DNA of 64,000 nt from Anthocerotibacter panamensis C109 (GTDB lineage: Bacteria > Cyanobacteriota > Cyanobacteriia > Gloeobacterales > Anthocerotibacteraceae). The stretch spans positions 3,380,667-3,444,666 of the forward strand of contig NZ_CP062698.1 of the NCBI RefSeq assembly GCF_018389385.1. Reading direction: 5' to 3'. Under the pieces are notes generated by a model. The model saw nothing but the letters and a program-made list of their open reading frames with translations, had not been told where the DNA came from and ran no database searches. Of the stretch, positions 1 through 64,000 are shown one piece after another. The position numbers and the translations under genes were made by a program. Position 1 is the first letter of the stretch, and each line of letters opens with the position of its first letter.

Positions 1-33
1 GTAGCATTATATGGAACAAACTGTGTTGTTTTA

Positions 34-957
34 ATGAAGTTTGATCCTGAAGACCGGGGTTTTCTCGCGACCGAGCATCGCCATCCAGAGAGTCGGCATC
101 TAGAGCAGATGAGCCCCCACGAGCTAGTCTTGCTGATGAATCGAGAAGACCAACGGGTGGTAGAAGCTGTGGCTCAGGAGGCAGGGGCAATCGCACAAGC
201 CATTGAGCGGATTAGTGAACGGATGCGCTCAGGCGGGCGGCTGATCTATGTGGGGGCAGGGACTAGTGGTCGCCTGGGGGTCCTAGATGCGGCAGAGTGT
301 CCGCCTACTTTCTGCACTGACCCCCAGCAGGTCCAGGGCGTTATCGCTGGAGGGATAGGAGCCTTGACCCGGAGTATAGAGGGGGCTGAGGATGACCCCC
401 AAGCAGGTCAGACCGCTATGGTGGCCCTCGATCTCCAGACCTCTGACGCCGTGCTGGGTATTGCCAGTGGTGGCACGACCCCCTATGTGCATGGGGCGCT
501 CCAAGAAGCCCAGGGGCGAGGAGCCCTCACCCTCTTCTTTGCCTGCGTTCCGATAACCCAGGTCCCTGCCCGCTACGATGTCGAGATTCGTCCTTTGGTC
601 GGGCCGGAGATCTTGACTGGCTCCACCCGTCTTAAATGCGGGACTGCTACCAAAATGGTGCTGAACACAATCTCCACCGGAGTCATGGCGCAGCTAGGCA
701 AAGTCTATGACAACTTCATGGTGGATGTCGCAGTCACCAACCGCAAGCTCCATGACCGCGCCGTGCGTATGCTAGGGCAACTCACTGGACAGGAGCGACC
801 TTATTGCGAAGAACTTTTGGTGCACGCTAAGAATCAAGTCAAACTTGCCCTGGTCATGCATAAGCAACACCTGGATGTAGAGGATGCCCAACAGTGGCTT
901 CAGATGCGAGGAGGCTCCCTGACGGATTTGGCGTCCCCTCACTCCAGAAGCCGTTAA
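34..957 (+). CDS. murQ: N-acetylmuramic acid 6-phosphate etherase (MurQ)
   Basis: Cleaves the D-lactyl ether of MurNAc-6-phosphate to give GlcNAc-6-phosphate in cytoplasmic recycling of peptidoglycan sugars. The 307-residue protein has the normal family length. Its SIS sugar-isomerase fold is seen in the segment GRLIYVGAGTSGRLGVLDA (about residues 68-87), followed by AAECPPTF with the conserved acidic residue. A second conserved block, LTGSTRLKCGTATK, lies near residue 195, and the C-terminal helix resembles the usual AGGSLR-type tail. The ATG at 34 has no obvious Shine-Dalgarno sequence and upstream sequence is cut by the window edge, so an earlier start cannot be excluded. No other recycling gene is next to it. 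The assignment is by family motif and is secure. Confidence 0.93.
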   Translation: MKFDPEDRGFLATEHRHPESRHLEQMSPHELVLLMNREDQRVVEAVAQEAGAIAQAIERISERMRSGGRLIYVGAGTSGRLGVLDAAECPPTFCTDPQQVQGVIAGGIGALTRSIEGAEDDPQAGQTAMVALDLQTSDAVLGIASGGTTPYVHGALQEAQGRGALTLFFACVPITQVPARYDVEIRPLVGPEILTGSTRLKCGTATKMVLNTISTGVMAQLGKVYDNFMVDVAVTNRKLHDRAVRMLGQLTGQERPYCEELLVHAKNQVKLALVMHKQHLDVEDAQQWLQMRGGSLTDLASPHSRSR

Positions 958-1651
958 AAATCTCCCACGCACCTGCTTGGTATTCTCCTGCCCTCCTGCC
1001 ACATACTTCATTGGGCTTTGGGCTGGGCACGATTTGACTGGAGATTGAGCGTGATTAGAGACAGTACCTCAATGGCATAGGAATCGAATCCTATAACAGC
1101 CAAATTTGCCAAAGAACACGATACTACCGATACATGTCATCATGCCTGACGACTAGAGCCAACGGCTACAGTGACCTATGTCCCCTATAGAGCATTTACT
1201 TTAGAGAAGAACTGCTTGATGTGTCCATGGCGGTTGAATAACTTTTCTGCTGGCATAGCATTCACCTACAAAGTGATAGGACACAGGTCCCGTGCGGTGT
1301 AAGGAAATGGCTATAGGGTTTTGGGGAGCCAATAAACCGTCTAGAGGGACTCTTTTAGATCGTCTAGTGCGTGATAAACGGAGGCGTTGGGTATTTAAGT
1401 TCTACCTCCTCAGTCAGGCTTGATTAGCCTTACCTTTAGAAGACCTTCTTCAGTTGGGGCTATGTGCATGATCGGGCTGAGTGTACCTACTGCAAACTCT
1501 ATGGTGAAGCAGTAGAACAAAGTATGTCTACTGCTTAGTCAGCATTAAAGCTTGGTACGGCGAACCCTTCCTTCCCAAGAGTAGTTACAAATATCTTTAA
1601 TTGTGGCTCAGTTTATGTTAACTATAGATAGAACCATACGAGAGGCACATA
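958..1651. other. 694-bp gap without a recognisable gene
   Basis: Between murQ and the cyAbrB gene both strands are broken by frequent stops. Short open stretches exist on the plus strand (for example about 1310-1423 and 1447-1539) but none has a start with a ribosome site or a sequence I recognise. It may hold decayed gene remnants; I see nothing I can name. Confidence 0.4.
1641..1645 (+). promoter_or_regulatory. Shine-Dalgarno AGAGG of the cyAbrB gene
   Basis: AGAGG lies six bases before the ATG at 1652 and fixes that start. Confidence 0.6.
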
Positions 1652-2041
1652 ATGGGCGAGGTAGCTTTGACAGGGCGAGAACTATTAAAGAAAGTCGCTG
1701 AACTCTCGGCAACATCCAGTAAGAAAGAGATTGCTCGATCTGCTGGTTACGTCACCGTCAGCAAGTCAGGCAAAGAACGTGTCAATCTAGCCAAGTTTAT
1801 GAGTGCCCTGCTGGCAGCCAAGGGCGTTTCTATGAACGGTGAATCGGCCTCAACTCGGGGAGGCAGAAGTGCAGGCTATCGGGTTCAGGTCCAAAAAAAT
1901 GGCAATTTGCTCGTGGGCGCAGCCTACACTCGTGAGATGGGTCTGGAGCCAGGGACGGAGTTTGTGATCACGCTTGGGCGCAAACACATCAAACTGGTCA
2001 AGATCAATCTGAACGGACAGGTTGAAGACTCTGGGGATTAG
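1652..2041 (+). CDS. AbrB-family transcriptional regulator (cyAbrB)
   Basis: A 129-residue cyanobacterial AbrB-like DNA-binding protein. The family has a conserved N-terminal part (TGRELLKKVAEL, then SKKEIARSAGYV) and a C-terminal swapped-hairpin AbrB-like domain, seen here as GYRVQVQKNGNLLVGAAYT and PGTEFVITLGRKHIKLVKI. Characterised members (cyAbrB1 and cyAbrB2 of Synechocystis) act as global regulators of carbon/nitrogen balance and hydrogenase genes; which paralogue this is cannot be settled here. It stands alone, with a long noncoding stretch upstream and a relic downstream, so it is probably transcribed on its own. Confidence 0.88.
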   Translation: MGEVALTGRELLKKVAELSATSSKKEIARSAGYVTVSKSGKERVNLAKFMSALLAAKGVSMNGESASTRGGRSAGYRVQVQKNGNLLVGAAYTREMGLEPGTEFVITLGRKHIKLVKINLNGQVEDSGD

Positions 2042-2222
2042 GACTGAGCACTGGTTGGATAGGTCGCAAGACAACGAGGTGCTTGGGCTACAAGCTGTGG
2101 CTAAAGTGTTTTTTGGTATAAGAATCTTTGTACTTCCAGGTATCCAGTGACGCTGGTTACGCTTTAGGTTGTACTGCTGCTGTGACAGACTTCCCGGTAC
2201 TCCCCGCCGCTAGTGCCCGTAG

Positions 2223-2402
2223 ACCCTCGACCAGTTTGTAGGCCAAGATCACCTTATAGGCGTAGGGCATTTGCTGCGACGGACCATTGAAGCGGTAACG
2301 CTCCTCGCGGGACCACCCGGAACCGGCAAAACAACTTTGGCTCGGGTCATTGCCCAGACGACCCGAGCCTATTTCATAGCGATCAACTTTCATCGCTATT
2401 AA
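2223..2402 (+). pseudogene. N-terminal relic of a RarA/MgsA AAA+ ATPase
   Basis: Reading the plus strand from 2223 gives [19 protein letters not shown], then [17 protein letters not shown] and [12 protein letters not shown], ending in a stop at 2400-2402. This matches the start of replication-associated recombination protein A: the P-R-T-L-x-E/Q-F-V-G-Q-x-H-L box, then the Walker A motif GPPGTGKT and the T-R-A-x-F block. The normal protein is over 400 residues; here only about 60 remain. Two stops break the frame just upstream, and everything after the Walker A region is missing. It is a decayed fragment, not a gene. The minus-strand open frame over the same bases is its shadow. Confidence 0.72.
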
Positions 2403-2438
2403 CGTTGGAGCGATTTTCATCAAGCACTGCTGTGACCT

Positions 2439-2882
2439 CTAACTCACGCAGCGCTTGTCGATGCGCCGTAAAGGGATGGGAGCGAAAGAGTGCCCCATGC
2501 GTGTGCTGGAGTAGGAGTAGTTGGCTTCTAAAGAAGGTTGTGGTCTGGATGGAGTATGGCTCAAGTCTTCAAGCATCTCGACCCCGAGGGCTTGTTTGAG
2601 GAGGTCCAGCCCCCGTTGAATTTCAGCCACTCCCGTATCCCGTACGTCTGGAATTTTGGAGGGGGGCTCGAAAGATTGGGCTTTGTTCAATCCTTCCTCC
2701 AGAACCGTCAGCGCCGCGGCTACATCAGCGGCAGCGCCCACTAAGGGTTGGTGCCCCCGGTCCGCTGTCCGGGCAATGCGCTCTGCCAGCCGTGTCGGGA
2801 TGCGGGCTAGTTTGGTTGGCTCTTTATATTTGCCGGACCCCCGTGGACGCCCCGCTCCTGTCCGTTTTCCACCCCGCGCCAT
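2439..2882 (-). CDS. Hypothetical protein with basic N-terminus (GGKRTGAGRP)
   Basis: A 147-residue protein of unknown function. The first 35 residues are strongly basic and glycine-rich (ARGGKRTGAGRPRGSGKYKE, then PTKLARIPTRLAERI), a pattern common in small DNA-associated proteins of cyanobacteria; the rest is helical with a low-complexity tail. I place the start at the ATG at 2882 because GAGGGAGGGA stands directly before it; an in-frame TTG at 2897 would give five more residues but lies inside that ribosome site. It is divergent from clpP and points toward the rarA relic. A role in DNA binding is only inferred from composition. Confidence 0.55.
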   Translation of the reverse strand: MARGGKRTGAGRPRGSGKYKEPTKLARIPTRLAERIARTADRGHQPLVGAAADVAAALTVLEEGLNKAQSFEPPSKIPDVRDTGVAEIQRGLDLLKQALGVEMLEDLSHTPSRPQPSLEANYSYSSTRMGHSFAPIPLRRIDKRCVS

Positions 2883-3178
2883 AGGTCCCTCCCTCAAGCA
2901 GCTAACTTATCGGAGTATTTTGATGTTCTTAGATTATTACGCACAAAATTCACCCGCTACTACACTTTGGATACTCTGCTGACAAGTTTGATTTTTATCT
3001 ACATAAATCAAAGTCTTTTATCCAAAGTAACTAATTTTAAGATTGTCGTTTACAGGAATCAAAATTAACTCAAAATATAACTTTTCAAGGGTTGATAAAT
3101 ATGTTAGATTGATTTCAGTTAAGTTTTCTTAGTTGCTCTGATTAACTTCAAGGGCAAGGGGCCATGGTTTCTAAATTT
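2883..3178. other. AT-rich gap holding the clpP control region
   Basis: About 300 bases, markedly AT-rich, between two divergent genes. No open frame is supported. It presumably contains promoters for both neighbours, but I could not fix a convincing pair of -35 and -10 boxes. Confidence 0.4.
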
Positions 3179-3190
3179 AGGAGGAAGGAC

Positions 3191-3868
3191 ATGTCCATGA
3201 TCTTTGACCAGAAGGGGAAGCCGATTCAGGGAGTTATCCCAATGGTGGTGGAACAATCTTCGCGGGGAGAGCGTTCCTTTGATATTTTTTCGCGTATTCT
3301 TCGAGAGCGAATTGTCTTTTTAGGTACAGCAGTTGACGATAGCGTAGCTAATTTGATCGTTGCCCAATTGCTCTATCTAGAAGCTGAAGACCCCGACAAG
3401 GACATCGCGCTCTATATCAACTCCCCCGGTGGGTCGGTGAGCGCCGGGATGGCAATTTACGACACCATGAAGCATATCCGTGCCGATGTCTCAACGATTT
3501 GTCTAGGTTTGGCTGCTTCGATGGGAGCCTTTTTGCTCTCGGGGGGGACCAAGGGGAAGCGCTACAGCCTACCCCATTCCCGGATTATGATCCATCAACC
3601 CTCGGGCGGGGCGCAGGGACAGGCCATCGACATCGAGATCATGGCTCGGGAGATCCTCTTTCAGAAGCAACTGCTCAACCGCTTGCTTGCCGAACATACT
3701 GGGCAGCCGCTGGAGCGCATCGAACGCGACAGCGACCGGGATTTCTTTATGTCTGCTGCTGAAGCACAAACCTATGGGCTAATAGACCAGGTCATCCCCC
3801 AGCGTCCGCCTTCTAGCCTAAATTCCAACCTCAGTAACGGCTACCATCCCAATGGCTACCTCAAGTGA
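3191..3868 (+). CDS. clpP: ATP-dependent Clp protease proteolytic subunit (ClpP)
   Basis: The serine peptidase of the Clp complex; two seven-membered rings form the chamber into which ClpA/C/X feed unfolded proteins. All triad residues are present, so this is an active ClpP and not the inactive ClpR: Ser110 in GLAASMGAF, His135 in MIHQPSGG and Asp184 in ERDSDRDFF (numbered from the start used here). I chose the ATG at 3191 because AGGAGGAAGG at 3179-3188 stands before it. An upstream in-frame ATG at 3164 would add nine residues (MVSKFRRKD) with a weaker ribosome site. The tail after DQVIP is Ser/Asn-rich and longer than usual. It precedes an EF-G-like gene 143 bases downstream. Confidence 0.95.
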
Positions 3869-4011
3869 ATTTTTCTAGAACTTTCTTAAGAGAGGTTACA
3901 ACCCTGCACTGTATTCCAGGAAACATAGTAGCGTCAAAAAATAACCCTCGTTCGCTGGCGAGGTCCGGCAGGGGGTCTCGCTTTCGCCCACCGTTTTAGA
4001 GGGCATCACCA

Positions 4012-6042
4012 ATGCACGAAAACGATCCTTCCGGCTCCTGTACCGTCGCCCTAGTGGGACCCTACTTGAGCGGTAAAACGACGCTTTTGGAGAGCCTGCT
4101 CTATGTGACAGGTGCAACTTCGCGCAAAGGACGCATCCAAGATGGCAATACCGTCGGCGACAGCGCCCCGGAAGCCCGTGAACGCCAGATGAGTGTCGAA
4201 GTCAGCGCCGCAAGTACGGTCTTTGAGGGCCGGTACTTTACCTTTTTAGACTGTCCCGGTTCGGTGGAATTTGCCCAGGAGATGTACAACGCCCTTGTGG
4301 GGGTAGACGCAGCCGTGGTGGTCTGTGAGCCCGACCCAGAGCGTGTTTTACTCTTAGCGCCCCTGTTCAAGTTCCTGGACGATTGGTCGGTCCCGCATCT
4401 GCTCTTTATCAACAAGCTCGACCGAGCCGACGGCAACCTGCGCGGAGTCCTCCAGGCTCTGCGCTCTGTCTGCTCCCGGCCTTTGGTTCTGCAACAGTAT
4501 CCAATTACAGGGGCAAGCGGTCCCGTGGGCTTTATCGATCTGGTCACTGAACAGGCTTATCAGTACCGTCCTGGCGCCTCTGCCGTTCCTGTGCCCCTGC
4601 CCGAACCCCTGCGCGAAGAAGAGCACCGCGCCCGCATCGAAATGTTGGAGACGCTAGCGGATTTCGATGACCATTTGCTCGAAGAACTGCTGGAAGAAAC
4701 CGAGCCTCCCCGAGCAGAAATCCTGCACGACCTCCAGAATGAGTTGGCGGAGGATTTGATTGTCCCGGTCTTTTTGGGCATGGCGGACCAGGATTTTGGC
4801 GTGCGCCCCCTCTTGGGTGCCCTCGTCGCCGAAGCTCCAGAGAGCCGCACCACCACACTGCGTCGGGGGATCGATCCCGAGTCCTTCTTGGCGCAGGTGC
4901 TCAAGACCTACCTGACGCCTCAGGGCGGGAAGCTCTCGCTGGTCCGGGTCTGGGGATCGGTCTTGGAGGATGGAAGCACACTCGATGGCGTCCGCATCGG
5001 GGGCATCTATCGGCTCTCTGGCGCGCAACAGACTGCGCTCCCCCGCGCTCAGGCTGGGGATGTGGTAGCCCTGGCGCGTTTGGAAGGTGTCAAGACTGGT
5101 GACACCTTGGGTAGAACTTCCGCTCCCTTGCCTACCGCCGAGCGCCTGAGCCCAGTCTTTGGGCTGGCTATAAGCTCCGAGAAGCGCAGCGACGAGGTCA
5201 AACTCAGCACCGCACTGGCCAAACTTCTAGAAGAAGACCCCGCCCTTGCTTGGGAGCAAGAGCCGGACACCCGTGAAGTCCTGCTCTGGGGGCAAGGGGA
5301 GATCCATCTTCAGGTCACACTCGACCGGCTCAAGCGCAAGTACAATCTGCCCCTTGTCAGCCGCACGCCTCAAGTCCCCTACAAAGAAACCATTCGCAAG
5401 ACTACGAATAGCCATGGTCGCTACAAACATCAGACCGGGGGGCATGGACAATTTGGGGATGTTTATCTGGACCTCCAGCCGCTCCCCCGAGGCAGTGGCT
5501 TCCGTTTTGCGGAGACGATTGTGGGCGGGGCGGTCCCCCGGCAGTACATTCCGGGGGTCGAGGTGGGAGTGCGCGAATTTCTGGAGCAGGGTCCCTTGGG
5601 CTATCCGGTCGTGGACTTGGCCGTCACCCTGACCCATGGTTCCTTTCACACGGTGGATAGTTCTGAACAAGCCTTTAAACAAGCCGCCCGGATCGCGATG
5701 CAGGAAGGGCTTCCTCGCTGTGAGCCGGTGCTCTTGGAGCCTATCTTGGGAGTCGAAATTGCTGTCCCGAATGCCTTCACTGCGAGTGTCCTACGTCTTT
5801 TGACTGGACGGCGTGGGCAAATTTTGGGGTACGAACCTAAACCTAATTGGAACGGTTGGGACACAGTGATCGCTCACTTGCCTCAGGCGCAGATGCAGGA
5901 CTTCATTGTCGAGTTGCGCTCGCTCACTTTGGGCGTGGGCTTTTTCCGGTGGCACTACGACCATCTCCAGGAAGTTCCCGAGAAGCGGGGTGAGACGATG
6001 GCTGTGGGGCACCGTAGCACAGCTACCGGTCGCCCGCGTTAG
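4012..6042 (+). CDS. EF-G-like translational GTPase
   Basis: A 676-residue paralogue of elongation factor G. The domain order is GTPase (about 1-270), beta-barrel domain II (about 290-380), then domains III-V, with the domain IV block HGRYKHQTGGHGQFGDVYLD near residue 470. G1 is GPYLSGKTT (16-24), G3 is DCPGS and G4 is NKLD. In true EF-G and EF-Tu the G3 motif is DTPGH, whose His drives ribosome-stimulated GTP hydrolysis; here it is Ser, as I recall for a side family of EF-G-like proteins in other bacteria. It is therefore unlikely to be the main translocase; its role is unknown. It follows clpP on the same strand. Confidence 0.85.
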   Translation: MHENDPSGSCTVALVGPYLSGKTTLLESLLYVTGATSRKGRIQDGNTVGDSAPEARERQMSVEVSAASTVFEGRYFTFLDCPGSVEFAQEMYNALVGVDAAVVVCEPDPERVLLLAPLFKFLDDWSVPHLLFINKLDRADGNLRGVLQALRSVCSRPLVLQQYPITGASGPVGFIDLVTEQAYQYRPGASAVPVPLPEPLREEEHRARIEMLETLADFDDHLLEELLEETEPPRAEILHDLQNELAEDLIVPVFLGMADQDFGVRPLLGALVAEAPESRTTTLRRGIDPESFLAQVLKTYLTPQGGKLSLVRVWGSVLEDGSTLDGVRIGGIYRLSGAQQTALPRAQAGDVVALARLEGVKTGDTLGRTSAPLPTAERLSPVFGLAISSEKRSDEVKLSTALAKLLEEDPALAWEQEPDTREVLLWGQGEIHLQVTLDRLKRKYNLPLVSRTPQVPYKETIRKTTNSHGRYKHQTGGHGQFGDVYLDLQPLPRGSGFRFAETIVGGAVPRQYIPGVEVGVREFLEQGPLGYPVVDLAVTLTHGSFHTVDSSEQAFKQAARIAMQEGLPRCEPVLLEPILGVEIAVPNAFTASVLRLLTGRRGQILGYEPKPNWNGWDTVIAHLPQAQMQDFIVELRSLTLGVGFFRWHYDHLQEVPEKRGETMAVGHRSTATGRPR

Positions 6043-6046
6043 CTGC

Positions 6047-6310
6047 CTAGACGATATAGCGGGTCACGTCCTCGCCGCAGCAGTCCGCTAAATAACATAG
6101 TGCTTTGAAACGCAGTCCCACCAACTGTTCGTAGAAGGGATTCAGGGTACAGAGGGCCGGGATGTGGAAGAGGGTGCGCTGAAAAAGGACGACATCGCGC
6201 TCAAAAGGACAGGTGGAAGGGATCAGACTACAGAGCAGATGTGCTAAACGCGGATTTTCAACAGGCAAATTATCCAGCCAGTTTTGGAGTGGCCTAAGCA
6301 ATTTTTTCAT
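6047..6310 (-). CDS. Mo-dependent nitrogenase C-terminal domain protein (Mo-nitro_C)
   Basis: An 87-residue protein that is almost entirely one Mo-nitro_C domain: PLQNWLDNLPV, then LIPSTCPFERD, TLFHIPALCTLNPFYEQLVG and LRFKALCYLADCCGED. The family is found throughout cyanobacteria, including strains without nitrogenase, so despite the name it does not imply nitrogen fixation; no nif gene is nearby. Five cysteines (one in TCPFERD, one in ALCTLNP, one in ALCY and the pair DCC) could bind metal, but that is conjecture. It converges with the EF-G-like gene, whose stop is only five bases away. Confidence 0.85.
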   Translation of the reverse strand: MKKLLRPLQNWLDNLPVENPRLAHLLCSLIPSTCPFERDVVLFQRTLFHIPALCTLNPFYEQLVGLRFKALCYLADCCGEDVTRYIV

Positions 6311-6511
6311 CGGATGCCATTGAGTTCTTCAAAGTCGGGCGGTTGGACGGAGTCACAACTCGTTACGTGGAGGTGTGTATGGGACACAGACACGTTAGAA
6401 AACGTTACAAACTAATTCTAGATCATAAATTCCCCTAATGGGGGCCTTTAGTTTTTTTTATGGATCCTCTTGGTTCTACGCGGTTGGACTTCCTTTGGCA
6501 GGGTGTTTCTC

Positions 6512-9500
6512 CTATTCCTGCTGTGGGAGGGCTAAGGCGCGGGGGTCTCCCCTGAGGAACATGCCATTCCCTAGCGGCTTCTTGAGGCCCAAAACCTGAG
6601 ATTGCTGGTTGCGCCCGAGGGTGACGCCGATTGTGCGGTCCGCCCGTTCAATCATTGGGCGGCGCAGGGAGACGACGAGGAATTGGGCGGCTTGGGCCTC
6701 CTGTTGCAAGATATGGGCGAGGCGTTCTACGTTCGCGCCATCAAGAAACATATCTACTTCATCAAACGCATAGAAGGGCGAAGGGCGGTAGCGCTGGAGG
6801 GCAAAGATAAAGCTCAGCGCAGTCAGAGATTTTTCGCCCCCGGACATGGACTCCAAGCGGCGGACTTTTTTGCCTTTGGGGTGGGCAACCAAGGTCAAGC
6901 CGCCGCTGAAAGGATGCTCTGGGTCTTCCAATTGCAGATGGCCTTCCCCGTCCGAGAGCCCCGCGAAAATACTCTGGAAATGCCCATTCACCGCTTCAAA
7001 AGCGCCCAAAAAAGCTTCCTGCTTGAGCGTGTCTAGATCCTCGATGCGCAGCAATAATGCAGTGCGCTCTCGGGTGAGGACAGATAGACGCTCACTTAAA
7101 TCCTTGAGGCGCTCCTCGGTCTGGTCGTATTCCTCGATCGCGAGCATATTGACCGGCTCAAGGGCAGTGAGGCGGCGCTGAATCCGCTGGCGCTGCTGCT
7201 GGACTTGCTCTAAGGTCAGCTCTTGCGTAAGGGGCACCTCCTCAAGGGCCGCACAGACTATCTGCTGTTGTAGGATTTGTTCCTGTAGCCCGCCGAGGGC
7301 TGCTTGCTGGGTCTGTTGGCGCTCCTGGAGCTGTTCGGCCTGCCAGTGGATCTCTTGGATCTGGCGGCGGGTGCGCGTGACTGTCTCCTCCCAGTGGTCC
7401 CGTTGGGCCTTGGCTGCCTGGAGCCTCTCCTCCAAGCGGGTCCACTGTTCTTCGACCCGAGCTTGCTGGGTCTGGTGCGCCTGATTTTGTTCTTCCAGGT
7501 GAATCAGATTGGCTTCACAGGTCTGGCTCTGGGTCCGTGCTATCTGGAGTTGTCCGCTCAGGTCGCCCTGGCGCTCTCGGCCTAACTGGAGGCTGGCCTC
7601 GACTTTTTGGAGCTGACTCTCCTGCTGGAAGACCAGGGACTGGAGTTGTTGGCGCTCGCGGTCCTGGTCGTTGACCATCTGCTGGAGGTGCTGCCACTCC
7701 TGGTAGACGCTGTAGGTGGTGAGCCCGCTGAGTTGGTCGCGCGTCTGCGTAAGTTGGTCCTCCAGGGGAGCTAGTTGTACCTGAGCCCGGTCCTGGGCGC
7801 TCCTGTCCTGCTGGTGCTGTTCCAAAAGATGGGCGAGGTGTTGCTGAATCTGGGTGTGCCGGTGGCTCAGGCGTTGAACTTCGCTCTGGAGTTGCTGTTC
7901 ACGGCCTGCACTGTAGAGGCTCTGGCGCTCGGCTTTTTGAACCTCTTGCTGGAGCTGTTGGACTTCGCGCTCCTGGGCCTCCAGTTTGTCGGTCAGGCTC
8001 TGGATCATCCGGTCGAGGTCGCTGAGGCGGGTGCGGTGGCCGGTCAGGGGCTCGGGGGCAGGGGTGCTCCGCCATGCAGAACCAGTGCTACGACTTTGCA
8101 GGAAACCTCCGGTCATCGCCCCGGATTTCTCTAACAGTTCTCCGCCCAATGTAACCATGCGGTAGCGGCCCAGATAGCGGCGGGCGTGCTCTAAAGTGTC
8201 CCAGATCACCGTGTCCCCAAAGACATAGGCAAACACCCGTCGATAGAGCGGGTCGAAGTCCAGGAGTTCCACAGCGTAGCCCACCGCTCCCGGTTCGCGC
8301 AGGGGCGCTAGGGTGTAGGGGTCGCGCAACTGGTTGAGGGGTAAAAAAGTAGCGCGCCCCGCCCGCTGGAGCTTAAGCAGTTCAATGGCCTGGGAAGCCA
8401 CGCCATCGTCTTCCACCACGATATTAAATAGACGGCCTCCAGCCGCAAGCTCCAACGCCAACTGGTACTCAGCGGGGCATTGGGCGAGGTGGACGACCGG
8501 CCCGTGGACTCCGGCGAGACGGGCACGCATGACGGACTGGAGCGCTGTGTGGCCCTCTAATTCTCGGGAGGCTTGCTGGCGGGCTTCGAGTTGGTCAAGT
8601 TCCCGGTGCAAGTGTTGTTGTTCTTTCTCCAAGCGGCGTAGGGTGCTCTTGTCGGTGAGCAGGGCTCCCTGGCGCTCCTTGAGCTGATTGCGCAGTTCCT
8701 CAAAGCCTTGAGCGTGTTGGGCGACGATTTGAGATTGTGCACTCAGAGCTGCTTGCTGGGTCTGATGGTTGGTGCTCAGGAGTTGGCATTCCTGTTCTGA
8801 TTCGCTGATCTGTTGGCGCTGTTGGACCAGACGTTCTGCTAGCCGAGTCAGGGTCTGCTGGAGGGGCGTAAGGGTGGCTTGGAGGTGTTGGAGGTGTTGG
8901 TTGAGTTGGGTCTGTTGCTGAACCCAGGCTTCAGAGGACTGAGAGAGCACGCGCAACTGTTCGCGGTGGCCTTCCAGCCTTTGCTGCTGCTCGGTCAACC
9001 GGACGCGGGTGGCTTCCAAGTGTGCCAAGAGTCGGGTGCGTTCGGTCTGCTGGTGCTCCTGTTGCTGGGCGAGTTTGGTCTCTTCCTGGAGGAGTTGCTG
9101 GACTTGGTCGCGGTTCTTGGCGCGGTTGCGGGTGAGTTCGGTTTGCTGCTGCTGAATCTGCTCGCGGCGCAGACGCAGGGCGGTGATCTCCCCTTGCAGG
9201 GCGATCTGCTCCTCTTCTCCTAACTGTTTGACCTTTTTTTGCCAAAGGCTGAGTTGGGCCTCAGAGCCTGTCAGTTCTTCGTGCTGCTCCTGGGCTTGGG
9301 CATGGCAGGACTGGATCTGTTGGGCAAAATGTTCGATTTGGGTGCGACCTTCAGCCAAACGGGTCTCCAACTGCTGGAGGGTCAGGCGCTCAAGCTGGAT
9401 CTGGAGGCGGTCAAACTGTGTGCGCAGGCTTTTGTATTCCTGGGCTTTGGTCCGCTCTTGGCTGAGCCGCTCGCGGGCTTGCTCCAACTCGGCTGCCACA

Positions 9501-10054
9501 AAGCGCAGGCGCTCCTCCTGCTCCTCGACCCCGGTCAACTCACGGCGAGCTAGGGTGATTTTGCGGTCAAACTCTGCTACCCCGGCCAATTCATCAATGA
9601 TTTCACGGCGTTCGCGGGCGTTCATGGAGATGATGTCGGTCACGTCCCCCTGGAGTACGACGTTATAGCCCTGGGGATAGATGCGGTGCTGGGCCAATTG
9701 CTCATGCAGCTCGGTCAGCGTGCAGACGCGGCTATTGAGCAGGTAGGTGCTGGTATAGTTGGCTCCATTGACCCTCAAACGGCGGGTAATGGTCAAGGTT
9801 TCGTCGCCCCCCCCAAGCGTGACGGTGACAACCGCTTCACCTCGGGTCACGCCCTGATGGATGAGGTCTGAGAGTTTTCCGGCTCTGAGTCCCCTGGAGT
9901 CGGAGAGCCCGAGGGCAAATAAGAGGGAATCAATAATATTGGACTTACCCGACCCATTTGGCCCGGACACCACCGTAAACCCCTCCAACAAGGGAATGCG
10001 GGTATAGCTACCGAAGGACTTAAATTTGTCAACTTCGATGCAGGTGACGTGCAT
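6512..10054 (-). CDS. smc: Chromosome segregation protein SMC
   Basis: The 1180-residue ATPase of the bacterial condensin. Walker A is GPNGSGKS (31-38). Two very Gln/Glu-rich coiled coils (about 170-500 and 680-1020) flank a hinge with the conserved stretch AGVHGPVVHL and GRLFNIVVEDD near residues 515-560. The ABC signature LESMSGGEKSLTALS and Walker B with AFDEVDMFLDGAN close the head near the C-terminus. It dimerises through the hinge and entraps DNA together with ScpA and ScpB, neither of which is here. The Gln/Leu-rich coils explain the many long open frames seen on the opposite strand, which are not genes. Confidence 0.97.
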   Translation of the reverse strand: MHVTCIEVDKFKSFGSYTRIPLLEGFTVVSGPNGSGKSNIIDSLLFALGLSDSRGLRAGKLSDLIHQGVTRGEAVVTVTLGGGDETLTITRRLRVNGANYTSTYLLNSRVCTLTELHEQLAQHRIYPQGYNVVLQGDVTDIISMNARERREIIDELAGVAEFDRKITLARRELTGVEEQEERLRFVAAELEQARERLSQERTKAQEYKSLRTQFDRLQIQLERLTLQQLETRLAEGRTQIEHFAQQIQSCHAQAQEQHEELTGSEAQLSLWQKKVKQLGEEEQIALQGEITALRLRREQIQQQQTELTRNRAKNRDQVQQLLQEETKLAQQQEHQQTERTRLLAHLEATRVRLTEQQQRLEGHREQLRVLSQSSEAWVQQQTQLNQHLQHLQATLTPLQQTLTRLAERLVQQRQQISESEQECQLLSTNHQTQQAALSAQSQIVAQHAQGFEELRNQLKERQGALLTDKSTLRRLEKEQQHLHRELDQLEARQQASRELEGHTALQSVMRARLAGVHGPVVHLAQCPAEYQLALELAAGGRLFNIVVEDDGVASQAIELLKLQRAGRATFLPLNQLRDPYTLAPLREPGAVGYAVELLDFDPLYRRVFAYVFGDTVIWDTLEHARRYLGRYRMVTLGGELLEKSGAMTGGFLQSRSTGSAWRSTPAPEPLTGHRTRLSDLDRMIQSLTDKLEAQEREVQQLQQEVQKAERQSLYSAGREQQLQSEVQRLSHRHTQIQQHLAHLLEQHQQDRSAQDRAQVQLAPLEDQLTQTRDQLSGLTTYSVYQEWQHLQQMVNDQDRERQQLQSLVFQQESQLQKVEASLQLGRERQGDLSGQLQIARTQSQTCEANLIHLEEQNQAHQTQQARVEEQWTRLEERLQAAKAQRDHWEETVTRTRRQIQEIHWQAEQLQERQQTQQAALGGLQEQILQQQIVCAALEEVPLTQELTLEQVQQQRQRIQRRLTALEPVNMLAIEEYDQTEERLKDLSERLSVLTRERTALLLRIEDLDTLKQEAFLGAFEAVNGHFQSIFAGLSDGEGHLQLEDPEHPFSGGLTLVAHPKGKKVRRLESMSGGEKSLTALSFIFALQRYRPSPFYAFDEVDMFLDGANVERLAHILQQEAQAAQFLVVSLRRPMIERADRTIGVTLGRNQQSQVLGLKKPLGNGMFLRGDPRALALPQQE

Positions 10055-10178
10055 GGGTGAGGGCCATAGGTTGTGAAAATTCTAACCCACCCCTGCCCAA
10101 ATTACACCTGTAGCGTTTGAGGACATTAATAAGCACTAAAACTGGAGTCGGCCTTTGGCTCTTCCCTCCCTACATAGG

Positions 10179-10496
10179 CTAGGGAGCCTGCTTATTTTCT
10201 GCTTCGGGGTGCTGTTCGGGGTGTTGCTCGGGGTGTTGCTCATAGTACGCTTCGAGACGCTTTTCGAGGACAGCTTGTTTGTAGTCCTGCATCTGTGTGT
10301 TGTAGGTCATCTTGCGGCCTGCCACCCGGAACAAGTAGGTGCCGATCCACGCGGTCATCGCACCCATCACAAAGATTGCGGAAGTCCACAATCCCGCTGC
10401 CTGAGCCGAGAATCCCAACGCCTGAAACAGCCCGTACAGGAGAGGACCGGCTAACAGCAGGAGCAGGGAATATTTGAAGATATCAATGCGACGCAT
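10179..10496 (-). CDS. DUF3007 family membrane protein
   Basis: A 105-residue small membrane protein of a family found in cyanobacteria and plants, of unknown biochemical role. Two hydrophobic helices (about 8-28 and 35-55) are followed by the family signature TYLFRVAGRKMTYNTQMQDY, then KQAVLEKRLEAYYE. The C-terminus is unusual: a 12-base repeat present three times (10205-10240) encodes EQHPEQHPEQHPE. It lies upstream of smc on the same strand (124 bases) and could be co-transcribed with it. Confidence 0.82.
   Translation of the reverse strand: MRRIDIFKYSLLLLLAGPLLYGLFQALGFSAQAAGLWTSAIFVMGAMTAWIGTYLFRVAGRKMTYNTQMQDYKQAVLEKRLEAYYEQHPEQHPEQHPEAENKQAP
10205..10240. repeat. Three tandem 12-bp units inside the DUF3007 gene
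   Basis: Unit CGGGGTGTTGCT on the plus strand, first copy with one difference. It encodes Glu-Gln-His-Pro repeats at the end of the DUF3007 protein and is likely to vary in copy number. Confidence 0.75.
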
Positions 10497-10645
10497 CGAG
10501 CCTCGTGAGCATCCCTATCCTCCCAAGATATCAGAAGCTTTGAAGTAAGCAGGGTGGTTTGTGCATGCTATGGCCTCTGACGCGGGGTGGATTTATAGGG
10601 TGCGTTGGGCAGGTAGTCTCGGGGGGGAGCCGTTAGGAGGTGTCT

Positions 10646-10762
10646 ATGTTTTCGCACCAACCCGAGACTTGGCAGGCGGACTTGAGCAACGCTGGGCAAC
10701 GCGATATCCTAGTCGCCAAACGGGTGCACTTCTTATGTAGAGGGGGCGGTAGGCGCTACTGA
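10646..10762 (+). CDS. Possible 38-residue hypothetical protein
   Basis: A short open frame starting MFSHQPETWQADLSN and ending GGGRRY. It is supported mainly by a strong ribosome site, AGGAGG at 10635-10640, five bases before the ATG. I do not recognise the sequence and it has no membrane segment or signal peptide. It stands alone, about 190 bases before the next gene. It could also be a leader peptide or chance. Confidence 0.3.
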   Translation: MFSHQPETWQADLSNAGQRDILVAKRVHFLCRGGGRRY

Positions 10763-10951
10763 GGGCAAGACCTAACCTGGCGTCCATGGACTCATTGGGA
10801 CTGGGTGGGCCGCCTGTAGCTAAGTTTTCTCTAGAAGAGTATCAATCCAAAGCGGCGCTTTTCGCGTAATAGGACTGGCTACAGCGCTCCTGAAAGGTGC
10901 TGCCAGAAATAGGCTGTGTCCTCAGGATGCGCTCCTATCGGAGTCCTGTAT

Positions 10952-11407
10952 ATGAAACGCCTTCACTTGGTTGGATTGTTGTGTGCCCTGACTCTGTTGC
11001 ATTGGGCTCCTCAGGCCCAAGCCGAGGAAACTGCTCAGGTAATTACCCTCACTCAAACCCCCTGTCAATTTTTAGAGACCGAAGCCCGCGACAATAAATA
11101 TGTCTCTAAGAGTGGCGAAGATTGCAAGCGCATCAACCAGGCAACAACCGAGAAGCGGCAACTCAAGACCTTGACTCTCAAACCGGGCAAAACCGTCTTC
11201 CGGGTGACCAATGTCAACGTTCCCTACGAACTGGGTTTTTATCTGCGCGGTCATGGTCTAGGTTTTGTCACGCTCCCCAAAGTCTCGGGCGGTGGCTTGA
11301 CCGTCGGGAAGACCCAGGACTATGAAATCGATCTCAAACCTGGAGAGTATGACTTCAGTTGCCCCCTCAACCCCACTCCCGATTACAAACTGGTTGTCAA
11401 AGGATAG
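10952..11407 (+). CDS. Exported cupredoxin-like protein
   Basis: A 151-residue protein with a clear Sec signal peptide (MKRLHLVGLLCALTLLHW, cleavage probably after AQA near residue 24). The mature part is all-beta, with a conserved end GEYDFSCPLNPTPDYKLVVK and the strand block GKTVFRVTNVNVPYELGF, which resembles small cupredoxin-fold proteins of cyanobacteria. A full copper site (two His, Cys, Met) is not evident: I see one His in LRGHGLG and one Cys in FSCPLN, so metal binding is uncertain. I chose the ATG at 10952 (GGAG at 10940-10943) over an upstream start that would hide the signal peptide. It is the first gene of a plus-strand run. Confidence 0.65.
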   Translation: MKRLHLVGLLCALTLLHWAPQAQAEETAQVITLTQTPCQFLETEARDNKYVSKSGEDCKRINQATTEKRQLKTLTLKPGKTVFRVTNVNVPYELGFYLRGHGLGFVTLPKVSGGGLTVGKTQDYEIDLKPGEYDFSCPLNPTPDYKLVVKG

Positions 11408-11464
11408 CTCAGCCCGTTATGTTCAAGGTGCGACCCGATAGCAGGTTGATCGTCCCCGGGGAGC

Positions 11465-11470
11465 GGAGGT
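11465..11470 (+). promoter_or_regulatory. Shine-Dalgarno GGAGGT of the DEP gene
   Basis: GGAGGT stands three bases before the ATG at 11474, which supports that start. Confidence 0.5.
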
Positions 11471-11473
11471 TGG

Positions 11474-11974
11474 ATGTTTATTTTTCAAATGGAAGAGTTG
11501 CCTTTGCAGGGCAATGCCTACGGCAAAACCCTGGAGATTAGCCTCTACAATCAGGTTTTTGTACGGGAGCAGACCTATGCAAAGGAGCAACGCGCCCAAG
11601 TCCTCAACCTCTGCCGGGAGCGCCTTGACAACAACCAAATCTGTTTTGTCGTCGAAGAAGACCAGGGCTTGACCCTTTGGAGCCAGGGTGGAAAGACCGA
11701 ACCCTTGGCGCGTTTTCTCACCAACCAATCGATCCAGCAAATTCACCGGGGGCTGGATGTCCGCGACCGTCGCTGGCGCCTCAAGCTTTACCCGCGCTGC
11801 TTTGTAGGGTCAGATGCCGTGCTCTGGTTTATGCAGAACTTTAACCTCACCCGCGAAGAAGCCCTCGATTTGGGTCAGCGATTGATGGACCGGCGTATCT
11901 TCCACCATGTCCTAGATTCACAGCCCTTCCAAGATGGGTATTTCTTTTATCGCTTCTATCAGGATGAATCATGA
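11474..11974 (+). CDS. DEP domain-containing protein
   Basis: A 166-residue protein whose second half is a DEP domain: RRWRLKLYPRCFVGSDAVLW, then FMQNFNLTREEALDLGQRLM and DRRIFHHVLDSQPFQDGYFF. DEP domains in eukaryotic signalling bind membranes and partner proteins; in cyanobacteria they occur alone or beside redox enzymes. The N-terminal half (about 1-85) is an unassigned alpha/beta segment. Its stop overlaps the start of the flavoprotein gene by four bases (ATGA), which suggests translational coupling and a shared task with that enzyme. Confidence 0.8.
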   Translation: MFIFQMEELPLQGNAYGKTLEISLYNQVFVREQTYAKEQRAQVLNLCRERLDNNQICFVVEEDQGLTLWSQGGKTEPLARFLTNQSIQQIHRGLDVRDRRWRLKLYPRCFVGSDAVLWFMQNFNLTREEALDLGQRLMDRRIFHHVLDSQPFQDGYFFYRFYQDES

Positions 11975-13383
11975 GTGTTCCCTTTGATCTGGTAGTGATT
12001 GGCGGGGGGTCAGGGGGCTTGACTGTGGCAGCAGGCGCGGCTCAACTCGGGGCTAAAGTCGCCCTCATTGACAAGCATCGCTTGGGGGGAGATTGCCTCT
12101 GGTACGGCTGTGTCCCTTCCAAGGCGCTGATCCATAGGAGTCGTGTCGCCCATGAAGTCCGCCGGAGTAGGCCAGAGGGAACTGACCCAGACTTTAGCGG
12201 GGCACTCGCCCATGTCCATAAAGCTATCCAGACTATCGAGCCTCACGATTCCCCCGAGCGATTCCGGCGCTTAGGGGTGGAGGTTCTATTTGGGAAGGGC
12301 AAATTTATCGATCCTCGGACCTTTCGTCTGGATGGTCGGGATCTCAGAGCCCGTGCCTTTTGTATCGCCACTGGGTCCCGCCCGCGCATTCCACCGATTC
12401 CCGGACTGGTGCAAACGGGGTTTATCACAAATGAAGAGGTCTTTGCCCTGAAGACCTGCCCGCGCAGACTGGCGGTCCTCGGCGGTGGACCCATTGGTCT
12501 GGAGTTGGGGCAGGCCCTCCATCGTCTGGGGGCTGAAGTGACCATTCTCCAGCGCGGCGCGACCCTCTTGCCCCGTGAAGACCCCCGTGCGGCCCAACTG
12601 GTCCACACGGCGCTGGAGGCGGAGGGTATCGCAGTCAAGACCAGCACCGCAGTAGACCGGGTCACCAGTGAAAATGGCGAAAAAATCCTCCATACCCGCA
12701 AGGGCCGCTTTGTCGTAGATGAGATCCTGGTCGCTGTCGGTCGCCAACCCAATGTCGAAGGCTTGGGCCTGGAGCAGGCGGGGGTGGTCTACAGTGACAA
12801 AGGCATCCAGGTTAACCCGTATCTCGCCACGACCAACCCCAAGATCTTTGCCTGTGGAGATGTGACCGGGGGGTATCTCTTCACCCATGTAGCTGGGTAT
12901 GAGGGGACCATTGTGATCCGCAATGCCCTTTTGGGTCTCTTCAAGGGCAAGGCTGACTACCGGGTCATTCCCTGGACGACCTTCACTGGACCGGAACTGG
13001 CCCGCGTGGGCCTGACCGAACCGGAGGCTAAGGAGCGCTACGGCAAAGACTTAATGGTGCTCGAACAGCCCTTCGCCCGCGTAGACCGGGCGGTGGCTGA
13101 GGAGGCGGAGACTGGCTTCATCAAAGTACTGTCCCTGCGCAATGGCACCATTGTAGGCGTACACATCGTCGGGGCTCAGGCTGGCGAACTCCTCCATGAA
13201 TGGGTCCTAGCCATGAAACAGGACCTCAAAGTCGCAGCGGTAGCCGGGAGTATGCACGTCTACCCCACGCTGGCTTTAGGAAATCAGCAAGCCTCCGGCC
13301 TTTTAGCCAAACAGAAGTTTCTCGCCGGACCTTTACCGGGGATATTAGAAGGTCTTTTTGCCCAACTCCGGGGGCTGTCATAA
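11971..13383 (+). CDS. FAD-dependent pyridine nucleotide-disulfide oxidoreductase (MerA/Lpd-like)
   Basis: A 470-residue flavoprotein. FAD is bound by VIGGGSGGLTVAAGAAQLGA (9-28). The redox-active disulfide is in GGDCLWYGCVPSK. NAD(P)H is bound at AVLGGGPIGLELGQAL, and the second FAD contact is FACGDVTGG. The C-terminal motif reads HVYPTLALGNQQ, where lipoamide dehydrogenase has HAHPT-x-x-E. Its catalytic His and Glu are therefore replaced, with Tyr in the His position, as I recall for mercuric reductases. The N-terminal metal-binding domain and C-terminal vicinal cysteines of true MerA are missing, so mercury reduction cannot be claimed. It overlaps the DEP gene and precedes an ArsM-type gene by 33 bases, which hints at metalloid or thiol redox chemistry. 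Confidence 0.88.
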   Translation: MSVPFDLVVIGGGSGGLTVAAGAAQLGAKVALIDKHRLGGDCLWYGCVPSKALIHRSRVAHEVRRSRPEGTDPDFSGALAHVHKAIQTIEPHDSPERFRRLGVEVLFGKGKFIDPRTFRLDGRDLRARAFCIATGSRPRIPPIPGLVQTGFITNEEVFALKTCPRRLAVLGGGPIGLELGQALHRLGAEVTILQRGATLLPREDPRAAQLVHTALEAEGIAVKTSTAVDRVTSENGEKILHTRKGRFVVDEILVAVGRQPNVEGLGLEQAGVVYSDKGIQVNPYLATTNPKIFACGDVTGGYLFTHVAGYEGTIVIRNALLGLFKGKADYRVIPWTTFTGPELARVGLTEPEAKERYGKDLMVLEQPFARVDRAVAEEAETGFIKVLSLRNGTIVGVHIVGAQAGELLHEWVLAMKQDLKVAAVAGSMHVYPTLALGNQQASGLLAKQKFLAGPLPGILEGLFAQLRGLS

Positions 13384-13416
13384 CCGTTTTGTGCCATAAA
13401 TCATTGAGGTAAACCG

Positions 13417-14463
13417 ATGACCGCGACCCAAACCACCCTGGAGCAAGTGCAAAACTACTACGGCACGGTCCTCCAGTCCAGCCAGGACCTCAAGACGGGA
13501 GCGTGCTGTAGTACGCAGACCATGCCTACATATCTGCGTGAGATCGTCCGCCAGATCCATCCTGAGGTCCAAGAGAAGTTTTATGGGTGTGGCTCGCCGA
13601 TCCCACAGGTCTTGGAGGGAGCGACCGTACTAGACCTCGGCTGTGGGAGTGGGCGGGACTGCTTTATCCTCTCCCGCTTGGTAGGGCCGACGGGACGGGT
13701 CATCGGAGTGGACATGACCGAGGCCCAACTTGCGGTCGCAAGAGGCCATGTGTCCTACCACACCCGACAATTTGGCTATGAGCAGCCCAATGTGGAATTT
13801 CTCCAGGGCTATATTGAGAACTTGGCGAGTCTGGGAATTGCTAGCGCTTCGGTGGATATAGTCATCTCCAACTGCGTCTTAAACCTCTCTCCAGACAAGG
13901 AGCGGGCCTTTGCCGAAATCTTCCGGGTGCTCAAGCCTGGGGGCGAGCTGTTCTTCTCCGATGTCTTCGCCGGACGGAGGGTTCCTCCGAGCCTGACTAC
14001 AGACCCGGTCCTGCGCGGAGAATGTCTAGCCGGGGCGCTCTATACCGAAGATTTCCGTCGCCTGATGGCCCGACTGGGGTGTTTGGATTATCGGGTGGTC
14101 GCCGGTTCACCCGTCGCGCTCAACGATCCGCAGGTCGCCGAGTGCATCGGGATGGTGGATTTTTATTCGTATACCATCCGTGCTTTTAAGCTGGACCTGG
14201 AGGACCGCTGCGAGGACTACGGTCAGGTGGCCTACTATCTGGGGACGATCCCTGAAGCCCCCCACAGCTTTTTGCTCGATGACCACCATCTGTTCAAAAC
14301 GGGCCAACCGCATCTGGTCTGTGGCAACACCGCTGCTATGCTCAGTGAAACCCGCTACCATCGCCACTTCCGGGTAGTCGGGGACCGCTCGATCCACTTT
14401 GGACTTTTCGACTGTGCTCCTGCCACCCCAAGTACTGCTATTCCCGGCGGAGCTTGCTGTTAA
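13417..14463 (+). CDS. arsM: Arsenite S-adenosylmethionine methyltransferase (ArsM-type)
   Basis: Class I methyltransferase predicted to methylate As(III) in the cytoplasm. The SAM site is VLDLGCGSGRDCFILS, followed by RVIGVDMTEAQL; post-motif NCVLNLSPDKERAFAEIFRV, then LKPGGELFFSDVFAGRR is typical of ArsM. Cysteines matching known arsenic-binding positions are C58 (FYGCGSP), C203 (RGECLAG) and C243 (AECIGMVDFYSY), with further pairs at C30-C31 and at the very C-terminus (GACC). At 348 residues the length is normal. It lies 33 bases after the flavoprotein and 20 bases before a cupin gene, so probably in one operon. The family call is strong; the in vivo substrate is inferred. Confidence 0.9.
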   Translation: MTATQTTLEQVQNYYGTVLQSSQDLKTGACCSTQTMPTYLREIVRQIHPEVQEKFYGCGSPIPQVLEGATVLDLGCGSGRDCFILSRLVGPTGRVIGVDMTEAQLAVARGHVSYHTRQFGYEQPNVEFLQGYIENLASLGIASASVDIVISNCVLNLSPDKERAFAEIFRVLKPGGELFFSDVFAGRRVPPSLTTDPVLRGECLAGALYTEDFRRLMARLGCLDYRVVAGSPVALNDPQVAECIGMVDFYSYTIRAFKLDLEDRCEDYGQVAYYLGTIPEAPHSFLLDDHHLFKTGQPHLVCGNTAAMLSETRYHRHFRVVGDRSIHFGLFDCAPATPSTAIPGGACC

Positions 14464-14483
14464 AGAACTCCTTGGGGCTCGCA

Positions 14484-15128
14484 ATGAACCGAAAGACCCA
14501 ACGAAAAACAATCCCTGCCAAGGCCAAAAAACCTTGCGACTGGCGGGTAAACAAAGACGGCGCAGAGCAGGTCGCCCCTCAACCTACCCCTCTTGCTCGC
14601 CCTTACCGGCTCTATCACCTACTCAGCGATATCGACCAGCTTTTAGACCAGCACAACGAACCCTGGGCGGTTATGGACGGTCTGCTGCCTCTGGTCCGGC
14701 GCTTGGTGAGCCAACCGGATTGGCTGGACCCCGGCTATCTACAACCCGATGATCCCTGGGCGGTGTATACCCTCTTCGATGCTCCGGGCTACCTGCTCAC
14801 GGTCCAGACTACGGTCTGGGCGGCAGGTCAGGACTTCCCGCCCCACAACCACGGCGGTTGGGGCATCGTAGCGGTCTTGGCGGGCACGGAGGAGAATACG
14901 TTCTGGCAGCGCACGGATACTCCGGCGCAAGGAGGTCCGGCACAGCTAGTGGTCCAACAACAACTGGAGTTTTATCCTGGGGACATCATCGCCTTCGCGC
15001 CGGAGGTTATCCATAGCATTCGGGCTAGTGCCTTGAGCCCCACGGCTACGTTTAATATTTATGGACCCGCAAACTATACCCCGCGCTTTGAATACGACCT
15101 AGACGCTGGGATGGCGCACGCTTTTTAA
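14484..15128 (+). CDS. Cupin, cysteine dioxygenase-like
   Basis: A 214-residue cupin. The iron-binding motif is visible as PPHNHGGWGIVAVLAGTEEN, giving two histidines and a Glu; the third histidine is in FAPEVIHSIRA. The arrangement resembles small-molecule thiol dioxygenases such as cysteine dioxygenase, which oxidise thiols with O2 using non-haem Fe(II). The substrate cannot be read from sequence. The first 40 residues are basic and probably disordered. I use the ATG at 14484; an in-frame TTG at 14454 overlaps the end of arsM. It is the last gene of the flavoprotein-ArsM run. Confidence 0.75.
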   Translation: MNRKTQRKTIPAKAKKPCDWRVNKDGAEQVAPQPTPLARPYRLYHLLSDIDQLLDQHNEPWAVMDGLLPLVRRLVSQPDWLDPGYLQPDDPWAVYTLFDAPGYLLTVQTTVWAAGQDFPPHNHGGWGIVAVLAGTEENTFWQRTDTPAQGGPAQLVVQQQLEFYPGDIIAFAPEVIHSIRASALSPTATFNIYGPANYTPRFEYDLDAGMAHAF

Positions 15129-15141
15129 TTACGCTTTTTAA

Positions 15142-15384
15142 TTACGTGGGCACCGCTAGACCCGGACGGATGCGTGCCCAATGGCCCATATCCAGCTTGA
15201 AACTTTGGCAGCCGACGACATCCCATTCCATCTCCCGGCCATGGTTGCGGATATTGACATTGATGACCGGGTGCAGGGGGGTGAAATCAGGGTCCTGAGT
15301 GAGGTGGGGCTGGCTATGACGCTCCTCGACCTCGTAATAGGTTTCGCAACGGTCCACATAGGCGCAGTTCACACACAGACACAT
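15142..15384 (-). CDS. ycf34: Ycf34 family Fe-S protein
   Basis: An 80-residue protein recognised by MCLCVNCAYVDRC at the N-terminus, then QPHLTQDPDF and EMEWDVVGCQSFKLDMGHW. Ycf34 is conserved in cyanobacteria and red-algal plastids and has been reported to bind an iron-sulfur cluster, with cysteines 2, 4, 7 and 13 as likely ligands; loss affects photosynthetic electron flow. I start at the ATG at 15384, because upstream codons in frame do not belong to the family. It converges with the cupin gene (13 bases apart). Confidence 0.9.
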   Translation of the reverse strand: MCLCVNCAYVDRCETYYEVEERHSQPHLTQDPDFTPLHPVINVNIRNHGREMEWDVVGCQSFKLDMGHWARIRPGLAVPT

Positions 15385-15474
15385 GGCAATCGTTGGGACA
15401 GAATAATTCCAAAATAGCACTTCCCCCCCAAGGCACACCCACCACGGGCATAGGGTTCTTCAGGCATCACGGTG

Positions 15475-15900
15475 CTACCGCTGAGAGGCTTGCGTAATTT
15501 CCTGCACATCCTGATAGAGCGCTTGCGCCCGAGCATCGGCGGTGCAACTGAGATCAGCAGAACGCTGTCCGGCCCATTCCACTGTGGTGGTGCTACCAAA
15601 AGAGGCACTCTTGAGACAGGTAGTCTGCGCGGGTAACTGATCGAGGGGCATCGCATTGGCTAGATGCGCGAAAAACTTACGGGCAAGGGTGGAGGGCAGT
15701 TTGCGGGACCTGGATTGGTGGGCTGATTGATAGTGGGTCTGCCCGGAACGGGTGATGACGATCCGATAGGCGGCGGTATTGGTCGAGCCGCTGTTGATGA
15801 TCACGGCTGGGCTGCGGAGTTTGGCAGGGGCTGCCCCAATGGCACGGCTCATTAAAAAGACTCCCATCAAAACAAAGAGGATCTTGATCTGCGCTTTCAT
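15475..15900 (-). CDS. Exported hypothetical protein
   Basis: A 141-residue protein with an N-terminal hydrophobic signal (MKAQIKILFVLMGVFLM, then AIGAAPA), so probably periplasmic. The mature part has the strand-rich region YRIVITRSGQTHYQSAH and two cysteines (TTCLKS and LSCTAD) that could form a disulfide. I do not recognise a family. It is 45 bases downstream of the CpcT-like gene on the same strand, so they are probably co-transcribed. Confidence 0.6.
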   Translation of the reverse strand: MKAQIKILFVLMGVFLMSRAIGAAPAKLRSPAVIINSGSTNTAAYRIVITRSGQTHYQSAHQSRSRKLPSTLARKFFAHLANAMPLDQLPAQTTCLKSASFGSTTTVEWAGQRSADLSCTADARAQALYQDVQEITQASQR

Positions 15901-15945
15901 ATCCTGACTCCGTATACGTCCTAACCAATATTCCAGCCCACTACC

Positions 15946-16575
15946 CTAAGGAGCAAGAAGGCGGCGGAATTGGTAGGGTTCTTCTTGGGCCCCCCAGACT
16001 TGTTTGCCGTCCTGGTCAAAACCCCGGTCCTGGGTGTCCATGCCGTCCAAGCGCAGGTCTACGGTATTGGTGATACGGATGGCCCCCCGGACGTGGGCGG
16101 CGCAACCTGCGGCAGGGGTACTCCCGGAATAGTCCGTGCCCTCCAGCCGGAGTGTTACCACGCAATCGGGCGGCACACTGGTTTTGAAGGCTATCCGGCG
16201 CTCTGGCTTGGCACACAATCCCACCACAGCCTTGGGATCGGCAAACTTATAGGAGGCTGAGACTACCGCTTGACCCTCCGCAGCAATGCGCAGGAGGCGC
16301 TGGCGATAGGGTTTATCAAGTTGGGCCGAGAGGGCTTGCTCCTGGTAGAGATAGTTTCCCGGAACTAGCGTAGCGTCCTCCACCTGCACTGAGCAGGCGG
16401 TTATGCGGACCTTGGGTGCTTTGGGGTTGCGGGCGGCTTGCTGGGAGGTATCCATCACCCCGCTCAGGCGCGTCGTGACTTCCTGGACCTGTTCTAGCAA
16501 AGATGGTGCTTGGGCATAGACCGGAGCAGTCAATAGCAGACTGGCGAGGAAGATGGGGCTTTTCCTGAAGTTCAT
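15946..16575 (-). CDS. CpcT/CpeT-fold protein with a Sec signal peptide
   Basis: A 209-residue member of the CpcT/CpeT chromophore-lyase family. The calls are GNYLYQEQALSAQLDKPYRQ, then RLLRIAAEGQAVVSASYKF, GTDYSGSTPAAGCAA, and the C-terminal DRGFDQDGKQVWGAQEEPYQ, FRR. Phycobiliprotein CpcT attaches phycocyanobilin in the cytoplasm. This copy instead begins MNFRKSPIFLASLLLTAPVY followed by AQA, a good Sec signal, so it is probably exported and unlikely to act on phycobilisomes. Similar exported homologues exist in non-photosynthetic bacteria, with unknown role. The start at 16575 is preferred over 16584. It lies in a minus-strand run with the ABC ATPase and ctaBA upstream. Confidence 0.8.
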   Translation of the reverse strand: MNFRKSPIFLASLLLTAPVYAQAPSLLEQVQEVTTRLSGVMDTSQQAARNPKAPKVRITACSVQVEDATLVPGNYLYQEQALSAQLDKPYRQRLLRIAAEGQAVVSASYKFADPKAVVGLCAKPERRIAFKTSVPPDCVVTLRLEGTDYSGSTPAAGCAAHVRGAIRITNTVDLRLDGMDTQDRGFDQDGKQVWGAQEEPYQFRRLLAP

Positions 16576-16646
16576 AGCGCACAAAACGACTATTGCCCGT
16601 ATTGTAGCCTGCCGTACACCTGCGCTTCTTGGGCAGCAGCCTAGCT

Positions 16647-17663
16647 TTATTTGCGGAACTTTTTTTTACCCATTTGAGCCGCTGCTTCGACTTCAGCCAA
16701 TTGAGCATCCTGCAAAGACTGTCCCGTGGTGATGAGAAAAACATCGTCCAGACTGGGACGCGACTGCGCAACGGCAAAGACCGGGAAGCCCTTGTCCGTG
16801 AGGTACTGCTCCAGCCGTAGCGTAGCCCGCTCCTGTGTCCCGACAACCATACTGAGCGCATTGCCCTGGGTCCGGTTGATGACCACATCTTGCACAAAAT
16901 CCACCGCCTGGAGCGCTTGAGCGGCTTGTTGCGCCAAGTCGAGTGGCGTAAACTCTCTCAAGCGCAAGGTCACTCGGTCGCCACCGATTTGGTTTTTGAG
17001 CTGGTCGGGAGTCCCCTCGGCAATCACTTTTCCCTGAGCAAGGATCGCCACCCGGTCGCAGAGGACATCGATTTCCTCCAGATAGTGGCTGGTCAAAAGG
17101 ATGGCGATGCCCTGTGCCCGCAGATTGCGCAAGAAATCCCAGACTTTGAGACGGCTATTGATGTCCAGACCCACAGTCGGTTCATCTAAGAGCAAAACTT
17201 CCGGGCTGTGGAGCAGACCGCAGGCTATATCCAGCCGCTTCTTCATCCCACCCGAATAGGTGCCAATCAAGTCATCCGCCCGGTCCGCCAACTCCAGCAA
17301 GTCCAGCACCCGGCGGATACGGTCTTTGGCCCCAGCGCGGGGCAGATGGTAGAGATCTGCGTGCAGTTCGAGCAATTCGCGACCCGTGAGCATCTTGTCC
17401 TGGGCAATTTCCTGAGCGACGTAGCCGAGACGGGTGCGGACCAGCCGGGGGTCTTCGACGACCGAAGTCCCACAGACAAGCGCTTCTCCCGTGTCAGGTC
17501 GCTCAAGGGTTGCCAGACAGCGCAAAGTTGTGGTCTTCCCGGCTCCGTTTGGCCCCAATAGACCGTAGATTTGACCGGGATCGACCCGCAAAGAGACATC
17601 GACGACGGCGGGCTGGGTTCCGTAGCTTTTTTTGAGATGGCGGATCAAAACGGCTGGGTTCAT
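16647..17663 (-). CDS. ABC transporter ATP-binding protein (DrrA/CcmA type)
   Basis: A 338-residue ATPase of the ABC-2 export class. Walker A is GPNGAGKTT, the signature is TYSGGMKKRLDIA, and Walker B is EVLLLDEPTVGLD followed by the H-loop LLTSHYLEE. A C-terminal extension after residue 230 carries the DrrA-type regulatory region ending in DDVFLITTGQSL. The cognate ABC-2 permease normally next door is absent from this window. The start overlaps the stop of ctaB by four bases (ATGA), so it is translationally coupled to haem O synthesis genes; the substrate is unknown. Confidence 0.88.
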   Translation of the reverse strand: MNPAVLIRHLKKSYGTQPAVVDVSLRVDPGQIYGLLGPNGAGKTTTLRCLATLERPDTGEALVCGTSVVEDPRLVRTRLGYVAQEIAQDKMLTGRELLELHADLYHLPRAGAKDRIRRVLDLLELADRADDLIGTYSGGMKKRLDIACGLLHSPEVLLLDEPTVGLDINSRLKVWDFLRNLRAQGIAILLTSHYLEEIDVLCDRVAILAQGKVIAEGTPDQLKNQIGGDRVTLRLREFTPLDLAQQAAQALQAVDFVQDVVINRTQGNALSMVVGTQERATLRLEQYLTDKGFPVFAVAQSRPSLDDVFLITTGQSLQDAQLAEVEAAAQMGKKKFRK

Positions 17664-18565
17664 AGGAGGTAGCGCAGGCTGTCTACGCCGATGGCGACAA
17701 AGAGGAGCATCAAGTACAGAATCGAGAAGCGAAACAGCGACCGGGCTTCCTGGAGGTTGTCGTAGTCACGCACCAGACGAAGCATCCGCTCAATAAAGGC
17801 TACCCCCAGTATAGAGGCCGCAATCAGGTAGAACCAACCAGCCACGCCCAGCGGGAAGAGCAGGAGCGTCGCCAAGACGGTCGCAATGGTATAGAAGAGC
17901 ATCTGTTGGGTGGTAGCCCGGTTTCCGGCGATGACCGGCAGCATGGGTACCCCAGCCTTACGATATTCCTCCCCGATAAACATCGCTAGCGCCCAAAAGT
18001 GCGGTGGAGTCCACAAAAAAACGATCAGAAAAAGCGCCAGAGCCGAGAGGTTGACCTGCCCAGTCACCGCCGCCCAACCAACCAATGGCGGAATAGCCCC
18101 GGCAGCACCGCCAATAACGATATTTTGGGTAGTCGTCCGCTTGAGCCATAAAGAGTAGACCAGCACGTAAAACAGAATCCCTAACTGAGCCAACAGAGCA
18201 CTGAGCAGATTAGCCGCTAGATTGAGGATGACAAACGAGAGCCCCGCCAGGATCGCCCCAAAGACTAGGGCTTGCCAGGGCTGTAGACGGCCCGCCGGGA
18301 GGGGTCGTGTCCGGGTGCGTTCCATCAGCGCATCAATGTCCCGGTCAATGACGCAGTTAAACGTGTTGGCGCTACAGGAGGCCAGCGCCCCGCCCAGGAT
18401 CGTCATGAGCAAGAGCAAGGGGTCCACATGGCCCTGCCCTGCTAGCCACATGGCTCCAGCCGTGGTGATCAAGAGCAGGGTGATGATCCGGGGTTTGGTC
18501 AGTTGGAAGAAGTCCCCGCAGGTCTGCTGCCAGGAGGTTGTGATGTTTACATTCGCCTGTTGCAC
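17660..18565 (-). CDS. ctaB: Protohaem IX farnesyltransferase (haem O synthase)
   Basis: Membrane prenyltransferase that adds farnesyl to haem B to give haem O, the first step to haem A for cytochrome oxidase. Seen are about eight membrane helices and the prenyl diphosphate site NTFNCVIDRDIDALMERTRT, with the second conserved block YRKAGVPMLPVIAG. I place the start at a GTG at 18565 (protein VQQANVNITTSW...), preceded by AAGGA; it lies 37 bases after the ctaA stop. A longer frame to 18676 would overlap ctaA and adds residues unlike the family. It sits between ctaA and the ABC ATPase and divergently serves the coxBAC operon. Confidence 0.93.
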   Translation of the reverse strand: MQQANVNITTSWQQTCGDFFQLTKPRIITLLLITTAGAMWLAGQGHVDPLLLLMTILGGALASCSANTFNCVIDRDIDALMERTRTRPLPAGRLQPWQALVFGAILAGLSFVILNLAANLLSALLAQLGILFYVLVYSLWLKRTTTQNIVIGGAAGAIPPLVGWAAVTGQVNLSALALFLIVFLWTPPHFWALAMFIGEEYRKAGVPMLPVIAGNRATTQQMLFYTIATVLATLLLFPLGVAGWFYLIAASILGVAFIERMLRLVRDYDNLQEARSLFRFSILYLMLLFVAIGVDSLRYLL

Positions 18566-18602
18566 AGTAAAGTCCTTCGCAATGAATGAGCAAACGCTGC
18601 CT

Positions 18603-19595
18603 TCAGCCGGGGTGCTGAGTAGCAGGGGAAACGGGCGTAGCTTCGCCGATAGCGCTGATAGCATGATTCGGCGCAACAGCCCGGAAAGCCAGGACAGTCG
18701 TGACTACCATACTGGCAAATAACCCGATGCCCACCACCAAATGGGCGACAGTCAATAGAGGCACCTGGAGCTGTAGCATATAGGTCGCAAGCCCCAGCCC
18801 TACTTGCAGAGCGACTAGGAGCAACGCCAGCATCGGTCCATAAGCGACAGGGGAATGCCAGTCCACCGAACGCCACGCCACCAGAACGACCAGCGTCACC
18901 ATGGCGAGGGTCGGGGCTACACCCCAGAGATGGTTGTGCATGACCTGACACTGTAGCGAATCGCCCAGACACTGATTTAAGGCCCATTGAGACGCGACCA
19001 GCCCCCCGAGAATGAGCTGCCCATAAGTCACCAGAGCCGCGCCCAAGGCGACCCAGGCTAACGCAGTGACCCGCTGACTCACCCGAGGACGCGGACCAAG
19101 ATTCATGCCAATGGTCAACAGGGCTGCAAAAAACAGCGTCGCCGTGCCTAGGTGGGCCGTCACGATATCAAAGCGCAAGAGTTCGGTCACCGTGAGAGCA
19201 CCCAAGGCTCCTTGCACCAAGACCAGCATAAGCGCCCCGGTCATAGCCCAAGGCAGCCAGCGGGGCAAGAGTTTTCGCCCCCACCAAGCGAGCCCAGTCA
19301 GCCCGAGCGTCATCGCCCCGACCGTAGTGGCAATCACCCGGTGAAACCATTCCCAAAAAATCAGGGCATCCATTTGAGCCGGAAGCACACTGCCATAGCA
19401 CAAAGGCCAATCGGGGCAAGCGAGACCGGCATTCATCACCCGAGTCATCCCGCCCACAGCCATCAGGAAGACCGTGATGACCGCCGTGGCATAGATGCCG
19501 TGCTTGATAAAACCCTGCGAGAACCAACCTTGGTACCGCCCATCATCGGACGGGCGTCGAAAGAAATATAGCCATTCAGTAGTGTTACTTGCCAT
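18603..19595 (-). CDS. ctaA: Haem A synthase
   Basis: Membrane oxygenase converting haem O to haem A. The 330-residue protein has about eight helices. The haem-binding histidines are in FWEWFHRVIATT, VTAHLGTATLFF, VMHNHLWG and LTVAHLVVGIGL, and the conserved disulfide-forming loop is GLACPDWPLCYG. I start at ATG 19595 (MASNTTEWLYFF), with GGAG eight bases before it; the open frame continues upstream to 19691 without family similarity. It heads the minus-strand ctaA-ctaB-ABC operon, divergent from coxBAC. Confidence 0.93.
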   Translation of the reverse strand: MASNTTEWLYFFRRPSDDGRYQGWFSQGFIKHGIYATAVITVFLMAVGGMTRVMNAGLACPDWPLCYGSVLPAQMDALIFWEWFHRVIATTVGAMTLGLTGLAWWGRKLLPRWLPWAMTGALMLVLVQGALGALTVTELLRFDIVTAHLGTATLFFAALLTIGMNLGPRPRVSQRVTALAWVALGAALVTYGQLILGGLVASQWALNQCLGDSLQCQVMHNHLWGVAPTLAMVTLVVLVAWRSVDWHSPVAYGPMLALLLVALQVGLGLATYMLQLQVPLLTVAHLVVGIGLFASMVVTTVLAFRAVAPNHAISAIGEATPVSPATQHPG

Positions 19596-20058
19596 CCCAT
19601 CAGCTCCTGCCCAAGCTCGTTGTGCGCCTCGCCAACACGGCAGCTTTTGTTTCTTTATCCACGCTAGACGCGACGCATATCGATGATCCACACTTTAAGA
19701 TAGTTTTTAGAATAGTTAAGTTTATAAGAAGAAGAAGTAACGTTTCGTGTCACAATTTTGCTCTATCTGCCAATACGGTTTTTTCCTCTGCACGACGTAT
19801 CCTTAGAAATAAATATTTTTAGTTTGAGTAATATTTCTTATAAGCTGTATAAGTATTGCCCTTATAAAAATATCACGGCGCAATAGACTTAAGCACTTAG
19901 GTGTCTGGTGGGAATCTAGCAGTACAAGCGATGCATTGGCTAAGCCTGAAGAAATAGCTAAACTTGATTGACCCTACGGATCACAACGGATAGCGTTGAA
20001 AAGTGCACGCCTTTGCCTGCACTAGTCGCAATGGCAGCGAGAGCGCAAAAGAGAAATC
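19596..20058. promoter_or_regulatory. AT-rich divergent control region between ctaA and coxB
   Basis: About 460 bases without a gene. It should hold promoters for both the haem A genes and the oxidase operon. One candidate for coxB is TTGAGT at 19824-19829 and TATAAG at 19848-19853 (18-base spacing), giving a leader of roughly 200 bases; this is weak evidence. A small inverted repeat GTGCA/TGCAC lies near 20001-20020. Confidence 0.35.
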
Positions 20059-20889
20059 ATGAATGTTCGTAAAATTACTCTGCGGGTGGTAGGTGCGTTG
20101 GCGGTAGTCGCGATCGCCGTGATCAGCCTCTGGTATGGGGCCAACAATGGGCTGCTCCCCGCCGAAGTCTCCTCCGAATCTCGGGATATTGACCAATTGT
20201 TCCGGGTCATGCTGGTGATCGCCACGGCTGTTTTCCTTCTGGTGGAAGGAGCCCTTATCTATTCGGTCCTTGCCTTCCGGCAAAAACCTGGCGATACTAC
20301 CGATGGCCCACCGATTCACGGCAGTGTCCCCCTCGAAATCTTTTGGACGGCAGTCCCGGCAGCCGTAGTGCTCTGGATCTCTGTCTACAGCTTCAGCGTC
20401 TCCACCAAGGTTGCTGCGGGCGGGTCTGGAGGGTTGGGCTGTACGGTGGATTGCCCGATGATTGTCCAAAACACCGCCGCCCCGTCCGGCAAAGAACTGA
20501 TGGTCAACGTCACCGCGCAGCAGTATGCCTGGACCTTCAAATATCCTGGCTATGACACGGAAGTGGGTGAACTACATGTCCCTTTGGGCCGGGAGGTCAT
20601 CGTCAACATGACCTCTAAAGATGTCATTCACGCTTTTTGGGTCCCTGAGTTTCGCCTCAAGCAAGATGTCATCCCTGGACGCGTCACCCGACTCCGGTTT
20701 ACCGCCATCAAAGCCGGAACCTATCCCCTGCGCTGCGCCGAGTTGTGCGGAGCCAACCATGGCGTCATGATCACCCAAGTCGTGGTCGATGAGCCCAAAG
20801 ACTTCGAGAAGTGGGAGAAAACCGAGCTAGCGGGCGGCGTGGCTCAAGGGACGACCCCGGCATCCGCCGCCGCCTTGGCCCTCAAGTAA
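20059..20889 (+). CDS. coxB: Cytochrome c oxidase subunit II
   Basis: A 276-residue subunit that accepts electrons from cytochrome c6 or plastocyanin through CuA. Two membrane helices (about 8-28 and 48-70) precede a periplasmic/lumenal cupredoxin domain. CuA ligands are His in DVIHAFWVPEF and the block CAELCGANHGVM (two Cys, Glu carbonyl, His, Met). The aromatic electron-entry region is QQYAWTFKYPG. An insertion before the cupredoxin domain has an extra pair, GLGCTVDCPM, not part of CuA and possibly a disulfide. It is the first gene of coxB-coxA-coxC. Confidence 0.95.
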   Translation: MNVRKITLRVVGALAVVAIAVISLWYGANNGLLPAEVSSESRDIDQLFRVMLVIATAVFLLVEGALIYSVLAFRQKPGDTTDGPPIHGSVPLEIFWTAVPAAVVLWISVYSFSVSTKVAAGGSGGLGCTVDCPMIVQNTAAPSGKELMVNVTAQQYAWTFKYPGYDTEVGELHVPLGREVIVNMTSKDVIHAFWVPEFRLKQDVIPGRVTRLRFTAIKAGTYPLRCAELCGANHGVMITQVVVDEPKDFEKWEKTELAGGVAQGTTPASAAALALK

Positions 20890-20907
20890 AAGGAGCTTTG
20901 GTACGAC

Positions 20908-22533
20908 ATGCAATTGACGCAAGACCAAATCAAGCAAGATCCGCCCCAGGATTGGCGTAGGTACTTCACTTTCTGTACCGATCACAAGGTGATTGGGGTC
21001 CAGTATATGGTGACCTCCTTCACGCTCTATCTGGTCGGAGGATTTTTGGCGATGTTGATCCGGGCGGAGTTGTGGACGCCTGATCCAGACTTCTTCCCGG
21101 ACTCTCAGGTCTACAATGGGGTCTTTACGGTCCACGCCACAATCATGATCTTTTTGTGGCTGATTCCGATGCTGGCTGGGTTTGCCAACTTCCTCATCCC
21201 CTTGATGATTGGGGCTAGGGATATGGCCTTCCCGCGTCTCAATGCCCTGGCTTTCTGGTTGATCCCGCCGGGGGCAATCCTCCTGCTCTCCAGCTTTTTT
21301 GTGGGGGCTCCTGCCGCAGGTTGGACCTCCTATCCGCCCCTCAGCCTCATGGACGGGACGGCGGGTCAGGCCATCTGGCTGGCGAGTGTGATCCTACTGG
21401 GCACATCCTCGATTATGGGGGCGCTCAACTTCATCACCACGATCTGGGAGATGCGCATCCCCAGTATGGACATTTGGCGGATGCCGCTTTTTATCTGGGC
21501 GATGTTTGCCACCTCGATCATCACGCTACTCGCCACGCCGGTCTTGACGGGGGCTTTGGTCCTGCTCACCTTTGACCTGTTGGCGAAGACTACGTTCTTC
21601 AATCCGATAGGGGGCGGCGATCCGGTCATCTACCAGCACATGTTCTGGTTCTATTCCCACCCGGCGGTCTACATCATGGTCCTGCCGGGATTTGGGATGA
21701 TTTCTGAGATCCTGCCGGTCTTCTCGCGCAAGCCCATCTTTGGGTACCGGGCGATAGCCGTTTCCTCCATGACGATTGCCATCCTTGGGTTTATTGTCTG
21801 GGCGCACCATATGTTTACCAGCGGTACCCCGGAATGGCTGCGGATCTTCTTTATGATCACCTCGATGATTATTGCGGTCCCGACGGGCATCAAGGTCTTC
21901 AGTTGGGTGGCGACGATATGGGGTGGCAAACTGCGTTTCACCTCGGCGATGCTCTTTGCCTTGGGCTTTCTCTCGGTCTTTCTGGTCGGCGGACTGAGCG
22001 GGATCATGCTCGCTTCGGTGCCTTTTGATATCCATGTCCACGACACCTACTTCGTGGTCGCACACCTGCACTACGTGCTCTTTGGAGGGAGTGTATTCGC
22101 TGTGTACGCCGGGATATACTACTGGTTCCCGAAGATCACCGGACGTATGCTCAACGAAACCTGGGGCAAGATCCACTTCGTTTTGACCTTTGTCGGATTT
22201 AACCTGTGTTTCTTCCCGATGCACCGGCTTGGTCTGATGGGGATGCCCCGTCGGGTGGCGGCCTATGATGCTAGCTTTACGGACCTCAACGTGCTGATTG
22301 GCATCGGGGGCTTCCTCCTGGGGGTCTCGACCCTACCATTTTTAGCTAATGCGGTCTATAGCTGGATCGGCGGCCCTAAAGCCCCAGCCAATCCCTGGGA
22401 GGCGCTGACCTTGGAATGGACCACCCCCTCCCCGCCTCCGGTGGAGAATTGGGACGTGTTGCCAGTGTTGACCGTCGGACCCTACGACTACGGTCACGAA
22501 GGGCGCGACCCGCAAGAAATTATCCGCAGTTAA
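20908..22533 (+). CDS. coxA: Cytochrome c oxidase subunit I
   Basis: The catalytic 541-residue haem-copper subunit with twelve membrane helices. Haem and CuB ligands are visible: [28 protein letters not shown] (with the His-Tyr cross-link pair), [10 protein letters not shown] and [17 protein letters not shown]. Where A1-type oxidases have a Glu in HPEVYI at the end of the D channel, this protein has the YS-HPA pattern that defines A2-type oxidases. CoxA starts 18 bases after coxB, with AAGGAG before its ATG. Confidence 0.97.
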
Positions 22534-22593
22534 ACCTCTAGCTCCGGTTCCCCGCCCGAGCTAGGACGCTGAAGTTTATGGGAGCCTCCCGCT

Positions 22594-23247
22594 ATGCAAA
22601 TCTCGCCCAACGAATCCGACCTGCTCAACCCGATGGTGGCTAACACTGGTGAAGCCGGTGCTGTCGCTGTCCACCATATGGACCACGAGCACCCGGACCT
22701 CCGTCTTTTTGGGTTCCTGCTCTTTCTTATCTCGGAAGGGATGCTCTTTGTGGGTCTCTTTGTGGCCTATTTGGCTTTCCGGGCGGTGGCGACCCAATGG
22801 CCTCCTGCGGGCACACCCAAGCTGGAATTTCTGATCCCTGCGGCCAACACGGTGATCCTTATCTCCAGCAGCTTCGTCATCCACCGGGCGGAGGGAGCCA
22901 TCAAAAATGGGGATGTCCAAGGGGTGCGCCGCTGGTTTGGGATCACCGCCCTGATGGGGGCGGTTTTCCTTGCCGGTCAAGCCTACGAGTACTTTGGCCT
23001 AATTTTCAAAGAGGGACTGACGCTCTGGTCTGGGCTCTATGGGGGCACTTTTTATGTCCTGACGGGCTTCCACGGATTTCACGTCCTAGTGGGTCTGCTG
23101 CTGATGCTGGGCGTAATGTACCGCTCCTTTAAGGAAGACCACTACACCGCTGAGAAACACTTTGGCGTCGAGGCAGCCAGTGTCTACTGGCACTTTGTCG
23201 ATGGCGTGTGGGTTGTCCTCTTCCTGTTGCTCTATGTAATCCGATGA
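22594..23247 (+). CDS. coxC: Cytochrome c oxidase subunit III
   Basis: A 217-residue integral membrane subunit that stabilises subunit I. Family markers include FLISEGMLFVGLFVAYLAFR, ANTVILISSSFVIHRA, GLYGGTFYVLTGFHGFHVLV and SVYWHFVDGVWVVLFLLLY. The length is typical for the five-helix bacterial form. It is followed with an ATGA overlap by a ferric-reductase-like membrane protein, so the operon continues. Confidence 0.94.
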   Translation: MQISPNESDLLNPMVANTGEAGAVAVHHMDHEHPDLRLFGFLLFLISEGMLFVGLFVAYLAFRAVATQWPPAGTPKLEFLIPAANTVILISSSFVIHRAEGAIKNGDVQGVRRWFGITALMGAVFLAGQAYEYFGLIFKEGLTLWSGLYGGTFYVLTGFHGFHVLVGLLLMLGVMYRSFKEDHYTAEKHFGVEAASVYWHFVDGVWVVLFLLLYVIR

Positions 23248-23885
23248 ACTACCGGGCTGAACGGGTGCCACCCGTCCTTTCTTCCAGGCATCGGATACGA
23301 GACTGGACTTGGTTCGTCCTGACGATGCTCCTCGGGAGTGTCTGGGTCTATCTGGTCATCCTGCCCTTTATCAATCCCAGCGACCATCTATGGCAGCAGG
23401 AAGTGACCCAGTATCAGGGCAATCTTGCGCTCTTTTGTCTGGGGATCATCCTCTATGCCTCCGGGCTCAGCCGTTGGCTTCCGGCTATAGTCAAAGACCG
23501 GCGCTGGTTGGGGTTGATGGCTTTTGGGCTGGCGGTCGCTCACACGATTAGTGGCTTTAAACACACCTTGGGTGGGGATTGGCAGGGCTGGCAGTTTTTG
23601 GGTCCGCTAGAACAAGGTGCCTTGGGGATCGGGGTCTTGAGCCTGCTCTTGCTAACTGTGTTGGCGCTAACCAGCAACAACTGGTCCGTCCAAACCCTAG
23701 GTAAAGGCTGGAAGGTGCTCCACCGTTCGCTGTTTTATCCGGCGGTGATATTGGCCTTGCTGCACACGGCGGGCCTCGGAGTCCATTTCCGCTGGTCTAC
23801 GCCGCAGGGCTTAATCAATCTATTATTGGTTGCGCTTACGCTAGTGGGTGCGCTCTGGTTACGTCGTACCGTTTCACCGCGCTAG
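23244..23885 (+). CDS. Ferric reductase-like transmembrane protein
   Basis: A 213-residue membrane protein with about six helices. Histidines in VAHTISGFKHT and in VLHRSLFYPAVILALLHTAG are spaced on two helices as in the ferric reductase/MsrQ-type family, where they hold two b haems. No FAD or NAD domain follows, so it would pass electrons to or from a partner. I start at ATG 23244, which overlaps the coxC stop by four bases. Co-transcription with coxBAC suggests a part in respiratory electron transfer or metal reduction for oxidase assembly; this is inference. Confidence 0.65.
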   Translation: MNYRAERVPPVLSSRHRIRDWTWFVLTMLLGSVWVYLVILPFINPSDHLWQQEVTQYQGNLALFCLGIILYASGLSRWLPAIVKDRRWLGLMAFGLAVAHTISGFKHTLGGDWQGWQFLGPLEQGALGIGVLSLLLLTVLALTSNNWSVQTLGKGWKVLHRSLFYPAVILALLHTAGLGVHFRWSTPQGLINLLLVALTLVGALWLRRTVSPR

Positions 23886-23895
23886 GTTTCCCGTA

Positions 23896-24936
23896 ATGGA
23901 TACAGTGCGCTACGTCTGTCAGTTGTTCCTGTGGTCCTTGGGCATCTGTTTGGTGGGCATCAATGTCCTAAATTCATTCTTGGAAAAGGCCCTTGCCACG
24001 GGAGCGGACGCTCCAAACCAGTTTTCGGCCCCAGTGGCTTTGGTTAAGACGCAAGATGATCTTTTTTTGGTAGACCATGACCACATGCGTGTCCTCGCCC
24101 TCGATAACCAGGGCACCGTGCGCCCCATCGCTGGAAGCGGCAGCCTCACCGCTTCAGGAGATGGCGGACCCGCGCTACAGGCAGGGATGTACGCCCTGGG
24201 CCTCGCCCGTGACAGATGGGGAAATCTCTACGTAGCGGACCACGGCAACCACCGCATCCGGCGCATTGACCCCAAAGGGCGCATCAGCACGTTTGCTGGG
24301 ACTGGCAAGCCTGGATTTAGCGGGGATGGCGGGCGGGCCGCAGCGGCTCAGTTAAACAACCCCGTGGGTGTGGCAGTAGACGCCCAAGATAACCTCTACC
24401 TCACGGACTACGCCAATCACCGCCTGCGCCGCGTGGATGCCCAAGGGCAAATGACCACGCTGGCTGGGACGGGACGGCCTGGATTTAGCCCGGACGGGAC
24501 GCCTGCTCTGGCGGCAGACCTCAACTCTCCCTGGGCGGTGACCCTCGACTGCGCGGGGCGCGTGCTCTTTACAGACCTTGGTTCTCAAAGTGTCAAGCGC
24601 CTAGACCGAGGCAAAATCGTCACCGTGATGAAGGGCTTGGGTCGTCCTACGGGGCTGGCGGTGGACTGCTCGCAAGGCGAGACAGTCTACGTCAGCGATG
24701 TCACGCTCAATCAGGTCCTCAGCTTCTCTGGTGGAGTCAAGCGCGTGGTGGCGGGATTACAGCCCAAAAGCCTCGGCGATGGCAAACCTGCTCTCCAAGC
24801 GGAGTTAAGTTCCCCCTACGCCCTGACCGTGGATGCCCTAGGTCAACTCTGGATCGCCGACACCAACCACAACCGCATCCGTATCATTGACCGCAATGGA
24901 TTCATCACCACGGTCCTAGCAGGACAGCCGGGTTGA
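23896..24936 (+). CDS. NHL-repeat beta-propeller protein, membrane anchored
   Basis: A 346-residue protein with an N-terminal hydrophobic anchor or signal (about residues 5-25) and then five or more NHL repeats, for example GNLYVADHGNHRIRRIDPKG, DNLYLTDYANHRLRRVDAQG and QLWIADTNHNRIRIIDRNG, with intervening GTGKPGFSGDGG-type loops. NHL propellers usually bind proteins or ligands; no catalytic residue is evident. I start at ATG 23896 rather than an upstream start inside the preceding gene. It is the last gene of the cox run. Confidence 0.8.
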   Translation: MDTVRYVCQLFLWSLGICLVGINVLNSFLEKALATGADAPNQFSAPVALVKTQDDLFLVDHDHMRVLALDNQGTVRPIAGSGSLTASGDGGPALQAGMYALGLARDRWGNLYVADHGNHRIRRIDPKGRISTFAGTGKPGFSGDGGRAAAAQLNNPVGVAVDAQDNLYLTDYANHRLRRVDAQGQMTTLAGTGRPGFSPDGTPALAADLNSPWAVTLDCAGRVLFTDLGSQSVKRLDRGKIVTVMKGLGRPTGLAVDCSQGETVYVSDVTLNQVLSFSGGVKRVVAGLQPKSLGDGKPALQAELSSPYALTVDALGQLWIADTNHNRIRIIDRNGFITTVLAGQPG

Positions 24937-25002
24937 ACTACATTCACTACCATGGAATCAGGGGGCAGCCACCTGCGCTATCCATTGACGGAGCCTATGA
25001 CC

Positions 25003-27024
25003 ATGGCGACAGCCGCGAAACCTAACCGGCTCATTCACGAGCCATCCCTCTACCTACGCAAGCACGCCTATAACCCGGTGGATTGGTGGCCTTGGTCCGC
25101 CGAGGCGCGGCAGCTAGCCCGAGAATTGGACCGCCCGGTCTTCCTATCGATTGGCTATAGTAGCTGTCACTGGTGCACGGTGATGGAGCACGAAGCCTTC
25201 TGCGACCCGATGATCGCCCAATACCTCAACGACCACTACATCCCCATTAAAGTAGACCGCGAGGAACGCCCGGATATCGACAGTATCTATATGCAGGCGC
25301 TGCAACTGATGCAGGAGCAGGGCGGGTGGCCGCTCAATATTTTTTTGACCCCGGACGATCTGGTGCCTTTTTATGGCGGAACGTATTTTCCGGTAGCGCC
25401 ACGCTATGGGCGACCTGGCTTCTTACAGGTGCTGGAATTTCTCTATACCTATTACAAGCAGGAAAAAACTGAACTCAACGCCCGTCAGACACGCCTGATG
25501 GATACGCTGTCTGCGGTGACCCGTCTGGGTACAGGGCGGAGCCTGGACCGGGAATGGGTGCGTCAAGGGGTCCGCCAAGTGCAGCCTGTCCTAAATCCGA
25601 CAGGACCCAATTTCCCGATGATCCCCTACGCTGACCTCCTGCTGCGGGCGAGCCGTTATCCATGGAGGGAGCAAAAAGATCTGGAGGAAGCCACCCGTGA
25701 CCGGGGGCTGGATCTGGCCTTAGGAGGAATCTTTGACCATGTGGGTGGAGGCTTTCACCGCTACACCGTGGACCATACTTGGACCGTTCCGCACTTTGAG
25801 AAGATGCTCTACGACAACGGACAGATTCTGGAATATCTGGCTGATCTCTGGAGCTGTGGCGTGCGAGAACCGGCTTTTGAGCGGGCGGTAGACCTGACAG
25901 TGCAGTGGCTTGACCGGGAGATGACCGCGCCGCAGGGCTATTTCTATGCGTCGCAGGATGCGGACTCGGAGGGGGAGGAGGGCAAGTGCTACGTTTGGTC
26001 GCTCTTGGAATTGACCCAAGCGCTCGGTTCAGAGGCTGTCGCCCGACTTCAGGAAGTATTTACCCTCTCGGAAGCGGGGAATTTTGCAGCAGGCGAAGCT
26101 GGTGCTGTACGGGGTACCAATGTTTTACAGCGGCGGGCGGGGGGTGTGCTCAGTCCTGAGGTGACCGAGGCTCTAGAAAAACTGTTCCGAATACGTCAAA
26201 AACGGATACCTCCGGCCACAGATACCAAGATGATCCTGGCTTGGAATAGTTTGCAAATCAGCGGGCTGTGTCGGGCAGCGGATGCGTTTGACCGTCCTGA
26301 GTATCGGCAACGGGCGGTTCGTTGCGCGCAGTTTCTCCTCGATCACCAAGGGGTGGACGGGCCGTTGTGCCGCGTGAACTACGATGGCACCCCGATGGTT
26401 GCGGCAACCGCCGAAGACTATGCTCTATGGGTGCGGGCACTGCTGGATCTCTTTGAGGGGACGCAGGATACTTCCTGGCTGTTAGCGGCACAACGGATTC
26501 AAGCTGAGATGGATGAGCGCCTCGGGGACGTAGAGCAAGGGGGATATTTTTCTTCTAGCGCGGCATATACGGGCACGAACGCTCGGGCGGGTGAACTTAT
26601 CCTGCGCGAAAAAGATTATCAAGATAACGCGACGCCCGCAGCCAATGGGACCGCAGCTCAAAACTTGTTGCGTCTGTTTGCGCTGACCGACCGGACGGAC
26701 TATCTTACGCAAGCAGAGCGGACCATCCTAGCTTTTGCCCCGGTCCTGGATCAAGCTCCTCGCGCTTGCCCGAGTCTATTGAGTGCGGTGGATGGCTATT
26801 GGAATCTGAGTCTGGTGCAGACGTTTACCGATACGGGTGCGCCCCTTTTGAAGCGTCTGTTGGCGCAATATCATCCCACGGTGGTCTACAAAGCGATCCT
26901 CCGTCCCGAAGACACCGAGCAGGCAGTAGGTCTGGTCTGTAAAGGCACGACCTGCCTCACGCCCGCGCGTTCGGTGGCTGAATTGGAGGGGCAACTCCAG
27001 GAAGTGACGACGCGTGTAGGCTGA
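25003..27024 (+). CDS. DUF255 / thioredoxin-fold protein (YyaL, SSP411 family)
   Basis: A 673-residue protein. The N-terminal DUF255 thioredoxin-like domain has PSLYLRKHAYNPVDWWPW, SIGYSSCHWCTVMEHEAF (the CHWC pair in the thioredoxin active-site position), KVDREERPDID and QGGWPLNIFLTPD. The rest is an alpha/alpha toroid like glucoamylase/mannosidase folds, with HVGGGFHRYTVDHTW and ASQDADSEGEEGKCYVW. The family is widespread and its function is not settled. I prefer ATG 25003, nine bases after GGAG; other in-frame starts are at 24952 and 24997. Confidence 0.88.
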   Translation: MATAAKPNRLIHEPSLYLRKHAYNPVDWWPWSAEARQLARELDRPVFLSIGYSSCHWCTVMEHEAFCDPMIAQYLNDHYIPIKVDREERPDIDSIYMQALQLMQEQGGWPLNIFLTPDDLVPFYGGTYFPVAPRYGRPGFLQVLEFLYTYYKQEKTELNARQTRLMDTLSAVTRLGTGRSLDREWVRQGVRQVQPVLNPTGPNFPMIPYADLLLRASRYPWREQKDLEEATRDRGLDLALGGIFDHVGGGFHRYTVDHTWTVPHFEKMLYDNGQILEYLADLWSCGVREPAFERAVDLTVQWLDREMTAPQGYFYASQDADSEGEEGKCYVWSLLELTQALGSEAVARLQEVFTLSEAGNFAAGEAGAVRGTNVLQRRAGGVLSPEVTEALEKLFRIRQKRIPPATDTKMILAWNSLQISGLCRAADAFDRPEYRQRAVRCAQFLLDHQGVDGPLCRVNYDGTPMVAATAEDYALWVRALLDLFEGTQDTSWLLAAQRIQAEMDERLGDVEQGGYFSSSAAYTGTNARAGELILREKDYQDNATPAANGTAAQNLLRLFALTDRTDYLTQAERTILAFAPVLDQAPRACPSLLSAVDGYWNLSLVQTFTDTGAPLLKRLLAQYHPTVVYKAILRPEDTEQAVGLVCKGTTCLTPARSVAELEGQLQEVTTRVG

Positions 27025-27095
27025 AGGCTCTGTCGAGGCTGAATTCATTTTCCAGCAATGCCGCTGCTCCCTTTTGGGACCCATGCTGAGCAGTG

Positions 27096-27806
27096 TCAGC
27101 TCTGTTTGCCGTTGCGGTCATTGACGTAACCTTGTTCGAGCGCGAAGCGCACGAGTCCGGCGGTGTTCTTGATGCCGAGTTTTTGCATGAGGTTGGTGCG
27201 GTGGGTGTCAACCGTGCGCGGGCTGATAAAGAGCTTGGTCGCAATCTCTGGGTTGGTATGACCTTGGGCAATCAGGTTAAGGATCTCCAATTCGCGGTTG
27301 GTCAGGTGTACGCCCTGCGGGGGATTGTTGCGCAGGGTGCTCACTTCCTGGGCCTTGGGTACTTTCTCGGTCTGCTGGGCACCTTGAATATATTTCTCAG
27401 CCATCATCTTGAAGACTGGGGCGCTGAAGACCTTACGACCCTGGGCTACAGCGCGGATACCCTCAAGGAGTTCCTGGCGCTCCGCATTCTTGAGCAGATA
27501 ACCATCGGCCCCCACTCCCATGATCTTAAAGAGAAATTCTTCCTGGTCATGCATGGTGAGAATCAAGATCTTCGCCTCGGGGCGGGCAGCCTTAATCGTG
27601 CGCGTGACCTCGATCCCGTCTATTTTGGGCATCGAGATATCCAAAAGGACTACGTCTGGATTATGTTCCTGGAATAACTTGAGTGCCTCTTCCCCATTGG
27701 AAGCTTCCGCGACCAGCGTAATATCGTTTACGGACTGCAACATAATCTGGAGCCCACTGCGGAACAGGGTGTGATCATCAGCGATCAGTACTTTTATGTT
27801 CAACAT
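27096..27806 (-). CDS. NarL/FixJ-type response regulator
   Basis: A 236-residue regulator with an N-terminal receiver domain and C-terminal LuxR-type helix-turn-helix. The acidic pocket is D10-D11 and the phosphorylation site is D56 (VVLLDISMPK); LTMHDQ and LLKNAE give the conserved Thr and Lys. The DNA-binding part is LTNRELEILNLIAQGHTNPE, then IATKLFISPRTVDTHRTNLM. No histidine kinase is nearby, so the partner and targets are unknown. Confidence 0.92.
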   Translation of the reverse strand: MLNIKVLIADDHTLFRSGLQIMLQSVNDITLVAEASNGEEALKLFQEHNPDVVLLDISMPKIDGIEVTRTIKAARPEAKILILTMHDQEEFLFKIMGVGADGYLLKNAERQELLEGIRAVAQGRKVFSAPVFKMMAEKYIQGAQQTEKVPKAQEVSTLRNNPPQGVHLTNRELEILNLIAQGHTNPEIATKLFISPRTVDTHRTNLMQKLGIKNTAGLVRFALEQGYVNDRNGKQS

Positions 27807-28030
27807 GGCCTCATGTTCCGTTGGATGGACTGACGTTGGGGTATTTTTCCTAGGTTAGTCTACGGGCTGTTGTAAAATACCCCGTGAATTCCCTAAGTAC
27901 ATTTACTGCACTTAAATTCTATTTTGCTTTGTCCTCAACCATCCTCTATCTCTAGGTAGACAGGAGGAGACAGGGAGCTATTCTAGGGGAGACAATCGGC
28001 ATAGGCCACGTTTTGTTGAGGCCCTGATCT

Positions 28031-28738
28031 ATGGTTCCTGTACGCGATGACAACCCGACCTACACGGTTCCCTGGGTCACCTATGCGCTTATTCTGGCAA
28101 ATAGCGCTGTGTTTTTCTATGAACTCAGTCTAGGGAGGCAGTTGGATGACTTCTTTCGCCACTACAGTGTCATCCCCGCGCAGATTGCCCCGGCCTTGGG
28201 GGCGGTCCTCGCCGGTCAACTGACTGAGCTGCCCCGGTTGACGCCCTTGGTCACCGCGATGTTTTTACACGCTGGGTTTTTGCACGTCGCAGGGAATATG
28301 CTCTATTTGTGGATTTTTGGGGACAACGTCGAAGACCGCATGGGGCATCTGGGGTTTCTCGTCTTCTATCTGCTTTGCGGAATAGGAGCGTCTTTGATCC
28401 AGCTTTTTTTTAATGCCGCTTCTCAACTACCGAACTTAGGGGCAAGCGGAGCCATTGCCGGGGTCCTGGGAGCCTATGTCATACAGTTTCCTCGGGCACA
28501 GGTCCGGGCGGTCTTTCCCTTGGGTTTCTTCTTTATTCCTTTTAATATTTCGGCTTTCTGGTTTTTGGGCTGGTGGTTTGTGCAGCAGTCTCTGTATGGT
28601 GTGGCGGGCTTGGGGACGCGCACGGCGGTCGGGGTGGAACAAGGCGGGGTCGCCTATTGGGCACATGCTGGGGGCTTTGCCTTGGGGGCGGTGCTGGTCT
28701 TCTTATTCGTGCGCAATCCCAGACAGCGCTATTTCTAA
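28031..28738 (+). CDS. Rhomboid family intramembrane serine protease
   Basis: A 235-residue membrane protein starting with the common MVPVRDDNPT segment. Catalytic Ser139 is in GASGAIAGVLGA and His212 in YWAHAGGFALGA; the oxyanion-side block is HAGFLHVAGNMLYLWIFGDN (80-99). Rhomboids cut membrane helices of substrate proteins; the substrate here is unknown. Its stop overlaps the stop of the convergent GNAT gene. Confidence 0.9.
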   Translation: MVPVRDDNPTYTVPWVTYALILANSAVFFYELSLGRQLDDFFRHYSVIPAQIAPALGAVLAGQLTELPRLTPLVTAMFLHAGFLHVAGNMLYLWIFGDNVEDRMGHLGFLVFYLLCGIGASLIQLFFNAASQLPNLGASGAIAGVLGAYVIQFPRAQVRAVFPLGFFFIPFNISAFWFLGWWFVQQSLYGVAGLGTRTAVGVEQGGVAYWAHAGGFALGAVLVFLFVRNPRQRYF

Positions 28739-29190
28739 GGCAGAGATTTACGCATCAGATAAGCCTGTGTGGTGAAACCGAGTTTTTGGTAGAGGGCCTG
28801 TGCTGCTCTATGCTCCACCAGAACCTGGAGGTGGATCTGGGTATATCCTCGGGCGTAACTCCACTGAATAGCCGTCTGGAGTAGGTAGGTAGCCAACCCC
28901 CGGCGGCGGTGGTCGGGGTGGACATAGACCAAAAAGACATAGGCTGCCGGACTGCCCGTCGTCTGGTCGATGGATGGCCCTAGCCAAAGACAGGCTACCG
29001 CCCCTGAAGGATGTTCAAGGAGCCACAGGGGGGTCCGCTCAGGCTGATAAAATTGCTCGACGGTCTGGTCTAGGTGGTCTAGCGGGTTGCCGGGATTCAG
29101 CTCCCTATAGGCGCGCTGCAAAAACTTGAGCAGTAGACCCCCTTGCCAGGAACGAGAACGTGTGAGCCGGTACGGATCAAGCAGGGTCAA
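28735..29190 (-). CDS. GNAT family N-acetyltransferase
   Basis: A 151-residue acetyltransferase. The acetyl-CoA-binding motif A is FLVYVHPDHRRRGLATYLLQ, followed by QIHLQVLVEHRAAQALYQKL and GF, the usual C-terminal signature. Its start is a TTG at 29190 that overlaps the stop of the small membrane protein gene upstream (TTGA). It is the last gene of the ftrV operon; the substrate is unknown. Confidence 0.85.
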   Translation of the reverse strand: MTLLDPYRLTRSRSWQGGLLLKFLQRAYRELNPGNPLDHLDQTVEQFYQPERTPLWLLEHPSGAVACLWLGPSIDQTTGSPAAYVFLVYVHPDHRRRGLATYLLQTAIQWSYARGYTQIHLQVLVEHRAAQALYQKLGFTTQAYLMRKSLP

Positions 29191-29327
29191 GGCGGGCTAC
29201 TGACGGGAGCTTTGAGTTCCCGAGGCGGTCCTTTGAGTTCTGCCGGGAGAAACGCCCGCGAAGAGATGAGCGCCAAGGCAAAAAGGAAAACCAAGGTGAT
29301 CGCAAAGAAAATAAGATTCCCCTTCAT
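29187..29327 (-). CDS. 46-residue single-span membrane protein in the ftrV operon
   Basis: A short gene found by reading between ftrV and the GNAT gene. It begins MKGNLIFFAITLVFLFALAL, one membrane helix (about 4-22), and continues ISSRAFLPAELKGPPRELKA with a proline-rich soluble tail. Its ATG overlaps the ftrV stop (ATGA, 29324-29327) and its stop overlaps the TTG of the GNAT gene (TTGA, 29187-29190); GGAGG precedes it. The exact fit between two overlaps argues strongly for a translated gene. It resembles small photosynthetic or NDH subunits only in size; I cannot name it. Confidence 0.65.
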   Translation of the reverse strand: MKGNLIFFAITLVFLFALALISSRAFLPAELKGPPRELKAPVSSPP

Positions 29328-29545
29328 AGGGCCTCCAATTCCTCTTCCGCTAAGTGAGCTTTAAAGCGGCCATTGAACTTCACGCGATAGGGAAAGTTAG
29401 CACTCACCGGGCGTCCTTTCCAGTCTGTAATCTTATGCTCAACCTCACCCTCAAACCCCTGAATATCGAAGGCTTGATTGCGGTGCTCGGGGTGGGTATA
29501 TACAATCACTGGTTTTCTTACCCGCACACGGTCACCCACGTCCAT
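29324..29545 (-). CDS. ftrV: Ferredoxin-thioredoxin reductase, variable chain
   Basis: The 73-residue alpha subunit of ferredoxin:thioredoxin reductase. It has the SH3-like barrel and the family signature MDVGDRVRVRKP, YTHPEHRNQAFDIQGFEGEV and RPVSANFPYRVKF, then FKAHLAEEELE. It caps the catalytic Fe-S subunit FtrC (not in this window), and together they reduce thioredoxin in the light. AGAGGAGG stands before the ATG. It is tightly packed in a four-gene minus-strand run. Confidence 0.95.
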   Translation of the reverse strand: MDVGDRVRVRKPVIVYTHPEHRNQAFDIQGFEGEVEHKITDWKGRPVSANFPYRVKFNGRFKAHLAEEELEAL

Positions 29546-29725
29546 TCAGCCTCCTCTCAACTGCTCATTGACCTCAGTGTAGGGCAGCTTTGAGCTGCGT
29601 GCTTGCGTCCATCGAAAAAACAGACGCGCCGTCTCGGTTGGGTGCACAGACCGTTTGCACAGCACCTCCTCCACCTCTTCTAGGCGGAATAGGTCCTGAG
29701 GTTGAGGAGGCATGGGGTGCAACAT
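29546..29725 (-). CDS. Possible 59-residue protein upstream of ftrV
   Basis: Open frame starting MLHPMPPQPQDLFRLEEVEE, then VLCKRSVHPTETARLFFRWT and ending NEQLRGG. Its stop directly abuts the ftrV ATG, and the ribosome site of ftrV lies within its last codons. The middle looks like a short helical segment. There is no clear ribosome site of its own, and a longer version would run into dps. I do not recognise the family; it may be a real small gene or just the leader of ftrV. Confidence 0.4.
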   Translation of the reverse strand: MLHPMPPQPQDLFRLEEVEEVLCKRSVHPTETARLFFRWTQARSSKLPYTEVNEQLRGG

Positions 29726-29788
29726 GCCAACAATTAAAGGGTAGAGAGAACACCTCAGGAAGGTTACTTCCAAAGGCAATCGGTTATT

Positions 29789-30382
29789 ATGCAGGTCCAA
29801 GAAAAAAGCGGCGGCATCAAGTTTGCTGGGATAAGCCAACCGATTTTGCACCAACGCGGCCCCGAGATTCAGCCCTACGGCACATTGCGGGATATCCCTA
29901 TCGCCCTAGATCAAGAGGTGCGTGCAGAGACATGTAGCCTGCTCAACCAAGTTCTGGCTGACACCATCACGCTGTATAGTCTGTACAAGAAGCACCATTG
30001 GCTAGTCCGGGGTCAAACCTTCTATCAGTTGCACCTGTTGTTGGACAAGCACGCCGACGAGCAAAGAGCACTGATTGACGAGTTGGGCGAACGGGTTCAG
30101 AAATTGGGCGGGATCGCCATCGCCGATCCGCGCCATGTATCTGAAGTAACCCGCATCGAACGCCCGCCCAATGGAGCCGAAGAAGTCCCTGTGATGCTAT
30201 CGCGACTCCTGGAAGCCCATGAAGTTACCATCCGTGAAGTCCGCGAAGGGATTAAAAAAACCAACCAGAACAGCGATATAGGCACCAACGACCTATTGAC
30301 CAGCCAAGTGCTCCTCATCAATGAGACGCAGGTCTGGTACCTCGCTGAACACCTCGTCGATACCCCCCTTGTGCGCAGTTAA
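29789..30382 (+). CDS. dps: Dps-family ferritin-like DNA protection protein
   Basis: A 197-residue member of the ferritin superfamily. The four-helix Dps core has the ferroxidase region KKHHWLVRGQTFYQLHLLLD, then KHADEQRALIDELGERVQKL, with the metal-binding His, Asp and Glu of the intersubunit site. An N-terminal extension of about 40 residues is present. Dps proteins oxidise and store iron with peroxide and protect DNA in the nucleoid. It is divergent from the ftrV operon. Confidence 0.9.
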   Translation: MQVQEKSGGIKFAGISQPILHQRGPEIQPYGTLRDIPIALDQEVRAETCSLLNQVLADTITLYSLYKKHHWLVRGQTFYQLHLLLDKHADEQRALIDELGERVQKLGGIAIADPRHVSEVTRIERPPNGAEEVPVMLSRLLEAHEVTIREVREGIKKTNQNSDIGTNDLLTSQVLLINETQVWYLAEHLVDTPLVRS

Positions 30383-30394
30383 GTCGTCTGTTGT

Positions 30395-30425
30395 GCCCCA
30401 CGCTCGGCGCGGGGCTAAAAATTTA
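30395..30425 (+). terminator. Hairpin between dps and the pilin operon
   Basis: Stem GCCCC-A-CGC with GCG-C-GGGGC (one mismatch, loop TCG) followed by a short A/T stretch. It lies 13 bases after the dps stop, between convergent genes, and probably acts as a terminator. Confidence 0.5.
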
Positions 30426-31178
30426 AGGCGTCTCTGGGACTACAGGAGGAGTTGTTGCTGTTGCCGCTTCAGGCAGAGGGTCTGGAGTGAACGTATTTTT
30501 GGCATAGACATAGACCTCTCGCCCAAAAGGCCGACAGCGGGAACTAGAACCCTCCGTGCACCGCTCTGCCTCCCCCTTGAAATCTGAAGGCCGTAACCCA
30601 TTCACCATCAAAAGTCCCCCCTGTGCATCCTGCGCCGGGACAAAAACCAGCCCGCTCAACTCTGGGTCTTTTTCATTGAAGGGCTGTAGGTAAGCGGTGA
30701 CCAAATTGAGCGAATCGGGGTCTACTGCCGTCTCCGGTGCCCCGTCCACTATGGGCGGGTTTTGAGGGTCATCAAAGGGCGGCGATTCCCAGCGATAGAG
30801 CCCTGACCGGAGTGCCCCATAGCGCGTCTTGAAGTTGGGGTCGTCATAGGGAAAACCCTCGGGCAACAGACCCAGACAGTAAAGGACCAAGACATACTGA
30901 TTGCCCTGCGGCAAGACAAGCGCGAGTTGCACCGGACCCGGAAGCCCCGCCACAGCCTCAAAATCACGGACTGCGGGCAAGCGCACGGCCTGCTCAAGCT
31001 CCGAGCGGACCGTGCGTTGTGTAAATTCCACCTCCGCCTGAAGCCGTTGGCTGGCCCTTTCTTCACTGGCACGACTGGAGAAGACCACCAGCCCGCCCAC
31101 GAGCGCCAACACAATGACCGACGACAGCACCGCCGACAGGAGCAGCTCGACCAGCGTAAAGCCCTCAGCCCTTCTCAT
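30423..31178 (-). CDS. Minor pilin / pseudopilin (prepilin N-methylation site)
   Basis: A 251-residue protein with a type IV prepilin leader MRRAEG, followed by FTLVELLLSAVLSSVIVLAL; cleavage is expected between G and F, with Glu at +5. The globular part has two cysteines late (ERCTEGSSSRCRPFG). It resembles minor pilins of the PilW/HpsC type in cyanobacteria. I use the ATG at 31178, which puts the leader at the N-terminus; a longer frame to 31220 would not. It is the last of three overlapping pilin genes. Confidence 0.82.
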   Translation of the reverse strand: MRRAEGFTLVELLLSAVLSSVIVLALVGGLVVFSSRASEERASQRLQAEVEFTQRTVRSELEQAVRLPAVRDFEAVAGLPGPVQLALVLPQGNQYVLVLYCLGLLPEGFPYDDPNFKTRYGALRSGLYRWESPPFDDPQNPPIVDGAPETAVDPDSLNLVTAYLQPFNEKDPELSGLVFVPAQDAQGGLLMVNGLRPSDFKGEAERCTEGSSSRCRPFGREVYVYAKNTFTPDPLPEAATATTPPVVPETP

Positions 31179-31707
31179 CAGTTTTCTCAACAGGGCGTTG
31201 TAGGGTCCAGGTGGTACCACTCAGGCTAGCTAAATAGATCTCATAGGGCAAAAAAGTGTAGGGACGATAGCCCAAGACCACCCGAGCGAGCACATCTGCG
31301 CCATCGACCACCCGCCCTTGATAGTCAAAGGCCACCTCGTCATCCAGGACGGGCTCCCCATTTTGGTCGCGGCTACGGGAATCGACAAAGTTCGTATCCA
31401 TCAAATACACGCCATCTGGCAGCGCAGGTAGCGCGATGCGCTCTTTTTCTTGGCAGACTCCTTCGGGGGCCGTACACAGCCAGTAGCGGTTCGCTTGCAG
31501 GTCAAAGATCAGGTGAACCGTATCCGCCCGACTCACCGCCAAATCCTGCGCCTGCCGAAAGGCATCTTCGATGAGGGCTGCCCCCTGACTAAAATCCTGT
31601 TTGGCTTTGAGTGGGGCGAGGTTGGGTAGGGTGAAGGCGGCGAGGATACCCAGGACGACGACCGTGACTAACAGTTCGATCAAAGTGAACCCGACAGCGG
31701 CTTTCAA
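31165..31707 (-). CDS. Minor pilin / GspH-FimT-like pseudopilin
   Basis: A 180-residue prepilin starting MKAAVG, then FTLIELLVTVVVLGILAAFT, so with a short basic leader and Glu at +5. The following region (LIEDAFRQAQDLAVSRADTV, HLIFD) matches GspH/FimT-type pseudopilins. It overlaps the next pilin gene by 14 bases and the preceding one by four (ATGA), so the three are co-translated. Confidence 0.84.
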   Translation of the reverse strand: MKAAVGFTLIELLVTVVVLGILAAFTLPNLAPLKAKQDFSQGAALIEDAFRQAQDLAVSRADTVHLIFDLQANRYWLCTAPEGVCQEKERIALPALPDGVYLMDTNFVDSRSRDQNGEPVLDDEVAFDYQGRVVDGADVLARVVLGYRPYTFLPYEIYLASLSGTTWTLQRPVEKTDEKG

Positions 31708-32339
31708 AGAGGCACCTCGGGGCGGCTTAGATCGGCGACCAGGACGACCAAAGGCTGGCTGAGGGACTGTTCGTTGGCGGCCTGACTGCTGCCATAGACC
31801 AGAGGACGCAGCGCCCGCACAGGCGTTTCCTGGAGTTCCTCGACCGCCACATCCCGGTCAAAAATACGCACCACCACCCGGCGCAGTTCGCCCTTGGGGA
31901 CGCCCGGAGCCTGTCCAGCAAAGACTTGGGCTAAATAATCCGCCTGCCCATCGCCATTGGTGTCTACGGGAATGACCCGCAGTTGTTCGGGGATTTGTTT
32001 GGCATTGGGGGGGATGGCGCTCGGGTCGGTGAGGGCTTCAAAAGTTGGGCCGTTGTTGGTCTCGGGCACTGTGTCAAAATACTCGTCGCTCCAGGCAAAG
32101 ACCAGCGCCTGCCGGTCAAAGTAGGCTTCGCCTTTTTCGTCGTACTGTTGCCAGAATTCGCGGATCTCATTGATCTCGGAGCGGGCGAGTTGGGTGGCCT
32201 CATAGATGTGGGCGCTCTGGAGGCGCTTGACGGCGGACACGGCAAAAAAACTAGCCAGACTGGACAGCAACAGCGAGGCAATCACCGCCGAAACCAATAC
32301 CTCAATCAGGGTCAATCCCTGGGCCGTGCGTCGGGCCAT
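31704..32339 (-). CDS. Minor pilin / PilV-HpsB-like pseudopilin
   Basis: A 211-residue prepilin with leader MARRTAQG, then LTLIEVLVSAVIASLLLSSL. It is the first of three overlapping pilin genes. The soluble part contains DTNGDGQADYLAQVFAG, a possible Ca-binding-like loop (DTNGDGQAD). The set of three minor pilins without a major pilin resembles the hps clusters for hormogonium polysaccharide secretion and the minor-pilin sets of type IV pili; which it serves cannot be said. The start at ATG 32339 is preferred over 32372. Confidence 0.82.
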   Translation of the reverse strand: MARRTAQGLTLIEVLVSAVIASLLLSSLASFFAVSAVKRLQSAHIYEATQLARSEINEIREFWQQYDEKGEAYFDRQALVFAWSDEYFDTVPETNNGPTFEALTDPSAIPPNAKQIPEQLRVIPVDTNGDGQADYLAQVFAGQAPGVPKGELRRVVVRIFDRDVAVEELQETPVRALRPLVYGSSQAANEQSLSQPLVVLVADLSRPEVPL

Positions 32340-32419
32340 CCTATCGTCTGCTCCTGGTGCAACCGAAAACACGCTAGCATACCCCGAGGGCGGGCGCAGG
32401 TATCGAGTAAGAGGTAGCG

Positions 32420-32875
32420 ATGATAACAGGCATCAACCACATCACCCTCGCCACCGCTGATCTAGAACGCGCCTTTGATTTTTATGTCAATACGCTTGGC
32501 TGTCGCCCGGTGGCCCGGTGGTGGCGGGGGGCCTATCTGCTGGCTGGCAATCTCTGGCTGTGTCTGACCCTCGAACCCCTGGCACAGGACAGCACGTACA
32601 CCCATCTCGCCTTCAATGTTGAGGCTGAAGATTACGAAGCGTTCAGCCAGACGCTATTAGCAGGCGGGGTGAAGCAGTGGAAAACCAATTCGAGTGAGGG
32701 CGCGTCGCTATATTTCCTGGACCCGGATGGGCATAAGCTCGAACTTCACGTGGGCAATCTCCAGACCCGGATCGAGCAAACCAAGGCCCATCCCTACGAA
32801 GACATGGTTTTCTTTGATAACCCAAGTTGGGAGAGCAACGGTCCAGGTTGGGAGAGCAACAATAGAGACTGGTAA
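32420..32875 (+). CDS. FosA-like glyoxalase-fold metalloenzyme
   Basis: A 151-residue vicinal-oxygen-chelate protein most like FosA, which adds glutathione to fosfomycin. Metal ligands are H7 (INHITLA), H62 (YTHLAF) and E108 (KLELHVG); GAYLLAGNLWLCL and FLDPDGHKLELHVG are family blocks. Whether it acts on fosfomycin or another epoxide is unknown. The last 20 residues are an extension encoded by a 21-base direct repeat (32824-32839 and 32845-32860), giving SWESNGPGWESNNRDW. It stands alone, divergent from the pilin operon. Confidence 0.82.
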   Translation: MITGINHITLATADLERAFDFYVNTLGCRPVARWWRGAYLLAGNLWLCLTLEPLAQDSTYTHLAFNVEAEDYEAFSQTLLAGGVKQWKTNSSEGASLYFLDPDGHKLELHVGNLQTRIEQTKAHPYEDMVFFDNPSWESNGPGWESNNRDW

Positions 32876-32956
32876 GGCAAAAAATGAGGTTAGACAGATA
32901 TTCTTACGGTTGTTGCTCCTCCCACAGAGCATTGGGAGGGCGAGAGCATCTCACTT

Positions 32957-33040
32957 TTGCAAAAGCCCCACGCTTCGCGGCGGCTAGCGCCCTCACCCCC
33001 GGCCCCTCGCCCACAGGGCGGGGTGAGGGGGGTTTTTGCA
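32957..33040. repeat. GC-rich imperfect palindrome, REP-like
   Basis: An outer inverted repeat GCAAAAGCCCC / GGGGGTTTTTGC encloses an inner one, CCCTCACCCC near 32989 and GGGGTGAGGGG near 33020. It lies between convergent genes and probably folds into a long hairpin. Similar C-rich/G-rich palindromes are common interspersed repeats in bacteria; it may also end transcription of the FosA-like gene. Confidence 0.55.
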
Positions 33041-33052
33041 AAGGCGGGCAAC

Positions 33053-34396
33053 CTAACGGCTCAAGTTCAGCGGTTGGTCGAGGCGGACTTGGATGAACTC
33101 GTTGTCATCGGGGGTGCCTGGAGTACGCCCAACGCTGAAGGGGTAGTTGTTGTCGTTGATGATGAGCAGGGTCCGGGGATTGAGGGGTAGGACCGACTCA
33201 ATCGTCACAAAGGGGAACGTAAATACGCCGTTGGTGGTGCCGTTGCCGCCAATGCCCCTGGGGTCAGAGATATTGAGCAGGTCCACAAGCAACACTTTCT
33301 CCACAAAACCATCAGCGTCTAGCTTGTTGATGTTGATCTTGTAGACGCGCTTGAACTGCGCCGGATTGGTAAACGCAGGGTTGTTGGGGTCACCTTGGCG
33401 GCTGTCGCGCTCAATGATCAAAAATTCCTCGTCGTTGATGGCGGTCATGTCGCCGATGGATTGCCCGCTCTCGGTCGTGTTTTCCATGCGGTACGAGAAG
33501 ACCCGCCCGGTGAAGGTTTTGGTCGCTAGATCAAATTCGTGGATGAGTAGGCGGTTGCGGTTGGGGTCCGGGAGGAGGGGGCCTTCGAGCAAGGTAAAGA
33601 GCTTGGTGCCGCTTGCGTTGAGCGCCATCCCTTCAAAACCCCGCGAGCGGGGCAGGTTCGCAGTATTCGTGCCCAAAAAGGGGTTATCGGGGGATTGGAC
33701 CAAAGGCAGGGAGCCGAGACCCAGGAAATTGGGCAGCGGGATAGGCGGCTCCAACACTTCGCCGGTCGCAGCCACATGGAGTAAAAAGGGACCGAATTCC
33801 TCGCCAAACCAGAAGGTGCCGTCTGCGACTTGCCGGAAAGATTCGAGGTCAAAGTCTGCCCCGGTCAACAAGCGCCCTGCCTGAATACTCGGGTCCACGG
33901 GGATCGTAGTGCCGGGATAGAAAGTTTGTTCGGCCACAATCGGGAAATTTACCTGCCGGTTGGGGTCGCTGAGTTGGATAAAGCTTGGGGCGGTAAAACC
34001 ATCCAATCTTCTGCCCGTTTGCAGATCCACCGGGTTGACCGTGCCCGAGCGCCGGTTGCCAAATTTCGTAAAATTCGCCCGCACGCCCCAGAGACGCAGC
34101 AGAGAATCGGGGGAGTTGGCCTTACTTCCGAAGCCGTTGTCGGTCAGGACCTGAAATTCGTTGTTTTGGGGACCGGGCAGCACTGCTGAGAAGCCTTGGA
34201 CGGATTGCTGATTGACAAAGGGGACCGGGCGGCCATTGGTGTCGCCGGTAATCAGTTGTCCGGCGGTGGGGCCAGGGCTAAAGGTGTCGGCGGGAAGGAC
34301 CGCCCGACCCACCAATTCCGTAGCCAGAACCGGATGGGTGCCTAGGCTCAGGAGCACCGAAGAGCACAAGATGCTGGCAGATAAGCACTGACGCAT
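33053..34396 (-). CDS. Exported esterase-like/phytase-like protein (PF13449 type)
   Basis: A 447-residue protein with a Sec signal peptide (MRQCLSASILCSSVLLSLGT, cleavage after VLA near residue 25). The mature part is a beta-propeller of the esterase-like activity of phytase family: QGFSAVLPGPQNNEFQVLTD, DNGFGSK, FWFGEEFGPFLLHV, RGFEGMALNASGTKLF and LLIINDNNYPFS. Family members are calcium-dependent and thought to cleave phosphate or other esters outside the cytoplasm, consistent with phosphate scavenging. It is monocistronic by spacing. Confidence 0.82.
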   Translation of the reverse strand: MRQCLSASILCSSVLLSLGTHPVLATELVGRAVLPADTFSPGPTAGQLITGDTNGRPVPFVNQQSVQGFSAVLPGPQNNEFQVLTDNGFGSKANSPDSLLRLWGVRANFTKFGNRRSGTVNPVDLQTGRRLDGFTAPSFIQLSDPNRQVNFPIVAEQTFYPGTTIPVDPSIQAGRLLTGADFDLESFRQVADGTFWFGEEFGPFLLHVAATGEVLEPPIPLPNFLGLGSLPLVQSPDNPFLGTNTANLPRSRGFEGMALNASGTKLFTLLEGPLLPDPNRNRLLIHEFDLATKTFTGRVFSYRMENTTESGQSIGDMTAINDEEFLIIERDSRQGDPNNPAFTNPAQFKRVYKININKLDADGFVEKVLLVDLLNISDPRGIGGNGTTNGVFTFPFVTIESVLPLNPRTLLIINDNNYPFSVGRTPGTPDDNEFIQVRLDQPLNLSR

Positions 34397-34596
34397 AGAG
34401 AAACCGTTGCTTAGAACACAGAATATTGTGGTCTGTCCGGGGAATGGCCTTGTTAACCCCGGTTTAAGGTTTGGTTATTGCCCATCCCACTCTTGGGGAT
34501 GAGCCGAATTCGTTGGTGCAGCAGTACCCGTGGAGTAGGGTCTCGCGTTCTTCTGCACATAGGGTCGGGGGCCTAAAGTTCCAGGAGGATAGCACC

Positions 34597-34806
34597 ATGG
34601 ATAAGACTGTAGATGAACAGCAGCAGATGGACCTGCGCCAAGAAAAAATAGTGCGACGCTTCGCCCAAGCGCGTGCCCCACGAGCAATCCAACAACCCAT
34701 TGAAGAAGAAGCACGGGAATTAGCCGCCAGAGAACATTGGCGCGAATTACAACGCCAGCGTACCTTGCTCGCACGCAGTATACAAGCGAAAACCCCTCTT
34801 CCATGA
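34597..34806 (+). CDS. Small charged hypothetical protein
   Basis: A 69-residue, very hydrophilic helical protein: MDKTVDEQQQMDLRQEKIVR, then RFAQARAPRAIQQPIEEEAR. A strong ribosome site (AGGAGG about 34581-34586) precedes the ATG at 34597. There is no membrane segment and no family that I recognise. Confidence 0.55.
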   Translation: MDKTVDEQQQMDLRQEKIVRRFAQARAPRAIQQPIEEEARELAAREHWRELQRQRTLLARSIQAKTPLP

Positions 34807-34841
34807 GGGTCCTGCCCCAAGTTGAGTGCCCTATGAAAAAG

Positions 34842-34876
34842 GCCCCGGTGTGGTGAGAGGAGTATCTGACCGGGGC
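34842..34876 (+). terminator. Hairpin after the small charged protein gene
   Basis: A perfect 8-base stem GCCCCGGT / ACCGGGGC with a 19-base loop, 36 bases after the stop. There is no T-run, so termination is only possible. Confidence 0.35.
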
Positions 34877-35032
34877 TAGGTTGAGTTATCGATAGGCAGA
34901 GCCTAACGTGCGACTTTGTCTAAGAGGTGAACCTCCGGTGTCATTTATGTTGCTATGGCTGACCGAACAGGGCAAGCGGGCAGGGTAGGACGATAGAATG
35001 AAAACCGATTCCGAACCGTCAGGCACCCATCT

Positions 35033-35494
35033 ATGTCCGCTACCGAAAACCACCTTGGGTTGACCGACGAGCCTTTAGCGCTCGATTGGCTCTTGCAAAG
35101 CTTGGTGCAAATGGTCAACACCAGCGAAATTTCCTTCCCGGTCACGCTACAGGTCAGCGGGTTACTGGTATCAGGCTATCTGACGAGTGGGAGGCAATAT
35201 TTCGAGGAATTCGCCCAGACCATGGGCACGACTGTGGTCGAAGAAGATCAAGATGAAGTCATTGCGCTCTTTCGGGAGTTAGGCAAAAGCTTTTATGCGC
35301 CCCAGACCGCCGGACCCGCCCCCAACCCCCACTTTCTGCATATACGCCACGCCCGCGTTTTCTCCCCAGATGGACAACCCTTCCCGCTCCAGGAAGGGTC
35401 TTGGTGGCGCGGGCGCTTGGAGGCAGTAGACGGATTTATGCTGGGTTCGCTCACCGCTCAGGTAGGCGAGCGCTTGGATGTCACTGAGGATTGA
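35033..35494 (+). CDS. GvpU-like hypothetical protein
   Basis: A 153-residue protein. The block DWLLQSLVQMVNTSEISFPV, then TLQVSGLLVSGYLTSGRQYF resembles the core of the gas vesicle accessory protein GvpU; the rest contains VFSPDGQPFPLQEGSWWRGR. No gas vesicle structural gene is in the window, so a gas vesicle function is not supported by context, and such GvpU-like proteins occur alone in many cyanobacteria. The start is at ATG 35033. Confidence 0.55.
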   Translation: MSATENHLGLTDEPLALDWLLQSLVQMVNTSEISFPVTLQVSGLLVSGYLTSGRQYFEEFAQTMGTTVVEEDQDEVIALFRELGKSFYAPQTAGPAPNPHFLHIRHARVFSPDGQPFPLQEGSWWRGRLEAVDGFMLGSLTAQVGERLDVTED

Positions 35495-35514
35495 CAGCCG
35501 ACCGGGGGCTTGCG

Positions 35515-36018
35515 TTAACGTTTGGACTTCACAAAGCGCTTGCGAATCCGCTTGTAGCCCGTCGAGGTCGTGTCCGCCAGACTGTGCGAGAGCGATCCTA
35601 GTTCCAGACCCACAAAACTCCACAGCGCATAGCTACCCATATCCGAGCGTTGTAGCGCCCCTGTAGACCATGAAATCCCCATCCCCCGGCTCACCGCCCA
35701 AGCCAAAGCCCCGCCTAACGCCAACCACAACCCCAGGTAGAGCACCCGCCCTACGGTCCCTACCAAAAGGCCATGCGACCAGACCGAACGATGCGGGATA
35801 AGCCGACGGTAGGGTAGCCACAGCCAGCGCAAAAAGCCCCAACGGCGGTATTGATTGGAGTGAATATCCAGGTCTCCACTGAACATCAGACCGCTAAAAA
35901 GAAAACTGCCCCCGGCAATCAGGGCAACACCGCTATTGCCGGTCAGCCACCAAATCCCCCCAGCGACGAGCGGAGAAGTCCAGAGCGTGATGGCATCGTG
36001 CGTTTTACCTTGGGCCAT
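35515..36018 (-). CDS. DUF2227 putative metal-binding membrane protein
   Basis: A 167-residue membrane protein starting MAQGKTHDAIT; conserved polar residues in GKTHD, SGDLDIHSNQYRRWG, LIPHRSVWSHG and LSHSLADTTSTGYKR make up the proposed metal site of DUF2227 proteins, which are common in cyanobacteria. Three to four hydrophobic helices are present. The biochemical role is unknown. It converges with the GvpU-like gene. Confidence 0.85.
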   Translation of the reverse strand: MAQGKTHDAITLWTSPLVAGGIWWLTGNSGVALIAGGSFLFSGLMFSGDLDIHSNQYRRWGFLRWLWLPYRRLIPHRSVWSHGLLVGTVGRVLYLGLWLALGGALAWAVSRGMGISWSTGALQRSDMGSYALWSFVGLELGSLSHSLADTTSTGYKRIRKRFVKSKR

Positions 36019-36156
36019 GGGGAGTGTACAACCTATAAATAGTGTACAGGAGTGCCATCTGCCACACGGCTACCCCATACAGTTGCTCCGTGATCGCATT
36101 ATTAAGCTTTGTTGACGCACCTACCCGGTCGTAATAGGGTAGAAGGAATTGTCTGG

Positions 36157-36170
36157 GTAGCAAAAACTAC
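36157..36170. promoter_or_regulatory. NtcA-type box upstream of pipX
   Basis: GTAGCAAAAACTAC is an exact GTA-N8-TAC match to the NtcA consensus, 38 bases before the pipX start codon. NtcA is the cyanobacterial nitrogen regulator whose coactivator is PipX, so the position makes biological sense. I do not see a well-placed -10 box about 22 bases downstream, so it could repress rather than activate. Confidence 0.6.
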
Positions 36171-36207
36171 CTGAGGGTCAATCTGCCCTCGAAAGGAACC
36201 GTTACGC

Positions 36208-36489
36208 ATGGGTGAACAGTACATCCATCACCCGAATTTCGGGTTGCTCTATGTCGTCTGCCCGACTCTAGACGTCCACAAGAGCCTGTTTACCACGCTT
36301 TACGCGCACCGCCTGTTCTTTGTCGTGACCGAAAAGCCCAGCGAACCCGTCACTTACGAGCCCGTCTCTCGGGCACAAGCCCGCCAGTTTGTCGAAGAGC
36401 GGCTCAAACTCCTGCGTCGCCTGCGCGATCCGGGAGTCGAGGAAGAGCTGAAGCGCACTGAGCTGTTTTACAAGCAGACTTTTTTATGA
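36208..36489 (+). CDS. pipX: Transcriptional coactivator PipX
   Basis: A 93-residue PII- and NtcA-interacting protein. Tudor-like N-terminal domain: YIHHPNFGLLYVVCPTLDVH, then LFTTLYAHRLFFVVT; C-terminal helices: ARQFVEERLKLLRRLRDPGV. PipX bridges nitrogen and carbon signalling by switching between GlnB (PII) and NtcA. AAAGGA stands before the ATG. Its stop overlaps the wecB start by four bases, so the two are co-translated. Confidence 0.95.
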   Translation: MGEQYIHHPNFGLLYVVCPTLDVHKSLFTTLYAHRLFFVVTEKPSEPVTYEPVSRAQARQFVEERLKLLRRLRDPGVEEELKRTELFYKQTFL

Positions 36490-37586
36490 GCTCCAAGATC
36501 CTCGTCGTCCTGGGCACCCGGCCCGAGGCCGTCAAGCTCGCTCCAGTCATTCTTGGTCTCAAGGAAACCTCCTGGTCCACTGTAGTCATCGCCACCGGTC
36601 AGCACCAGGAGATCTTGCACCAAACCCTGGGTTGGTTCGGGATTGCCCCCGCCGAAGACCTACACATCATGACCCCCCGTCAGACGTTGGCCGACATCAC
36701 CTGCCGCTGCCTGACCCGTCTGGGGGAGCGTTTTCAAGAGCATCAGCCCGACCTCGTCCTCGTCCAGGGAGACACCACCACCACCTTTGCTGCTGCTCTG
36801 GCCGCCTTTTACGCCCATATCCCCGTCGCCCATGTCGAGGCGGGCTTGCGTACTGACCGTGCCGACAATCCCTTCCCCGAGGAGATGAACCGTCGTCTGA
36901 CCTCTCAGATGGCCCGTCTACATTTTGCTCCGACCCATCGGGCGGTGCAAAATCTGACCGAGGACGGCATCACACAAGGGGTTTATCTGACCGGCAACAC
37001 CGTCATCGATGCGCTCAATACCATTGCGCCCGCCTGTAGTCCTCCTGCTATCCCCGGTCTCGACTGGAGCAAACGCGTCCTCCTGGCTACCGTACACCGC
37101 CGCGAGAACTGGGGGGTCCCCCTAGAGAACATCGCCCGCGCTTTTCGTGAACTGTTGGAGCGCTTTGAGGACACGGTTCTGGTCCTACCCCTCCACCCCA
37201 ATCCTGTGGTCCGCCAGCCTTTAGAAGCTGCTCTTGCCAGCCATCCGAGAGCCTTTCTCACCCCACCTCTCGACTACCCCGAACTCGTCGGAACCCTCAA
37301 GGCGAGTACCTTGGTCCTGACTGATTCCGGGGGGCTCCAGGAAGAAGGTCCGGCTCTGGGCAAACCCGTCCTTGTCCTGCGCGAAACCACGGAGCGCCCG
37401 GAAGCCATCGATGGCGGTGTGGCCCTCTTAGTGGGGACTGATACCGAAGTTATTGTCCGAGAAGCCAGCCGCCTGCTCTTAGAGCCTGTGGCCTACGAGC
37501 GCATGGCCCGTGCTATCAATCCCTTTGGGGATGGGCAGGCGACCGAGCGGATTTTGGAGGCTTTGACGGATTTTTGGAAGGGCTGA
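36486..37586 (+). CDS. wecB: UDP-N-acetylglucosamine 2-epimerase (non-hydrolysing)
   Basis: A 366-residue enzyme interconverting UDP-GlcNAc and UDP-ManNAc for surface polysaccharides. Family blocks are VLGTRPEAVKLAPV, GDTTTTFAAALAAFYAHIPV, HVEAGLRTDRADNPFPEEMN, VHRRENWG and LTDSGGLQEEGPALGKPVLV. The length is typical. It overlaps pipX (ATGA), so it is expressed with a nitrogen regulator gene. Its last 71 bases lie opposite the coding end of the convergent hydrolase-like gene. Confidence 0.95.
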   Translation: MSSKILVVLGTRPEAVKLAPVILGLKETSWSTVVIATGQHQEILHQTLGWFGIAPAEDLHIMTPRQTLADITCRCLTRLGERFQEHQPDLVLVQGDTTTTFAAALAAFYAHIPVAHVEAGLRTDRADNPFPEEMNRRLTSQMARLHFAPTHRAVQNLTEDGITQGVYLTGNTVIDALNTIAPACSPPAIPGLDWSKRVLLATVHRRENWGVPLENIARAFRELLERFEDTVLVLPLHPNPVVRQPLEAALASHPRAFLTPPLDYPELVGTLKASTLVLTDSGGLQEEGPALGKPVLVLRETTERPEAIDGGVALLVGTDTEVIVREASRLLLEPVAYERMARAINPFGDGQATERILEALTDFWKG

Positions 37587-38487
37587 CTTTAGTTGGGGGT
37601 TGAGGCGGTGCTATGGGAGTTGTGGGTGTGCTAGGAGGCTCCGCCAGGGGTTTCACCTCAGAGACCGGAGGGTGCAGGACTTTACTGAGGAAGACCAACG
37701 TGCGTTCCCAAGCGTCCTGAGCGGCGGCGCGGTCGTAGTTGGGGCTGGCAGGATTGTGAAAGTCCGGTTGCGTCCCTGGAAAAATTTTGAAATCAAAAGA
37801 CTTCTGTGCGCCACTGAGAAAAGTCTGTGTGGCACTGAGGTTAGAAGCAGCGTCCTCTTTAGGATCAGCGAAGTTGCCCAAGAGGGGGGCCTCGGTCTGC
37901 CGCAGGCGCTCGACGGGCTCCGGGCTCGGGCCGTAGAAGTCGATAGCTCCCTTGAGGTCCTCATTTTCGGTGGCGTAGAGCAGTGCTTTTTGCCCGCCCC
38001 ATCCCAAGCCGAGGACGGCAATACGCGGGCGAATATCCACGCTTTTGACCTGCTGCTCTAGATAAATAAAAGAAGCATCTAGGTCGCTCACCACTTGCCC
38101 ATCCCCCAACTGCTGAATCGTGTTGCGGGCTTCTTGCACGGAGCGCAGGGGCAGAGCCGGGGTTCCGCCGAGACGGCTGTAGAGGTCAGGGACGAGTGCG
38201 ACATAGCCCGCTCGGGCTAGGGCCAAGGCAATTCCTTTAATATAGGCATTGAGCCCCCATACATCGTGGACGATGAGCACCCCCGCCCCGTCACTGAGCG
38301 CGGGGCGAGCCTGAAACCCGGTGATGAGGCCCCCCTGACGCGCAAAAGAAACCTGCTCTTGTGAAATTTCCTCTTCACTGCCCGATGGACCGGCATAGAG
38401 TGCCCACCCGGCAATGGCTAGGCCTCCGAGGAAGGTACGGCGGGACAAGGTACTTAGGCGGGTGTGATTCCAGTGCTGCAAGTCCAT
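37516..38487 (-). CDS. Exported dienelactone-hydrolase-like protein lacking the nucleophile
   Basis: A 323-residue alpha/beta hydrolase with a Tat-like signal (SRRTFLGGLAIAGWALYA) at the N-terminus. Dienelactone hydrolases use Cys-Asp-His, with Cys in G-x-C-x-G-G; here the motif reads GLGWGG, so the nucleophile position is Gly. The Asp (FADPKED) and His (PDFHNPASPNYD) remain. It may bind but not cleave its ligand, or act differently. The last 40 residues are a Pro/Ser/Lys-rich tail. Its end overlaps wecB by 71 bases in antisense, and the tail is exactly what overlaps. Confidence 0.78.
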   Translation of the reverse strand: MDLQHWNHTRLSTLSRRTFLGGLAIAGWALYAGPSGSEEEISQEQVSFARQGGLITGFQARPALSDGAGVLIVHDVWGLNAYIKGIALALARAGYVALVPDLYSRLGGTPALPLRSVQEARNTIQQLGDGQVVSDLDASFIYLEQQVKSVDIRPRIAVLGLGWGGQKALLYATENEDLKGAIDFYGPSPEPVERLRQTEAPLLGNFADPKEDAASNLSATQTFLSGAQKSFDFKIFPGTQPDFHNPASPNYDRAAAQDAWERTLVFLSKVLHPPVSEVKPLAEPPSTPTTPIAPPQPPTKVSPSKNPSKPPKSARSPAHPQRD

Positions 38488-38592
38488 GGATGCTCAAGGT
38501 TGACTGGATCTAGTTTAGGCCGAGATCGCCCGACTGCCTGAAGGCTCAGGTTGTACCGTACACTGAGCTAAGCACATGGAAGGACAACGATA

Positions 38593-39726
38593 ATGACAGT
38601 GAACCGGCGGGGTGTGCGCGAAGGACTCGTAGGCATTTTGATCCTGGTCGGCCTCGCTGTGGGAGCAGGATTGATTTTGTGGGTGAACAACTTTCGCCCC
38701 GGAGGAGACCGCTATCAATTTAGCGTGATTTTTGAAGACGCCAACGGCATGTCGCCCGGAGTTCCCGTCCGTCTGCGCGGGGTCAACATCGGACAGGTCA
38801 CGGAGGTCATTCCTTCGATTGAGAATGTGCTGATCCGGGCTGTGGTCACACAACCGGGGGTGATCCTCCCGCGTCAGGCTCGCTACACGGTTGGTCAGCG
38901 CGGACTGATTGGTGAGACCTTCCTGGAGATCCTGCCGGAGCGCGGGGCTAAGGCGGTTCCGGTCTCGACCCAAGAGTTTCAGGCGCAATGCCGGGTAGGG
39001 GGACCGATTTCCACGCAGGTGATCTGCCCCGGAGCGAGCCTCAGAGGGGAGACCCCGACCCGAGTCCAGGATCTGGTGCGCTCCTTGAATACCTTTGCCG
39101 AGCGCATCAACGGGGGAGTCCTCAATGACCTCCAATCCACCGTGCGAGAGATTGGTGCTGTTGCCCGCCGCTTTGGGGAGGTGACCGACGATGTACGGAC
39201 CACTGCCCACAATATTGACGCTACGGCTAAGTCCTTCACTAAGGTCGCCGACTCAGCCAATCGGACGATTGACCGCTTGGGAACCGTGGGCAATTCGGTG
39301 GGTGTCGCAGCCAATGACATCACTGCTGTCGTGCGTGAGAACCGCTCTCGTCTTGCGACCATTCTGGATAGTCTCGGAAAAGTCTCGCAGGATTTGAGTC
39401 AGCTAACTCCGGTCCTAGCCGAACCGGAGTTTGGTCGCAGTCTGGTTAAACTGGCCCAAAATGCCGAAGCCTCCGCCGCCGATCTCCGCCGCCTGACCAA
39501 TGGCATCTCAGACGCGGCAACGATTGATTCGTTGCGTGAGACCTTGGATGCAGCTCGCAGTACCTTCCGCAACGTGGAGAAGATCACCGCAGATGTGGAC
39601 CAACTGACTGGCGACCCCAAGTTCCGTGAGAACCTGAAAAAGCTGGTTGACGGGCTGGGACAGTTGGTCTCGGCTACGGAAACTGAGCAGGTTCCCGATA
39701 TCCGTAAAGTAAGTACCATCCACTAG
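38593..39726 (+). CDS. MCE/MlaD family lipid-transport protein
   Basis: A 377-residue substrate-binding subunit of an Mla/TGD-type lipid ABC transporter. One N-terminal membrane helix (LVGILILVGLAVGAGLILWV) is followed by an MCE domain (about 40-115) with DANGMSPGVPVRLRGVNIGQ and GLIGETFLEILP. The rest is a long helical tail with repeated Thr/Asp/Asn, predicted to form a periplasmic coiled needle. The ATPase and permease are not in this window. GGAAGGA precedes the ATG. Confidence 0.9.
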   Translation: MTVNRRGVREGLVGILILVGLAVGAGLILWVNNFRPGGDRYQFSVIFEDANGMSPGVPVRLRGVNIGQVTEVIPSIENVLIRAVVTQPGVILPRQARYTVGQRGLIGETFLEILPERGAKAVPVSTQEFQAQCRVGGPISTQVICPGASLRGETPTRVQDLVRSLNTFAERINGGVLNDLQSTVREIGAVARRFGEVTDDVRTTAHNIDATAKSFTKVADSANRTIDRLGTVGNSVGVAANDITAVVRENRSRLATILDSLGKVSQDLSQLTPVLAEPEFGRSLVKLAQNAEASAADLRRLTNGISDAATIDSLRETLDAARSTFRNVEKITADVDQLTGDPKFRENLKKLVDGLGQLVSATETEQVPDIRKVSTIH

Positions 39727-39874
39727 AAGTCACAGCTTGGACCTGGTTTCTGGGAGGCATTGCGGGTTTTTACTCCGTGAATACACTCTGGGCTACCCTG
39801 GTTTTGCCTGACCCTGTGGTGCAATCCGTGGGAATACGGGTATTCTCAGATACAGAAGTTACGCTATCAAATCA

Positions 39875-40435
39875 ATGCTGTATCTCTTGACGACATTCGG
39901 AGCACTGGCAGCGGCAGCGGCGGGTGGAATACGCCTGAGTTTACCTTTATTGCTGCTAGTTATCTTTAACCAGAGCCTCGGTATGGATGGAGCAAGCCCT
40001 GTACTTGCGTGGTTATACCAACCGCAGGCCATTACCTTCCTCTGTATATGGGCCTTTTTTGAGGTGTTTGGCTCCAAAACTGCGCTTGGACAGCGTCTGG
40101 TCCGGGGTATTCAGTTTTTTATGTCGCCTGTAATTGGGGCACTCCTGGCTACTGTGATGCTCCCTTTCACCGGCTGGCTGCAGGTCTGTCTGGTAGTCAC
40201 TGGGGCTGTTTTGGCAGCCATTCTGCAATTGGCTCAGACTGGTTACGTTTTTCGCCATGGCTTGCTACCTTTTTGGTTCACGCTCTGCCAAGATTTCCTG
40301 GCGGTAGGACTGGTCTTGATGGCACTCCAGGCTCCACTATTGGGGGGGCTGAGTGTCCTCCTCTTGGTGTTGCTGGCCTTACGGCAGACCTACCTGTGGC
40401 AAGGGCAGTTCGGGCTTAAGCAGGGACGGACCTAA
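39875..40435 (+). CDS. DUF4126 family membrane protein
   Basis: A 186-residue membrane protein with about five helices: LTTFGALAAAAAGGIRLSLP, LLLLVIFNQSLGMDGASPVL, VIGALLATVMLPFTGWLQ. The start AAAAAGGIRLSLPLLLLV matches DUF4126. Function is unknown. There is no obvious ribosome site. The rlmH GTG follows directly after its stop, so they are likely co-transcribed. Confidence 0.78.
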   Translation: MLYLLTTFGALAAAAAGGIRLSLPLLLLVIFNQSLGMDGASPVLAWLYQPQAITFLCIWAFFEVFGSKTALGQRLVRGIQFFMSPVIGALLATVMLPFTGWLQVCLVVTGAVLAAILQLAQTGYVFRHGLLPFWFTLCQDFLAVGLVLMALQAPLLGGLSVLLLVLLALRQTYLWQGQFGLKQGRT

Positions 40436-40885
40436 GTGTGGCGGGTCGTCGCTCTGGGTAATCTGGGACCAAATTCACCCCACTGGCCTGCTACTCAGGA
40501 GTACCTGCGGCGCATCCGCCGTTATACCCCGCTGGATCTGCATGAGGTAAAGCCCCAAAAAGGCCCCAACCCAGCCGCCATTCTTAAAAAAGAAACCCAA
40601 CTCTTGTTGCCCTACCTTAGTGCGGCTCAAGAAGTCGTGGTTCTGGATGAGCAGGGTCGGAATTTCTCCAGTGCAGCCTTCGCTCACTGGTTACAGGAGC
40701 GCACGCAGCTTCTTTTTGTCGTGGGTTCCGCCTGGGGTATGGCTCCTGAAATCAAGGACCGCGCCCAACACAGTCTCGCGCTGTCCTCCTTCACCCTGCC
40801 CCATGAATTGGCCCGAGTCGTCCTCCTGGAGCAACTCTACCGCGCGCTCACTATTCAGGCGGGACACCCCTACCATCACGCCTAA
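40436..40885 (+). CDS. rlmH: 23S rRNA (pseudouridine1915-N3)-methyltransferase RlmH
   Basis: A 149-residue SPOUT methyltransferase that modifies helix 69 of 23S rRNA. Blocks seen: VVLDEQGRNFSSAAFAHWL, FVVGSAWGMAPEI (SAM knot), and the C-terminal LSSFTLPHELARVVLLEQLY, then RALTIQAGHPYHHA. It starts with GTG immediately after the stop of the DUF4126 gene. The length is normal for the family. Confidence 0.92.
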   Translation: MWRVVALGNLGPNSPHWPATQEYLRRIRRYTPLDLHEVKPQKGPNPAAILKKETQLLLPYLSAAQEVVVLDEQGRNFSSAAFAHWLQERTQLLFVVGSAWGMAPEIKDRAQHSLALSSFTLPHELARVVLLEQLYRALTIQAGHPYHHA

Positions 40886-41004
40886 CTTTTCAACATTTCT
40901 TTACAAACCTTGGTTTTATATACCTGGGGGAGGAATATTTATGGGCCACAAAGGGGAGATTGGAGCCTTCAAACCGGTGTTTCTGAGAAAAAACTACATT
41001 TTCC

Positions 41005-41033
41005 TTGAAAAATAGTTAACATTCCGCTACAAA
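41005..41033 (+). promoter_or_regulatory. Sigma70-type promoter of psbA
   Basis: TTGAAA at 41005-41010 and TACAAA at 41028-41033 are separated by 17 bases, giving a predicted start near 41040 and a short leader of about 24 bases. The ribosome site for psbA is then AAGGA at 41051-41055, eight bases before the ATG. Confidence 0.55.
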
Positions 41034-41063
41034 TAGGAGGTGTAAAGTTCAAGGACCTTTTTC

Positions 41064-42125
41064 ATGACTGCTACTTTAGAGCGTCGCGCGTCTCGGGGCC
41101 TGTGGGGCCAATTCACCGACTGGGTCACCTCCACCAACAACCGTATCTATGTGGGTTGGTTCGGAGTGCTGATGATCCCCACCCTGCTGACCGCCATTAC
41201 TGCCTACGTCATCGCCTTCGTCGCTGCTCCTCCTGTGGACATGGACGGCATCCGCGAGCCTATCTCCGGCTCCCTGTTGTATGGCAACAACCTGATCACC
41301 GGCAACGTGATTCCTTCGTCCAACGCCATCGGCCTGCACTTCTACCCCATCTGGGAAGCTTCTTCCATGGATGAGTGGCTCTACAACGGCGGCCCCTACC
41401 AGTTGATCGTTTTCCACTTCCTGATTGGCATCTTCTGCTACATGGGTCGGGAATGGGAACTGTCCTACCGGTTGGGTCTGCGTCCGTGGATCTGCATTGC
41501 CTACTCTGCTCCTGTGGCTGCGGCGACCGCTGTGTTCTTCGTGTACCCGATTGGTCAGGGTTCTTTCTCGGATGGGATGCCCCTCGGGATTTCCGGGACC
41601 TTCAACTTCATGTTCGTGTTCCAAGCAGAGCACAACATCCTCAACCACCCCTTCCACATGTTGGGTGTAGCGGCGGTGTTCGGTGGCTCGCTGTTCTCTG
41701 CGATGCATGGTTCGTTGGTGACCTCTTCGCTGGTGCGTGAGACGACCTATGAAGAGTCAGCCAACAACGGTTACACGTTCGGACAAGAAGAAGAGACCTA
41801 CAACATCGTGGCGGCGCATGGGTACTTCGGTCGTCTGATTTTCCAATATGCGAGCTTCAACAACTCGCGTAAGCTGCACTTTTTCCTGGCGGCATGGCCT
41901 GTCATCGGGATTTGGTGCACAGCTTTGGGGATCTGCACGATGAGCGTGAACCTGAACGGGTTCAACTTCAACAGCTCGATTGTGGATGCGCAGGGTCGGG
42001 TAGTGTACACCTGGGCGGACATTGTGAACCGTGCGAACCTGGGGATGGAAGTGATGCATGAGCGCAATGCCCACAACTTCCCTCTGGATCTTGCTTCTGG
42101 TGCTGAAGTCAAGGTGGCTGGTTAA
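41064..42125 (+). CDS. psbA: Photosystem II D1 protein (high-light type, Glu130)
   Basis: The 353-residue D1 reaction-centre subunit. All functional residues are at canonical positions: Tyr161 (YZ), Asp170, Glu189, His190, His198, His215, Ser264, His272, His332, Glu333, His337, Asp342 and Ala344, leaving a nine-residue C-terminal extension (SGAEVKVAG) removed by CtpA. Residue 130 is Glu, as in the high-light D1 forms, where Gln is the low-light form. Residue 194 is Asn where Met is usual. It lies 75 bases before psbD, with a hairpin between them. Confidence 0.98.
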
Positions 42126-42126
42126 T

Positions 42127-42166
42127 AATGGGATGGGGCTACGGTCACCGTAGCCCCGCTCCATTG
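42127..42166 (+). terminator. Strong hairpin between psbA and psbD
   Basis: A perfect stem GGGGCTACGG / CCGTAGCCCC with a three-base loop (42135-42157) is flanked by a second, imperfect arm AATGGGA / TCCATT. There is no T-run after it, so it may be a partial terminator or a 3' stabiliser of psbA mRNA that lets some transcripts continue into psbDC. Confidence 0.55.
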
Positions 42167-42200
42167 GGGATTGAAACATCGTTTTGGAGAGGCTCGAAAA

Positions 42201-43259
42201 ATGACTATTGCAGTAGGACGGCAGGAGCAGCGTCAGGGGTGGTTTGACACTCTGGACGATTGGCTCAAAAAAGACCGCTTTGTGTTCATCGGCTGGTCTG
42301 GTCTTCTTTTCTTCCCCACCGCCTATCTGGCTGTCGGTGGTTGGATGACCGGGACCACTTTTGTGACGAGCTGGTATACCCATGGTTTGGCTAGCTCCTA
42401 TCTGGAGGGGGCCAACTTCTTCACTTCCGCTGTCAGCTCACCCGCTGATGCACTAGGCCACTCACTCATCCTGCTCTGGGGTCCTGAAGCCCAAGGTGAC
42501 TTCACCCGCTGGTGCCAGTTGGGGGGTCTGTGGACCTTCATCGCTTTCCACGGAGCTTTGTCGCTCATCGGCTTTATGCTTCGTCAATTTGAAGTTTCTC
42601 GCCTGATTGGGATTCGCCCGTACAACGCTATTGCGTTCTCGGCTCCCATCGCTGTTTTTGTTTCTGTTTTCTTGATGTATCCTTTGGGCCAGCACTCCTG
42701 GTTCTTTGGTCCGAGCTTCGGTGTCAACGGCATCTTCCGTTTCCTCCTGTTCTTTCAAGGCTTCCACAACTGGACTCTGAACCCCTTCCACATGATGGGT
42801 GTTGCTGGTGTTTTGGGCGGTGCGCTCTTGTGCGCCATCCACGGGGCCACGGTAGAGAACACCTTGTTTGAAGACGGCAAGCAGGCCAACACCTTCAAAG
42901 CTTTTGACCCCACTCAGGAAGAAGAAACCTACTCGATGCTCTTGGCTAACCGTTTTTGGAGCCAGATCTTCGGGATTGCCTTCTCCAACAAGCGTTGGCT
43001 GCACTTCTTCATGCTGTTTGTACCGGTTACGGGTCTGTGGATGGCGTCCATCGGCATTGTCGGGGTAGCGCTCAACCTACGGGCCTATGAATTCGTTTCT
43101 CAAGAAGTCCGGGCTGCTCAGGACCCTGAGTTCGAAACCCTGTACACTGCTAACATCCTGATCAATGAAGGCATCCGCGCCTGGATGGGTCCTGCCGACC
43201 AGCCGCATGCGGGCCTTGATTTCCCTGAGGAGGTACTGCCCCGTGGTAACGCGCTTTGA
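42201..43259 (+). CDS. psbD: Photosystem II D2 protein
   Basis: The 352-residue D2 reaction-centre subunit. Tyr160 is YD, His117 binds the peripheral chlorophyll, and His197 binds PD2. Blocks [20 protein letters not shown] and [20 protein letters not shown] are typical. I start at ATG 42201, with GAGG about nine bases before it; upstream in-frame residues are not family-like. It overlaps psbC by 17 bases, the conserved arrangement of the psbDC operon. Confidence 0.98.
43227..43233 (+). promoter_or_regulatory. Shine-Dalgarno GAGGAGG for psbC inside psbD
   Basis: GAGGAGG within the psbD coding end lies nine bases before a GTG at 43243. It decides the psbC start: the longer frame from 43165 is not the gene. 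Confidence 0.8.
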
Positions 43260-44721
43260 TACAACGTTTGATGCCCAAATGGCTCGTGGGCAACAGGAAG
43301 ACTTTGCTTGGTGGGCGGGTAATGCCCGGTTAATCAACCTCTCTGGCAAGCTTCTTGGTGCTCACGTCGCTCACGCGGGGCTGATTGTCTTCTGGACCGG
43401 GGCTATGACCCTGTTCGAGTTAGGCCATTACAACACAGCCAAGCCGATGTACGAACAAGGGCTGATCTTGCTGCCCCACCTAGCTACTCTTGGCTGGGGC
43501 GGCGGTGCGCAGATCGGCGGCGCAATCACCGACACCTGGATTTTCTTTGTAGTCGGGGTCCTGCACTTGATCTCGTCTTTGGTCCTGGGCCTAGGTGGCA
43601 TCTACCACTCCCTCTGGGGACCGGATGTCCTGACTGGCTTCTTCGGCTATGACTGGAAAGACAAAAACAAGATGACGACCATTATTGGGATTCACCTGAT
43701 CCTGCTTGGATTGGGTGCCCTGTTGCTCGTCATTAAGGCTGCTTGGTTCGGTGGGGTCTATGATCCCTGGGCCAAGGTGCTCTCTTCATGTGTCGATGGC
43801 TATCCCTGCATCGATGGATTGGGTATCCTACCGCAGACGGTCGGGACTCCTGAAGGATTAACTCAGGTCAATGGTGGCGCGGTGCGTGTTATCACGAACC
43901 CGACCCTCGACCCCACAGTTATCTTCGCCTATGTCCTCAAATCTCCCTTCGGTGGTGAAGGCAACATCATCTCCGTCGATAACCTTGAAGACATTGTCGG
44001 CGGCCACATCTACATCGGCTTTATCTGCATCCTCGGCGGGATCTGGCATATTGTGAGCCGTCCTTTCCGCTGGGCAGAGCGGGCTTTGATCTGGTCTGGC
44101 GAGGCTTACCTCTCCTACTCGCTGGGTGCTCTGTCGCTGATGGGCTTCATTGCTGCGGCCTATGTGTGGTTCAACAACACAGCCTATCCCTCGGAGTTCT
44201 ATGGCCCGACCAACTCGGAAGCGGCTCAAGGTCAGGACTTCACCTTCATGCAGCGCGACCTCAAACTCGGGGTGGACATCGGTTCGGCTCAAGGCCCGAC
44301 GGGTCTGGGTAAGTACCTGATGCGCTCGCCCTCGGGTACGGTCATCTTCGGCGGTGAATCCATGCGCTTCTGGTCTACCAAGAGCCCGCACCTAGAGCCC
44401 TTCAAGACTACCGCCGCCAACGGTCTGCCTGACGGTACCGGCTACTCGATTGAGAAGCTCTCTAGCGATGCCCAACCCTGGCAAATCCGCCGCGCCGCTG
44501 AATTCATGACCCATGCCCCGATTGGTTCTTTGAACTCGGTCGGCGGTGTAGCGACTGAAATCAACACCATCAACTACGTGAGCCCCCGTACTTGGCTCGC
44601 TGCTTCTCACTTCCTCCTTGCTTTCTTCCTGCTGGTGGGCCACCTGTGGCACGCTGGTCGCGCCCGCGCTGCGTTCGCGGGTTTCGAGAAGGGCATTGAC
44701 CGCGAGTTCGAGAAGATTTAG
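43243..44721 (+). CDS. psbC: Photosystem II CP43 protein, with lumenal loop insertion
   Basis: A 492-residue chlorophyll a antenna protein with six membrane helices. It carries [20 protein letters not shown] and, in the large lumenal loop [12 protein letters not shown] with the Glu and Arg that contact the Mn cluster. It is about 30 residues longer than typical CP43, because residues 178-213 (after YDPWA and before [11 protein letters not shown]) replace a loop of about five residues; the insert includes the cysteine pair CVDGYPC (183 and 189). It starts with GTG at 43243, overlapping psbD by 17 bases. The gene ends shortly after [12 protein letters not shown], missing part of the usual tail. 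Confidence 0.97.
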
Positions 44722-44735
44722 TAGATTCCTCACCC

Positions 44736-44770
44736 AAAAAACTCCCCTGTCTTGGCTGGGGAGTTTTTTT
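44736..44770 (+). terminator. Intrinsic terminator after psbC
   Basis: AAAAAACTCCCC and GGGGAGTTTTTTT form a strong stem with a ten-base loop and a T-run, 14 bases after the psbC stop. It is the clear end of the psbA-psbDC transcript. Confidence 0.85.
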
Positions 44771-44810
44771 ATTTTTGTATTTAAAGAAGGTGGCCTTGTC
44801 GGGTGCTCCT

Positions 44811-45275
44811 TCAAAGCAGTCCCTGCTCCTTCATGGCATGGGCTTGCTGGATGGCCTTAGCTACACTACTCAGACAACATCTGCCACTGGGATTGGTTTG
44901 TTCACAACGACACGCGCCCGCCCTTACACGCTGCATGATCAGTTCATGAATATCAGTAAGTTGAATGTCTGTATGTACTGCTTGGCGATCATAGCCAAAG
45001 CAGTAGCACAGCGGAATTGGATACTCGGTCTCCTTAACGGTCACACGGACTGTTAACTGATGCTTTGTAATGAGGTGATCACCCGAAGCGGAAACATATA
45101 CTACGTCACAGTCTGGCGCATCGCAAAAATAGTAATGTTGGGGGAGCAACACTGCCTTGACCTCGGGCGTGACCAAATGCTCAACCGTCTGGTACCCAAC
45201 CGGTTTCGTCACATGGCTATTCATTGGGCAAGTCGGCGGAACGCTTTTAGATGGGACGGTACAACATTCTGACAT
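44811..45275 (-). CDS. CopZ-like zinc/Fe-S cysteine-rich protein
   Basis: A 154-residue protein rich in cysteines in ordered groups: SECC and PTCPMN at the N-terminus, YFCDAPDCDVVYVSAS, IPLCYCFGYDR, and at the end ACRCEQTNPSGRCCLSSV. This is the pattern of the CopZ N-terminal domain, which binds a zinc and a [2Fe-2S] cluster in a copper chaperone; here there is no fused heavy-metal (HMA) domain. I use the ATG at 45275 with GAGGT upstream. It is divergent from the cobalt/nickel transporter operon, so a metal role is plausible but not shown. Confidence 0.7.
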   Translation of the reverse strand: MSECCTVPSKSVPPTCPMNSHVTKPVGYQTVEHLVTPEVKAVLLPQHYYFCDAPDCDVVYVSASGDHLITKHQLTVRVTVKETEYPIPLCYCFGYDRQAVHTDIQLTDIHELIMQRVRAGACRCEQTNPSGRCCLSSVAKAIQQAHAMKEQGLL

Positions 45276-45429
45276 CGTTACCTCTTTGCGTGACATCATA
45301 TTACATGGCAACGATAAACTGCCCCTTGCTCCCCTACCGCTGCACTAAAGAGCGTACTAAATTTCGATGCTCCTTGGCGCATCTGGCTGAAAGATTAAAA
45401 TTAGCCTCATTCCTCCCCACTTTTGCCCG

Positions 45430-45447
45430 CCTCAGCCTAGGCTGAGG
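45430..45447. promoter_or_regulatory. 18-bp perfect palindrome before cbiM
   Basis: CCTCAGCCTAGGCTGAGG is a perfect palindrome 13 bases before the first ATG of cbiM; its right arm overlaps the ribosome site GAGGGGA. It could be an operator for a metal sensor or an mRNA hairpin that hides the ribosome site. Confidence 0.45.
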
Positions 45448-45460
45448 GGAAGCGTCCTGG

Positions 45461-46168
45461 ATGCCTGTGTTGCCTTTATTCAGCTTGCTCGCTATGCATA
45501 TCCCAGACGGTCTTTTGAACCTGCCGGTGGCAGGAGTGACCTGGATGATTTCGCTGGGGTTGATTGGGTTGGCCCTCAAGCAGACCAGTCAAGCCTATGC
45601 CGACCGTCTGGTGCCTTTGATGGGCGTGTCTTCGGCGTTTATCTTTGCGGCACAAATGGTCAACTTTCCAGTTCCCGGCGGGAGTTCGGGCCATCTGTTG
45701 GGCGGGACGCTCGCGGCGATTCTGCTTGGTCCCTGGGCGGGGAGTTTGGCTGTGGTCGTAGTCTTCGTGGTTCAGGCGCTGGTCTTTCAGGACGGGGGCA
45801 TAGTGGCGCTGGGAGCCAATATTTTTAATATGGGTCTGGTGGGGACTTTTTTGGGCTACTACGTATATCGGCTGGTGCGGATGGTGCTGGGGGACAAGGG
45901 CTGGTTCGCGCTGGCGGCGGCGACGGGGATTGCTAGTTGGGTCAGTGTGATGATGGCGGCGATGATCACGTCCTTGGAGTTGGCTGGGTCGGGGACGGTG
46001 GCGCTGGGAATTGTTCTACCTGCGATGGTCGGGGTCCATGCCCTGATTGGCTTTGGGGAGGCGGTGTTGACCGTGGGCGTAGTCGGCTTTTTGTGGCGGA
46101 CCCGACCCGATGTGCTCTTTGATCCCCCTGAGATGACAGCATGGGTCACTAAGGAACCGGGTCAATGA
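45461..46168 (+). CDS. cbiM: Cobalt/nickel ECF transporter substrate-capture protein CbiM
   Basis: A 235-residue membrane S-component for Co2+/Ni2+ uptake. The family motif MHIPDG starts at residue 12 (ATG 45494); in CbiM/NikM the N-terminal Met-His-Ile binds the metal, so either that ATG is the start or the 11 hydrophobic residues before it are removed. I report the upstream ATG because GAGGGGA precedes it by ten bases. Other blocks: SSGHLLGGTLAAILLGPWAG and VVQALVFQDGGIVALGANIF. It is first in cbiM-cbiN-cbiQ-cbiO. Confidence 0.9.
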   Translation: MPVLPLFSLLAMHIPDGLLNLPVAGVTWMISLGLIGLALKQTSQAYADRLVPLMGVSSAFIFAAQMVNFPVPGGSSGHLLGGTLAAILLGPWAGSLAVVVVFVVQALVFQDGGIVALGANIFNMGLVGTFLGYYVYRLVRMVLGDKGWFALAAATGIASWVSVMMAAMITSLELAGSGTVALGIVLPAMVGVHALIGFGEAVLTVGVVGFLWRTRPDVLFDPPEMTAWVTKEPGQ

Positions 46169-46485
46169 CAAGACCCAAGCGAAATTGGCTACTGGGGGGG
46201 CTTGTGGTGGCGCTGTTGGTGGCAGCCTTGGTCTCGCCCTGGGCGAGTCAGAACCCGGACGGGTTAAATAAAGTCGCTCAGGACCAGGGTTTTAGTGCAC
46301 AAGCAACGCAGACGCCTGCTGAGCACTTACCCTTCTTCCAAATCTTTGAGAGCTACGCCCTGCGCGGTATCGAGAACCGGGCGGTCGCCAAAGCGCTGGC
46401 AGGGGCGGCGGGGACATTGCTCGTCTTTGGCTTGGCTTGGGGGGTGGGCGCTATGATGCGCCGTTCGCGGGGGGTAGACTCCTGA
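46165..46485 (+). CDS. cbiN: PDGLE-domain protein (CbiN-like component)
   Basis: A 106-residue protein with two hydrophobic helices (about 9-26 and 78-100) around a short periplasmic loop ASQNPDGLNKVAQDQGF, which carries the PDGL signature. In cobalt/nickel transporters this small subunit helps load CbiM. It overlaps cbiM by four bases (ATGA) and its stop overlaps the cbiQ start. Confidence 0.85.
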   Translation: MTRPKRNWLLGGLVVALLVAALVSPWASQNPDGLNKVAQDQGFSAQATQTPAEHLPFFQIFESYALRGIENRAVAKALAGAAGTLLVFGLAWGVGAMMRRSRGVDS

Positions 46486-47264
46486 TGTTCCTTCATGTAC
46501 CGACTTTAGCTTTTGCGACCTGCGCGGACCGCGATACCCCATGGCACCGCTTGCACCCAAGGGCTCGCCTCCTCGCGGCTCTGGTTCTAGTCTTTGGTAT
46601 AGCTTTGATCCCAAATGGCGTCTGGCCAGTTTTGGGGCTCTACGCGGGGGTACTGCTGTTGCTGATTTTGCTGGGGCAGGTGAATCCGGGGCAAATTGTC
46701 CGTAGGCTGGGTGTGGAACTAGCGTTTGTGGGCGTTATTTTGCTGAGTATTCTTTTTTCGGGGAAAGGCACGACTCTTGTCACCCTGGGACCGCTCACGA
46801 TTGCCAAGGGCAGCTTGGTGAATTTTGGCAGTGTGTTGGGTCGGGCGGTGCTCTCTTTGCTGATTTTGAACGTGCTCACGCTCACGACGGCGACCCCTGC
46901 GCTATTGCAAGCGCTGACCGAGTTACGCTGTCCACGGCTGTTGGTCAATGTGTTGGAGTCGATGGTCCGCTACATCGCCGTTTTGGCGGACGAGTTGGCG
47001 ACGATGCGCAGGGCGGCACAGGCGCGCAGTGCGCGTTCCGGGACGCTGTTGGACTGGGGGACGTTAGGGAATATTCTGGGGACGCTCTTTTTGCGGACTT
47101 ATGGGCGAGGAGAACGGATTCACTTGGCGATGCAGGCGCGGGGCTTCACGGGGACATTCCCGACTACAAGGAGTAGTGCTTTTGGCTGGGGGGAGTGGTT
47201 GGTCCTCGCGGCTTCGGCGGCGGTGGTCGTCGGGGCGCAATATTTGGTGTGGGGGCGCGGTTGA
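46485..47264 (+). CDS. cbiQ: ECF transporter transmembrane subunit CbiQ
   Basis: A 259-residue T-component that couples CbiM to the ATPase. It begins MFLHVPTLAFATCADRDTPW at an ATG overlapping the previous stop (TGATG). HRLHPRARLLAALVLVFG is the typical first helix, and coupling motifs appear as ADELATMRRAAQARSAR and RGERIHLAMQARGFTG. The longer frame to 46437 would overlap cbiN and is rejected. Confidence 0.9.
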   Translation: MFLHVPTLAFATCADRDTPWHRLHPRARLLAALVLVFGIALIPNGVWPVLGLYAGVLLLLILLGQVNPGQIVRRLGVELAFVGVILLSILFSGKGTTLVTLGPLTIAKGSLVNFGSVLGRAVLSLLILNVLTLTTATPALLQALTELRCPRLLVNVLESMVRYIAVLADELATMRRAAQARSARSGTLLDWGTLGNILGTLFLRTYGRGERIHLAMQARGFTGTFPTTRSSAFGWGEWLVLAASAAVVVGAQYLVWGRG

Positions 47265-48013
47265 TGCATCCTAACCCGGTTCACCTGGAAGATGTGCAGT
47301 ATACCTATCCCGATGGCACCCCGGCCCTGAAGAAAATAAGCGTGAGCTTTAAGGCGCAAGAGACGGTCGCCATTGTCGGGCCCAATGGTTCGGGCAAGTC
47401 CACGCTGCTGTTGCACCTGAATGGTTTGCTTATGGCCCAAGGGGGGCGCATTCGCATCGCAGACCGTCCGCTGACGGCGGAGCATCTACCTTTTATTCGG
47501 CGTTTTGTGGGGTTGGTCTTTCAGAACCCGGAGGACCAACTTTTTATGCCCACGGTGCGCGAGGACGTCGCCTTCGGTCCGCAGAATCTGGGGGTGAAGG
47601 GGGATGCTTTGCTCAAGCGGGTCCGCGACTGTATGGAACGGGTGGGTTTGGAGCCTGCCCGGTTTCTGGACCGGCAAAGTTTTAACTTGTCGTTGGGGGA
47701 GAAGAAGCGGGTAGCGATGGCGGGTGTCCTCGCTATGGACCCGGAGGTGCTGGCTTTTGATGAACCGTCGGCGGGGCTGGACCCCCGCTCTCGCCGCCGC
47801 CTGATCCGCTTGATCAAGGAACTCCCGCAGACGAAGCTCATCGCCACCCATGACCTGGATCTGGCGCTCGAGACCTGTACGCGGACGGTCCTCCTGGAAG
47901 GCGGCGTAGTCATCGCGGACGGTCCTACCGAGCATTTGTTGCGTGACCGAGTTTTTCTGGAGACCCACGGATTGGAATTGCCGCTGTGTTTGATGAAGCC
48001 TGAAGTTCCCTAG
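47264..48013 (+). CDS. cbiO: ECF transporter ATPase CbiO
   Basis: A 249-residue ABC ATPase. Walker A is GPNGSGKST, the Q-loop is GLVFQNPEDQLFMPTV, the signature is NLSLGEKKRVAMAG (a G-E-K-K variant), and Walker B is VLAFDEPSAGLD with H-loop IATHDLDLALE. The ATG overlaps the cbiQ stop (TGATG). The four genes form a complete group I ECF importer. Confidence 0.93.
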   Translation: MHPNPVHLEDVQYTYPDGTPALKKISVSFKAQETVAIVGPNGSGKSTLLLHLNGLLMAQGGRIRIADRPLTAEHLPFIRRFVGLVFQNPEDQLFMPTVREDVAFGPQNLGVKGDALLKRVRDCMERVGLEPARFLDRQSFNLSLGEKKRVAMAGVLAMDPEVLAFDEPSAGLDPRSRRRLIRLIKELPQTKLIATHDLDLALETCTRTVLLEGGVVIADGPTEHLLRDRVFLETHGLELPLCLMKPEVP

Positions 48014-48120
48014 CTGCTGCGAACATTAAAATAAGAACGGGCGCACGCCTCAAGCCGGTGCACGCCTGTGATTCTGCAATAATAGGGCATTGCGTCTGAA
48101 ACCCTGAACGAAAAGAGGAT

Positions 48121-49479
48121 ATGCTGATGTCCAGGTTGTTCAACCCCCTATGCTGGGGCCTCATCTTGAGCTTGGGACTGGTCCCTGTTCAAGCCCAAAG
48201 TTTTAATAAACTTCTAGAGCAAGGTAGCGCTCTGGCGGTCAAGGGCAAATCCGATGCTGCAATCCAGAACTTGAGTCAGGCAGCCCAACTCAAACCCAAT
48301 GACCCGGATGTGCAGTTCTTCCTTGGAGTCGCCTACCGCGATAAAAATGAATTAGAGACCGCCCTCGGTTTTTTCCAAAAAGCCAATACCCTGCGCCCCA
48401 AGGACGGTAGCACGCTCTCCAATCTGGGGATTGTCCTGAGTCGGCTGAAGCGCTATGACGAAGCCATCAGCAACTATAACAGCGCCATCGCCGTAGAGCC
48501 GCGCAACCCCAACTACTACATCAATCTGGGCCAAGCCCTACGCGACAAGGGCGAATACCCGCAGGCTGTCGAGGCACTCAAAAAAGGACTGGCGCTCAAG
48601 CCCAAAGACCTCATCCCTGCCTACGGCTATCTGGCAGAAGCTTTGGACAAGACCAAAGCGTATCCCGAAGCGCTCCAGTATTTCGGTCTGGTCCTCAAGG
48701 CGCGCCCCAAAGACCTCCCTGCCGCCTATGGGAAAGCCCGCATCCTCAAAGAACAGGGCAACACGGCTGAGGCCATCACCGCCTACGAAGCCCTGACAGC
48801 GTTTAAGGGAGATGAGGCCCAATTTTATGTGGACTTGGGCCAACTCTACCAGACCCAGCGAAAGCTGCCTGAAGCGGTCGCCAACTTTCGGCAAGCCCTC
48901 ACGCTGAATAAGCAACTGCCTGAAGTCCAAATACAACTAGCTGTGCTTTATCGAGAACTTGGTGATCTCTCTGCTGCAACCCAGACCTATGAGGATTACC
49001 TAAAAGATCATCCCAAAGATGGCGTGGCCCAAGCCAGTCTAGGCTCCCTGTACAGTCAGTTGGGCCAGTATGACCAAGCCATCCCTGCGTACCGCGCCGC
49101 CCTCGACCTGAGTGCACCGACTGCCGATATCTACAGCAACCTAGGCGTAGCCCTCGCCAAGAAGAGTGCCTACAGCGAGGCCATCCCGATTTTGAACAAG
49201 GCGATTGCCCTGGATGCCAAGCTGCCTTTGGCCCAAAAAAACCTGGGGATCGCCCTCATCAATAGCGGCAAGCTCAAAGAAGCCCTGGAGCCCTCGATTG
49301 CAGCGGTGAACCTGACTCCCACCGACCCGGAGGCGTGGCAGATCTACGGCATAGCGCTGGCTAGTAACAGCCGACTCGATGAATCTATTGAAGCCCTTGA
49401 GACAGCGCTCAAGCTCAAGCCCGACGACGCTCAGAGCAAGGAACTCCTGGAACAGGTTAAAAAAGCAAAAGGGGGTTAG
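48121..49479 (+). CDS. Exported TPR-repeat protein
   Basis: A 452-residue protein with a Sec signal (MLMSRLFNPLCWGLILSLGL, cleavage after AQA) and about twelve tetratricopeptide repeats, for example NLGIVLSRLKRYDEAISNYN and SNLGVALAKKSAYSEAIPIL. TPR arrays bind partner proteins; exported ones often assist assembly in the periplasm. The role here is unknown. GAGG lies before the ATG. It is separated from cbiO by about 107 bases and from pheT by nine. Confidence 0.85.
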   Translation: MLMSRLFNPLCWGLILSLGLVPVQAQSFNKLLEQGSALAVKGKSDAAIQNLSQAAQLKPNDPDVQFFLGVAYRDKNELETALGFFQKANTLRPKDGSTLSNLGIVLSRLKRYDEAISNYNSAIAVEPRNPNYYINLGQALRDKGEYPQAVEALKKGLALKPKDLIPAYGYLAEALDKTKAYPEALQYFGLVLKARPKDLPAAYGKARILKEQGNTAEAITAYEALTAFKGDEAQFYVDLGQLYQTQRKLPEAVANFRQALTLNKQLPEVQIQLAVLYRELGDLSAATQTYEDYLKDHPKDGVAQASLGSLYSQLGQYDQAIPAYRAALDLSAPTADIYSNLGVALAKKSAYSEAIPILNKAIALDAKLPLAQKNLGIALINSGKLKEALEPSIAAVNLTPTDPEAWQIYGIALASNSRLDESIEALETALKLKPDDAQSKELLEQVKKAKGG

Positions 49480-49488
49480 AACACATCG

Positions 49489-51900
49489 ATGAAGATCTCG
49501 TATAATTGGCTTAAAGAACTGGTAGCGTTTAATCTTACTCCAGCGGAGTTGGCTGAACGTCTAACGCTGGTCGGCTTTGAAGTCGAAGACATGGTAGACC
49601 TCAAAACCTGGGCACAGGGTGTGGTTGTGGGGCAGATTCTCGCTTGCGAACCGCATCCTCAAGCGGACAAGCTCAAAGTGTGTACGGTGGATGTGGGACA
49701 GCCCGAGCCGCTTACCATCGTCTGTGGAGCCGCTAATGCCCGCGCTGGAATTCTGGCTCCGGTGGCCTTGGTAGGGACTTATCTGCCCCATAAGAGCCTC
49801 ACCATTGAAGTCGCCAACAAACGCGGAGTGGTCTCTTCAGGCATGATCTGCTCGCTGGAGGAGTTGGGGCTTGTGCGCAAGTCCGAGGGCATTCATGTCT
49901 TTGACCAGGAACTGACTCTGGGCGCAGATGTGCGGCCTTTCTTGGGGTTGGATGATGTCATTCTCGATGTCACATCCACTGCCAATCGAGCCGATGCCCT
50001 CTCCATGGTCGGGATTGCCCGAGAAGTCGCTGCGTTTACAGGGAGTATACTGCGGCTGCCGGTGGCTGAGGGGCCTTGGGTTCCTGCTGGGGCCTTTCGC
50101 CTTGCGATTGACACAAGCCATGCCTGTCCCGCCTATTTCGCTACTGTGGTGGGCGGGCTTACGGTCGCTCCTTCGCCACCGTGGCTAGCCCAAAAAGTCG
50201 AACGCGCTGGGATGCGCTCTATCAACAACGTGGTAGATATCACCAACCTCGTGCTCCTGGAGTGGGGACAGCCGCTGCACGCTTTTGACCGGGACTTGCT
50301 CCCCGGCAGTACTCTAGGGGTGCGTTTGGCTCGAGAGGGTGAAGTCCTCACTACTTTAGACAGTGTGACCCGGACGCTAGTCCCTCAAAATCTGCTCATT
50401 ACGCATGACGACCAGCCGGTAGCGCTCGCCGGGGTGATGGGTGGGGCTGCCACGGAGGTCAACAGCGCAACGAAGGCGATTCTTCTGGAAGCAGCCCTCT
50501 TCGACCCGGCAGCCGTGCGCCGCTCTGCCCGTGCTCAGGGTCTGCGCTCCGAAGCCTCCGCCCGCTATGAACGAGGCGTGGATTTCTCTGCCCTAGAGAC
50601 CGCCCTCAACCGTGCGCTCGCGCTCTTGGCAGAAGTAGCGGGTGGGACCATCCTCGCTCAAGACCGGGTGGACTACCGTACCCAGCAGAGTCCGTCTATT
50701 GTGCTGCGCCCGCAGCGGGTGACCCATGTCCTGGGCCGAGATGTGGGGCGCGAAGCCATTGAGACGAGCCTCAAGAACTATGGTTTTGATGTGGACCCGG
50801 TTGGGATGGATTATCAGGTACGGGTACCGGGCTTTCGGGCGAGAGATATCCAAGGGGAGATTGACCTCATCGAAGAGATTGCCCGCTGGGTGGGCTTTGA
50901 CCATTTCCCGCCCACCTTGCCGCAAAGTCCCCTGTTGGGCCAACTCGCCCCTGAAGAAACGATTATGCGCCGGATTCGAGCCTTACTGCGCGCTCAGGGG
51001 TTGACGGAGCTTTACCACAATTCCTTTACCCCTCTCAGGAGTGGCGAAGAGCTCTCCACCAAACGCGCTCAGGCTGAAGCCCGTTTTGGCAGCCAACAGA
51101 GCCAAGTCATCCTCGTCAATCCCCTCAACGCCGACTACGGGGCACTGCGTTCGGAGCTCTTGGCAGGGCTTTTTGCGGCCTATGGCTACAATCTCGACCA
51201 GGGCAATGGTCCGCTCAATGGCTTTGAATTGGGTCGCGTCCTCTATACGGTGGGCACGGAGATCCGTGAGGTGGACCATTTGGGGGCTATCTTGGGTGGC
51301 GATCCGCTTCAAGGCGATTGGCAGGACTATAGCCGCCCTTGGGATTTCTTTGCCGTCAAGGGCATCTTAGAAAATCTGGCTCAGGGTCTCGGTCTGAGTT
51401 TCAGCTTCGATGCGACGGACGAAAAGCCGCGTCTGCACCCCGGACGGAGTGCGCGCCTGACGCTTGCTGGAGAAGACCTGGGTTTTGTCGGACAGGTCCA
51501 TCCGCGTCTGGCTAAAGTCGAAGGCTTCCCCGAAGCGACATTTGTGTTTGAGTTAGATCTTGAAGTCCTAGTCCGCAACAGTCTGCACCGGGCCTATCGC
51601 TACCGTTCCTTCTCCAGCTATCCTGCACTAGACCGGGACTTGGCCTGCTTTGTTGCTCGGACATACACGGTTGCCCAACTGACAGAGGCGATCCGTATGA
51701 GTGCCGGAGACCTCTTGGAGTCGGTCGTACTCTTCGACGAATACACCGGACCTAATGTCCCCCCAGACCAACGCTCCCTCGCCTTCCGGTTGGTCTACCG
51801 CGCTGCGGACCATACCCTTAACGATGCCGAAGTCAGCACCCATCAGGAGCGCGTGCGCAATACTTTGGTCGCGCAGTTCGCAGCTCAACTGCGCAGTTGA
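49489..51900 (+). CDS. pheT: Phenylalanyl-tRNA synthetase beta subunit
   Basis: The 803-residue beta chain. It has an N-terminal tRNA-binding OB domain (VVVGQILACEPHPQADKLKV), B3/B4 with GMRSINNVVDITNLVLLEWG, B5, the catalytic-like module and a C-terminal FDX-ACB anticodon-binding domain near YRSFSSYPALDRDLACFVA. It works as an alpha2-beta2 tetramer with PheS, which is not adjacent. Start ATG 49489 has only a weak ribosome site. Confidence 0.96.
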   Translation: MKISYNWLKELVAFNLTPAELAERLTLVGFEVEDMVDLKTWAQGVVVGQILACEPHPQADKLKVCTVDVGQPEPLTIVCGAANARAGILAPVALVGTYLPHKSLTIEVANKRGVVSSGMICSLEELGLVRKSEGIHVFDQELTLGADVRPFLGLDDVILDVTSTANRADALSMVGIAREVAAFTGSILRLPVAEGPWVPAGAFRLAIDTSHACPAYFATVVGGLTVAPSPPWLAQKVERAGMRSINNVVDITNLVLLEWGQPLHAFDRDLLPGSTLGVRLAREGEVLTTLDSVTRTLVPQNLLITHDDQPVALAGVMGGAATEVNSATKAILLEAALFDPAAVRRSARAQGLRSEASARYERGVDFSALETALNRALALLAEVAGGTILAQDRVDYRTQQSPSIVLRPQRVTHVLGRDVGREAIETSLKNYGFDVDPVGMDYQVRVPGFRARDIQGEIDLIEEIARWVGFDHFPPTLPQSPLLGQLAPEETIMRRIRALLRAQGLTELYHNSFTPLRSGEELSTKRAQAEARFGSQQSQVILVNPLNADYGALRSELLAGLFAAYGYNLDQGNGPLNGFELGRVLYTVGTEIREVDHLGAILGGDPLQGDWQDYSRPWDFFAVKGILENLAQGLGLSFSFDATDEKPRLHPGRSARLTLAGEDLGFVGQVHPRLAKVEGFPEATFVFELDLEVLVRNSLHRAYRYRSFSSYPALDRDLACFVARTYTVAQLTEAIRMSAGDLLESVVLFDEYTGPNVPPDQRSLAFRLVYRAADHTLNDAEVSTHQERVRNTLVAQFAAQLRS

Positions 51901-51969
51901 TACTTCAGCCAGAGACCGCTGAGCCTGTGGCTAATGCTGGCAGCCAAACAGTTTGGGGACGAGGATGCG

Positions 51970-54801
51970 CTATAGCTCTTGAGGTGTTTTTGGGAAAACT
52001 CCGTACAAAGCATCTACCATTTGATTCAGTTCTTGGTAGGTGGTGCGGATGCGTTAAGATTTCCACTTTAGTCTCTGCATAGGTGGTGAATAACTGTTGA
52101 ATACTTGCCTCGGTCTTAGGAATGGTCCCGATAGTCAGCAGATCGGTCCAGGTTCGGGCTTGAGGAATAAACTGGGGAAGATAATACTTCAAGTAGTCTA
52201 GGACAAGAAGAGAATCTGATCGTAGTAGAGCTTCTCTTCCATTAAAGAGTACATTATCTTTGATCCTTAATCTGCTGAGTGGTTGATTGCGATTACCAAT
52301 GACCTCAAAGTGAAAATTCTCAGCATTGAGAAAGTTCCAGCTTGGGAGTCTAAGCTTAGCGAAAATTTGCAAGAAATCTACTTTAACTACCGGAGTTTTG
52401 TCATCATAGTCAAATTTAATAACCGCTCCTGATTGACGTAAATGATATAACTCCCAATTCCATGCCAGAAGCTTATTTGTCTGCTCAATGAAGATTTGTT
52501 GTTCTTCAAGTGAGATAACTTTGATAGGTAATTTACGAAAATCATCGGGATGAAATCTACCAGCTCGTGCACTGATAGTTATATTTTTTAGAAAATTATC
52601 AGCCCAGCTAGAGTTGATAATTGCTAGTAAATAGGCCAAACCATACTTGAGAGATGTAGGAGACTTTCTTTTAACTTCATTCGAATCTACATTTCTGTTA
52701 GAAACATTGGTGAGTCGGTGCCACGGAAGAAAGACAATAACACTATGGTTACAGTAAAGATGAGCGTTTGCTTCATCTGCAACGTCTAAAAATGTATGTG
52801 AAGTCTCTCCGCGCAAAATCTTGGGAGAAGTATACAATTCAGGAAAGGTAGATCTACGAACTTTCACAGGTGCTCTTAGATTTTCCCCATATTCAAGGTA
52901 TCTAATTTCATTGATTGAAAATCTCTCGATATCTTTACCTTCTATATATCTGACCGGGTGTGAGTCGTCCTTATTCTTTGAGATAAGATCATCTTTTGTA
53001 AATTCATTGGGGAATTTTGTTTCATGGCTATTTAAAACCATTCCAACGCTAATATAAGTTATTTCATCGAGTAAAACCACATCTTCGATGTCAGTATCAA
53101 TACTATATTTCCTGAAAATATCTTCACCCAAAGATAGTTGATTAATAAAATTCTGGAAGGCAATTTCTTGAATATTCTCTTGATTTTCGTGAAAGCGCTG
53201 TGTAGTTAAGCTAGATTCTGTAGGTAACTCATTTTTAGCAATAAAAATTACATTGAAAACAGCAGCGTCTCGGAAAAGCTTTAAGCCCCCAAGAAAATCA
53301 ATTTGAAAAACTGTTAATTCATTACAAAGCATTTTTCGGGATTCTTGGGCATATGTAGCTACTGAGTAAGCATCAGATATAATTATTCCTAAAATTCCCG
53401 ATTCTGATTTAAGAAGGTTTTTCCCTAATTCTATGAATGGAATAAACAAATCCCATTTTTTGTAAAGAGTTTCAAATCTACCTTGACGAATAATTTCTCT
53501 TCTATATTCATCCACTCCCGGCTCATCAGCCCGGACATACGGTGGATTACCTACCACAAAATCAAATCCGTCAGCGAAAGCTCCAGAACGCTCTTTAATC
53601 TGAGAGACAATCGAGAGTTCAGAGTCTACAACCGCACTGAGTAGGGGCGTGCGAATATTTTCACCTTTGGGCAGCAATAATGAATCCGTATTATAAATAT
53701 GGAAGCGATCAATCACACACTCCTGCATTCGACCATGATTTTTTAACTCTTTTAGAAGATCAATAACTTGAATAAGCAAGTTTGTCTCAGCCAAATAACA
53801 AGCAAAGGGATTGATATCAAGGGAGAAAAATGAATTTTTTACCTGTTGAATTACAGTGGGAATATTATCAATTGGAATGTGACCACTTGTAGGATTGCGG
53901 TAGGAGTTTATCAGTCGATGTGCAGCATGAACTAGAAAACTACCGGAGCCACCCGCCAAATCTAAAAGCTTCTTCCCTCGAATATCGGGATTGTCTGAAG
54001 TATAGCCAATCGAGTCAAGAATATACTTAACTACATTGGGGGGTGTGAAGTAGCGACCTTGCTCATGTTTGCCTTCTTTAACGTAGCGTCCATAAACCAT
54101 GCCGATAATATCGCTATCGATTTCCTCCAAATTAAATCGATTAAGGATTTCTAGAATTCTCAGTAAGATATTAGTCCCCATACGATACCAATTAAAGAGA
54201 TTTTCATTACTAAAGAAATGGGCATAGATACTTTGTGCTGAACGATAAGCCACTTCTAATAAATAGTCATACCCCATACCTTGTGCAAAGTCTAAATACC
54301 TCGGTACCACTGTTTCTAGCCAGTACTTAAAACCACCATCCGAGAACTTCCGATGGATCAAGCCCTTATCTCCACAGATACGAACCATAAGCAATCTAAT
54401 AACATAGACATAGGCAGTCTGACGACCAAATTCTGATTTTAGTTTCTGCTCATCGGCTTCTTGTAAAACTGTCTTTGTGATCAAGTTCTTCCAGGAAGTA
54501 AAGTATTGATCCGTCCGAATAGCATATTCATAGGCTTGATTTTGCTTCACCTGCCACGCTTGCCACTCAAGTACAAAGCGCTCATATTCCTTGAGAGATT
54601 CTACGAAACCATCCCCTAGTTTTGTAGTCTTAGTTTGAGGTTTTACCTTTATTCCTAATTCTTTTCGCTCTGCCTCAGAGACTGGATTAAGTAGATCTAG
54701 CTGACTAGACTTATTCCCTTTTTGCTCTTTTTCGTCCTTGCGCGCTAATACTTTTTCTCGATAAGCTGTAAGCGTCTAAGAAATTTTTGACCAAGAATCA
54801 T
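51970..54801 (-). pseudogene. Eco57I-type N6-adenine DNA methyltransferase, broken by two indels
   Basis: A large AT-rich gene. The intact middle reads as one frame from about 54777 to 52060. Motif I is LLDLAGGSGSFLVHA, catalytic motif IV is FVVGNPPYV, and the target-recognition part follows. The true start looks like ATG 54801 (MILGQKFLRRLQ), which overlaps the upstream small gene by ATGA, but the frame shifts at an A5 run (54752-54756). Near 52053-52058 a second shift replaces the natural end; the other frame gives MVDALYGVFPKTPQEL and stops at 51970. With both indels repaired the gene is 943 residues. The longest unbroken version (GTG 54550 to stop 51905) has a foreign C-terminus. It may be decayed, phase-variable, or an assembly error. 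Confidence 0.75.
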
Positions 54802-54976
54802 GATAGATTCTCTATTACTTCAATGGCCTTCCGCAAATCCTCAATGAGCAACTCATCAAATCTATCGGTATTTTTTTGGTCCGAGCTGCTTCCAACCATA
54901 CTCCCTGTTCCTGCCCAATTTTTTTAATTAGGTTCTCAAGACCTTCAAAGGAATGCTCTGGGGGCTTAGGTACCAT
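54798..54976 (-). pseudogene. Small gene upstream of the methyltransferase, frameshifted at A7
   Basis: From ATG 54976 the protein begins MVPKPPEHSFEGLENLIKKI, then GQEQGVWLEAARTKK; at an A7 run (54871-54877) the frame is lost, and the next frame continues NTDRFDELLIEDLRKAIEVI and ENLS, ending in a stop that overlaps the methyltransferase ATG (ATGA). Restoring one A gives 59 residues. I do not recognise the family. Position and overlap suggest it belongs to the same restriction-modification unit. Confidence 0.5.
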
Positions 54977-55123
54977 GAATTTATAACAGGCTCAGGTCAG
55001 ACCCGATGTTATCACAGAAACCTAACCTTGGGGACGGCTCTACAATTTCTCCGGGTCCAGACCCAACGCCTGGAGGCATGAACGCAAACGGTCCATTTCT
55101 TGGGCGGCTTACCGGGCTGACGC

Positions 55124-56572
55124 TCAGCCCATTTCTGGCCTCTGTTGATGCCACTCTGTCGCCTGTTCGTAGGCATAGGCGACCTGAAGCAGTTTGGACT
55201 CCTCCAAAGGAGCGCTCATGATCTGCAAACCAATCGGCAAGCCCTGTTCGTCAAAGCCGCAGGGGATGCTGATGCCCGCAGTTCCTGACATATTGAGCGG
55301 AATGGTGCAAATATCCGAGAGGTACATGCTCAAGGGGTCTGCTTTATCCCCGAAGCGGAAGGCGGTGGTGGGAGCGGTAGGACCGACCAAGACATCAAAC
55401 TGTTCAAAAGCCTTGGTGAAATCCTCTTTGATCAGGGTCCGTACTTTTTGTGCCTTGAGGTAGTAGGCGTCGTAGTAACCTGCTGAGAGCGCGTAGGTGC
55501 CAAGCATGATCCGGCGCTTGACCTCGCGCCCAAAGCCCTGGTTCCGGCTCTGCTCGTACATACTGAGTAACGACTGGGCCTCCTCCGCCCGAAAGCCGTA
55601 CCGGACCCCGTCATAGCGCGCCAGATTTGCCGAAGCCTCCGAGGGCGCAATAATGTAGTAGGTGGGCAATCCATAGGCAAAACGAGGGCAACTGACCTCC
55701 CGGACTTCAGCCCCCAAAGCCCTTAAAACGTCCAAAGCTTTCTCAATCGCGGCCCGGACCGGCCCACTGATCCCTTCTCCAAAAAATTCCTTGACCAAGC
55801 CGACCTTAAGGCCCTTGACCTCCGGGATGAGCGCTTGACTATAGTCGGGGATTTCGACCTTGAGGCTGGTGGAATCCATCGGGTCATAACCGGCTATCGC
55901 CTGCAAAACTATGGCACAGTCCTCCACTGTCGCGGCGAAAGGACCAATCTGGTCCAAGGACGAAGCAAAAGCAACCAACCCGTAGCGCGACACCAACCCG
56001 TAGGTCGGCTTGAGCCCTACCACCCCGCAAAAAGCAGCGGGTTGACGAATCGATCCCCCCGTATCCGAACCCAGAGCAGCGACCACTTCCTGCGCTGCCA
56101 CCGCTGCTGCGGACCCGCCCGAAGACCCGCCCGGAACCGTATCCAAATTCCAAGGGTTGCGCGTCGGGCCATAGGCAGAGTTCTCCGTCGAGGAGCCCAT
56201 CGCAAATTCATCCAGGTTGGTCTTACCCACCAAAACTGCTCCCGCCGCTTCAAGCTTCAGGTTGACCGTGGCTTCGTAGGGGGCGATATAGCCTGCAAGG
56301 ATTTTGGAGGCGCAGGTAGTCGGGGCATTGGTGGTGCAGAGGTTGTCCTTGAGGGCCATAGGAATCCCGGCTAGCGGACCTAGCGTTTCGCCTCGGGCTA
56401 GCGCCGCATCGACTGCCTGTGCTTGTTGGAGCGCCCGCTCCTGCATCAGACACAAAAAACTATGCACCCGAGGCTCGATCCCGGCAATGCGCTCATAATA
56501 GGTCTGGGCAATCTCGACGGCGCTCCGTTCGCGTTTGACCAGTTGCTCGTGCAGGGTGCGAATCAGGCTCAT
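55124..56572 (-). CDS. gatA: Glutamyl-tRNA(Gln) amidotransferase subunit A
   Basis: A 482-residue amidase that supplies ammonia from glutamine to convert Glu-tRNA(Gln) to Gln-tRNA(Gln), acting with GatB and GatC. The amidase triad is visible: Lys75 (MALKDNLC), cis-Ser150 and nucleophile Ser174, in [16 protein letters not shown] and [20 protein letters not shown]. The C-terminal region includes [14 protein letters not shown]. GatB and GatC are not next to it here. Confidence 0.96.
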
Positions 56573-56663
56573 GGCCGTCTTTCCAAGGGGTACAGCCTCC
56601 TAGCTTATCAGATGGGGATAGGCTGGCTAAAGGGGCATAGAGCAAAGGTGCGACGACCAGCTT

Positions 56664-56691
56664 TTGAGGGAGGTAAGGGTTCTGTTATACT
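56664..56691 (+). promoter_or_regulatory. Candidate promoter of rplU
   Basis: TTGAGG at 56664-56669 and TATACT at 56686-56691, 16 bases apart. The leader of about 65 bases contains a small perfect hairpin TGGGGA/TCCCCA (56727-56741) that could serve regulation of L21. Confidence 0.5.
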
Positions 56692-56762
56692 GAATGGCTG
56701 TTGTTTACGCTCGGAATAGGTCTAAATGGGGATTGTCCCCAACCTCTACGGCGGGAGAAGAA

Positions 56763-57131
56763 ATGCCTTACGCAATCATTGAGACGGGCGGCAAGCAATA
56801 CCGGGTTGAGCCCGGTCGCTTTTATGATGTCGAGAAGCTCGACGCCGCTGAACAGACCATCATTCCTTTAGACCAAGTGCTCTTGGTCTCGCCCGATGGA
56901 GACGATGTCGATATTCTGATTGGTCGTCCTCTTGTAGAAGGAGCGGTGGTCCGCGCCAAAATCCTTCAGCATGGCAAAGCCAAAAAAGTAATCATCTATA
57001 AAATGCGCCCCAAGAAGCACTATCGCCGCAAAAAAGGGCACCGCCAACCCTATACCCGACTCTTAGTCGAGGCCATCGAAGTCAACGGTGTCGCCCTCAG
57101 TGCCGCTGCGCCTGCTGCCTTGACGGAATAG
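56763..57131 (+). CDS. rplU: 50S ribosomal protein bL21
   Basis: A 122-residue ribosomal protein: MPYAIIETGGKQYRVEPGRF, GRPLVEGAVVRAKILQHGKA, then KKVIIYKMRPKKHYRRKKGH. It has a short Ala-rich C-terminal tail. GGGAGAAGAA precedes ATG 56763; an upstream ATG at 56694 would include leader sequence. In most bacteria rpmA (bL27) follows rplU; here the next gene is an aminopeptidase 34 bases later. Confidence 0.95.
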   Translation: MPYAIIETGGKQYRVEPGRFYDVEKLDAAEQTIIPLDQVLLVSPDGDDVDILIGRPLVEGAVVRAKILQHGKAKKVIIYKMRPKKHYRRKKGHRQPYTRLLVEAIEVNGVALSAAAPAALTE

Positions 57132-57165
57132 CACAGACCTAGTAAACCTTTACAGCAAAGCTCCT

Positions 57166-59691
57166 ATGAGCCCAAGCGATCATGCGCAGCCCTACAAGAC
57201 TTTCCCCTTGCCGGGTTCCAAACCGCAGTACAGCCCCGACAAACCGGGACGGGTTCAGCATATTGCTCTGGACCTCAGTCTGGACATCGCTGGGGAGACG
57301 CTGACCGGCACCTGTGCCGTTCGGCTGTTGACGCTGGTGGAGGGACTCAGGACCCTGACCCTGGACGCAGTGGCGATGCAGATCCAAGGAGCCCGCCTCG
57401 GTCAGGAACCCCTGCTCTATGCCTATGATGGTACCCAGTTGCGCCTGACCCTCCCGGAAGGCATCGTAAGCGGTCAGACCCTCGAATGTACGGTGGACTA
57501 TTGCGTAGCGAAGCCCCGCCGGGGGATCTACTTCGTCAAGCCCGACGCCCACTACCCCGACAAGCCCGTTCAGGTCTGGACTCAGGGTGAGGATGAGGAC
57601 GCCCGTTTTTGGTTTCCGTGCTTCGATTACCCGGAGCAATTGGCTACTTCAGAAATCCGTGTCTCGGTTCCCCAACCCTACCGGGCTATCTCCAACGGGA
57701 TTCTGGTCGAAGAAAGGGCCACTGAGCGCACCACTATTTTTCACTGGAAACAACAGCAGGTCCATCCCTGCTACCTGATGACCCTGGTGGTGGGGGAGTT
57801 TAGCGAGATCGTTGATGGTTGGGATGGCATTAGCACGCTCTACTACGTCACTCCGGGGCAAGAAGCCGTAGCCCGTCTAACGCTGGGTAAAACCCCCCGG
57901 ATGGTGGCGTTCTTTAGCGAAAAGTTTGGGGTGCGCTATCCCTATCCGCGCTATGCCCAAGTGTGCGTGGCTGACTACATCTTTGGCGGGATGGAGAATA
58001 CTTCTTGTACCCTCCTGACCGACCGCGCCCTTCTCGATGAGCAAGCGGCTCAAGAACCTTTCTGGCCCGAAGACCTCGTCTCCCATGAACTGGTCCACCA
58101 ATGGTTTGGAGATCTGGTGGTGATCCGGCACTGGAGCCATGCCTGGATCAAAGAGGGGGCGGCTACCTACGGCGAAGTTCTCTGGCAGGAGCACGAGTAT
58201 GGTCCAGAAGAAGCCGTCTATTACCGCTGGTCGCTCGCCCATGAATACTTCACTGAGGACGAGGAGCGCTACCGCCGCCCCATCGTGACCAATGTCTACA
58301 AAGAGGCCATCGAACTGTTTGACCGGCACACCTACCAAAAAGGAGCCCTGGTCTACCACATGGTGCGCCACTATTTGGGAGACAAACTCTTTTCGCGGGT
58401 GATCCAGACTTTTTTGGAGGACAACCGCCACTGCGCCGTGGAGACCATCGACTTGCTCAGGGCCATCGAAAAAGCCACGGGACGCAATTTCCTGCCCCTA
58501 TTTGAGCAGTATGTCTTCAAAGGCGGTCACCCAGACTTTAAAGTCGCTTACACCTGGGTGGCAGAAGGGTCCTACGCCAAAGTGACCGTGCAACAGACCC
58601 AAGTCATCAATGACCTGACGGGGCTCTTTACGCTGGAAGTCCCCATCGCCTTGGGGTGGGCGGACGGGACAAGTCAGACCTTGGTGCTTGCTATTACCCA
58701 GAAAGAACAGACCTTCTGCTTTCCTCTGGCGACCAAGCCCCTCTGGTTTAGCTTCGACCCCGGCAACGACCTACTCAAGACGCTAGAACTCACCGTCTCG
58801 GTGGAGGATCTGCTCGCCCAACTGCGCCATGACCCCTCCGTGATGGGCCGCGTCTTCGCCGCCCACGCCCTAGCGAAAAAAGTCAATCCCATCATCGTAG
58901 CCGCGCTCCAAGAAGTCCTGCTTGACCCAGCCGTTTTTTGGGGTGTCCGCGCCGAGTGCGCCGACGCTTTGGGCTCCACCCACCGCGACTACGCCTTTGC
59001 TGTGCTCAGGGCCGCCCTCACCACCATCGAAGACTCCCGCGTCCTTGAGGCGGTCCTCGACGCCTTAGGCGAGGACCCCTCTGCCCTGACCTTCGAAGCC
59101 GCCGCCCCGCTACTCAAACACAACAGCTATCAAGTGAGTGCTCAGGCTGCTGAGACCGTGGGTAAGAGCCGCGCCAAAGGAGCCCGTAAACTGCTCAAGA
59201 AAACCCTCAAGCAGCGTGATTCCTGGAATGAAGTTGTGCGCGTCGGCGCAGTGAATGGACTGGCCCATCTCAAAGATGACCCCAAGGCCCGCAACCTACT
59301 GCTGAAGTACACCCAACTCGGCGTACCCCAAGCCTTGCGGCTCAAGGCAATTCGCGCTTTGGGCCGTTTTGGGGAAAATCAGGAAGACCCTCGTATTCTA
59401 GAGGGCCTCACCACCATTGCCCGCGAAGAATTCTTTTTGACACGCGTCGCCACCATTGCCGCCCTGCGTGCCCTGCGCTCCCCTCGGGCATTGGAGCTGT
59501 TGGAGCAACTCGCCCAAAGTGACCCGGACGGACGGGTAGAGCGTTCGGCCCTAGAAGCCCTAGAGGCGACCCGTCAGGCCATCAGCCAGAGCCAGGAAAT
59601 CAAAAACTTACGCGAAACCGTCACCGAACTCCAAAAACTGACGCAAGAACTCAAAAGCCGCTGCGACATCCTCGAAGCAAATCACACTTGA
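57166..59691 (+). CDS. M1 family metallo-aminopeptidase with HEAT-like C-terminus
   Basis: An 841-residue enzyme. Zinc site: HELVHQWFGD (H307, E308, H311) with E330 in KEGAATYGE; the exopeptidase motif GGMENTS precedes it. These remove N-terminal residues from peptides. After about residue 560 come HEAT-like repeats (for example VRAECADALGSTHRDYAFAV and RLKAIRALGRFGENQEDPRI), ending in a short coiled coil. The domain order resembles the cold-active ColAP-like M1 subfamily. Likely cytoplasmic; no signal peptide. Confidence 0.93.
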   Translation: MSPSDHAQPYKTFPLPGSKPQYSPDKPGRVQHIALDLSLDIAGETLTGTCAVRLLTLVEGLRTLTLDAVAMQIQGARLGQEPLLYAYDGTQLRLTLPEGIVSGQTLECTVDYCVAKPRRGIYFVKPDAHYPDKPVQVWTQGEDEDARFWFPCFDYPEQLATSEIRVSVPQPYRAISNGILVEERATERTTIFHWKQQQVHPCYLMTLVVGEFSEIVDGWDGISTLYYVTPGQEAVARLTLGKTPRMVAFFSEKFGVRYPYPRYAQVCVADYIFGGMENTSCTLLTDRALLDEQAAQEPFWPEDLVSHELVHQWFGDLVVIRHWSHAWIKEGAATYGEVLWQEHEYGPEEAVYYRWSLAHEYFTEDEERYRRPIVTNVYKEAIELFDRHTYQKGALVYHMVRHYLGDKLFSRVIQTFLEDNRHCAVETIDLLRAIEKATGRNFLPLFEQYVFKGGHPDFKVAYTWVAEGSYAKVTVQQTQVINDLTGLFTLEVPIALGWADGTSQTLVLAITQKEQTFCFPLATKPLWFSFDPGNDLLKTLELTVSVEDLLAQLRHDPSVMGRVFAAHALAKKVNPIIVAALQEVLLDPAVFWGVRAECADALGSTHRDYAFAVLRAALTTIEDSRVLEAVLDALGEDPSALTFEAAAPLLKHNSYQVSAQAAETVGKSRAKGARKLLKKTLKQRDSWNEVVRVGAVNGLAHLKDDPKARNLLLKYTQLGVPQALRLKAIRALGRFGENQEDPRILEGLTTIAREEFFLTRVATIAALRALRSPRALELLEQLAQSDPDGRVERSALEALEATRQAISQSQEIKNLRETVTELQKLTQELKSRCDILEANHT

Positions 59692-59699
59692 CGCTGTTT

Positions 59700-60179
59700 C
59701 TAGCGCGGCAGGAGGCGGTCAAGGCTCTGATTGAGTTGCTGACCATAGAGTTGGTACATATCCACTTTTTGCTTGTATTGGGCTAACTCAAATTCATAGA
59801 CTGTCTTCTTAAAGCTGCCATCTTTGGCTGCCCGGTCCTCCAAATGGGCGATGAGTTTGCCCAGAATCTGTAGCGCCTGCTTGAGAAATTCCAGATACTT
59901 GACCAGCGACCCGTAAAACTCCCCCAGAAAATCCTTGTCGGCGTGGGTCTCGTCTAAAGCCTGCGCCAGGATGAGTTGGTCTTTCGCTGCCTGAACCAGT
60001 TTATTCCCCTGCTCGGTCAAGGGTGCAAGGGCGGGTTTCAGGCGGTCAAATTTGTTCCAGCCTAGAGCATTCTTCCAGGAGAAAACCTGTTCGTGCAAGG
60101 CCAAAAATGCCCCTAGTAGGTCTCCTGCCTGATTGATCAAACCCAGGGCACTATCTTTCAATGCTGTCGTTTCATCCAT
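59700..60179 (-). CDS. Helical hypothetical protein
   Basis: A 159-residue, almost entirely alpha-helical protein rich in Leu, Gln, Lys and Asp (ALGLINQAGDLLGAFLALHE, then YLEFLKQALQILGKLIAHLE). No membrane segment and no signal. I do not recognise a family. It converges with the M1 aminopeptidase, their stops eight bases apart. Confidence 0.6.
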   Translation of the reverse strand: MDETTALKDSALGLINQAGDLLGAFLALHEQVFSWKNALGWNKFDRLKPALAPLTEQGNKLVQAAKDQLILAQALDETHADKDFLGEFYGSLVKYLEFLKQALQILGKLIAHLEDRAAKDGSFKKTVYEFELAQYKQKVDMYQLYGQQLNQSLDRLLPR

Positions 60180-60287
60180 TTTTCTATTGTAAAAGCGTTT
60201 TCCTCAGAACAAGAGGACCGTCGTGAGCGCTAGGGCTAAAAACCCTAGCTGAAGCTGGTTACAGCACTTTTGTAGTCCAGACGTTCC

Positions 60288-60314
60288 TTGACAGTGCCCG
60301 CCAGGACTTAAAAT
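60288..60314 (+). promoter_or_regulatory. Candidate promoter of tRNA-Thr
   Basis: Consensus -35 TTGACA at 60288-60293 and TAAAAT at 60309-60314 (15-base spacing, slightly short). It ends 22 bases before the tRNA. Confidence 0.45.
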
Positions 60315-60336
60315 AATAGTAAAATATGTATCTTGA

Positions 60337-60409
60337 GCCCCAATAGCTCAGTCGGTAGAGCACCATACTTGTAATATGGAGCGCGTCAGTTCGAGTCTGA
60401 CTTGGGGCC
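60337..60409 (+). tRNA. tRNA-Thr (anticodon UGU)
   Basis: A complete cloverleaf: acceptor GCCCCAA/TTGGGGC, D stem GCTC/GAGC, anticodon stem CCATA/TATGG with loop CTTGTAA (anticodon TGT at 60370-60372), five-base variable loop, and T arm GTCAG-TTCGAGT-CTGAC. It decodes ACA. CCA is not encoded. The discriminator is C, unusual for bacterial tRNA-Thr, where A or U is expected. Confidence 0.93.
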
Positions 60410-60612
60410 ATCGTTCAAAGCCAATCCCCTCATGGCTCTTGAAATAAATGCTCATAAAAAGATTGATGCGCTGCTTGAGCGCTGGGACGGATATCAAGAC
60501 GTTAGCTCACTGGTGAGTGTGGTCAGGTTCTCCATCCGTTGGGTGAGTGCATCTGCGGGCATGAGCAACCGCATCCCGCTGAACCAAAGGTCTTAGCAGC
60601 GAAAAAAAGTTG

Positions 60613-61176
60613 CTATAAAGCAGTAAGTAGCGATACCTTAGGCGACGCAGCACTGGTGAGCCCGTTATTGAGGGATAGCGCATAGTTGTAGTCGCTGAGG
60701 GCTCCTCGTTGATCTCCTAAATGTATACGGGCTGAGCCACGACTGACATAGACTTGAGCCAGTCTTGGGGAGCGTTGGAGGGCTTGGTCAAAATCGGCAA
60801 TAGCCTGAGCATAATCGCCTAACTCTAGATAAGCGCTCCCGCGATAGAAATAAATCGCTGCATCCCCAGAGTCCAGACGCAACGCCTGAGTGTAATCCCC
60901 GAGTGCCCCGACATAGGCACCAGTCTCTAGAAAGATGGCTGCGCGGACCAAATAGCCTGAGTAGAGGTCAGGATTGAGTTCGAGTGCCCGATTACAGTCC
61001 TCCAGCCCTCCAGCATAGTCTCCAAGCTTGGCCCGCGCACTGCCCCGCGCACTGTAGATAGAAGCATCGTCAGGAGCGCGGTGGAGTGCCTGCGTGAGAT
61101 CACGGATAACCTGCTCATACAAGTTCTTGCGCTGTAGATTGAGGCCCCACTCACAGTTCCCGCTCACAGACTCCAT
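60613..61176 (-). CDS. TPR-repeat protein
   Basis: A 187-residue protein of about five tetratricopeptide repeats, for example SIYSARGSARAKLGDYAGGL, AIYFYRGSAYLELGDYAQAI and QVYVSRGSARIHLGDQRGAL. No signal peptide, so probably cytoplasmic. I start at ATG 61176, six bases after GAGGA. The function is unknown; it stands alone. Confidence 0.82.
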   Translation of the reverse strand: MESVSGNCEWGLNLQRKNLYEQVIRDLTQALHRAPDDASIYSARGSARAKLGDYAGGLEDCNRALELNPDLYSGYLVRAAIFLETGAYVGALGDYTQALRLDSGDAAIYFYRGSAYLELGDYAQAIADFDQALQRSPRLAQVYVSRGSARIHLGDQRGALSDYNYALSLNNGLTSAASPKVSLLTAL

Positions 61177-61490
61177 GCTCACTCCTCGGCTATCTGTCGA
61201 TAACTTCTTCAGGAAAATCCACCCTTCAGGGGCATCAGGATAAACACAATGGCTCCCGGACGCATTAGTTGGGCTCTTCTTATTTCCACTCTTAGAGTTT
61301 AAATCAGAAAGCGGTTGGAGAAAACTACTCCGAAGCGCAATTTTGCAGTGTTTTTATGAACTTTAATCCAAACGACACCGTAAAATTACCTATGCTATCT
61401 CCCTATAGCGTGTGCTTTTATCACATTTAAAGCACCAAAAAAATCCAGGGAAAGTTGTATTTTCTGGCAACGCTGCTTCCTCCATGAGCA
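61177..61490. other. Gap with no gene
   Basis: About 310 bases between two minus-strand genes; it presumably holds the promoter of the TPR gene. I see no open frame or clear repeat. Confidence 0.4.
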
Positions 61491-62060
61491 TTACAGAGGA
61501 AGCGGCCAGGGAATGGCTCCCAAGCGCAGTAGCTCCCATTGACGGGTAGTCTGGTCCCAGCGAATGACGGTCGAGGGCACTCCCACCCCTTGGTATTCCC
61601 CGTACAGCAAGGGTAGATTTGGGAAACGTTGGGCGATGGTCGCCGGGTCTAAGAGGGGCGCTTCGCCGGAGCGGTTGATACTGGTGGTAGCGAGTGGCCC
61701 GGTCTCCACTAAAAGCTGGAGGGCCTCGGGCTGGTTAGGCAGGCGCAGGCCGACCATTCCTCGCTGTTGGACCAGAGGGGGGAGCGTTGGGTTGGCAGGC
61801 AGGACCAGGGTCAAAGCCCCCGGCCAGAAGCGGGTCATCACCGAGTGCCAATCCGCTTCCCAACCCGCCAAGAGGGGCCGTACCTGCTCAACTGTGGCGG
61901 CGAGGAGAATGAGCGGTTTATCCAGCGCCCGCCCCTTGAGCGGATAAATCGCCTGGGCATTTCCGGGTAAAGCTCCTAGCGCAGGGACGGTGTCGGTGGG
62001 GAAGACCCCGCATGCACCCTGCCGCAGCCGCCCCTGAAATTCTGATTGACTACAGAACAT
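61491..62060 (-). CDS. L-threonylcarbamoyladenylate synthase (TsaC/Sua5 family)
   Basis: A 189-residue YrdC-domain protein making threonylcarbamoyl-AMP for t6A37 of ANN-decoding tRNAs. Family blocks: GACGVFPTDTVPALGALPGN, KGRALDKPLILLAA, FWPGALTLVLPA and VGLRLPNQPEALQLL, then GPLATTSINRSGEAP. It has only the YrdC domain. Length and motifs are typical. Confidence 0.9.
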   Translation of the reverse strand: MFCSQSEFQGRLRQGACGVFPTDTVPALGALPGNAQAIYPLKGRALDKPLILLAATVEQVRPLLAGWEADWHSVMTRFWPGALTLVLPANPTLPPLVQQRGMVGLRLPNQPEALQLLVETGPLATTSINRSGEAPLLDPATIAQRFPNLPLLYGEYQGVGVPSTVIRWDQTTRQWELLRLGAIPWPLPL

Positions 62061-62110
62061 ACCGTGTCTTTCCTACAGAGCCATTATCGCTAGTCTGGAA
62101 GGTGGACCCC

Positions 62111-62116
62111 TATAAT
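62111..62116 (+). promoter_or_regulatory. -10 box TATAAT upstream of ssb
   Basis: A perfect TATAAT 26 bases before the ssb ATG; the -35 region is weak. Confidence 0.4.
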
Positions 62117-62141
62117 AATTAAATCTGGCGCAAGTGCAGCA

Positions 62142-62522
62142 ATGGACCTCAATGTAGTGACCCTAGTGGGTCGAGCCGGACGTGACCCGGAAATGAAGTA
62201 TGTGGGCTCCGGGGAGAACTATCGCCCGGTGTGCAGTTTGACCCTGGCGGTGGACCGGCTCAAGCGTAAAGGCGATATGAATGAACCTGATTGGTTCAAC
62301 TTGGAGATCTGGGGCAAGACAGCAGAGATCGCCGGACAATACGTCAAGAAGGGTAGCTTGATTGGCGTGACCGGCAACTTGATCTTTAACCGTTGGCAGG
62401 ACAAACTCTCAGGGGAGGCCAAAGAACGTCCCCTGATCCGGGTAGACCGTCTAGATCTGTTGGGTTCGCGTCGTGACAGTGGCGCGGATGCTCCTGACTT
62501 TGGCGATGGGGGCGATTTCTAG
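62142..62522 (+). CDS. ssb: Single-stranded DNA-binding protein
   Basis: A 126-residue SSB with one OB fold: MDLNVVTLVGRAGRDPEMKY, CSLTLAVDRLKRKG, EPDWFNLEIWGKTAEIAGQY and KGSLIGVTGNL. The acidic C-terminal tip reads PDFGDGGDF, close to the DDDIPF-type tip that recruits partners. It is short, as in cyanobacteria. Its stop overlaps the GTG of the next gene. Confidence 0.92.
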   Translation: MDLNVVTLVGRAGRDPEMKYVGSGENYRPVCSLTLAVDRLKRKGDMNEPDWFNLEIWGKTAEIAGQYVKKGSLIGVTGNLIFNRWQDKLSGEAKERPLIRVDRLDLLGSRRDSGADAPDFGDGGDF

Positions 62523-63163
62523 TGAACTTTCTCCAAACCTCTGTCCTGTTGGCAGCGGGGCTTCTGGTCACAGCACAACCGCTTCTGGCGCGCGATCTCC
62601 AAAACCTCGGCCAGATCACCCAACTTACCCCTAGCCGCTACTTCCTGCTCAAAGCGGACGGACAGGCTTTTAAAGATGCTAAAGGCGTCGCTTCTGGGGT
62701 AATCAGCGAGGGCCGCTATACCAGCCGCTTCACGATTGTCTTTGCCCCGCGCACCGGAACAACTACTCGCCCGACGCTTGCCCTCAACTTCCAGCCGGTA
62801 GACCGCACCCACCACCTCTCTAGCGACCGTCAGGTGGCTTCTTTGGAAGTAGACGGGGTTGCCCTGCCCTTCGTGCGTGCTTTTGACAGCTTCGCCTACC
62901 GCAATGCAGAGGGTTCCGAGGAGAATCTGCACCTCGTGCTAGAGCCTCTGGCCCTCAAGCGCATCCTGGCTGCTCAAAAAGAAGTCGCAGTAAAAGTCCG
63001 GCTGGAATCTACCCCTTTGGGCATCGGGGGAGAATGCGCCACCACTATTGAGGGCTCGGCTAAACAACGCTCCTGCGGGAATCCCTACACAGGTGTCGTC
63101 TTTGCTGGTCTGCAACTCAAGACGCTCCAGGACTTGCTCAAACCTTATATTGCCGCTGGTTAG
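62522..63163 (+). CDS. Exported hypothetical protein
   Basis: A 213-residue protein with a Sec signal (MNFLQTSVLLAAGLLVTAQP, then LLA). It starts with GTG overlapping the ssb stop (TAGTG). The mature part is beta-rich, with VSEGRY-type strands and a pair of cysteines (GGECATTIEG and RSCGNPYTG) that could form a disulfide. I do not recognise a family. Translational coupling to ssb is probably only a matter of packing. Confidence 0.65.
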   Translation: MNFLQTSVLLAAGLLVTAQPLLARDLQNLGQITQLTPSRYFLLKADGQAFKDAKGVASGVISEGRYTSRFTIVFAPRTGTTTRPTLALNFQPVDRTHHLSSDRQVASLEVDGVALPFVRAFDSFAYRNAEGSEENLHLVLEPLALKRILAAQKEVAVKVRLESTPLGIGGECATTIEGSAKQRSCGNPYTGVVFAGLQLKTLQDLLKPYIAAG

Positions 63164-63198
63164 TCTCAGGGCATACTACAGTAGCTTGGGTCGGTGCT

Positions 63199-63498
63199 GT
63201 GTTGCTTCGTGTTCTTCTTCTTGTGAGTGTCACACTGCTGCTGGGAGCAGGGCTCTTGGCGGTGCGCCTGCGCCGACCTGCTCAGAACCTGCGTGCTAAA
63301 TACGACGCTGCCCTCCAAGCCCTCCAACGCTCCCCCCAAGACCCCCAATGCAAGCAAGAAGCCCTACGCCGCGGACGGGCCTATTACGTGCAACGAGCAG
63401 GCAAAACCATCAGCCGTGAACGTCAATACTCCATTGAAGCGGCCCTCACGCGGGAAGTGGAACGGACGATAGCCGCCGCACCGAAGCCTCGACTGTGA
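63199..63498 (+). CDS. Small membrane-anchored hypothetical protein
   Basis: A 99-residue protein with one N-terminal hydrophobic segment (LLRVLLLVSVTLLLGAGLLA) and a basic, helical cytoplasmic-type tail containing CKQEALRRGRAYYVQRAGKT. It starts with GTG (or the next TTG). The function is unknown. It is 35 bases after the preceding gene on the same strand. Confidence 0.55.
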   Translation: MLLRVLLLVSVTLLLGAGLLAVRLRRPAQNLRAKYDAALQALQRSPQDPQCKQEALRRGRAYYVQRAGKTISRERQYSIEAALTREVERTIAAAPKPRL

Positions 63499-63507
63499 CT
63501 GCTCTTG

Positions 63508-63591
63508 CTGGCCTTAGCCCACTGGCCTTAACCCACTGGCCTTAACCCACTGGCCTTAACCCACTGGCCTTAACCCACTGGCCTTAACCCA
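63508..63591. repeat. Six tandem 14-bp repeats
   Basis: The unit CTGGCCTTAACCCA is repeated six times without gaps; the first copy has one change. It lies between convergent genes, and the stop codon of the pentapeptide gene is inside the last unit. There are no spacers, so it is not a CRISPR. Confidence 0.92.
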
Positions 63592-64000
63592 AAGGACTGT
63601 TGACGAAAGGGCCGGGGATAAACTCAGGGAGGGGGCGCAAGTGCTCCAGGCTGAGTGCCCCGCGCTGGACAAGGTCCACGCCTGCCCCTGGAGCGAGCCC
63701 CAGGCAGTTGTAGAAATCTGCGTTCTGGACCTGGGTGGCACCGTCAAAGTTGGCGCTACTGAGACGAGAACGGCTTAGGTCCGCCTCACAGAGATTTGCA
63801 CCCTTTAGGTTTACCTCGATCAAGATGGCATCCCGGAGATTGGCCCCGGTTAGGTCTGCGCCTTCCAGGTTCGCGCCACTGAGGTCCGCCCGTGACAGGT
63901 CTGCTCCACGCAGGTTGGCCCCGCTCAACTCCCCGCCGCGCAAGATCACCCGCGAGAGGTCTGCCCCTTCCAGGTTGGCCCCTTTGAGGCAGGCTGCTTC
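63584..64000 (-). CDS. Pentapeptide-repeat protein (5' end outside the window)
   Basis: The frame is open to the window edge and its start is not seen. The visible 138 residues are mostly A(D/N)LxG-type pentapeptides: LKGANLEGADLSR, then LSGANLRGADLSRADLSGAN and LEGADLTGANLRDA. They fold as a right-handed square beta-helix. The C-terminal part has a non-repeat segment with FYNCLGLAPGAGVDLVQRG, and the stop is in the last 14-bp repeat. A GTG at 63949 could mimic a start, but repeats continue upstream of it. Function is unknown. Confidence 0.88.
   Translation of the reverse strand, partial: EAACLKGANLEGADLSRVILRGGELSGANLRGADLSRADLSGANLEGADLTGANLRDAILIEVNLKGANLCEADLSRSRLSSANFDGATQVQNADFYNCLGLAPGAGVDLVQRGALSLEHLRPLPEFIPGPFVNSPLG

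Follow-up and report, generated by a model that had tools for sequence, protein, structure and literature searches.

Fused type IIG enzymes and their cyanobacterial relatives

The bifunctional Thermus enzymes of the TspDTI/Tth111II subfamily are described as carrying a nuclease, a helical region, a methyltransferase and a target-recognition region, in this order (PMC3384240). Cj0031 of Campylobacter jejuni is a fused type IIG protein of 1243 residues that is phase-variable through a G9/G10 polyG tract (PMC4889913). The window analysed here, a stretch of 64,000 nucleotides from Anthocerotibacter panamensis C109, contains an AT-rich island whose relatives in Pseudanabaena and Nostocaceae are a single fused type IIG-like protein of ~1250-1300 aa. 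This protein consists of an N-terminal PD-(D/E)XK-type nuclease, a helical linker, an Eco57I/TaqI-type adenine methyltransferase and a target-recognition region (TRD). The two Pseudanabaena copies each encode a single protein, 1247 residues long in L002 and 1250 in L004, and in Nostocaceae the open frame has 1299 codons. Together, the Pseudanabaena and Nostocaceae copies (the latter L003, L006-L008 and L048) share 57-67% identity with the methyltransferase core of the window and 40-52% with its TRD. L002, L004, L006, L007 and L048, in which both ends are sequenced, are full-length and have nuclease and linker in one frame, unlike the window; L003 and L008 are cut off at contig borders. The copy of genome G386 (L055 with L056) has the architecture of the fused relatives, shares 62% identity with the window in the core and is full-length apart from a contig break. 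It resides at a different locus, and its TRD is only 34.5% identical to that of the window.

A PD-x14-ExK motif, such as a PD-(D/E)XK nuclease should have, is invariant in the N-terminus of all five relatives' sequences. No nuclease match was found when the N-terminus of the cyanobacterial relatives was compared with Pfam, or when the nuclease profile was compared with solved structures. A Thermus aquaticus homologue encoded on pTA69 (WP_003049279.1), which is 30% identical to L002 over 1100 residues including the N-terminus, shows HSDR_N_2 / PDDEXK_3 matches at its N-terminus that are weak and below the curated Pfam cut-offs. Judged by the motif, its position and the weak Thermus matches, the N-terminal domain of the relatives is probably a PD-(D/E)XK-type nuclease. 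Structure predictions were of unusable quality, with pLDDT values of 37 for the nuclease and 32 for the methyltransferase.

Two further observations concern the relatives. The Anabaena 54 copy (L003) and the G149 copy (L049) are 79% identical in the core and only 45% in the TRD, and the TRD of L003 is nearer to that of Pseudanabaena (L002, 60%), which may be read as a sign of TRD exchange among these fused type IIG-like proteins. The copy in genome G405 was considered as an independent broken copy and rejected, the apparent stop (L057:4543-4553) being an assembly N-gap.

Pieces of one gene between pheT and gatA

The host genome is a single contig of 4,187,797 bases, and the island lies on its minus strand between two intact genes, pheT for the phenylalanyl-tRNA synthetase beta subunit (49489-51900, plus strand) on the left and gatA for amidotransferase subunit A (55124-56572, minus strand) on the right. 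In tblastn searches with the relatives' proteins, all pieces of the island, each on the minus strand, map in order onto one fused protein. The sequence-only reading had proposed a pair of genes sharing an ATGA overlap, one for a 59-residue unknown protein and one for a methyltransferase; both turn out to be parts of one fused gene. A separate 59-residue gene was rejected, as its two halves, which had no Pfam match on their own, align to the linker of the fused protein (residues ~188-240), split over two frames. The first half (54875-54958) corresponds to the relatives' residues ~188-218 and, together with the adjoining piece, is 32-38% identical to five relatives (tblastn, E 1e-5 to 9e-4). The linker continues in another frame at 54810-54899, corresponding to residues ~210-240 with 43-52% identity in tblastn. 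At the junction at 54801-54810, the gap between matched residues in tblastn and alignment shows that ~77 codons (relatives' residues ~241-317) are gone, and the ATGA at 54798-54801 adjoins the site of this loss. Since the 59-residue protein is linker and ~77 codons are missing beside the ATGA, the overlap is an accident of decay. It is followed by the weakly conserved end of the linker (54720-54807), which contains a second frame change in frameshift-aware alignments to L002 and L004.

The methyltransferase and TRD part occupies 52058-54757 in one open frame, corresponding to the relatives' residues 327-1223 with ~60% identity. It contains GRYFTP, DLAGGSGSF and NPPY motifs and matches the Pfam families Eco57I (PF07669, E 1e-19), N6_Mtase (PF02384) and TaqI_C (PF12950), all above cut-off. 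NPPY and GGSGSF are invariant between the window and its relatives, which marks this part as a gamma-class adenine methyltransferase of the Eco57I/TaqI type. The conserved C-terminal tail (51997-52050, relatives' residues 1230-1247) follows in another frame, as seen in the alignment and in tblastn with 67% identity over 18 residues. The Pfam and PADLOC matches of the gene are consistent with type II/IIG enzymes, and membership in BREX (PglX), MAD2 or DISARM was rejected because the NCBIfam scores are far under the cut-offs (58 bits vs 400; 37 vs 720) and the flanks are housekeeping genes. Elsewhere in the host genome, there are two more methyltransferase genes of the Eco57I family, L042 (G000:C1:644508-644933) and L043 (3499392-3499610), whose open frames comprise 702 and 550 codons.

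In addition to the ~77 linker codons, residues 1 to ~187, which comprise the nuclease, are missing from the window; neither loss had been noticed from the sequence alone. A search of the rest of the genome with the first 239 residues of L002 did not find the nuclease either (best E 0.35). A type IIG enzyme carries its nuclease in the same polypeptide and in a single continuous reading frame. The relatives have the PD-x14-ExK nuclease; the window does not, and its frame changes three times.

Frame changes and A-runs

The sequence-only reading described three single-base indels, at an A7 run, at an A5 run and near 52053-52058, with alternative frames continuing beyond each. Alignment and tblastn with the relatives bear out the three breaks and the continuity across them, but not their uniform nature: near 52053-52058, the best alignment has a 4-residue gap, i.e. 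a small deletion, in addition to a frame change. The first change lies at or near the A7 run at 54871-54877. The second lies at or near the A5 run at 54752-54756 and can be placed only within ~54720-54757, because the linker is poorly conserved there and the two relatives align differently.

A-runs in such a gene had suggested phase variation, in which slippage at a run would switch the methyltransferase on and off as in Cj0031, and type IIG genes do offer this precedent (PMC4889913). The runs of seven and five are, however, short compared with the G9/G10 tract of Cj0031 (PMC4889913), and their number is that expected by chance: the island has 18, 6 and 2 A/T runs of at least 5, 6 and 7 bases, against 16.5, 5.7 and 2.0 expected. 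Neither L002 nor L004 carries a comparable run in the DNA homologous to the A7 site. Two runs and a break outside any run would need to be in frame simultaneously and, as the nuclease is missing, a change in run length could not restore a type IIG enzyme. The long, over-frequent repeat in an otherwise intact frame that characterizes phase-variable genes is therefore not what this locus has, and phase variation is extremely improbable here.

The same two sites bear on the possibility that the gene is intact and was misread during sequencing or assembly. Both frame changes at or near A-runs are in the direction expected from homopolymer under-calling, so that either one could be due to sequencing error. 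Base-calling does not explain the absence of ~187 N-terminal and ~77 linker codons or the short 3' deletion, the neighbouring pheT and gatA are intact, and the window has many other A/T runs of at least seven. The deletions thus exclude error as the sole cause, and an error in an otherwise intact gene is very improbable.

State of the methyltransferase part

The open methyltransferase frame has 906 codons and continues into the host flank to 51905. It has no ATG, GTG or TTG in its first 75 codons; the first in-frame start is GTG 54550, from which the frame would span 51905-54550, and no Shine-Dalgarno site was found before it. At columns that do not vary among the other copies, the window departs at 28 of 261, and the complete-looking copy of G386, the nearest relative, at 31 of 264. 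These similar values indicate similar constraint over most of the branch, so that decay would be recent or incomplete, or the methyltransferase part may still be kept. In a branch-specific codon model, synonymous sites were saturated and omega was not estimable.

The long open frame and the unremarkable number of departures count against a dead gene, and the methyltransferase part may still be under selection. Freedom to decay might be confined to the short 5' remnant, where two of the three frame changes fall. On these grounds, together with the intact motifs, the locus might encode an orphan methyltransferase that lost its nuclease and is still translated and methylating adenine. Such a protein would have to start at GTG 54550, or arise through ribosomal frameshifting at the A-run joining the short frame that begins with ATG 54801 to the methyltransferase frame. 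The lack of an early start codon and of a Shine-Dalgarno site speaks against it, as does the conserved C-terminal tail, which is out of frame while the current frame runs into host sequence. We regard an orphan enzyme as unlikely, and slightly more so the specific course in which loss of the nuclease left a solitary methyltransferase that continues to be produced via an unusual internal start or A-run frameshifting. If it were true, this deep-branching cyanobacterium would have a newly domesticated epigenetic mark. A dead gene is the most likely state, with the solitary methyltransferase as a minority possibility.

Probable lateral origin

The island was correctly recognized as AT-rich from its letters. 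In 100-base bins, its GC content is 0.29-0.47 inside ~52000-55000 vs 0.50-0.60 outside, and its GC3 of 0.33 compares with 0.63 and 0.67 in the flanking genes and with 0.28 and 0.31 in the Pseudanabaena copies. At E 1e-50, matches occur in only 5 of 386 cyanobacterial genomes, representing 3 of 143 genera. The earlier suggestions of lateral transfer and of gene decay are both supported, the first because of the composition and the patchy distribution and the second because of the lost domains. An AU test does not reject joint inheritance of the window and G386 copies (p 0.37), which leaves room for a common origin of the two. Lateral acquisition from an AT-richer, probably cyanobacterial source is likely, in one event or several. 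In G386, which alone represents the same family among the other genomes analysed, pheT is followed by a different gene. A scan of the flanks for repeats or target-site duplications gave none that was convincing.

Two features near the island were seen in passing. The sequence at 55047-55123, immediately downstream of gatA, may be a small intergenic repeat: two short stretches of the genome near 2.339 Mb resemble it with 75-94% identity. At 45461-48013, the plus strand carries a compact cluster whose translations, by eye, resemble those of a cobalt ECF transporter in the order CbiM, CbiN, CbiQ and CbiO.

A remnant in comparison with known systems

With good confidence, we interpret the island as the truncated, frameshifted remnant of one type IIG gene that was acquired from AT-richer, probably cyanobacterial DNA and is being lost. 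In the proposed order of events, a fused type IIG gene would have arrived from such a source and come to sit between pheT and gatA. The nuclease would then have been lost by truncation at the 5' end and a large part of the linker by an internal deletion; what remained would have been broken by frame changes, both within the linker and at the C-terminus, so that presumably no functional enzyme is made now. In intact relatives, the TRD would select the site at which the methyltransferase modifies an adenine of one strand, and unmethylated DNA would be cut at a distance by the nuclease, as is usual for this class. Reading the locus as a remnant corrects a plausible annotation error, since the small "unknown protein" and the methyltransferase gene overlapping it are both fragments of a single degraded enzyme. 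It also documents one more case in which a restriction-modification gene acquired laterally is being lost, with the nuclease gone and the methyltransferase mostly readable. The case is otherwise ordinary, a remnant of a known kind.

Cj0031 and the ancestor of the window copy have in common that they are fused type IIG genes. In Cj0031, the tract switches an otherwise complete gene, whereas the window copy has lost whole domains. By description, the domain order of the fused relatives is that of the TspDTI/Tth111II enzymes, from which the window copy differs in having no nuclease. It is thus not a type IIG enzyme but a remnant derived from a gene for one.
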